DNA from: a virus
Direction: 5' to 3' (one strand)
DNA length: 28,817 bases
Virus record (IMG/VR): IMGVR_UViG_3300001282_000049
Span: 1 to 28,817 of that record
Below are positions 1 to 28,817 of this stretch, piece by piece; position 1 is the stretch's first letter, and every line of letters begins with the position of its first letter. The translations under genes were made by a program, and so were the position numbers. The notes beneath the pieces were generated by a model, which was not told the DNA's origin, searched no databases, and saw only the letters and a program-made list of their open reading frames with translations.

Positions 1-3000
1 AAAGCTGTATTTGAAGAAACTCTTGCTCAAAAACAAAAAGAACTATCTTCTGTAACTAAAGATTTATCAGGATATGAAAATTATTCTGGTAATGCAGAAG
101 GCGCTGACAAGTATTGGGCTCAAAGAGGATATGAATATGGTCTTGGTAAACAAGTAGATTTTACTACTGATAGCTATGATCAGTTAGATGATGAGCTTAA
201 AGAAGAGACTGAGGCTGCTTATAAAACTGCTGTATCTAGATTAGGTAGAAAAGAATTAGCTAAAGATACTTCTGCGGGTAAACTAGTAAGAAGAGATTAC
301 TTACAGGTTAAGTATTCTGATGCTGTATTTGCAGTAAGTGATATTATCTTACCTGGTGAAAAAGGAAAACCTGTAAAAGGTAAGAGATACGAGAATAACA
401 CTAAAAAAGCTATTGTAGATGGTGGTACAGGTTATGCTGTGCAAATGGCAATAGATCTTGGTAAACCCGTATATGTATTTCATCAAGGTACTTTAGCTGA
501 TAACACTACTAAGGTGGGTTGGTATGAGTGGAATGGTACTGAGTTTGAAGCTATGGATACTCCTGCATTAACACAAAAGTATGCGGGTGTAGGTTCAAGA
601 CAACTCAATGATGCTGGTAAAAAAGCTATTGAAGATGTATATAAACTAACAATAGATATTACTGAACCAAGTACTAACAGTACAAGTCTTAAAAAGCAAG
701 ATCTTCAGAATCAAATAAGAATTCTTACCTATGCTATAGATAACTTTGGTGATACTGATAACATCTTTAAAAATCCTTTTGGTGTTGGTGTTATTGGATA
801 TCATAGACTTAGAAGCGAATTCTTATCTTTTGAAGATAGATTTGAAGATGAGCTTCAAGATGAGAGAGATGCTAGTGGTCCAGCATTTGGCATGGGAGCT
901 GCTGATCAGGCAATAGAAGAATTCTTACCTGTAGAGATTGGATACTTATTAAGAGGTTTAAAATCAGGTAAAAAGAATGCTCTTGGATTTGATGTACCAC
1001 TTAATGAAAAACTTGTAATCTATAAGTTTATAAGAACTATTGCTGGAAACAATGGTGTTACAGATATCTATAACAGATTAGTAAAAGCTTCTGAAGAGTT
1101 TACACCTTTCAAAGAATTGCTTGTAAAAATAGGAGATCCAATGTCTCCAGTTGGTGGTATTCAAAAAATCTGGAATGCTATTAACTATGTAGGTAGAGTT
1201 TCAGAAGCACCTCTTAAGCAATTGACTATCAATAAGATAACTAAAACTTATAATAAAGAAGGTGATCTTATAGAAGTAGAACCTACTTTTGATATATACT
1301 TTGGTGAATCTTTTGGTGATTTTCAACAAGTACAAAAGTTCTGGGAAACAAGTTTTCAATCTTCTACTGGAAGATATATTAAATTGCAAGATGATGTTAG
1401 AATAATGAATCTTGCTAATGTGTTTGCAGACTTTCCTACAAAACAATCAGCACTTAATAATAAGCGAGGATTCCTTGAAGCAATAGGTATTAAGTTTTCT
1501 GCAGCTAAAGAGATTGATGAAAAGCTAAATGAAATAAGACCTGATGGTAACTCGATAGGTAGAGTTGATAGATTATATGATATTGCAAAAGCATATCAAA
1601 ATGAAGGTTTATACCCTACATCTATTAGTGATCTTATTAAAGATAATACAGATCTTGATCCTAGCTTTACTAATGAGTATACTAACTATAATGACTTAGC
1701 TAATTTAGAGCTTTCATATTCTGATAGATTTTCTAATTTTAGTAAAAAGACAGCAGAGGACACTATTCAATATACTATTACTAAGAATAATAGTATTTTT
1801 GAAACAGTTAATGCTATTAATGCTGGTGAGACTTTCCCAACTATGGTATCTCAGCCTCAAACAAGGCACTTTGATACTACTAGAAATCCTGCAACCAGAG
1901 CTTCTGTTTTAATAAACTCCCTATTTAATCTTAACACAGGACAAAAAAGAAAAGATAGAAAAGGTAATCCTGTTAAGATTAATATAGATAACATATCCGG
2001 GGTATCTCTTCTTGAAAACTCCAGTGAGTTTATTGATGGAACAGCTTTATCTAAGCTTGATAAACCTTCTAAGCTTGTAGCAGATATTCATTCTCTTCTT
2101 ACTACAGGTATAGTAGAAAACTCAAGACATGCTGATAAACCAATGTCATATGCTACATCTGCATCTAAAATACATGGTACAGGGTCTAATGGCATGCTAT
2201 ATGTTGATACTGCTAAATTTGTATCTCCTCAATCAGGTGCTGAAAGTTTTGCTAATATCATGATGCGCTATGTAATAGCTGAACATGATAGAATCAATAT
2301 TCTAAAGAACTTACCTGATAATGATCCAGCAGTTAATACTCCTTTATTTGATAAAGCGGGTAGAGAGTTTGTGATCTTTCATGGTATCTTAACTGAAGAA
2401 ATTAAGAAAAAACTCTATGCTATAGAGACAGATCCTTATAAAGGTTCTAGTCTTCTTGAGTATCTAGGATACACCTATAATGATGGGGCTCTTGTACCTG
2501 TAAGTAATACAGATGAGCAGATAACTCTTAGAGAAGAAATCAAAGATGATATTAAAGAATACTTTAGACTTAAGTCTGCTTCTTTAGAAAATCTTTATAG
2601 TGAGACTAATATTTTTGATAACAACTTATTTAAATCTGTAAGAAAAGAATCTCTTAGACTTAATATAAATTCAGAGCTGCTTACAAATGATAATATTAAG
2701 AGTGCTATTGTATCCTCTTATTTTGCTAATAAGTTAATAAATAATATAGAACTTGGCATTTTAGTATACGGTGATCCTTCACAGTATACTCATCCAAAGT
2801 TTGAATATTCTAAACGTATTGCGCTTTTTGGTTCTGCGGGTCCTCAACCTAGATATGATGAAGGCTTTATTAACTATGTTAATTCAGATCAGTTTGGTGG
2901 TAAAAAGTATGGAAAAACTAGAGGTGTAGATAAACCTTTGTCTTCAATTCTTAATACCGCTGTAATTAGTGATGATGTAGTTAATTCTCCATTTAAAGAA

Positions 3001-6000
3001 AAATTTGTTGAAAGAGCTAAAATAGAAATAGGTAAGAAGTTTGCTTTAAGAAGAGACTCTATTTGGGTTAATGCATCTAAAGAAGAAAAAGAAGAAATAG
3101 TAGCTAAACAAGCTGAGCTTCAGTATTCTGCATATGATGGCATGAAGACTAATGACTCTCAAGCTCTTATAACTTTTGATACTTATAGATTTATAGTATT
3201 TGCTCTTAAAGATTGGACACAGCAGCAAGAAGACATGTATCAAGATATTATTGCTGGTAAACCTATAAATAGAGCAGAGGTAGATCAGGTGTTTCCTGTA
3301 ATGAAGCTTCAGTATGCTGGACCACTTATGACAAACTCATTGCCTCTTATGGCTGGTCATAAGTATTCATTGTTCCCACTTATTCCTTCAGTAATTAAAG
3401 GAACTAAGCTTGAGCAGGTTCATAATATGATGATTGATCAGAATATAGACTATGTTGTTCCTGTATCAGGTTCTAAGATATCTAGCATTACTAAAAATGG
3501 TAAACCTGATCAATTGTATGTAAATGGTGTAATCAATACAGATACTGAGTTTACTAACAACCCTATATTTATTGGCTATCTTAAGAAGCAAATGAATGTA
3601 GAACCTTACTTTAAAGGTAAGTCTAGATTTGCTACTCAGCTTAGAAAGCTTGGTACTTTGGGTCTTTATGATGGCGGGGTTCCTTCAGATTTTATGCCTG
3701 ATACACAAGATTCTTCAGCTAAGAGATTAGCATGGGATGCTTTGTCAGAGTCTGAAAAAGAAACTTATTCTAACTATCGTATTAATAAAGAATACGAAGA
3801 AAGTCTTGATAGACTAATGGAGTTTATTCAAGATGATCTTCTTAATGAAATTGATTGGAAAATCATTGATGGTGTTCCTCAAGGTAGTATGGAGAATCTT
3901 CTTAAACTTATTGAAAGAGAGTTTATTAGAAGAGGCAAGCCTATGGATAGCCTTGATTTCTTACAAGTAGATAAGAATGGTAAACTTGTAAGAGATCTTT
4001 CTATTCTTTCTGATTCTGGAAATGTAGAGAGGATGCTTATTGCTCTTGCAGAAAAGAGACTTATTAGACAAAAACTTAAAGGTGAAGGTCTTATCCAAGT
4101 TGCTAACTCAATGTTTGAGAAAGCAGACTATGTAAGATTTAAAAAACCTACTGAAGAGCAATTAAAGAACTACGGTGCAGATGATCTTTTGTACTACGAT
4201 TTTACTATAAATCCTAATGGTACTTATACTAATACATCTGCAGCTCAAGTTAAAGTAGCTTTACAGGGAGATTTCAAAAAACTTCTACAACACAAACATA
4301 ATGATGGTAAGCCTATTAAAACATTAGATAGGTTAAACGCTATGCTTAAGAATGAGAAGTGGCTTAATACTGGTGATAATCGTAAGATGATTACTATTAT
4401 TAGTGCGCGTATTCCAGTAGGTGAAAGAAATTTCGTAGAATTTTTTGAGGTTGCTCAATTCTTACCAGAAGAAGCGGGCCCTATTATGGTAGTACCTAAA
4501 GAACTTGTGGCTAAGAATGGTGGTGACTTTGACTTTGATAAACAAATGAGTTTGTTACCTACTATAGAAAGAGTAGGTGATAATATTAAATACTTACAAA
4601 GTGAAGTTACTGAAGCACAAGCGCAGGGTTATTATAATGCTATAAAAGAAAAGAATAAAGATTTTGATAGATCTTTTGTTGACTTTTATACTAAACTTAA
4701 TATAGGTGCTGCAAGTAACTCTGTTCTTCAGAATCTTAGATCTATATTTGAAAGACCTGAAAACTTTATTTACCTTACTAACTCTAGCTCTAACTATATC
4801 TTTGATGATATTGTAAAGAAATACAAAGAAGAAGGTTTAGAATCAGGTAGTGTTACTAATTACCAAGTTGATGCAAGAGGAAATAAGACTAAGTTTTACA
4901 CAGCTGATCTTAAAGAAAAAGCTTCTATTAGTCCTACAACAGCATTTGAACCAGAGTTTGATCTAGAAACTCACTCTAATAATAACGTAGGTAAAGATGT
5001 AGTAGGTATTGTAGCATCTGCTAATGGTTATGCTCCAGTCGCTAATAGAGTAGGTCTTTATATGAATCCTACTAGAGGTACTGGTACATATGAAGAATAT
5101 ATAAAAGCTGCATCAAAAGAACCTAGAGCTAGATCTTCTTATGATAAAGAAGTATATAAGACCTTCAGATTACAAAGATTATTCCTTGATCATAACTCTC
5201 TTATAGGAGATGCGAATGGTAAACTTTCTGAAAAAGGTACTTATAAAATGATATCATTAAGTAACCTTAATGATGTTAATAATAACAACCCTAACTCTGA
5301 GGTAGGATCACAGACACTTAATGGTGGACTTGATGTTGCTAAAGATCCTTGGTTGTTCTATATCAATATCAATAAAGAAGCTGCACCAGTACTTATGTTT
5401 TTGAAACAAGCAGGTGTAGATATTGAAAATGCGATTGCTTTAATTAATCAACCTATTATTAAGGAGTACTTAAGATTATTAAAGGCTGTTAAGAGTCCAG
5501 TAGCTGCTATTCAAGGTATAGAACCTTCTAATCCTAATTACTATAGGCTTAAAGCTAGAGAGATTATACTTAATGATCCTAAGTATGGATTTAATCAATC
5601 TTTAGATGTAGTAGCGGGGCCTGGGTCACCTTCTAGAATCTATGAATTATTACTTAATTATACTGAAGGATATAGTTCTGCAGACTTTACTTTAGATAGC
5701 TTAAATGCAAGTAAGAGTCTTGAGTTTGGTGATGCTAAAGTAAAGGCAATCTTGGCTCATTATATAGAACTTGAGGAGACCTCTAAGTTTTATAGTAAGC
5801 TTATTAGAAATACAAGTATGGATACCAGTACAGAATCTTCATTGATATCAGCTATCAATAAAGATCTTATGTTTGGTGATCTATATTCAGATAATGCTTT
5901 TCCTAAAGAAAAACTGGATATGATTGCGAGTGAATCTCAAATATCTAGCTTCTTTAATAGAAAGCTTATAGTAGGACTTTACAAAGATTTGTTTGAATTT

Positions 6001-8010
6001 AGAGATCATCCTAAAATTATAGAGTTTCTTACTAAGAAACTTAAGAGCTCTGAATTTAAAGAGTTTGCTAATGCGGCTTATGGAGATGAAATAGAGAATG
6101 CATTAGCTGGTTTCCAGGATGCAGTTACTAATTATGTATTTCAAAAAGCACTTGTAAATGTTAATCTTGTAGATGGTTACTATAAAGGTATTACATCTAG
6201 AGATTCTATAAAGACAAAGAAAGTAGGAGAAATTGTTAGTTTCCCAGCTGCAGTTATTGTTGAAAATGGTGTTCCTGTTATGTACTATAACATGGATATT
6301 ATTAATAGACAATATGAAAAAGCTTGGTCAAGAACATTCCCTACCTTAAGATCTTACCAAACTTATGTATTTGAGAAAGCATATCAAAAACACATAAACA
6401 GTTTTGATGAATATGCTGAGTCTCAAGACTTTAAAGAAAGAAAAACAAAGCTTAAAGAAACAGTAAAAAGAAGAGCAAACGAAATTCAGAAAGAAAAGCT
6501 TTCTGATAAGAGATTATTACCTCTTACAGATGTTGCTAGATTTAAGCAGTTGTCAGGAAAAGGTAGAGAGCTTGAAACTTATTTCCCTACAGATTATATT
6601 AAGAAGTCAGGATACCCACAATCAACAACATTTATTTTAAATGAAAACGGGTTATATGATCTTATTAATCAAGCTACAGGAGAAATCTTTAACTCTAATG
6701 TAGATCTTAAAGATGGTTTTGAGTACACTGTAAAAGTAGTAAAGAATATTGCTGAGAGTAAAAAAGATTACAATGACAGATTAAATAGGTTAACTTATGA
6801 TGGTTATTTAACCAGTGTTGCTCTTAAGAATACTTTCAATATCTATCATCTCTTCTATTCAAATGAGAGCTTTGCTCAAGAGTTTTATAATTTTAAAGCA
6901 AAATATCCAAAGCTTTCTGATAACTATATGATCTTCAGCATTTTAGAAAAGAGTAATTCTAAAACATCTGATCTTCAAAATCTTGTTATCAAAGGTGGAC
7001 AGCTTGATGGTAAGAGCCTTGATATTATTCATGATAATATTAGAGAGCTTGCTAACTACAATAAAATGTTAGTTGAGGCACCTAAGTTTGGTATTACAGA
7101 TAAGTTGGAGATAGCTAAGCTTGCTGACATGTTTAAGCGCTTTACTTACTTTGCTTATTTACAAAGTGGTATAGGTGGAAAAGGTGCTTTTGCTATCCAG
7201 AATCTTGGATTACAAGGATTATATTCTAATTTGATGACAAGTCCATCTAATCCAAATAATCCAGGATCAAGAAGTGTTCTGAAGAACTTTACTGAAACAA
7301 TGAATGAAGATCTTCTTAATACAATATATGAGAAGTTTAAAGACAATGTTTCTTCTGAAAGAAAGTTTAGACTTCAGAATTATGAAACAAGAGTAATTAC
7401 AAGACCTGCATCAGAAGATAAGTTTAATGCTTATACAGAAGGTGTGCTTTTATATGATGGATCTAACTTTGACAATTCTGGTTTAGCTGAAAATTACTTC
7501 CTTAATGCGATTGATAATTACAGATTAAGTGGAGGAGATCCTTCTAACTTAGTATTTGTAATCAATACTGCAGTAAAAAAGAAGACAGGTAAACAAGATT
7601 ATCTAAAGAGTATCCTTAAAGATACTGGGGCTACTCTAATAGCTATTCCTGTAAGAGAAGACTTTAATGAAAAGACTCACTTTAAAGATGAAACCTTAGC
7701 TGATAACCAAGCTAGAATAGATGCGGTTCTCGAAGAACTTGCTAAAGAACGAGCTAGTGGTAAAGTATTAGTTATGAGTAACTTGGGTTATGGTCAAAAT
7801 ATGATTGGTTTAAGTGAAATAACAGGTAAATCTATACCAGGAACTGGTGGAGCTCAAGATACTTTTGTACATTTGTCTAAGGAACTTTACAAAAAATTTG
7901 GCTATCTTAATAACAACTTCAAAGAAAGACCTGAGTTTGATATAGAAGAAACTGATGATCAAACAGTTAGAGATTTCTTGTCGATTTGTTTAACATCTGG
8001 ATTACTATAA
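1..8010 (+). CDS. Giant crAss-like phage virion RNA polymerase, 5' end outside the window
   Basis: The frame is open from the first base to the TAA at 8008-8010, so 2669 residues are visible and the true start lies upstream; the GTG at 439 is internal to a conserved motif and is not a start. Visible residues about 20-210 look like a SLOG/YpsA-type Rossmannoid domain: GNAEGAD (30-36), DGGTGYAVQMA (140-150), KPVYVFHQ and AGVGSRQL (195-202). A double-psi-barrel RNA polymerase core follows: RIPVGE at about 1470, then GGDFDFDK with the catalytic-type DFDFD at 1509-1513 (nt 4525-4539). In the crAss-like phage phi14:2 the equivalent DFDID binds the catalytic metal in a single-chain virion RNA polymerase that enters the host with the DNA and transcribes early genes. 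The last ~150 residues (from SNFDNSG) form a separate alpha/beta domain of unknown role. The next gene starts 1 nt after the stop, implying co-transcription. The polymerase call is secure; the roles of the terminal domains are inferred. Confidence 0.9.
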   Translation, partial: KAVFEETLAQKQKELSSVTKDLSGYENYSGNAEGADKYWAQRGYEYGLGKQVDFTTDSYDQLDDELKEETEAAYKTAVSRLGRKELAKDTSAGKLVRRDYLQVKYSDAVFAVSDIILPGEKGKPVKGKRYENNTKKAIVDGGTGYAVQMAIDLGKPVYVFHQGTLADNTTKVGWYEWNGTEFEAMDTPALTQKYAGVGSRQLNDAGKKAIEDVYKLTIDITEPSTNSTSLKKQDLQNQIRILTYAIDNFGDTDNIFKNPFGVGVIGYHRLRSEFLSFEDRFEDELQDERDASGPAFGMGAADQAIEEFLPVEIGYLLRGLKSGKKNALGFDVPLNEKLVIYKFIRTIAGNNGVTDIYNRLVKASEEFTPFKELLVKIGDPMSPVGGIQKIWNAINYVGRVSEAPLKQLTINKITKTYNKEGDLIEVEPTFDIYFGESFGDFQQVQKFWETSFQSSTGRYIKLQDDVRIMNLANVFADFPTKQSALNNKRGFLEAIGIKFSAAKEIDEKLNEIRPDGNSIGRVDRLYDIAKAYQNEGLYPTSISDLIKDNTDLDPSFTNEYTNYNDLANLELSYSDRFSNFSKKTAEDTIQYTITKNNSIFETVNAINAGETFPTMVSQPQTRHFDTTRNPATRASVLINSLFNLNTGQKRKDRKGNPVKINIDNISGVSLLENSSEFIDGTALSKLDKPSKLVADIHSLLTTGIVENSRHADKPMSYATSASKIHGTGSNGMLYVDTAKFVSPQSGAESFANIMMRYVIAEHDRINILKNLPDNDPAVNTPLFDKAGREFVIFHGILTEEIKKKLYAIETDPYKGSSLLEYLGYTYNDGALVPVSNTDEQITLREEIKDDIKEYFRLKSASLENLYSETNIFDNNLFKSVRKESLRLNINSELLTNDNIKSAIVSSYFANKLINNIELGILVYGDPSQYTHPKFEYSKRIALFGSAGPQPRYDEGFINYVNSDQFGGKKYGKTRGVDKPLSSILNTAVISDDVVNSPFKEKFVERAKIEIGKKFALRRDSIWVNASKEEKEEIVAKQAELQYSAYDGMKTNDSQALITFDTYRFIVFALKDWTQQQEDMYQDIIAGKPINRAEVDQVFPVMKLQYAGPLMTNSLPLMAGHKYSLFPLIPSVIKGTKLEQVHNMMIDQNIDYVVPVSGSKISSITKNGKPDQLYVNGVINTDTEFTNNPIFIGYLKKQMNVEPYFKGKSRFATQLRKLGTLGLYDGGVPSDFMPDTQDSSAKRLAWDALSESEKETYSNYRINKEYEESLDRLMEFIQDDLLNEIDWKIIDGVPQGSMENLLKLIEREFIRRGKPMDSLDFLQVDKNGKLVRDLSILSDSGNVERMLIALAEKRLIRQKLKGEGLIQVANSMFEKADYVRFKKPTEEQLKNYGADDLLYYDFTINPNGTYTNTSAAQVKVALQGDFKKLLQHKHNDGKPIKTLDRLNAMLKNEKWLNTGDNRKMITIISARIPVGERNFVEFFEVAQFLPEEAGPIMVVPKELVAKNGGDFDFDKQMSLLPTIERVGDNIKYLQSEVTEAQAQGYYNAIKEKNKDFDRSFVDFYTKLNIGAASNSVLQNLRSIFERPENFIYLTNSSSNYIFDDIVKKYKEEGLESGSVTNYQVDARGNKTKFYTADLKEKASISPTTAFEPEFDLETHSNNNVGKDVVGIVASANGYAPVANRVGLYMNPTRGTGTYEEYIKAASKEPRARSSYDKEVYKTFRLQRLFLDHNSLIGDANGKLSEKGTYKMISLSNLNDVNNNNPNSEVGSQTLNGGLDVAKDPWLFYININKEAAPVLMFLKQAGVDIENAIALINQPIIKEYLRLLKAVKSPVAAIQGIEPSNPNYYRLKAREIILNDPKYGFNQSLDVVAGPGSPSRIYELLLNYTEGYSSADFTLDSLNASKSLEFGDAKVKAILAHYIELEETSKFYSKLIRNTSMDTSTESSLISAINKDLMFGDLYSDNAFPKEKLDMIASESQISSFFNRKLIVGLYKDLFEFRDHPKIIEFLTKKLKSSEFKEFANAAYGDEIENALAGFQDAVTNYVFQKALVNVNLVDGYYKGITSRDSIKTKKVGEIVSFPAAVIVENGVPVMYYNMDIINRQYEKAWSRTFPTLRSYQTYVFEKAYQKHINSFDEYAESQDFKERKTKLKETVKRRANEIQKEKLSDKRLLPLTDVARFKQLSGKGRELETYFPTDYIKKSGYPQSTTFILNENGLYDLINQATGEIFNSNVDLKDGFEYTVKVVKNIAESKKDYNDRLNRLTYDGYLTSVALKNTFNIYHLFYSNESFAQEFYNFKAKYPKLSDNYMIFSILEKSNSKTSDLQNLVIKGGQLDGKSLDIIHDNIRELANYNKMLVEAPKFGITDKLEIAKLADMFKRFTYFAYLQSGIGGKGAFAIQNLGLQGLYSNLMTSPSNPNNPGSRSVLKNFTETMNEDLLNTIYEKFKDNVSSERKFRLQNYETRVITRPASEDKFNAYTEGVLLYDGSNFDNSGLAENYFLNAIDNYRLSGGDPSNLVFVINTAVKKKTGKQDYLKSILKDTGATLIAIPVREDFNEKTHFKDETLADNQARIDAVLEELAKERASGKVLVMSNLGYGQNMIGLSEITGKSIPGTGGAQDTFVHLSKELYKKFGYLNNNFKERPEFDIEETDDQTVRDFLSICLTSGLL

Positions 8011-8011
8011 A

Positions 8012-11000
8012 ATGAAAAATTTATCTTGCCCTAATAAAAACTTACCTGAGTGGAAAGCTTTAGTAAAAGCTGTAGGAACTTTTGAAGCATTTAGGGATTA
8101 TATAGAAACATCAGGTGAAATAAGATCTCCAGAAATTGTAGCTTCTAAAATTGAAAGTAGAAAAGAAAAAGGATTTAAAAAATTATCTGAATCTTCTGCT
8201 TTATATAAAGCACTTCTTGCTTTAAATAATAATGATGATTTTATATCCTCTTTTCAGTATGCTTATATCAACCATTTACAAAATAGAAACTTATTATCTT
8301 TAAATAGATATAATCCAGAATCTGGCAAAATCCAATATACTGTACCTAAAATTTTAACTGAAAAAAGTATAGCTTCTAGTTTTGTTGGTCAATCACCGTT
8401 TTCTAAAAACGAAAAAGCTTTAGAAGAGTTAAGTAAACAATTAACTATTGATGATATTGATTGGATTACTTTTAAAGAAACTAAAAATGCTTATATACTT
8501 GAGGTATTAAAGTATCCCGTTAATAAAATTGGTGAACAGCTGTCAATGTTTTATAGATATGATTCTGCTAGAAATATTACAGCTCCGCAAAATATATTAG
8601 TTAATTCTACAGTTTCATATGATTCTCTTTCTAATATTCCAATGGAATATAACCAAGAGACTAATGAAAAAGAACTTGGTAAAAGAATGGTATCAACAAT
8701 ATCTAAGAGACTCTCTGAGAACTTAGGTATTATGTATGAAAATGTTACACCAGAGCAAGCTGCTGAATTAACTGAAAAAGCTGATATTCAATGGAATGGT
8801 GAACCTGCTTTCTTTATTGAAGATACTGTATACTTTGTAGGTGATAACTTATCTGAAGCTACACAACTTCATGAATTTGGCCACCCTCTTGTAAGAGCTA
8901 TACTTATATCCAATCCTGAGTTATTTAATAGACTTTATAATAGTCTTGCTAATTCAGAAGAAGGTAAGCAAGTTATTGCTGAAGTAACTAGTAAATATCC
9001 AGAGTTTGATAAGGCTTCTAATAGATTCAAAGAAGAAGTTGTAGTAAGAGCTTTAGAAAAAGCTGCTGTACTTCAAAGGCAGAATACTCTTGCTTCTAGT
9101 GGATTTAGTAAGTTTATCCAAGATTTCTTATATCAAATCAAAAAGTTGTTTAGACAACTCTTTGGTAAAGTCAAAGTATCTGATCTAGATGTAAATACAT
9201 CTATAGATCAGTTAGCAGATATGCTTCAAAATGATCTTTTTGATATTAAACAAGAGATAGTAAGTCTTAAAGATGAGATTGCATTCCAGCGTATTACTGA
9301 TGATTACAGACAAGAGCTTAATGATATTATAGAAAAAGATCCCGAAGGTCTTCAGACTATTGCTGATAAGATGTTTAAACTTGCCAGCGATTATCTCTAT
9401 AAACTAGAGAAAGATGGGAAATATGATACTCTAAATGACATACTTAAAGATCAATATTCATCTAATGATCTTGCTGAAATCAAAGCCGGGATCTCTGATT
9501 ATCAGAGAGTTGTTGTAAGAACAGCAAGACAAGTAAGAAATGATATTGATTTTAAGAGAAACCAGGTAGCTGCAATTGTTCAAAATATTCAGCGCGTATA
9601 TCAAATAGCTACTAAGCTTAATGCTTACATGGCTAATTTAGCCAAGGAACCCGTTACTCCTGAAGTTGTAAATAGAATGCATTATTATTCAACTATGTTG
9701 AATGATATTAAGCGTTTCTCTGATTTAGTGGCTACTGTTCTTGATGAGAATAATTTAGGTAACAGTAAATTAGCTGATTATGTAAACTCTATTAAAGGTA
9801 GGGTTGATGCTTCAGAAAGACATAGTTCTAAAGTATATGTAGAAGGTGTCTCTGATACTTTATATAAGTTTATAGAAGATGTTAATGAAGGAATCAAAGC
9901 TCGTAAAAAAGAGCGCATTGATTTCCTTACTAAACAGGGTGCAAGACAAGATTTAATTGCTTCTGAGTCTAAGACTTTTGATGATCTTATTGTAGATAAA
10001 GATAGATTTATTGCTACTCTTAGCGGGAACTTAGGTGATCAAGGAGCTCTTTCAGCTTTCTTTGAAAGTTATGCGGGTAATCCTGATCCTGTAATTGCTT
10101 CTTTTGGATTATTTGTTAAGAAGAATATATACGATGTATTATACGCGGAGAGAAATAGAATCTTTGATCTTCATAAAGAATTAAATCCTGCACTTGAAAG
10201 AGCAGGGTATAAGGGTACTAATCCTGAAGAGTTCTTTAACAATTTAGTATTCTTAGAAAAATCATTTGCTGTAGAAAACGGGGAAGAAAAGATAAATCAA
10301 TTTGATTATGCTTTTCTTGCACCTACAAAAGGTTCTGATTATTGGTATGCTAAACAAAGTTTCCTTAAAAAGAAACTTAAGCAGCAAGCTATTGATTCAG
10401 GAAACTATACTGAATACGCTAAGTTTCTTAAAGAAGAATCTGAGTATATGCGTAAGTATTTTAATCAGCAACACTCTGATGAATACTATGCTCTTGACAA
10501 GATTTACGATGAAGACTATACTTATACTGATGAGTATGGTAATAAGCAAACTATAAATGGTTGGGAAGCTTATTCTTTACTTGAAGCAATTAACCAGGAT
10601 CTTAAGCTTATAGATGAAGATCCTTTAGAGGATTTAGATATCCTTCAAAAGACTAAAGATAAAGAAGTAGTTCTTAGAAAAAGAGCACAGTTATTTAATC
10701 TTAAGTATGATAACGGTCAACCTAAAGTAGGTAAAGATCTTGTTGTGGCAGAGATACTTAATAAGTATAAAGAAGCGGCTAGACCATTTACTGAATATGT
10801 AGAAAGACCAGATGCATTTCAAAAATATCTACTTAGATATGAAGAGATGCTTACTTCAAGGGGTATTACGGGAGAACAGTTTGATACACTTAGACAGAAG
10901 TTTATCCTTGCTAATACAGAAATTGCATATGAGGATATCTACTATCAAGATTTAGCAGAGGCTGCAGAAGATCTTGATGAATTACTTTCTACAATACCTT

Positions 11001-13696
11001 CTTTTAAGAATAGAGATAAAGTTAAAGAAGCTTTATCTGAAATTAGTAGTGCACTTCTTGGTTATAGAGATGAGAATGGTCAACCTGTAGCTATAGATAT
11101 GTCTGAAGATAGAATTAAGCGTGTTAAAGATGCTGAGATTCTTATTGATAAACTTCGCAATGAATTTGGTGGTGTATCAGGATTAAGTTCTGATGAATGG
11201 ATAGAGTATAATAATCTTTGGGATATAATTAAAAGTGGTAAAAAACTTACAGTTGATCAACAAAAAACCTTTGATCAATTAAATGAACAAAAGGAAGGTG
11301 GATTAACATCTATTCAAAAGAAAAAACTTGCAAATGCTTATGCAAAATTTGCAACTATTAGATATAAAGAAGCTACTCAATACTATCTTGATAAGTTTAA
11401 TTACTTTCTTAGTAAGGTAGATACAGATATTCTTAATGAAGAATTTGGTATTAGAGAAGTAGATAAAGATTATATAGAAGCTGTATTATCAGGCTCTGAT
11501 TTCCCAACAAGTAAACTTTTTGCTTTATTAAATCAAGATGAAGAGTTCAAACAGTGGTTTTTAGATAATCATTATGAGAAAAAATATTTTGACGCTAAGC
11601 AGAAAAAAGAAGTTGTATCTTATAAAAGAGTAGGTGTATGGTCAGTTAATAGACCTGCTGATAAAAAATACTATAAAAAAACTGAAATTAGAGATGCCGA
11701 AGGTAATGTAGTAGAAACTATTAATCGAGTACCTAGCTTCAAGTTTAGAAAAAGAGTAGTTAAAGAAAAGGTAGAAATTAAAGATGCTTATGGTAGAGTA
11801 ATTAGAACAATTAATAACTCAACACCTAAAGTAGTTGGTAAAACAGTAGATAATAGAAATCGCTGGTTACCTAAGAGCTTAGAACAAGGCGCTCCTCAAG
11901 ATTCTCCTTTTGTTAACCAAGACTACTACGCGCTTAAAAATAATAATCCAGATAAGTTTAAGGCTCTTGAGCTTCTTAAAGACTATCATCTTGCCAGTCA
12001 GGAAGGTTTAGATAATCAGTCTAAGAATTATTTATATATTCCTAGATATGGTAAACAGCTTTCTGAAAAAATTCAAACTAAAGGTGCTCTTAAAGCAAAG
12101 AGAAATAAACTAACAGAACTTGCTAATACTATAAAAGAAGTATTTGTAGCAAGACCTGATGACTATGATAGAGGGTTAAACTATAAACCTGAAAATCAAT
12201 ATATGTCAATTGCTGCTGATATATTTGATGACGAAGAATCAAGTATAGCAATAACCGGTTTATCTAAGATAGATTACAATGCTGTATCTCTAGATTTACC
12301 TAAAGTAGTAATGAAGTTTGGATTAGCTGCAGGCAGACAAAAGAAACTTACTGAGATTTGGCCTATATCTAATGCATTAAGTGAATTACTTGGTGATCCA
12401 AAAGCTTCTCTAACTATTGAGAAGATGGTTAACTCTCAATATGTGAATAGACAGTTGCCAGTACCACCTGGTAAAAAGGGGAATACTCAAAGAGCTCAGT
12501 CTGTTAAAAATATAATAGATAAAGAATTTAAGGGTATAAACCTAAAAGGTTTGGGTGCAGATCAACCTTGGTTGGTTAAAGGAGTCTCAAATATGATGAA
12601 GGCTGCATCATTTGGATTCTTTGGTTTAGACTTACAGAGTGCTACAACAAATACCCTTGGTATGTATTTCCAGAGCATTATTGAAGCTGCTGGAGGTAAT
12701 AATCTAAACTCTACTAATCTTGCTGAAGGTACTTACTGGGCTAATACAACCTTAATGCGTCAGCTTACTATGAGTATTTATAGTAAAGGTGAAAACAAGC
12801 CTGTAGAGCTTCAGATGTGGGAAATATTTGATCCTTCTCAAGGTAGATTAGAACAAAAAATGCCTGAAGAATTATCAAGAACTTTAGGTAGAGACATGCT
12901 CAATCTAAGCTTTATTTACTCTCCACGCAGATTTGGTGAATTGAGTAACGTAGCTTCTATGTGGGCAGGTATGATGAAGCATAAAAAGATTACTCAAAAA
13001 ATAGGTAACACAACTAAAGAGATTACTTATTTAGATGCTTGGGAGCTTGGAGCTGATGGTAAGATTAAGCTTAAAGAAGGTATTGATAAGAGCTATGATG
13101 TAGGTGGAAATAACTTTAGACTCTTCCAGAACATGGTTCATGAGAAGATGCGTAAGTTAGGTTCAGTAGCTGAGTATGATTCACCTGAAGCTAATAGATT
13201 ATTAGTATTTAGATTAGTATCTTTCTTAAGAAGACATCTTATATCTATGATTGTTCATAGAATGGGCTTCTCTGGTAAACCATGGAATCCTAAAGAAACT
13301 GTGAATTATGCATCAGGTGATGCTCAAATGGGTACTTATATAAGAACAATTAAAGAATTATTTAGAGCATTCAAGTACAATGGAGAGAATATCAAATACA
13401 TGCGTAAAGAAGATGCGGCTGCATTTACAAGAGCGCTTGTAGAAATTGGTATGTTAATAGGAATGAGCCTCGCTCTCTACTGGTTATTTGGATATGATGA
13501 GGATGATGAGGATAGATATAAGAAACTTCGTAAAAAATCAGGTCCTTTACCTACACCATGGACTGATGATAAATTAATGAAGAGATATCCATTTAATTTA
13601 CAGGGTTGGTTGGCTAACCATGCTGCATATCAACTTATTAAGATTAGAGCTGAGAACGAATCTTTCTTACCTTTACCTGGATTTCGGATTAGATGA
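8012..13696 (+). CDS. Giant virion-associated protein with zincin metallopeptidase domain
   Basis: 1894 residues, starting with ATG one base after the RNA polymerase stop. Residues 286-291 read LHEFGH, the HExxH zinc motif of zincin proteases, with a plausible third ligand in the EEVVVRALE stretch (E341/E342), a spacing typical of the family. The middle (about 440-1500) is long, charged and largely helical, without a motif I recognise. Near the C-terminus, residues about 1808-1825 (EIGMLIGMSLALYWLF) are hydrophobic enough for a membrane helix, followed by acidic DEDDEDRYKK. Crass-like phages encode giant proteins of this type beside the RNA polymerase; some carry a zincin domain and are thought to be packaged in the capsid and ejected with the DNA. 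The TGA at 13694-13696 truncates the protein just before a stretch in the next frame that looks like its natural continuation, so the gene probably ends at 14027 after a +1 shift. Protease activity is inferred from the motif only. Confidence 0.88.
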   Translation: MKNLSCPNKNLPEWKALVKAVGTFEAFRDYIETSGEIRSPEIVASKIESRKEKGFKKLSESSALYKALLALNNNDDFISSFQYAYINHLQNRNLLSLNRYNPESGKIQYTVPKILTEKSIASSFVGQSPFSKNEKALEELSKQLTIDDIDWITFKETKNAYILEVLKYPVNKIGEQLSMFYRYDSARNITAPQNILVNSTVSYDSLSNIPMEYNQETNEKELGKRMVSTISKRLSENLGIMYENVTPEQAAELTEKADIQWNGEPAFFIEDTVYFVGDNLSEATQLHEFGHPLVRAILISNPELFNRLYNSLANSEEGKQVIAEVTSKYPEFDKASNRFKEEVVVRALEKAAVLQRQNTLASSGFSKFIQDFLYQIKKLFRQLFGKVKVSDLDVNTSIDQLADMLQNDLFDIKQEIVSLKDEIAFQRITDDYRQELNDIIEKDPEGLQTIADKMFKLASDYLYKLEKDGKYDTLNDILKDQYSSNDLAEIKAGISDYQRVVVRTARQVRNDIDFKRNQVAAIVQNIQRVYQIATKLNAYMANLAKEPVTPEVVNRMHYYSTMLNDIKRFSDLVATVLDENNLGNSKLADYVNSIKGRVDASERHSSKVYVEGVSDTLYKFIEDVNEGIKARKKERIDFLTKQGARQDLIASESKTFDDLIVDKDRFIATLSGNLGDQGALSAFFESYAGNPDPVIASFGLFVKKNIYDVLYAERNRIFDLHKELNPALERAGYKGTNPEEFFNNLVFLEKSFAVENGEEKINQFDYAFLAPTKGSDYWYAKQSFLKKKLKQQAIDSGNYTEYAKFLKEESEYMRKYFNQQHSDEYYALDKIYDEDYTYTDEYGNKQTINGWEAYSLLEAINQDLKLIDEDPLEDLDILQKTKDKEVVLRKRAQLFNLKYDNGQPKVGKDLVVAEILNKYKEAARPFTEYVERPDAFQKYLLRYEEMLTSRGITGEQFDTLRQKFILANTEIAYEDIYYQDLAEAAEDLDELLSTIPSFKNRDKVKEALSEISSALLGYRDENGQPVAIDMSEDRIKRVKDAEILIDKLRNEFGGVSGLSSDEWIEYNNLWDIIKSGKKLTVDQQKTFDQLNEQKEGGLTSIQKKKLANAYAKFATIRYKEATQYYLDKFNYFLSKVDTDILNEEFGIREVDKDYIEAVLSGSDFPTSKLFALLNQDEEFKQWFLDNHYEKKYFDAKQKKEVVSYKRVGVWSVNRPADKKYYKKTEIRDAEGNVVETINRVPSFKFRKRVVKEKVEIKDAYGRVIRTINNSTPKVVGKTVDNRNRWLPKSLEQGAPQDSPFVNQDYYALKNNNPDKFKALELLKDYHLASQEGLDNQSKNYLYIPRYGKQLSEKIQTKGALKAKRNKLTELANTIKEVFVARPDDYDRGLNYKPENQYMSIAADIFDDEESSIAITGLSKIDYNAVSLDLPKVVMKFGLAAGRQKKLTEIWPISNALSELLGDPKASLTIEKMVNSQYVNRQLPVPPGKKGNTQRAQSVKNIIDKEFKGINLKGLGADQPWLVKGVSNMMKAASFGFFGLDLQSATTNTLGMYFQSIIEAAGGNNLNSTNLAEGTYWANTTLMRQLTMSIYSKGENKPVELQMWEIFDPSQGRLEQKMPEELSRTLGRDMLNLSFIYSPRRFGELSNVASMWAGMMKHKKITQKIGNTTKEITYLDAWELGADGKIKLKEGIDKSYDVGGNNFRLFQNMVHEKMRKLGSVAEYDSPEANRLLVFRLVSFLRRHLISMIVHRMGFSGKPWNPKETVNYASGDAQMGTYIRTIKELFRAFKYNGENIKYMRKEDAAAFTRALVEIGMLIGMSLALYWLFGYDEDDEDRYKKLRKKSGPLPTPWTDDKLMKRYPFNLQGWLANHAAYQLIKIRAENESFLPLPGFRIR
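13682..13688 (+). promoter_or_regulatory. Candidate +1 frameshift site (UUU C GG)
   Basis: The zero frame reads GGA TTT CGG ATT AGA TGA. Skipping C13685 gives GGA TTT GGA TTA GAT GAT, joining PLPGF to GLDDYS and leaving an open frame to 14027. A Phe tRNA with anticodon GAA can re-pair from UUU to UUC in the +1 direction, and the next zero-frame codon is CGG, an Arg codon that appears very rare here (AGA dominates; not counted exhaustively). That combination resembles known +1 slip sites. A natural one-base insertion or an assembly error would look identical. Confidence 0.4.
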
Positions 13697-14027
13697 TTAC
13701 TCTAGACTTATAAGCTTTGATGCAAGTGGTGTATTTGGACCTACTATAGGTAATACAACTAAAGTACTTAATGGTTTGTGGGATTTATCTATGGGAGATC
13801 CTTCTGCTTATTATAAGAGAGAAGTAGGACCATATGAATTCCAACAAGCTGAGGGTATTAAGGCTCTTAATTACTTAGCTAAAATGATGGGTCTTACAGG
13901 TAAAACAACAGATCCCGTAATGGCAATTAAGAACTTTACAGCAATACAAGCTAAGACTGCAGGATCTACTTCAGGTAGAAAGAGAAAAGAAGAAGATCAT
14001 GATAGCGATACTTATTTAATTAGATAA
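13686..14027 (+). CDS. C-terminal part of the zincin giant protein, in the +1 frame
   Basis: 113 residues beginning GLDDYS and ending with TAA at 14025-14027. I treat it as the end of the preceding giant protein rather than a separate gene. It has no credible start of its own in this frame (the in-frame ATG at 13620 lies inside the upstream gene and gives an unrelated Leu-rich stretch), and its composition matches the preceding protein. Text such as SGVFGPT, SAYYKREVGPYEF and ALNYLAKMMGLTGK resembles the usual C-termini of crAss-like giant virion proteins. Joined at UUU C, the product would be 2004 residues. The tail ends in a basic and acidic cluster (GRKRKEEDHDSDTYLIR). It is followed after 3 nt by the small basic gene. 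A real broken gene or a sequencing indel are the alternatives. Confidence 0.7.
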   Translation, partial: GLDDYSRLISFDASGVFGPTIGNTTKVLNGLWDLSMGDPSAYYKREVGPYEFQQAEGIKALNYLAKMMGLTGKTTDPVMAIKNFTAIQAKTAGSTSGRKRKEEDHDSDTYLIR

Positions 14028-14030
14028 ACA

Positions 14031-14171
14031 ATGGCAAAGATTAAAGAATCTACTAGTAAAACTATAGTTAAAGTAAAGAAGAAAAGACCAGGAGTGCACT
14101 CTAAAAAGAAGCACTCTGGTCTTAAAACTTCTAAGAACTATAAGAAAACTTATAGAGGTCAGGGTAAGTAA
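14031..14171 (+). CDS. Small, highly basic conserved phage protein (46 aa)
   Basis: ATG at 14031, three bases after the stop of the giant protein, and TAA at 14169-14171. The 46 residues are very rich in Lys and Arg (VKVKKKRPGVHSKKK near the middle) and end in NYKKTYRGQGK. The pattern KRxGVHxK ... KxxKNYKKxYRGQG recurs in short proteins of Bacteroidetes phages beside the giant RNA polymerase genes, which is why I accept such a short ORF. Function is unknown; the charge suggests nucleic acid binding, which is inference. It is the last plus-strand gene, and its 3' end overlaps the 3' end of the opposing gene by 13 nt, with no obvious terminator between. Confidence 0.72.
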   Translation: MAKIKESTSKTIVKVKKKRPGVHSKKKHSGLKTSKNYKKTYRGQGK

Positions 14172-14326
14172 TCTCTTTTAATAGGAGAGTATCCCTGTAA
14201 CTCACTCATATCTACTTTGTAAGCTTTACTTTTGTCTGGATTATTAGAGACAAGAGCATACCTTTGCTTTTCTTCAACATAGACAATATATACTGTCTTA
14301 TTGTTGTAATTAGCAGTCTTTTCCAT
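14159..14326 (-). CDS. Short hypothetical protein (55 aa), last gene of the minus-strand block
   Basis: An ATG at 14326-14324 opens a 55-residue frame ending in TGA at 14161-14159. It starts 17 nt inside the end of the MazG gene, the compact overlap usual in phage operons, and ends 13 nt inside the opposing basic-protein gene. The product (MEKTANYNNKTVYIVYVEEK at the start, then KVDMSELQGYSPIKRDYLP) has a beta-strand-like N-terminal half and no motif I recognise. It fills a stretch that would otherwise be empty, and its composition fits its neighbours. No ribosome binding site is visible, as is usual for Bacteroidetes systems. Confidence 0.5.
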   Translation of the reverse strand: MEKTANYNNKTVYIVYVEEKQRYALVSNNPDKSKAYKVDMSELQGYSPIKRDYLP

Positions 14327-14702
14327 AGATAATACTTGAGATATTAGGTTTAAAATACGCGGGTCCTTTTAGGATTTTACCATCTTCTCTATAGATAGGT
14401 TTACCATCTTCACCTAGCTTAGACATATTACTAGCCTGAATCTCATTAAATATCTCTTCTATCTTGTGTTGCATACCATGTTTAAGGATAGTACCGCATA
14501 AGATATAAAGCTGGTCACCTAAAGCATCTGCAATCCCTACTAGATCATTATCCATGCATGCTTGGTAGTATTCATCTGTCTCTTCTAACATAAGCTTATA
14601 TCTAAGCTCATATACTTTAGGATCAATTAGACTAGGTGTGTCTTTATCTGTATTGTCAAATACTTTGTGGAACTCTGCCACAGAATCAAGTTGGTGTTTC
14701 AT
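14310..14702 (-). CDS. MazG-like nucleoside triphosphate pyrophosphohydrolase
   Basis: 130 residues. The all-alpha NTP-PPase (MazG / phosphoribosyl-ATP pyrophosphohydrolase-like) metal motifs are visible: LMLEETDEYYQA (E40, E41, E44) and, about 20 residues later, IADALGDQLYILCGT (D59, D63). Such enzymes hydrolyse (d)NTPs to NMP and pyrophosphate. In phages they may clean the nucleotide pool or interfere with host (p)ppGpp signalling; which applies here cannot be seen. The length is close to that of single-domain phage MazG proteins. It lies at the end of the replication module, after a ~150-nt stretch containing a hairpin, so it may have its own transcript. Confidence 0.85.
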   Translation of the reverse strand: MKHQLDSVAEFHKVFDNTDKDTPSLIDPKVYELRYKLMLEETDEYYQACMDNDLVGIADALGDQLYILCGTILKHGMQHKIEEIFNEIQASNMSKLGEDGKPIYREDGKILKGPAYFKPNISSIIYGKDC

Positions 14703-14715
14703 TGTGTAAAGATAA

Positions 14716-14853
14716 TTATTTGTATCTGTCTTTAGAGGATGATGATAGTAAACTGAGACCTACTAGGTATATGTGCTGTATCCAGCCAAGTAAAGTACCA
14801 GTCCTTTTATAAGACTGGTACTTCTCTCTTAGTTCTTCAAATCTAGTTTTCAC
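14716..14853 (-). CDS. Possible 45-aa ORF with GTG start (uncertain)
   Basis: A GTG at 14853-14851 overlaps the TGA of the upstream gene in a GTGA arrangement and opens 45 codons to TAA at 14718-14716. The product begins with a charged helix (KTRFEELREKYQSYKR) followed by a moderately hydrophobic segment (LLGWIQHIYLVGLSLL), which could be a small membrane peptide. The translational-coupling geometry favours it. Against it, the first half contains a perfect 11-bp inverted repeat, so the region may simply be an intergenic RNA structure, and I recognise no relative. Confidence 0.28.
   Translation of the reverse strand: MKTRFEELREKYQSYKRTGTLLGWIQHIYLVGLSLLSSSSKDRYK
14793..14823. repeat. Perfect 11-bp inverted repeat (hairpin) between DUF932-like and mazG genes
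   Basis: AAGTACCAGTC (14793-14803) and GACTGGTACTT (14813-14823) are exact reverse complements separated by nine bases. On the minus strand it lies just downstream of the DUF932-like gene. Neither side has a good T-run, so it is not a classical intrinsic terminator; it could be an RNA-stabilising or processing hairpin or a weak terminator. Confidence 0.6.
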
Positions 14854-15860
14854 AGATCAAAGTCTTCATAGTTATTACTAGGCATGGCTAGCTCATCTCC
14901 TATTGTCTCTTTTTCTTTCTCTACTTCCTCAATCATCTCCTCTAGAGTTATTTGATGATAGGGCTCCATGATCTTTTTTGCTCTATCTTCTAAATCATCA
15001 TCCTCTTGTACGATAGGTAGAATTGCTTCTTTCTCTTCTTCTTTCTCCTCCTCCACTGTAGTTATAGCTTCGATGACTTTATAAGCATCCATCTCTACTG
15101 GTACAGCTTCAATCACTGGTCCTACTTCTCCAGTCTCTACCTTATCTAGCTCACACCACTCACAAAGATACCAATTGATTAATCTTTGTTGATCCATCCA
15201 TGTCTTAGGATGTGCCTTCTGTAGTGAATAGCTTAGGATATTATAATATGTCCACAGAGTATCTGCTTCTGCATTATAATCGTGCTTAGGTGTTTTAATT
15301 AAACTCTTTACAGTGTTCATTTGCTCAGAGCTAAGCAACTCCTTATCTAAGTAAAGCTTACCTAACATAGAAGCTCTTGTTTCCATATTTAGAGTAATCT
15401 TCTTCATCTTTGCTTTATCCTGAAGAATTCTTGCAAAGTTTATTGCAGCATTAGATATCTGAAACTTAATTGTTTCATGAGCCTCATTATCTGCATTACC
15501 CGTGTGCTTTCTATTCCATGCACCTAACTCTTTCTTAAGAATTAAGTTGCCTGAGCATTTTACATAAGCACCTGTAGCACACTTAAAGCGCATTGTTTTA
15601 TCATAGCTATTAGCCCAGGTAAATACCATACCTAACTCATCATCTTGATCGTGTTTGATATGATAAATTCCGGTAGCTACATTTCCATCAATAGATGATC
15701 TGTATAGTTCTTTCTCTACTACTAAACCTGCATTAGCAAGTTCTTGTAAAGCAGTTTCTATAATAAATTTATGAGAGATTACAGTATATCTCCCCCCGTG
15801 TTGAGGGAGAGATATAGCTTCCAAAAACTCTCTGGTTGGTGTTCCAGTTCTTCTTGGCAT
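14850..15860 (-). CDS. DUF932-like phage protein of unknown function
   Basis: 336 residues. The N-terminal two thirds resemble the DUF932 (phage/plasmid TIGR03299-like) family. The best evidence is FTWANSYDKTMRFKCATGAYVKCSGN around residues 79-104, matching the family's pattern of an NSYDKS-type stretch followed by a G-A-x-V-x-C-S/G-N segment, and a RKHTG further on. After about residue 245 the protein becomes an acidic, Glu-rich, low-complexity tail (EEEKEEEKE, EEMIEEVEKEKE) ending YEDFDL, probably disordered or coiled. The start is 4 nt after the stop of the small upstream gene. DUF932 proteins are common near replication genes of phages and plasmids; their biochemical role is not established. 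The family call is from pattern memory, not a search. Confidence 0.62.
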   Translation of the reverse strand: MPRRTGTPTREFLEAISLPQHGGRYTVISHKFIIETALQELANAGLVVEKELYRSSIDGNVATGIYHIKHDQDDELGMVFTWANSYDKTMRFKCATGAYVKCSGNLILKKELGAWNRKHTGNADNEAHETIKFQISNAAINFARILQDKAKMKKITLNMETRASMLGKLYLDKELLSSEQMNTVKSLIKTPKHDYNAEADTLWTYYNILSYSLQKAHPKTWMDQQRLINWYLCEWCELDKVETGEVGPVIEAVPVEMDAYKVIEAITTVEEEKEEEKEAILPIVQEDDDLEDRAKKIMEPYHQITLEEMIEEVEKEKETIGDELAMPSNNYEDFDL

Positions 15861-15864
15861 ATGT

Positions 15865-16062
15865 TTAAGATTTTGGTTTTATAATTCCTTCTTGTAATAA
15901 GTCATTGACAGTTCTTCCAAACCATCCTTGTAATCCTTGCCACAAATCATTATCATAGATATATTGCCACGCAGCAATTACTTCTTCTTCAGAATTTGAT
16001 TCTACAAATCCTTCAGCAATTCCTACAGCAGTATATGCATCAAATTTAATATTGGTTTCCAT
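15865..16062 (-). CDS. Small conserved phage protein (65 aa), DUF7417-like
   Basis: 65 residues starting at an ATG one base after the stop of the DNA polymerase gene, so probably translated from the same message. The AYTAVGIAEGFVE start and the WQYIYDNDLWQGLQGWFGRT core, followed by LLQEGII, match a short helical family seen in many phages (pattern: AWQYLxDTGLxWxLQGWFGR). I believe this is the family named DUF7417, but the name is from memory. No catalytic residues are evident. Its position between polymerase and the DUF932-like gene suggests an accessory role in replication, which is inference. Confidence 0.68.
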   Translation of the reverse strand: METNIKFDAYTAVGIAEGFVESNSEEEVIAAWQYIYDNDLWQGLQGWFGRTVNDLLQEGIIKPKS

Positions 16063-16063
16063 A

Positions 16064-17956
16064 TTAAAATAGTGTTAGTTGCCTAATAGGCTTAGTTATG
16101 TTTTCTATTTCCTTTTGAATTGCTTCCAGATAATATCTGTCATCTACATGATAATCCTTCCAATCTTTCTTCTCATAGTTAATGAATAGCTCTTGCATCC
16201 ATTTACCTGATTCTAACTGAATCTCCCTTCTATCACTTTTGTTACACTTTATTATCTTACAACCCTTCTCAGATATATAATATCTAAGAGTAGGTTGTAA
16301 CTTCTCTTTTGTAACTTCACCTTTCTTCACACATGTCTGTACAAATTCCCAATCACCTTTGATCTTTACTCCGCCACAATAATCAAATATGTTTCTATTA
16401 TCGGCCAGATATTTCTCTGGTGGGATATCATTAACAAAATAATTATAGATAGCTTTAGGTATAATCAAAAAGCTTTTGTTCTTGTGTAGCGCTAGATCTG
16501 TAAACTCAAATCTACCTTTACACTTAGATTTACCTGCTGTGTTAATCGCTATATAGTTGTTTACATCAGCAAGAATCATCTTCTTATACTCATCGTGCTC
16601 TAGTTGGAGTTTTGTTGTCTTTTCCCATTCTGCACATATATCTAGATACTTCTGCTTATATTGCTTAGGTATCATCATCTCAAGACCATCTGTATTCTGC
16701 ATCAGCGGTACACTTCCCGGTATTCCTTCTGCAAGCATTTCATATAACATTACCAGTGACAGCTGACCGTTTATAGTGATTCTCATAGTAAACTCTGGAT
16801 CATACAAGAAACTATTCTTGTCATTACTTAACCCATAGGTACTATTAAGTATAATCTTATAAACATAGTTCTTAGGATCCTTCTTAGGTATCTTCTTTCT
16901 CTCTTCAAAGAACCATTCATACAGATTGCAAAACTCTTTTCTAGGTAGATGAGCGGGTGACCATCCATTTCTAATAGCTAGATTAGGATAGAAACTTATA
17001 ACATCACTAGACATGATTATCATGTCTTCTGTAGACTCGTATATTCCAGACTCTATAGCTCCATGCACACCACCTAAACCAAAGTCAGTATTTACTTCTT
17101 TGTATCTAATAGTATACTTAAAGCTATTTTTTGTCTCATTGGGATTGATCTCAAGCTTTTCAAATTGATTTAGAAGTCTTTGAAACTCAGGTGTTTGGAA
17201 TTTAATGTAGGGTAGAATTATATCTTTAACCCTAATACTTTTCCTGAAAGTTCTAAGTTGTTTCAAATCATATTTGCTGATACCTGTTTCCTTTCTTAAG
17301 AAATAGAGAAACAGTTCTTTAGATATCCGTGGCTCTGATGCACTGAAGAGATTTATACCATATTCTTTTGTAAGAGTTTTCCTCAAATTAATCTGCTCCT
17401 TACTAAGGTTCATAATAGCCTTAGTAGACTTTACATCATTCTTACAATAGCTTATAATAGTTTGTATCTCTTGTAGAGTTTTTACTTCAGTAGAATGATG
17501 AATAGGCATATCTTGTATAGTATGCCAATCCATAGAATACTGAATCCACTTCAAGCTAGATCTCTTAGCTGGATTATCCCAGTGATTGAGTTTGAATACA
17601 TCTATCTGATTAATAGACATCTTCCATTCTGGATACTCTGGAAGTTGATCTTGGTTATTAATTGTTCTCTGCGCAAACTTATAGATTATATTAGCTATCT
17701 CTCCACCTTTCTTTTTCTCCAACTCTTCTTGATTAGCTAGTATAAACTCAAGAACCTGAGAATCAAATGCTAAACCATTAAAGGATATAAGCCAACCCTT
17801 CTTTTCCTTCAAGAATCTTAGATACGCTACAAATACTTCAAAGTCATTTCTTAGATCATGTACAACAAAGACTAGTTCTTTGTCTGTCTTATAATCTTCA
17901 AAACATGCAATAAAGCAATTACTTAGCGTTTCTATATCATATACAGCTTTATCCAT
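16064..17956 (-). CDS. Family B DNA polymerase with 3'-5' exonuclease and clamp-binding tail
   Basis: 630 residues from the ATG at 17956. A TTG at 17974 would add six residues but lies inside the T-run of a terminator and leaves the same domains, so I prefer the ATG. Exonuclease motifs: YDIET (acidic pair D7, E9), FNGLAFD (N60, D65) and YCKND (Y170, D174). Polymerase motifs: A, SSDVISFYPNLAIRNG (D318); B, KIILNSTYG (367-375); C, MQNTDGLEM (421-424), with Asn in place of the first Asp of the usual DTD. FGLGGVHGAIESG before motif A is the glycine-rich exo/pol junction typical of phage PolB. The extreme C-terminus is QLTLF, a bacterial beta-clamp-binding pentapeptide like that ending E. coli Pol II (QLGLF). 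This is the likely replicative polymerase; the small size fits phage-type PolB enzymes of crAss-like viruses, some of which use family A instead. Confidence 0.95.
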   Translation of the reverse strand: MDKAVYDIETLSNCFIACFEDYKTDKELVFVVHDLRNDFEVFVAYLRFLKEKKGWLISFNGLAFDSQVLEFILANQEELEKKKGGEIANIIYKFAQRTINNQDQLPEYPEWKMSINQIDVFKLNHWDNPAKRSSLKWIQYSMDWHTIQDMPIHHSTEVKTLQEIQTIISYCKNDVKSTKAIMNLSKEQINLRKTLTKEYGINLFSASEPRISKELFLYFLRKETGISKYDLKQLRTFRKSIRVKDIILPYIKFQTPEFQRLLNQFEKLEINPNETKNSFKYTIRYKEVNTDFGLGGVHGAIESGIYESTEDMIIMSSDVISFYPNLAIRNGWSPAHLPRKEFCNLYEWFFEERKKIPKKDPKNYVYKIILNSTYGLSNDKNSFLYDPEFTMRITINGQLSLVMLYEMLAEGIPGSVPLMQNTDGLEMMIPKQYKQKYLDICAEWEKTTKLQLEHDEYKKMILADVNNYIAINTAGKSKCKGRFEFTDLALHKNKSFLIIPKAIYNYFVNDIPPEKYLADNRNIFDYCGGVKIKGDWEFVQTCVKKGEVTKEKLQPTLRYYISEKGCKIIKCNKSDRREIQLESGKWMQELFINYEKKDWKDYHVDDRYYLEAIQKEIENITKPIRQLTLF

Positions 17957-17972
17957 AGAATCTACATTAGAC

Positions 17973-17999
17973 AAAAAAGGGAGGTTATTACACCTCCCT
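17973..17999 (-). terminator. Intrinsic terminator between the 139-aa gene and DNA polymerase
   Basis: On the minus strand AGGGAGGT and ACCTCCCT form an 8-bp GC-rich stem with a 6-nt loop (17978-17999), followed directly by a run of six T (17978-17973). This is the best intrinsic terminator in the window. It follows the 139-residue gene by about 20 nt and lies only 17 nt before the polymerase ATG, so polymerase expression would need read-through or another promoter. Confidence 0.85.
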
Positions 18000-18018
18000 C
18001 TCTGTCGGGGTTATTAAA

Positions 18019-18438
18019 TTAAGGCATGATGATTTCAGGAGAACCTCCCAATAATCCAGTACCTTGCATATAAGTATCGTAATTAAATGTATCTGCATTG
18101 ATAGCATACATTTTTACAAAGTCTTCTACGTCTTTTTTATCCATTATGTAGTATTCAAAGAAGGAATTGATGGTAACACGTTGTTCTTTTACCTCTTTTC
18201 CATTCCCTCTCTTACCTACTTTCATGTATACTGGATCACCATTCTCATCAATTCTTGGCACCATGTGAAGTACTTCTTTTCCAAATCGAGAAATAACTGC
18301 AAGCAGTTTGCTTTCTGGATCAAATAGTACTTCTGCATATGGGCAATCCATAGATGCAGGAATCATTTTGAATGTTTTACTAGTACCCCAAGTACCATGT
18401 ACAAGAAGCATGTTCTTGCCTACTGAAGATGTTGTCAT
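18019..18438 (-). CDS. Conserved hypothetical phage protein (139 aa)
   Basis: 139 residues, ending IIMP. I do not recognise a named domain, but the text (LLVHGTWGTSKTFKMIP near the start, EVLFDPESKLLAVIS, then HMVPRIDENGDPVY and a C-terminal SFFEYYIMDKKDVEDFVKMYA) is of a type seen repeatedly in Bacteroidetes phage replication modules. It appears to be a beta-rich N-terminal half followed by a helical C-terminus, without catalytic residues that stand out. It is the only gene here followed by a strong intrinsic terminator, which suggests a high or separately controlled level of expression. A one-mismatch TAnnTTTG-like box (TTAATTTG) lies about 20 nt before the ATG. A DNA-binding or structural role is possible but not shown. 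Confidence 0.72.
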   Translation of the reverse strand: MTTSSVGKNMLLVHGTWGTSKTFKMIPASMDCPYAEVLFDPESKLLAVISRFGKEVLHMVPRIDENGDPVYMKVGKRGNGKEVKEQRVTINSFFEYYIMDKKDVEDFVKMYAINADTFNYDTYMQGTGLLGGSPEIIMP

Positions 18439-18464
18439 GTTGATTTTTGGTTTTAAAAGACAAA

Positions 18465-19028
18465 TTAAACTGTTAATTTACTAATTTGCAAATCTTTTAC
18501 AGATGCAATTAAGTTTTCCTTATCTAACTCAGGAGGATTGCATAATTCCCCTACTTTCACTAGTATATCTTTAGATACCCCTAATAAATCTGAGTATAAT
18601 CCAAAATACATATTAGGATACAAAAAGCTGTGCACATGGGTATATTTAACCGATTGCGCATAGAATTTTATAATCTTCTTTTTTAACTCAGGAGATAATT
18701 TAGAATACTTCCCTTTAGAAAAGTTTATTATGTCGTCATTAAAACTTTTAAAATCAAAAACATAAGCACCTAGACCGTCTTCAAGTTCAAAGAAATTATC
18801 AAATAAAGAATTCCCTAGAAGAAACTTATTTTCAAAAAATTTGAACTCTTTGTCCGATCTAAGGTAATATACACATACAACTTTTTTATCTTCTATGCTA
18901 TACTTGCCTTCCCAGGTTATATAGCATTCTTTTGGGACAATACTGTTGCCCATCTTAATACCCAATGCAGGATATAAGAATACTCTACTTTTCTGAAAGT
19001 AGTCTTTATACAATGATTTTATAGCCAT
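18465..19028 (-). CDS. Conserved hypothetical crAss-like phage protein (187 aa)
   Basis: 187 residues starting MAIKSLYKDYFQKSRVFLYP, a beginning I associate with a conserved but unnamed family in crAss-like phages; I cannot assign a function. The sequence is aromatic-rich (many Phe and Tyr), with FFENKFLLGNSLFDNFFELE and HVHSFLYPNMYFGLYSDLL segments, and has no signal peptide or membrane helix. It sits between the PD-(D/E)XK nuclease (18 nt upstream) and the 139-residue gene (26 nt downstream), so it very likely belongs to the replication operon. Confidence 0.72.
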   Translation of the reverse strand: MAIKSLYKDYFQKSRVFLYPALGIKMGNSIVPKECYITWEGKYSIEDKKVVCVYYLRSDKEFKFFENKFLLGNSLFDNFFELEDGLGAYVFDFKSFNDDIINFSKGKYSKLSPELKKKIIKFYAQSVKYTHVHSFLYPNMYFGLYSDLLGVSKDILVKVGELCNPPELDKENLIASVKDLQISKLTV

Positions 19029-19046
19029 AAATTAAATTTACAAGAG

Positions 19047-20051
19047 TTAGATAATAACTTTCCCTTGTGCTATAAATTCTGCAGGTTTACTAAAATCTCT
19101 TGAATTGTAATGCTGCTCTGCTACTGATAAGACATTCTCCAGTTTTTCTAACCATGTGTTTAGGGTAGAATCACTTATCTCAAATATCCCAACTTGTTGA
19201 TACTTATCAATTACAACAAAACTAAAGCTTACTTTCCAATTGTTATTTATTAAATCCTGTAGCTTATAGCTTACAAGGACACTATAAATTGCAGCTTGCA
19301 AATTATAGTTATAATACTCAATACTCTCTTTGAACTCACTTAAAGTTTTACTTGAAGTCTTAAGGTCATTAATAAATACAGTTCTTTTACCGTGGTCAAT
19401 TACTATATTATCAACAATACCTTTAAGTCCAAAGGGTTTATTTTTAACTGGTATCTCTATAGGTTGTTCGTTAAATATCTCTTGCATCTCAAAGTCTGAT
19501 GGTGTTAAACACATCAGCTCATTGACACTCTTGTTGTTTTTAATTATCTCTACAGATTTATTACAGCGGTCTAATGTCTCCTGATCTAACAAATCTTTAG
19601 AACCCTTTTCTTTAAGAAAGCTCCAATAAGATTTTACATCATCTGTAATGATCTTATCTATTCTTTGTTGATCAGTCTTTAAGGCTTGGTGCAGGTTAAT
19701 CTCTCTGAGAATCTCTAGGATTGATTCATTGTGTTCTTCTAATTCTCCCTCAACTATCTTCTTCTCATAGAAAAGCTTATCAATTACACTCTTTGTATTT
19801 GCACTGGGTAGATTGCTGGGTGAAACTATAAATTGGTTATTGAAACTTCCATTATCTAATATTAAACAATGGGTTACCTTCCCCTCTACTAGATGTTGAT
19901 CTAGTTTCTCTTCCCGCTCTTGCAGGATATAATGGTTGTAAAACAACCCTGGACTATACAATAATTTACTAAGACCTGAATAACTGAAACTAAAGGGTTG
20001 AGAATAAAACTTATCCTCAAGCCCCTTAGCATCAAGCTTTGTGTTTACCAT
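19047..20051 (-). CDS. PD-(D/E)XK superfamily nuclease (RecB/RecE/Cas4-like)
   Basis: 334 residues. The fold's hallmarks are in order: an N-terminal SYSGLSKLLYSPGLFYNHY helix of the type that begins RecE/RecB-like phage nucleases; EGKVTHCLIL (E56, H61), the G-x-x-x-H motif; GLKGIVDNIVID (D214); FINDLKTSS with the D-x-K pair D229/K231; and YYNYNLQAAIYSVL, carrying Q252 of motif IV. Such enzymes are 5'-3' exonucleases or endonucleases used in phage recombination, end processing and host DNA degradation. The length fits stand-alone phage exonucleases of this class. It lies 11 nt downstream of a 348-residue unknown and within the replication block, consistent with recombination-linked replication. 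Confidence 0.85.
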   Translation of the reverse strand: MVNTKLDAKGLEDKFYSQPFSFSYSGLSKLLYSPGLFYNHYILQEREEKLDQHLVEGKVTHCLILDNGSFNNQFIVSPSNLPSANTKSVIDKLFYEKKIVEGELEEHNESILEILREINLHQALKTDQQRIDKIITDDVKSYWSFLKEKGSKDLLDQETLDRCNKSVEIIKNNKSVNELMCLTPSDFEMQEIFNEQPIEIPVKNKPFGLKGIVDNIVIDHGKRTVFINDLKTSSKTLSEFKESIEYYNYNLQAAIYSVLVSYKLQDLINNNWKVSFSFVVIDKYQQVGIFEISDSTLNTWLEKLENVLSVAEQHYNSRDFSKPAEFIAQGKVII

Positions 20052-20062
20052 TACAAATGTAA

Positions 20063-21109
20063 TTAAAATGCGGGTTCATCTTCCTCAATGTTCAAAATTT
20101 CTTCATCATTTTCTTCAGTAGGGTTTTCTACAAAAGAAATCTTTGAAACTTTGAAATGCTCTAAACTTACTCTGTCTCTTATTTGATCATACGCAAGAGG
20201 CATTAGCATATTGATAGATTCTGGAGTTAAGAACTTCTTTGCTTTAAGAACATTAACTATTTCATCTAGATCAATATGTGTATAGTTTCTTCTACCATTT
20301 AGATCAAAGAACTCTACAAGAGATTTGAAATTGACATGATTTCTAAATCCAGAATCCCAGATTCTATAACCATAATTCATAAACAATAGTAGCAGATAAG
20401 GTGCTGATTTCTCATAGTCAGAATTAGCCATGATCTCCATAGCTATCTTAACATTTGAAGTCTCACCATTCTCAAGCATACTACTCAATTGCTTATACAT
20501 CTCTGTATCAATAACTACATCTTGGTTAAGAACCTTTAAGATATCATCTTGCATATAAACATTTTTGTTTACAAAAAGATCTCTAAGCAAGTTAAAATTT
20601 TCTTGAGAACAAAATTTTACATTACAATTGTCTATATCAAGTTTGAATCCATTAATATCAAAAGCATCACTATTATAATAGAAAAAGAAAATTTCATTGA
20701 CTCCCTCAGTCTCAATTGTCTTTCTAAAGTTCATTAGGTATGCATCATAAGAATAAGGTGTCTTTTTAATATGATTTTCAAATTTTTCAATAGTACAGTG
20801 ATATCCCCAATGATTAGTTATATGGGTATTCATAATGTTATTACTAATGAATGTAGCTGTTGCTTTATCTTTGTTTCTTGTTACTGAAGTATTATACTTT
20901 TCACAAAAAGATTTTACTTTAAATCTAGGAACGGTACAATCTTTAGTAAAGAATAACACATCACCAGATTTTGGTTCATATGTACTTTTAATAAAATCTT
21001 CTGCATTTTTTGATTTTGTAGTTTTATAACCTATTGTGTAGTCTATACCAGTAATTGATCCAGACCAATCTTTTCTTACCTGATCAATAATTACAATTTT
21101 AGTCACCAT
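20063..21109 (-). CDS. Hypothetical protein (348 aa) with shared helical module
   Basis: 348 residues; start overlaps the end of the upstream gene by 11 nt. No named domain is recognised. Residues 205-245 (from YKQLSSMLENGE to LLLLFMN) align without gaps to segments of two other proteins in this window (the 160-residue and 143-residue products), sharing M-L at positions 7-8, N at 15 and K-S at 30-31 of the segment. The N-terminal ~190 residues look alpha/beta with many aromatic residues (EIFFFYYNSDAFDINGF). The C-terminus is acidic (EENDEEILNIEEDEPAF), a tail often seen in DNA-mimic or protein-binding phage proteins. The operon context points to replication or recombination, but nothing shows a reaction. 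Confidence 0.7.
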   Translation of the reverse strand: MVTKIVIIDQVRKDWSGSITGIDYTIGYKTTKSKNAEDFIKSTYEPKSGDVLFFTKDCTVPRFKVKSFCEKYNTSVTRNKDKATATFISNNIMNTHITNHWGYHCTIEKFENHIKKTPYSYDAYLMNFRKTIETEGVNEIFFFYYNSDAFDINGFKLDIDNCNVKFCSQENFNLLRDLFVNKNVYMQDDILKVLNQDVVIDTEMYKQLSSMLENGETSNVKIAMEIMANSDYEKSAPYLLLLFMNYGYRIWDSGFRNHVNFKSLVEFFDLNGRRNYTHIDLDEIVNVLKAKKFLTPESINMLMPLAYDQIRDRVSLEHFKVSKISFVENPTEENDEEILNIEEDEPAF

Positions 21110-21581
21110 GTTCTATTAGTTTAAGTTGTTGAGGATCAGTATTATATACTTCATATTCAGGCTTAAGAGTAAGAGTTACTTCATAGAACTCATTCTTAAA
21201 GGTATTTTTATGAGTATTATAAATCTCCTGCTTTAATTGAGCCCAGATCCATGGAGTTAACCATCCCTTTTTTCTTAACCAAGAGGCAAAAGTTTTTTCA
21301 CTAGTGCCAATTAACCAAAATAAACTAGAGTCATCTCTAAACTTTCTACCTAACTTGGTTCTAAGATTGACCATGTTGTGTACATAATAACTATTCCTAG
21401 CAAGTTGCCATATCCAATAGATAGACTTTTCTACATTGCATTGAGTAAGCATTGTTTGAACCATTAAATGATTAGCCCTATCTTCACTCTTAAGCATTGC
21501 TAATATAGTTTCATAAGAGTCTTTATCTAAAATGATACCACCTCCTAAAGGAGGTGATACTAGTTTTTGTTTAGCACACAT
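21099..21581 (-). CDS. Hypothetical protein (160 aa) with shared helical module
   Basis: 160 residues. Residues 23-63 (from YETILAMLKSED to IWQLARN) belong to a 41-residue helical module also found in the 348- and 143-residue proteins of this operon. The rest (KFRDDSSLFWLIGTSEKTF and RKKGWLTPWIWAQLKQE) is Trp-rich and helical, without a family I recognise. The ATG lies one base after the stop of the HNH endonuclease gene, so the HNH gene has been placed immediately upstream without damaging this frame. The 3' end overlaps the next gene by 11 nt. Confidence 0.68.
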   Translation of the reverse strand: MCAKQKLVSPPLGGGIILDKDSYETILAMLKSEDRANHLMVQTMLTQCNVEKSIYWIWQLARNSYYVHNMVNLRTKLGRKFRDDSSLFWLIGTSEKTFASWLRKKGWLTPWIWAQLKQEIYNTHKNTFKNEFYEVTLTLKPEYEVYNTDPQQLKLIEHGD

Positions 21582-21582
21582 A

Positions 21583-22089
21583 TTATTTATTTAAGTATTC
21601 AGTCATTTTTGTTATTAACAAAGTATTGGTTTTTAATTTACCTAAAAGTAAGTTGCATGTTTTACATAATATACCTCTATAAATTCCAGTAGTATGATCA
21701 TGATCAACTACTAAAAAATCTTTTAAATCTTCTTGAGATTTTTCACAAATCATGCATTTGTTATTACATTTAAGTAGTTCTTCCTCATACTTTTCATAAG
21801 TAAAGAGAGTATTATCTGACAATTTTATGTTTTGTTTTTGCCAATAATACTCTCTTACATGCTTACGATTTTTAGATTGCCATTTTTTTGTAGAATTAAT
21901 TACTCTAGCTGGATTTTTATCATATCTTTCTTTATTTCTGATTTTAGTTCTTGGTAGTTTTTTTCTTGCTATTTCGCAAGTTTTACAATAAGCAAGTCTT
22001 CCATCAGGTCTATTAACAGATCTATAATAATCCTCTAAAGGTTTTATTTCTTTACAACCTGTACATTTTTTAGTTAAAATATTTGTCAT
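21583..22089 (-). CDS. HNH endonuclease, recombination endonuclease VII-like (free-standing homing type)
   Basis: 168 residues. The N-terminal zinc-binding half has CTGC (C9, C12) and CKTC (C35, C38) around KEIKPLEDYYRS, a beginning typical of Endonuclease_7 phage proteins. The C-terminal nuclease has CMIC (C113, C116), then VVDHDHTTGIYRGILCKTCN, the His-rich metal-finger of Endo VII/HNH enzymes. The protein is a nicking or double-strand DNase; in phages such stand-alone genes usually act as mobile homing endonucleases. Its insertion between the AAA+ gene and the 160-residue gene, lack of any role in the pathway around it and a TAnnTTTG box 19 nt before its ATG all support a selfish element with its own promoter. 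A role in Holliday-junction resolution, as for T4 gp49, is a possible alternative. Confidence 0.86.
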   Translation of the reverse strand: MTNILTKKCTGCKEIKPLEDYYRSVNRPDGRLAYCKTCEIARKKLPRTKIRNKERYDKNPARVINSTKKWQSKNRKHVREYYWQKQNIKLSDNTLFTYEKYEEELLKCNNKCMICEKSQEDLKDFLVVDHDHTTGIYRGILCKTCNLLLGKLKTNTLLITKMTEYLNK

Positions 22090-22108
22090 AGTTTTTAAAT
22101 ATATATGA

Positions 22109-22116
22109 CAAATGTA
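22109..22116 (-). promoter_or_regulatory. Putative Bacteroidetes-type -7 box (TACATTTG) before the HNH gene
   Basis: TACATTTG on the minus strand matches the Bacteroidetes -7 consensus TAnnTTTG and ends 19 nt before the ATG at 22089. It lies in the 57-nt gap after the AAA+ gene stop. I see no clear TTTG at the expected -33 position, so this is a half-supported promoter. Confidence 0.42.
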
Positions 22117-22146
22117 CTAAAATAAATGGCACTATAAAACTTTTAC

Positions 22147-22904
22147 CTACTTCATTGCCATTTTAAGAACATCAGGATTAGTTAAGAGAGTTTGGAACTT
22201 CTGTTTGTTACCATTAAGAACATCTCTTACAAGAATAAACTTCAGATCATTAGACAAAGTCTCTTCATCTGTAGAAAGTTTGATAAGTCTATCTGTTACT
22301 TTGCTAGTTACAGAATTATTTTCTGCATAATTAAGGGTAAAGTTGATCAATCTGCGGGTTAGAATAGTAGCAATATCTGCGCGATAATTATCACCTCTAC
22401 CTACACAGTTTCTCAATTCACCAATGATATAAGACTCATTGTCATGCAAAAGAATATCCTTTGGAGTTACCAATTTGTCAAGCTTATTATTAATAAACAT
22501 GCTAAACATAGTTGCAAACTCAGGTCCTACTGAACCTTCACCAATCATTTGAATCAGAGGAAGTTGTGCATCAAAATCCTGAATAGAACTAATAGAGTTA
22601 AAGAAAGTCATGATACTTCTTGGATTAGTATCATCCTTTACAAGCTCTGGGTGCAACATCAAGAAATTAATACAGCGACCATCTACATCTTGTTTCTCTG
22701 CCCACTTAGCCCACACTTCTACATCAAACTTAAAGTTCACTGTAATAAAGCGAGTTTTCTGAGCACCATCCAAACTAGTTACATTATAGTTGCCATCATC
22801 AGGATTAGTAGTCAATACAATGTGCCAGTTCTTTGGAAGACACCAAGAATAATAAGTTTGTGTCTCAATTAAAGTCATTGTTGCTTGCATGAATCTAGCC
22901 AATT
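22147..22904 (-). CDS. MoxR-like AAA+ ATPase, exon 2 (C-terminal part)
   Basis: This frame continues the ATPase begun at 24411 after a group I intron. It starts in the text ARFMQATMTLIE, which in MoxR-type AAA+ proteins directly follows Walker B and the TR/NR pair, and includes the sensor-1 region LTTNPDDGNYNVTS and the arginine-finger-like AQKTRF. The helical C-terminal domain follows (CINFLMLHPELV to DVLKMAMK). It has no plausible start of its own: the first ATG is internal to the conserved block and the frame lacks the P-loop. With exon 1 the protein is about 393 residues, a normal size. The exact first base is uncertain: 22904 gives an intron ending in G and an in-frame join with 23988, while 22918 is the alternative if exon 1 ends at 23984. 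Confidence 0.86.
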
Positions 22905-23165
22905 CATGTTTGTTATCTCTAAGGTTCTTTATCCTCAGATTCTATACTTTCTTTTGTTATAGGTATAGTTCAGACTATATCATCTATGATTTAAAGATAT
23001 TGGAATATCAAATCATAGTTCTGCGCTCTTGGATATTTTATCTTCAGCTCCACCTGGTAAGATTACTTTATCTAGTCGTTGCTCCTTCAACCTATTTCTA
23101 GGAAGCTTGGATCAGAGTTAACTACTTCTAGTCTTTCTCTGAGTTCACAGAATTTAATGCGGACA

Positions 23166-23921
23166 CTATTTATATTTCCATTTAAATCCACCAGCTGTTA
23201 AATTATTTTTTATAGCTCTGGTGATATTTTTGATATTAAGAGTTTTTTGTGCTTCAGTGATAGATTCCCACTCTTTTATAGGAGCGTTACTTAAATCTAT
23301 TTGTAACACCGGTCTTAATTTGTATTTTTTGTTAAGCTTATTAAGCTTGTCAACTTTAAAATAAGACCATCTATAATTATAAGCTGTATAGTTATCACCC
23401 CTCGCTGCAGAACATATAACAGAGTAATTATTTTTATCTCCAAAATATTCTGCTGCTTTAGTAGCATTTTCAAAAGATTTTATATACATACCTTCAAGAG
23501 AATACATATAAGTCTCTTTTTGATTGTAAATTTTCCTACCTTTTTTAAAGCTATTCTTTGCACCTATACTTAATCTTTCTTTATAGATTTTACTTCTCTT
23601 AATCTCAACAGGATCTAATATGTGGTTAATTCTGTAAGGTCTTTTTAATAGCTCTATATGATATTTTTCTCTTTCTAAAAGAAAGTTTTCATCACATATT
23701 TCTACTACATCATATGTCATATTATCTATTCCATACTTATCAAACAATCTTTGCATTGTTTGATTATGATGTTTATTCGATAATAAATCAACTAGATGAC
23801 CCTTTAATCTTTTACCTATACATTTAGAACTACCTATATACTTGTAGTCGTTAAACTGTATACAGTAAATACCACAGATTTTTAACCCTGTTTCTTCTTT
23901 TAATTTGGAAATGTGTTTCAT
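23166..23921 (-). CDS. GIY-YIG intron-encoded homing endonuclease
   Basis: 251 residues from the ATG at 23921, which gives MKHISKLKEETG; a longer upstream reading would run into two strong hairpins and has no ATG. The nuclease domain is clear: CGIYCIQFNDYKYIGSS holds both GIY and YIG, followed by GKRLKGH with the conserved Arg and by an ERE-type Glu (LLEREKYHIELL). The C-terminus has two NUMOD1/IENR1-like DNA-binding modules: MYSLEGMYIKSFENATKAAEY, and QIDLSNAPIKEW with ITEAQKTLN, each ending in a FKWKYK- or YRWSYF-type strand. Such enzymes cut intronless alleles of the host gene so that the intron is copied in. Stop TAG lies two bases before the intron's internal guide GUCCGC, so the gene appears to occupy the P1 loop, an uncommon location. 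Confidence 0.93.
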   Translation of the reverse strand: MKHISKLKEETGLKICGIYCIQFNDYKYIGSSKCIGKRLKGHLVDLLSNKHHNQTMQRLFDKYGIDNMTYDVVEICDENFLLEREKYHIELLKRPYRINHILDPVEIKRSKIYKERLSIGAKNSFKKGRKIYNQKETYMYSLEGMYIKSFENATKAAEYFGDKNNYSVICSAARGDNYTAYNYRWSYFKVDKLNKLNKKYKLRPVLQIDLSNAPIKEWESITEAQKTLNIKNITRAIKNNLTAGGFKWKYK

Positions 23922-23977
23922 ATTATATCTTTTTACAAAGATATAATTTTTTAGCAAAGCAAGCAAGTTTGCTAAAA
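23922..23977 (-). promoter_or_regulatory. Two tandem hairpins and a TATCTTTG box in front of the GIY-YIG gene
   Basis: Directly before the GIY-YIG ATG are two perfect inverted repeats: TTTTAGCAAA with TTTGCTAAAA (23949-23977, 9-nt loop) and ATTATATCTTT with AAAGATATAAT (23922-23947, 4-nt loop). The second abuts the ATG and contains TATCTTTG (23943-23936), a match to the Bacteroidetes -7 box TAnnTTTG. Hairpins that hide the start of intron endonucleases on long read-through RNA, but not on a short internal transcript, are known from T4; a similar logic is plausible here. Confidence 0.5.
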
Positions 23978-23983
23978 TTGTTT

Positions 23984-24411
23984 ATCCGCTTGGTATAATC
24001 ATCAAGAATTAGGATACCACCTTCTTTCTTATTATTGATCCACTCTGGAGCTGCATAACCCATGCGCTTATTACCGGTAGGTTTATACTGACTAGCTACA
24101 TATTGTGGAAGCAAACTCTCTGGAACCCACTTAACTGTTGTTTCTTTTACTACTTCAAACTCCTTAACTGGAAAACCTACCAAATCTGATAGATCTTCTA
24201 GCTCAGCCAAATTCAATCTTACAAGATCCATGTTAAGCTCTTTAGCAAGTTGTAGGATAGAACTTGTCTTACCAACACCTGCTGGACCCTCAACATTTAC
24301 AGTTACAGGAGTAGTTCCCTTCTCTTGAAGGATCTGATTATTTGCAATAATATGACGCATGAACCCTTTAAGTTCATCTGCATTAAGACTGATTTGATTA
24401 TTCTTTGCCAT
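23984..24411 (-). CDS. MoxR-like AAA+ ATPase, exon 1 (N-terminal part)
   Basis: Starts at ATG 24411, two bases after the stop of the VWA gene. The encoded part has Walker A GPAGVGKT (residues 42-49), the family's NLAELEDLSDLVGFPVKE, then GGILILDDYTK with Walker B (DD 137-138). Without the intron the frame would run into intron sequence and stop after 162 residues, losing sensor 1 and the arginine finger. MoxR-family AAA+ proteins work with VWA-domain partners to remodel or activate other proteins; here the VWA gene is the adjacent upstream gene. Exon 1 ends at 23984 by the P1 pairing rule, or at 23988 if the family-length protein join (TK then QLARFMQ) is right. Confidence 0.88.
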
Positions 24412-24413
24412 GT

Positions 24414-25413
24414 TTAGTTAAGTTGAATTTTTACACCTTTTAAATCTTCATTCATTGTTCCATTGGTGGAAATTGCCCATAATACCGGACCTCTACACTT
24501 CTCTGGAGCTGGAGCTTCGCCATCAGTAAAATATACTAGACAGCTATAATCTTTATGATGCTCATTGTAATAATCACATACTGGTTCAAAGCTCGTGCCC
24601 CCTCTACCATGTATGTGCATATCTTCGTTGATATTGAATTTACCTATGTGACTAATAGCTGTGTCACATTGTATCACCATAATATCTGTACCTGTTTTGT
24701 GTATGTGATAAAGCTCATTCATAAACTCCTTAAGCTCTGTTGTAGATACTGATCCAGAGGTATCTATACCTACTAGAATCCTTCTCTTAGGCTTAACCTT
24801 GAGACCTGGGGAGTCATCAAATCTATGATTCTCTTTTCTCCTAGTTCTTTTTACATATACTTGGGTAGAACCTCCTACAAATCTGCGTAAGAATCCTCTC
24901 CAATCAAATTTAGCTTCCTCTACTTCATTAAGTTTCTTAAGAATCTCAGCAAACTCTCCAGGTACAGTACCTCTAGATTTCTCTACTTGTTCTGCTACTT
25001 CTTTAAGAATGTGCCCTGTTTGTTGTTCAATCAACTTCTTAGTTGCTTCAGATAGCTTATCAAAGTCTTCCCAAGTACCATGATCAGGTAGATTTACTTT
25101 TACTTTTACATTACCATCCTTACCTTTAGATACTTCTATAGTCATTTGACCATCCCCCATAGCATCCATCATATCATCTAAATTAGGACAAGTACCTGGA
25201 TTATTAGCAGCTTGTTGAAGCTTTTCATAATAATAGTTAGTACCCTGCTTAGATAAAAGATTTAGCTCTGGGAATAGATCTAGTGTCATACCACCTTCTG
25301 GTAGCATATCTTTATCAATATATTGATTGATTTCTATGTCCATAGCCCAGTTAGCAATCATCTTATTTGTAAGGTGGTTATAACTAGTCAAATGAGAGAA
25401 ACCAATATGCAAT
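24414..25413 (-). CDS. DUF2201-type metallopeptidase/VWA protein, exon 2
   Basis: Continues from exon 1 at A25413, completing the codon CT|A so that HEL-LHIGFSHL is restored. Numbered in the spliced 405-residue protein: the zinc motif HELLH is 71-75; NKMIANWAMDIEINQYI, the conserved helix after it, follows at about 89-105; a charged linker runs to about 280; then comes a VWA-like domain with a complete MIDAS: DTSGS (290-294), GGTSF (344-348) and FTDGE (D370). This is the DUF2201_N plus DUF2201 architecture, a putative metallopeptidase fused to a VWA domain, often encoded next to a MoxR AAA+ ATPase as it is here. The target of this pair in phages is unknown. The TTG at 25412 could mimic a start but lies inside the zinc motif. 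Confidence 0.9.
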
Positions 25414-25716
25414 CATTTGTGTTAACTTACATTCTCATGTAAGATCAGACTATACCTTTACCCTTTGTCAAGGGTAGTTTATTGTAGTCGTTGAACCTCT
25501 TTCTTGGATTGTAACTCATAAGATAAGTATCAAATTTTTATTCACATTACCAAGAAATTTGGCTGCGGATTGTCCAATTCTAAACCTTTTTACTGTACTG
25601 CTTTGATTACAAGCACCATATAAATATTACTATTTGTACTTAGTAGTTTAGACTCTAAGGAGTTTCCCGCAATTTAAAACTTTTTACATGCACATTACTG
25701 TACAAGGAGCCCCTTG
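25414..25716 (-). ncRNA. Group I self-splicing intron (303 nt, no ORF) inside the HELLH motif
   Basis: No gene lies in this 303-nt stretch; on the minus strand it is a complete group I intron. P1: exon GAGCU pairs with intron GGCUC (25711-25707), with U25717 at the splice site in a U-G pair. P2: UGUAC with GUGCA. Core: AAUUGCGGGAAAC (25674-25662), AAUCCGCAGCC (25571-25561), CAACGACUACA and UAUAGUC, so P7 is GACUA (25489-25485) with UAGUC (25452-25448). P8 is UACCC with GGGUA, and P9 is CUUACAU-GAGA-AUGUAAG (25443-25426) with a GNRA loop. The intron ends in G at 25414. Removing 25716-25414 joins 218 and 1000 nt into a 1218-nt frame and rebuilds HELLHIGFSH. RNA folding and protein logic agree on the same bases. 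Confidence 0.95.
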
Positions 25717-25934
25717 AGCTCGTGCTTCAATAATCCTTGCTGATGTTTCTCACCAAGCTTTGTCCAGAAGTCTTCACTAATAGTCAACTGATAGTTGATT
25801 CCATTAAGACTCACTCCTGCGGTAGGGACTCTATTATCCCATACCTTGTTAAGCATGATAAGAAACATACCATAGAAAGGCTCTTTGAACATTAAGTTCT
25901 TAGATGCTTTCGCTAGTGATTCCTGTTTTGTCAT
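25717..25934 (-). CDS. DUF2201-type metallopeptidase/VWA protein, exon 1
   Basis: ATG at 25934, inside the last 35 nt of the upstream 143-residue gene. Encodes 72 residues plus two bases of codon 73. The start MTKQESLAKASKNLMFKEPFYG, the segment WDNRVPTAGVSLNGINYQL and the LLKHEL ending are typical of the N-terminal putative metallopeptidase domain of DUF2201 proteins, whose zinc motif is HExxH. The frame here breaks exactly within HE-L, where the group I intron begins at 25716; unspliced RNA would add a few residues and stop, giving a 79-residue fragment without the second zinc His. It should be read with the exon at 25413-24414. Confidence 0.9.
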
Positions 25935-26331
25935 TATTTTTTAATTTAATTGTTATCTCAGTTTCTTCGATAAAATCAAATCCCAAATCTTTAATTGAGT
26001 TTGTAATATGTTTAGAAAACTGATTTAGAAAGAACTGGATATTCTCTTCTGATTGCTTTTCTTTTACAATAATCTTAAGAATCTCTTTGTAAGTTAAAGG
26101 TTTATCTTTAGACATACTTTCAAGTTTCTTAAAAGTTTTAGGTGCCTGTTCCTTCCAATATTCAGGAGTTACATTACATAATTTCTTAAGTAATAATATC
26201 TTTGTAAGACTCTTTGTAAAATCTACATTCTCTAAAGTAACAAGACCTAATACTACATTTTGATTATCAGATGAGTTCAGCATGTTATATAAAGACTCAA
26301 ATTGCTCATCATTAATTACTTCTTTTTTCAT
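25900..26331 (-). CDS. Hypothetical protein (143 aa) with shared helical module
   Basis: 143 residues; its ATG shares one base with the stop of the upstream gene (TAATG), so translation is probably coupled. Residues 11-51 (from FESLYNMLNSSD to ILLLKKL) are the third copy of a 41-residue helical module shared with the 348- and 160-residue proteins. The remainder (FLNQFSKHITNSIKDLGFD, then EETEITIKLKNNDK) ends in a short beta segment. I recognise no named family. The 3' end overlaps the metallopeptidase/VWA gene by 35 nt, so the two frames are tightly linked. Confidence 0.7.
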   Translation of the reverse strand: MKKEVINDEQFESLYNMLNSSDNQNVVLGLVTLENVDFTKSLTKILLLKKLCNVTPEYWKEQAPKTFKKLESMSKDKPLTYKEILKIIVKEKQSEENIQFFLNQFSKHITNSIKDLGFDFIEETEITIKLKNNDKTGITSESI

Positions 26332-26675
26332 TAATCTTCTATTTTAATTGTTCTAATCATCCACTCTGGCGGGTGTGTATCATTCAAATGATCTATCCAT
26401 TCTTTAGCTGTAGGTATATAGTTAAAGCAATCTTCCCTGACATGTTGTTCACCAATATATCTAGTATAGACTCTTTTGTTTTGTGAATTGATAATGTATT
26501 TTCCAAATATTTTTTCACATTCAAATATACCTTCACTATGGTGTCTAAACATTCTGTGTTTAGAGTGACCAACCCAAGCTTTAGTTTCATCAAACCACTC
26601 CTCAATTTCCAAGTAGTCCTCAGGAACTCCTCCCCATTTTTTTGCAGCACTTCTGCTGTGATCATATGGATGCAT
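26331..26675 (-). CDS. DUF6915-like conserved protein (114 aa)
   Basis: 114 residues. The text MHPYDHSRSAAKKWGGVPEDY, then EWFDETKAW, HRMFRHHSEGIFECEKIFG and TRYIGEQHVREDC matches a conserved family I know as DUF6915, found in phages and bacteria. Many His and a Cys (H2, H6, H37, H40, H45, H46, C53, and HVREDC) suggest metal binding, but this is inference. Function is not known. It lies 3 nt after the HNH endonuclease stop and is the first gene of a run coupled by short overlaps. Another open frame inside it on the same strand is a shadow. Confidence 0.72.
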   Translation of the reverse strand: MHPYDHSRSAAKKWGGVPEDYLEIEEWFDETKAWVGHSKHRMFRHHSEGIFECEKIFGKYIINSQNKRVYTRYIGEQHVREDCFNYIPTAKEWIDHLNDTHPPEWMIRTIKIED

Positions 26676-26678
26676 AAA

Positions 26679-27434
26679 TCATAATTTTAAATTATTAATA
26701 ATAGATTGTATGTGTTGAATAAACTCATCATGTGAGTACTTATTTTTCATCATATTACATTTTCCACAACAAGTGACACAATTATCACTTTCATAACCAA
26801 GAAAGTTATCTTTTCTATCAATACCATTATAATAAATAGACTTATTACCCTTTTGGATTTTATTTGCTGGTAAAACTCCACAGTAATAACAAGAAGAAAA
26901 TAAATAACTTTCAAAAACATCATTAGTAAGTTCAAAACTATAACCTCTTAATGTAGCATTCTTTTTATAAGATTGAAACAATGAGTTAATTAAAGCTTTT
27001 TTGTTTGAGTCAGTGAAAATTTCTCTTTTTTTCTTAAAACTACATTTTGTACAACAGTCTTTTTTTCTGTCAACTCTTGTACTAAATACTTCTCCACAAG
27101 TGCATTGTACTTTAAAATATCTATGATTGCTAGTTGTTTTTTCGGCATCTTCTTCAAGATATCTTAAGTTATTACCTATAGCATCACCTTTTTTATAACT
27201 TACTTTGTGTAATGGAGCAATAGATATTTTACAAGACTTATTTCCACAAGAAGTAATATACCCTGCTTTAATAGAAGCTAATTGTTTTACATGTTCAGTA
27301 TTACAAGAAGTGCACAAGACTTTTATATATCTCATACCTTTTCCTTTGTATCCCGCTTCATCTAAGTATTTAAGTTTTGTTACAATGTCAAACTTATTAC
27401 TGATTAACTCTCCTGGTTTTAGTGTGTATTTCAT
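26679..27434 (-). CDS. HNH homing endonuclease with two N-terminal zinc-ribbon-like modules
   Basis: 251 residues. The N-terminal half holds two similar Cys-rich segments (VLCTSCNTEH ending SCGNKSC, and VQCTCGEVF ending DCCTKC), each preceded by a G-x-x-I/L-x-N stretch; these are DNA-binding ribbons common in phage homing endonucleases. The C-terminal nuclease has CYYCG, NGIDRKDN and DNCVTCCGKCNMMKN, the full HNH/zinc pattern of free-standing HNH enzymes. It interrupts an otherwise compact operon, is AT-richer than its neighbours by eye, and has a TATATTTG box upstream. Likely a selfish gene; it is one of three such endonucleases in 6 kb and could also be the enzyme that mobilises the ORF-less intron nearby, which is speculation. 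Confidence 0.9.
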   Translation of the reverse strand: MKYTLKPGELISNKFDIVTKLKYLDEAGYKGKGMRYIKVLCTSCNTEHVKQLASIKAGYITSCGNKSCKISIAPLHKVSYKKGDAIGNNLRYLEEDAEKTTSNHRYFKVQCTCGEVFSTRVDRKKDCCTKCSFKKKREIFTDSNKKALINSLFQSYKKNATLRGYSFELTNDVFESYLFSSCYYCGVLPANKIQKGNKSIYYNGIDRKDNFLGYESDNCVTCCGKCNMMKNKYSHDEFIQHIQSIINNLKL

Positions 27435-27456
27435 GACTCATCCTTTTTGATTTAAA

Positions 27457-27464
27457 CAAATATA
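27457..27464 (-). promoter_or_regulatory. Putative Bacteroidetes-type -7 box (TATATTTG) before the second HNH gene
   Basis: TATATTTG on the minus strand matches TAnnTTTG and ends 22 nt before the ATG at 27434, in a very AT-rich 60-nt gap. A -33 TTTG at the normal distance is not evident. Confidence 0.4.
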
Positions 27465-27494
27465 CAAAATATATTTATTAGTTGGGATGTGACA

Positions 27495-27686
27495 TTACAA
27501 ACCTGCTTTCTTAATAAAGTAACTTGCTACTTCAGGAATATGTTTCTTGTAGTAGGGTTGTTCTGATTTACACCAATTTTTTACTTCTTCTTTTGTAGAA
27601 AATCTTTGATAAGGAAATGTAAGTTCAAGTTCATTTATAAAATCTTGTACTGTCCATCCTTCCCATATATATCTATTATTACCCAT
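27495..27686 (-). CDS. Small conserved phage protein (63 aa)
   Basis: 63 residues, starting at the last base of the upstream gene's stop. The pattern NRYIWEGWTVQDFINELE ... WCKSEQPYYKKHIPEVASYF is one I have seen in short proteins of Bacteroidetes phages (with FxTKxExKxWCKxNQPYYKK), but no function or domain name comes with it. It is Trp/Tyr-rich, helical and soluble. The HNH gene was inserted about 60 nt downstream of its stop. Confidence 0.68.
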   Translation of the reverse strand: MGNNRYIWEGWTVQDFINELELTFPYQRFSTKEEVKNWCKSEQPYYKKHIPEVASYFIKKAGL

Positions 27687-28042
27687 TATTCTTTAGATTC
27701 AAATTGACCTTCATGGTCAAAGGTTTCATACTCAGTAATTCTTATATTATTCTCAATAGTATACTCTGCAGTAGGTACTTTTATTAGAATTTGTCCCCAA
27801 CCACCATCATTATTATACCAGTCTTCTATGTGATTAAGCTGTGAATATGCAAGATCTTCAATAAAACTTTTAACTGAATCATCACAACTAAATGTCATAT
27901 CATCACCCTTATTATCTCGAAAACTTATTTCATCTATGCCACCACTATCTCCACCACCACTATAATTTACAACAATTTCCTTAATACCATTATCTTGTAG
28001 ATACATCATAGCACCTACAAGATTAACTTTTGTTTTTTCCAT
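27686..28042 (-). CDS. DUF6878-like protein (118 aa)
   Basis: 118 residues. IVVNYSGGGDSGGIDEISF near residues 23-41 and DWYNNDGGWGQILIKVPTAEYTIENN further on match a family I know as DUF6878 (pattern: DGxGDSGQIExI, then GWExNDGGxGxxxFD, then a beta-strand tail with H or N repeats). Its acidic loops suggest an alpha/beta fold with possible metal sites; the function is unknown. The start lies 2 nt after the stop of the GIY-YIG-like gene and the stop overlaps the next start by one base, so the group is translationally coupled. The family name is from memory. Confidence 0.66.
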   Translation of the reverse strand: MEKTKVNLVGAMMYLQDNGIKEIVVNYSGGGDSGGIDEISFRDNKGDDMTFSCDDSVKSFIEDLAYSQLNHIEDWYNNDGGWGQILIKVPTAEYTIENNIRITEYETFDHEGQFESKE

Positions 28043-28044
28043 GA

Positions 28045-28464
28045 TTATTTTTGTTTGTAGAACCTACCTAAGATATTTGCATTGAGCCATTGATCTGACT
28101 CAAGAACAGCATATTGAAATTGGTATTTTACTTCTTGATAGGTAAGTTCTGTTTTACTAAAACAAATTTTAAGTATTCTTCTGGATATTCTTATTCCATC
28201 TTTGTGTGCTTGCTTAAGCACTTCATTACTACTATAGTAGTTATGGTAAGAGGCTTTAGATACTCTTACATATTTCTTTTTACGCTTATCTGTAGGAAGA
28301 TTTTTCTTGCTTAGCTTCTTCTTAGTATTAGAGAAGAAGTTCTTTTTACCTATATAGCCATGAGCTTTACCATTAATAATAGCTGTCATTTCATAGACAA
28401 ATCCCACAGCACCTTCAGGTATCATTTCATCTGTAAATACAATATTGTTATATATCCAACTCAT
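28045..28464 (-). CDS. GIY-YIG-like putative endonuclease family protein (139 aa)
   Basis: 139 residues; its ATG overlaps the primase TGA/TAG region by 4 nt. The N-terminus (MSWIYNNIVFTDEMIPEGAVGFVYEMT) followed by GYIGKKNFFS, then a Lys-rich stretch and SYHNYYSSNEVLKQ, matches a family in T4-like and other phages often annotated as a GIY-YIG or Seg-like endonuclease: GFVY and YIGKK stand at the GIY and YIG positions. The later EVKYQFQYAVLESDQWLN and NILGRFYK segments also belong to that family. Unlike the HNH genes it overlaps its neighbours and lacks a promoter-like box, so it looks like a settled member of the operon. Catalytic activity is uncertain. Confidence 0.68.
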   Translation of the reverse strand: MSWIYNNIVFTDEMIPEGAVGFVYEMTAIINGKAHGYIGKKNFFSNTKKKLSKKNLPTDKRKKKYVRVSKASYHNYYSSNEVLKQAHKDGIRISRRILKICFSKTELTYQEVKYQFQYAVLESDQWLNANILGRFYKQK

Positions 28465-28817
28465 TGTACTAATTGCTTAGGATTCAGTATATTAGAAAGT
28501 AAAGGCATGAGAGTTTCTCTTACTTTAGTAATACCATGTTTTTCTATGGAGTCAGATAAATCTTTCTCCATCTCTAGAACTACAGAAGGTATTTGATATC
28601 TCTCTTTATACTTGTTCATAGATCTTATACCGGCTTCATCATTATCAAAGAGAGTACAGATATTCTTATACTTTCTTTTACATGCTTCAATTACGTGTTC
28701 TGGTATAAGGGTATTCTCACTATCTGGAGCAATAGCTTCAGCATTTCTAAAATTCAGTTTAACAAAAGTCATAAGATCCTTAAGAGAACTACAGATTACT
28801 AGATAATCTTTATCCAT
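28461..28817 (-). CDS. DNA primase (DnaG-type), C-terminal TOPRIM part, truncated by the window end
   Basis: 118 residues are visible; the Met at the window edge is probably internal, since a TOPRIM primase needs an N-terminal zinc-binding and catalytic domain that must lie beyond 28817. Seen: LVICSSLKDLMTF (the start of a TOPRIM fold, where the usual Glu of the E-G motif is replaced in a T/S-K/S-S-L-K-D form common in phage primases), APDSENT, and CTLFDNDEAGIRS with the D-x-D metal pair, followed by MEKDLSDSIEKHG, the usual DxSD-type segment. It makes RNA primers for replication and is the first gene of the replication block visible here. Confidence 0.82.
   Translation of the reverse strand: MDKDYLVICSSLKDLMTFVKLNFRNAEAIAPDSENTLIPEHVIEACKRKYKNICTLFDNDEAGIRSMNKYKERYQIPSVVLEMEKDLSDSIEKHGITKVRETLMPLLSNILNPKQLVQ

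Follow-up and report, generated by a model that had tools for sequence, protein, structure and literature searches.

An ORF-less group I intron in the HExxH codons of a viral metallopeptidase-VWA gene, probably descended from a LAGLIDADG homing intron

ORF-less deletion derivatives reportedly exist among the introns in the lysin gene of S. thermophilus phages. The intron described here resembles these in being a short intron that occurs beside longer versions at one site, and differs from them in residing in another gene and in that part of the presumably lost ORF is still readable in its P6 loop. Also close are the phage introns of the Rfam family RF00028, such as those in the Bastillevirinae genes for DNA polymerase, terminase, ribonucleotide reductase and thymidylate synthase (PMC11878797, in the portion of the text accessible to us), with which our intron shares (i) the P-Q-R-S core, the terminal G and the U.G pair at the 5' splice site; and (ii) the occurrence of ORF-less members alongside a majority that carry an endonuclease ORF in a peripheral loop. 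Unlike these, its host gene, which encodes a DUF2201 metallopeptidase-VWA protein, is outside the gene families listed in the accessible portion of that study. The crAss-like phages, for which a high intron density has been described (PMC7886860, in the sections available), offer a further likeness, namely that conserved genes of large phages harbor group I introns; the available sections of that study's main text make no mention of MoxR, von Willebrand or metallopeptidase. Our searches of the open-access literature turned up no earlier description of a group I intron in a gene of this type. We regard the intron as ordinary in kind; what is unusual is the gene that hosts it and how complete the natural series around it is.

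The DNA analyzed, IMGVR_UViG_3300001282_000049, is a stretch of 28,817 nt (hereafter, the window), on the minus strand of which lie the interrupted gene and both introns discussed below. A 116–140-nt stretch of the 5' core of its ORF-less intron is 73–76% identical to DNA from Bacillus, Enterococcus and crAss-like phages (L083–L086) that is intronic or intron-like. The intron of cr108_1 and the moxR intron of another relative (L087) contain an insert between P7 and P3, which we take to be P7.1/P7.2, whereas the window intron has none. Membership of the window in the Crassvirales is not established: its 2523-residue ORF has weak matches (19.8–26% identity over 17–27% of the query, among the 12 of 39 matches listed) to uncultured phages, including two that are classified under Crassvirales (cr108_1 and cr271_1), and also to Flavobacterium phages; its 1894-residue ORF has no phage match; and its DNA polymerase matches at <60% in all 950 records found, which come from many phages.

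Our preferred reading, to which we assign a probability of roughly 0.88, is that the window carries an ORF-less, predicted splicing-competent group I intron in HELLH that is descended from a LAGLIDADG homing intron. Empty alleles, ORF-bearing introns and stripped introns, one of the last with a readable ORF stump, form a natural series at this one site, in close as well as distant phages, and the gain-and-decay cycle of homing introns becomes testable at one defined locus. A practical consequence is that, in such phages, plain ORF calling breaks up both the enzyme, at HExxH, and the ATPase that partners it, as it did in the window.

The interrupted gene and the ends of the intron

A preliminary description of this DNA, drawn from its letters, had placed an intron exactly inside the HExxH motif of a metallopeptidase gene and had held its ends, 25717/25414, to be definable to the base. 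Comparison with relatives bears out both claims. Among viral contigs, 278 relatives were found, and in 77 of the 80 that were compared the gene is uninterrupted and reads an unbroken HExxH at the intron point; intronless relatives that lack a continuous HELLH there, which had been named as evidence against the intron, were not what we found. The remaining three (L005–L007) are interrupted, and carry the 303 nt of the window letter for letter. Alignment places an empty site exactly at 25717|25413 in seven relatives (L001–L004 and L008–L010). Because these empty sites join exactly at that point, the intron ends are confirmed by comparison, beyond the RNA rules, and those of the 303-nt group I intron at window 25414–25716 (minus strand) are correct to the base.

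The 5' exon of the vwa/metallopeptidase gene (25717–25934, minus strand), as supported by the ORF list, the spliced translation and the empty-site alignment, encodes residues 1–72 and two bases of codon 73, while the 3' exon (24414–25413, minus strand) encodes the second His of HExxH and the VWA domain. The intron between them, identified by its Rfam match, by the empty site and by its 100% identity in L005, L006 and L007, has no endonuclease ORF. Joining 25934–25717 to 25413–24414 yields a 405-residue ORF that contains HELLHIGFSH, so that the in-frame product claimed earlier was reproduced by spliced translation, and the intron point falls in the codon of the first Leu after HE in HELLH. The ligands of HExxH, and the motifs called Walker A, Walker B and MIDAS below, carry the names that we presume to apply to them.

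In Pfam, the spliced product matches DUF2201_N (putative metallopeptidase) and DUF2201 (VWA-like) with E-values of about 2e-15 each, passing the respective gathering scores (57.6 versus 23.2 bits, and 57.2 versus 26.4 bits). The metallopeptidase part is far weaker in the unspliced pieces, which score 17.3 and 25.1 bits against 57.6 bits for the spliced protein. The latter is open throughout and is 96% identical to an uninterrupted homolog (L001). Residues 3–392 of the spliced protein also match phrog_1314, a family labeled 'HNH endonuclease', and this label recurs in phage records; it is probably a misannotation.

Predicted fold of the intron RNA

A search with the Rfam covariance model, which the preliminary description had suggested as a check, returned a match to RF00028 at 25426–25742 (80.4 bits; gathering threshold, 50; E 3.5e-19). 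The structural elements that had been described earlier were recovered too. P1 (25707–25721, minus strand), in which the exon GAGCU and the intron C (25721–25716) pair with GGGCUC (25712–25707), has the U.G pair at the junction (25717), and together with the terminal G25414 it agrees with the empty sites and with the 13 distinct introns that we found at this site (see below). The P-Q-R-S core, with P4, P7, P8 and a GAGA-capped P9, is present in the Rfam alignment, in the folding results and in the 13-intron alignment. The Rfam alignment draws P1 otherwise, beginning at 25742, so that our P1 relies on the empty site together with the alignment of the 13 sequences. The U.G at the P1 splice site and the terminal G occur in all 13 introns, each of which is also preceded by GAGCT, a sequence present in only 32 of the 77 uninterrupted genes; this is as expected because the guide sequence would require such an exon. 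Single-strand folding was only moderately better than that of shuffled sequences (z -2.68; three of 100 shuffles were as good).

Individual helices were assessed on the ORF-stripped cores of the 13 introns with 500 shuffles per helix, a comparison that related rows make generous. Cores without ORFs were aligned because a pairwise MAFFT alignment of the window intron with the complete intron of L087 put the 3' core in the wrong place. Compensatory changes support five of the predicted helices, all on the minus strand: P2 (25689–25704; 25704–25699 with 25694–25689), with 78 of 78 cells paired, both-side changes at three of six pairs and none of the 500 shuffles as good; P3 (25476–25681; 25681–25677 with 25480–25476), with 56 of 65 cells paired, both-side changes at three of five pairs and 0/500 shuffles; P6 (25500–25557; 25557–25550 with 25507–25500), with 100 of 104 cells paired, both-side changes at three of eight pairs and 1/500 shuffles, although its 3' strand overlaps ORF codons in relatives and its conservation could be partly at the protein level; P8 (25460–25475; 25475–25470 with 25465–25460), with 66 of 77 cells paired, both-side changes at three of six pairs and 0/500 shuffles; and P9 with its GAGA loop (25426–25443; 25443–25437 with 25432–25426), with 91 of 91 cells paired, both-side changes at four of seven pairs and 0/500 shuffles. 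The loop of P6 (25508–25549) is the place of a LAGLIDADG-type ORF in relatives.

Covariation did not support P4, which comprises the P and Q elements (25564–25671, minus strand; 25671–25666 with 25569–25564) and is drawn in the Rfam alignment (61 of 78 cells paired; 46/500 shuffles as good), nor did it support P5 (28 of 36 cells paired; 445/500 shuffles as good). P7, formed by the R and S elements (25448–25489, minus strand; 25489–25485 with 25452–25448), is paired in 65 of 65 cells and invariant, and hence can give no covariation signal. Similarly, P1 is paired in 78 of 78 cells among the 13 introns and no pair has changed on both sides, its variation being too low for covariation. A likely further helix, presumably P10, would pair intron bases 1–3 (CAA; 25714–25716, minus strand) with the exon UUG at 25412–25410; as in P10, 11 of the 13 introns have matching bases at intron position 1 and exon position +4, while the other two break the match (Fisher p 0.035, from related rows).

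Group I splicing requires guanosine and a folded core. On this basis, the GAGCU of the transcript would pair with the intron guide in P1, an external guanosine bound at P7 would cut at the P1 splice site, and joining at G25414, GAGCU to AUUG, would, as inferred from the class, restore the 405-residue protein.

Introns at the same site and the putative remnant of an ORF

Searches with patterns taken from the intron core, the 5' end and the 3' junction returned 6, 10 and 22 stretches, respectively, and an endonuclease-ORF query returned two contigs, both of which were already among the core-pattern matches. Same-site introns were extracted from 24 rows including the window, corresponding to 22 contigs besides the window, three of which are those of L005–L007; rows with a missing 3' part (L098) or a missing 5' part (L090, L104 and L113) were dropped. 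Introns at the same HExxH point are found on 19 viral contigs beyond L005–L007, and 13 distinct sequences can be told apart in all. Eleven of these are 1097–1112 nt long and carry an ORF of 273–280 residues, whereas two, the window intron (303 nt) and the intron of L111 (272 nt), are stripped. Both LAGLIDADG-type motifs are present in 11 of 11 intron ORFs, and the one ORF tested in Pfam, that of the L087 intron, matches LAGLIDADG_3. The ORF sits between the Q and R elements, i.e., in the P6 loop, and in nine of the 11 its closing codons (FNDYN) extend into the R element; the ORFs of L096 and L099 read that part of the core in another frame.

The ORF-bearing introns are poorly recognized by the Rfam model: RF00028 lists nothing at the HExxH site of L087, L103 and L110, and the introns on the contigs of L087, L094, L101 and L107 reach 26.5, 26.5, 38.5 and 40.3 bits, below the threshold of 50, with matches in their 3' part. 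Such low scores are expected because the ORF splits the core, and the predicted group I membership of these introns rests mainly on their alignment to the window intron. At the gathering threshold, a search of ten loci gave nothing in L085, L086 and L088. The stripped intron of L111 scores 71.6 bits when scanned alone, and was not listed when scanned with six other loci, which shared the default filter. At this second stripped HExxH-site locus (L111 547–2021), the core is 88.9% identical to that of L102, and the gene groups with those of L095 and L099.

In the window intron, the longest ATG-started sense-strand ORF has 24 codons; no intact homing endonuclease ORF is present, while 11 of the 13 same-site introns have one. 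However, an open frame of 22 codons (25472–25537, minus strand), KFDTYLMSYNPRKRFNDYNKLP, lies in the P6 loop, its last part overlapping the R element. The ORFs of the relatives end in F..YL..Y before the core, or similarly, and we compared the ten residues before the core with these ends, leaving out PRKRFNDYN, which the RNA core dictates. Scored against the C-termini of all 11 ORFs, these residues average 19.5 in BLOSUM62, a value reached by 25 of 20000 residue shuffles and one of 20000 nucleotide shuffles. When L096, L099, L103 and L114 are left out, the remaining seven C-termini give a mean of 18.0 (30/20000 residue and 6/20000 nucleotide shuffles), and the other two frames give about -15. 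The best scores, 31 and 26, are obtained with L096 and L099, compared at the residues just before the core; the introns of these two are among the three that group with that of the window. The stripped intron of L111 has no remnant-like stretch outside the core. We read the window intron as a likely deletion derivative of an ORF-bearing intron. Its ancestor would have been a homing intron with a LAGLIDADG-type ORF in the P6 loop, of which the 22-codon stump is left in the window. The sequences themselves establish the exact site, a fold preserved through compensatory changes, the relatives with an ORF, the remnant of that ORF and the family's movement among phages; splicing itself and the driving of the family's spread by the ancestral ORF are what we infer.

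Homing into a catalytic motif would provide a conserved target, and would make loss of the intron costly unless exact. Homing endonucleases often target the codons of functionally critical residues, according to the part available of PMC3984707, and a position inside HExxH is for this reason to be expected rather than surprising.

That the intron family has moved between phages is indicated by a comparison of intron and host protein identities, which were computed for 11 pairs; the full-length comparisons of the window itself are blurred by its missing ORF. Across 1097 nt of DNA, L097 and L099 have introns that share 95.4% identity, while their host proteins are only 57.2% identical, and similar contrasts are seen for L107/L101 (introns 89.1%, proteins 53.7%) and L111/L102 (87.8% versus 50.9%). 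Weaker contrasts are given by L111/L099 (74.4% versus 68.4%) and L087/L101 (71.3% versus 52.0%). Common descent hardly accounts for introns this alike, ORF included, in genes so far apart, and the straightforward interpretation is transfer at the site. We rest horizontal transfer on these pairs and not on a topology test because the group tested was chosen post hoc: on intron data, a single clade of L095, L099 and L111, picked after the gene tree was seen, has a p-AU of 1.66e-43, which may come mostly from the near-identity of the L096 and L099 introns, while a five-row group was not rejected (p 0.204).

In a tree built from 81 VWA proteins, 18 of them with the intron, its presence changes at least eight times, compared with 16–18 times in the five shuffles printed; since the two sets of rows had been fetched by different routes, this count shows patchiness only. 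Presence/absence polymorphism together with spread is observed for the family as a whole, and presence/absence only for the window's own clade. The window intron groups with those of L095, L096 and L099 (99/98 support), whose genes are also near that of the window on the gene tree, and the four carriers of the 303-nt intron (the window and L005–L007) form one tight clade. The window's copy may be a recent gain or may have been inherited, with repeated exact loss in near relatives; the gene tree fits both. The first exon base 3' of the site is A in the window and L005–L007 and T in the seven empty sites, encoding Leu either way, and this single base leans toward a gain with co-conversion in the window's clade.

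Neighboring insertions and alternative readings

A second group I intron, of 1084 nt, lies in the adjacent gene for a moxR-type AAA ATPase (22900–23983, minus strand; core, 22957–23209), with an empty site in L001, L002, L008 and L009. RF00028 scores 55.7 bits each for the moxR introns of the window (also scanned as L082) and L003 in a covariance genome search, yet cmscan lists neither. This intron contains an ORF (23166–23966, minus strand) with GIY-YIG and NUMOD1 domains, located after the 5' splice site and before the likely guide sequence. In L003 and L004, the moxR intron is present and the vwa intron is absent.

Compared with L003, L004, L005 and L006, the moxR exons of the window (23984–24411 and 22147–22899) show a one-base deletion in the 5' exon beside the intron, which would disrupt the reading frame after splicing. 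Because only one contig shows it, a sequencing error may be the cause; the copies in L003–L006 are intact.

Free-standing endonuclease VII- or HNH-like genes are found at 21583–22089 and 26679–27434. Both are missing at these places in L001 and L003, so that the window's lineage has acquired or retained four insertions within roughly 6 kb.

Together, these genes allow a reading that we consider unlikely, namely, that the ORF-less intron is still mobile in trans by collaborative homing, with a nearby endonuclease (the moxR GIY-YIG ORF or one of the two free-standing genes) acting for it. Such homing of ORF-less introns in trans has been described, in the portion available of PMC3984707, and provides a precedent. 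Moreover, all carriers of the 303-nt intron align through the 26679–27434 gene, which L001–L004, L009 and L010, with empty sites, skip. Since the four carriers are one tight clade, however, this amounts to one event and not to a correlation; we know of no cleavage site for the neighboring endonucleases.

The preliminary description had further proposed that splicing is a switch, controlled in infection, between an inactive 79-residue fragment and the full enzyme. Its premise stood: both the ORF list and the spliced translation agree that unspliced RNA would yield a truncated 79-residue product, the first in-frame stop, a TAA at 25695–25697 (minus strand), starting at intron position 20. A GTP-sensing 'molecular on-switch' has also been proposed for phage introns in general, with reference to translation-dependent splicing in T4 (PMC11878797, in the portion accessible). 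The switch itself was not borne out, and we consider it very unlikely. No intron is present at this point in 77 of the 80 relatives, the distribution on the gene tree is patchy, and the intron is an endonuclease-bearing one that has been stripped, as is usual in the history of mobile elements. Ribosomes need to be kept out of a ribozyme core and, as expected from this, an early in-frame stop is common to all 13 distinct same-site introns, starting at intron positions 5–35. We know of no role for the 79-residue fragment, and no result of this sequence analysis points to splicing control. As a caution, an intron in a catalytic motif of a phage gene need not mean a switch.

It is scarcely credible that the intron is dead and the gene broken in this phage, as the moxR deletion relative to four relatives might hint, given that its helices show compensatory changes, the spliced protein is open throughout and 96% identical to an uninterrupted homolog, and the intron is 100% identical in four contigs.

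Besides the derivative of a LAGLIDADG homing intron that we favor at HELLH, further inserts occupy moxR and vwa in the relatives. In L041 (2535–3754) and L058 (5052–6271), a 1.2-kb insert with a GIY-YIG-type ORF lies in what we take to be the Walker A P-loop of moxR; RF00028 scores 59.1 bits for the insert in L058 and lists none in L041. The P-loop ORF shares 33–39% identity with the other two moxR ORFs in the comparison. L058 has a further RF00028 match downstream of this insert (7327–7562; 81.4 bits), which is probably an intron at the RAD|A site of moxR.

A second insert in vwa, at the presumed MIDAS-like sequence GRGG|T, was observed in L103 (2685–3653), L110 (1409–2343), L113 (1141–2109) and L114 (2834–3802), and carries a LAGLIDADG-type ORF. 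No RF00028 match is listed for the inserts that L103 and L110 have at GRGG|T, the match in L110 lying at the contig end (1–288). We are less sure that these inserts are group I introns, an assignment suggested by ORF homology, position and a P2-like sequence. Their ORFs are 31–44% identical to those at the HExxH site.

Across the relatives, four conserved motifs of the adjacent moxR and vwa genes, each at or next to catalytic residues, are interrupted by such elements. Tentatively, moxR-vwa might be a homing hot spot, in which the P-loop, the segment after a DDY that we presume to be Walker B-like, HExxH and GRGG|T have each been colonized, the vwa sites by a shared LAGLIDADG lineage and the moxR sites by a GIY-YIG lineage. 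Introns could then have moved from one active-site codon to another within a gene, and stripped ones like that of the window may persist by borrowing the endonuclease of a neighbor.
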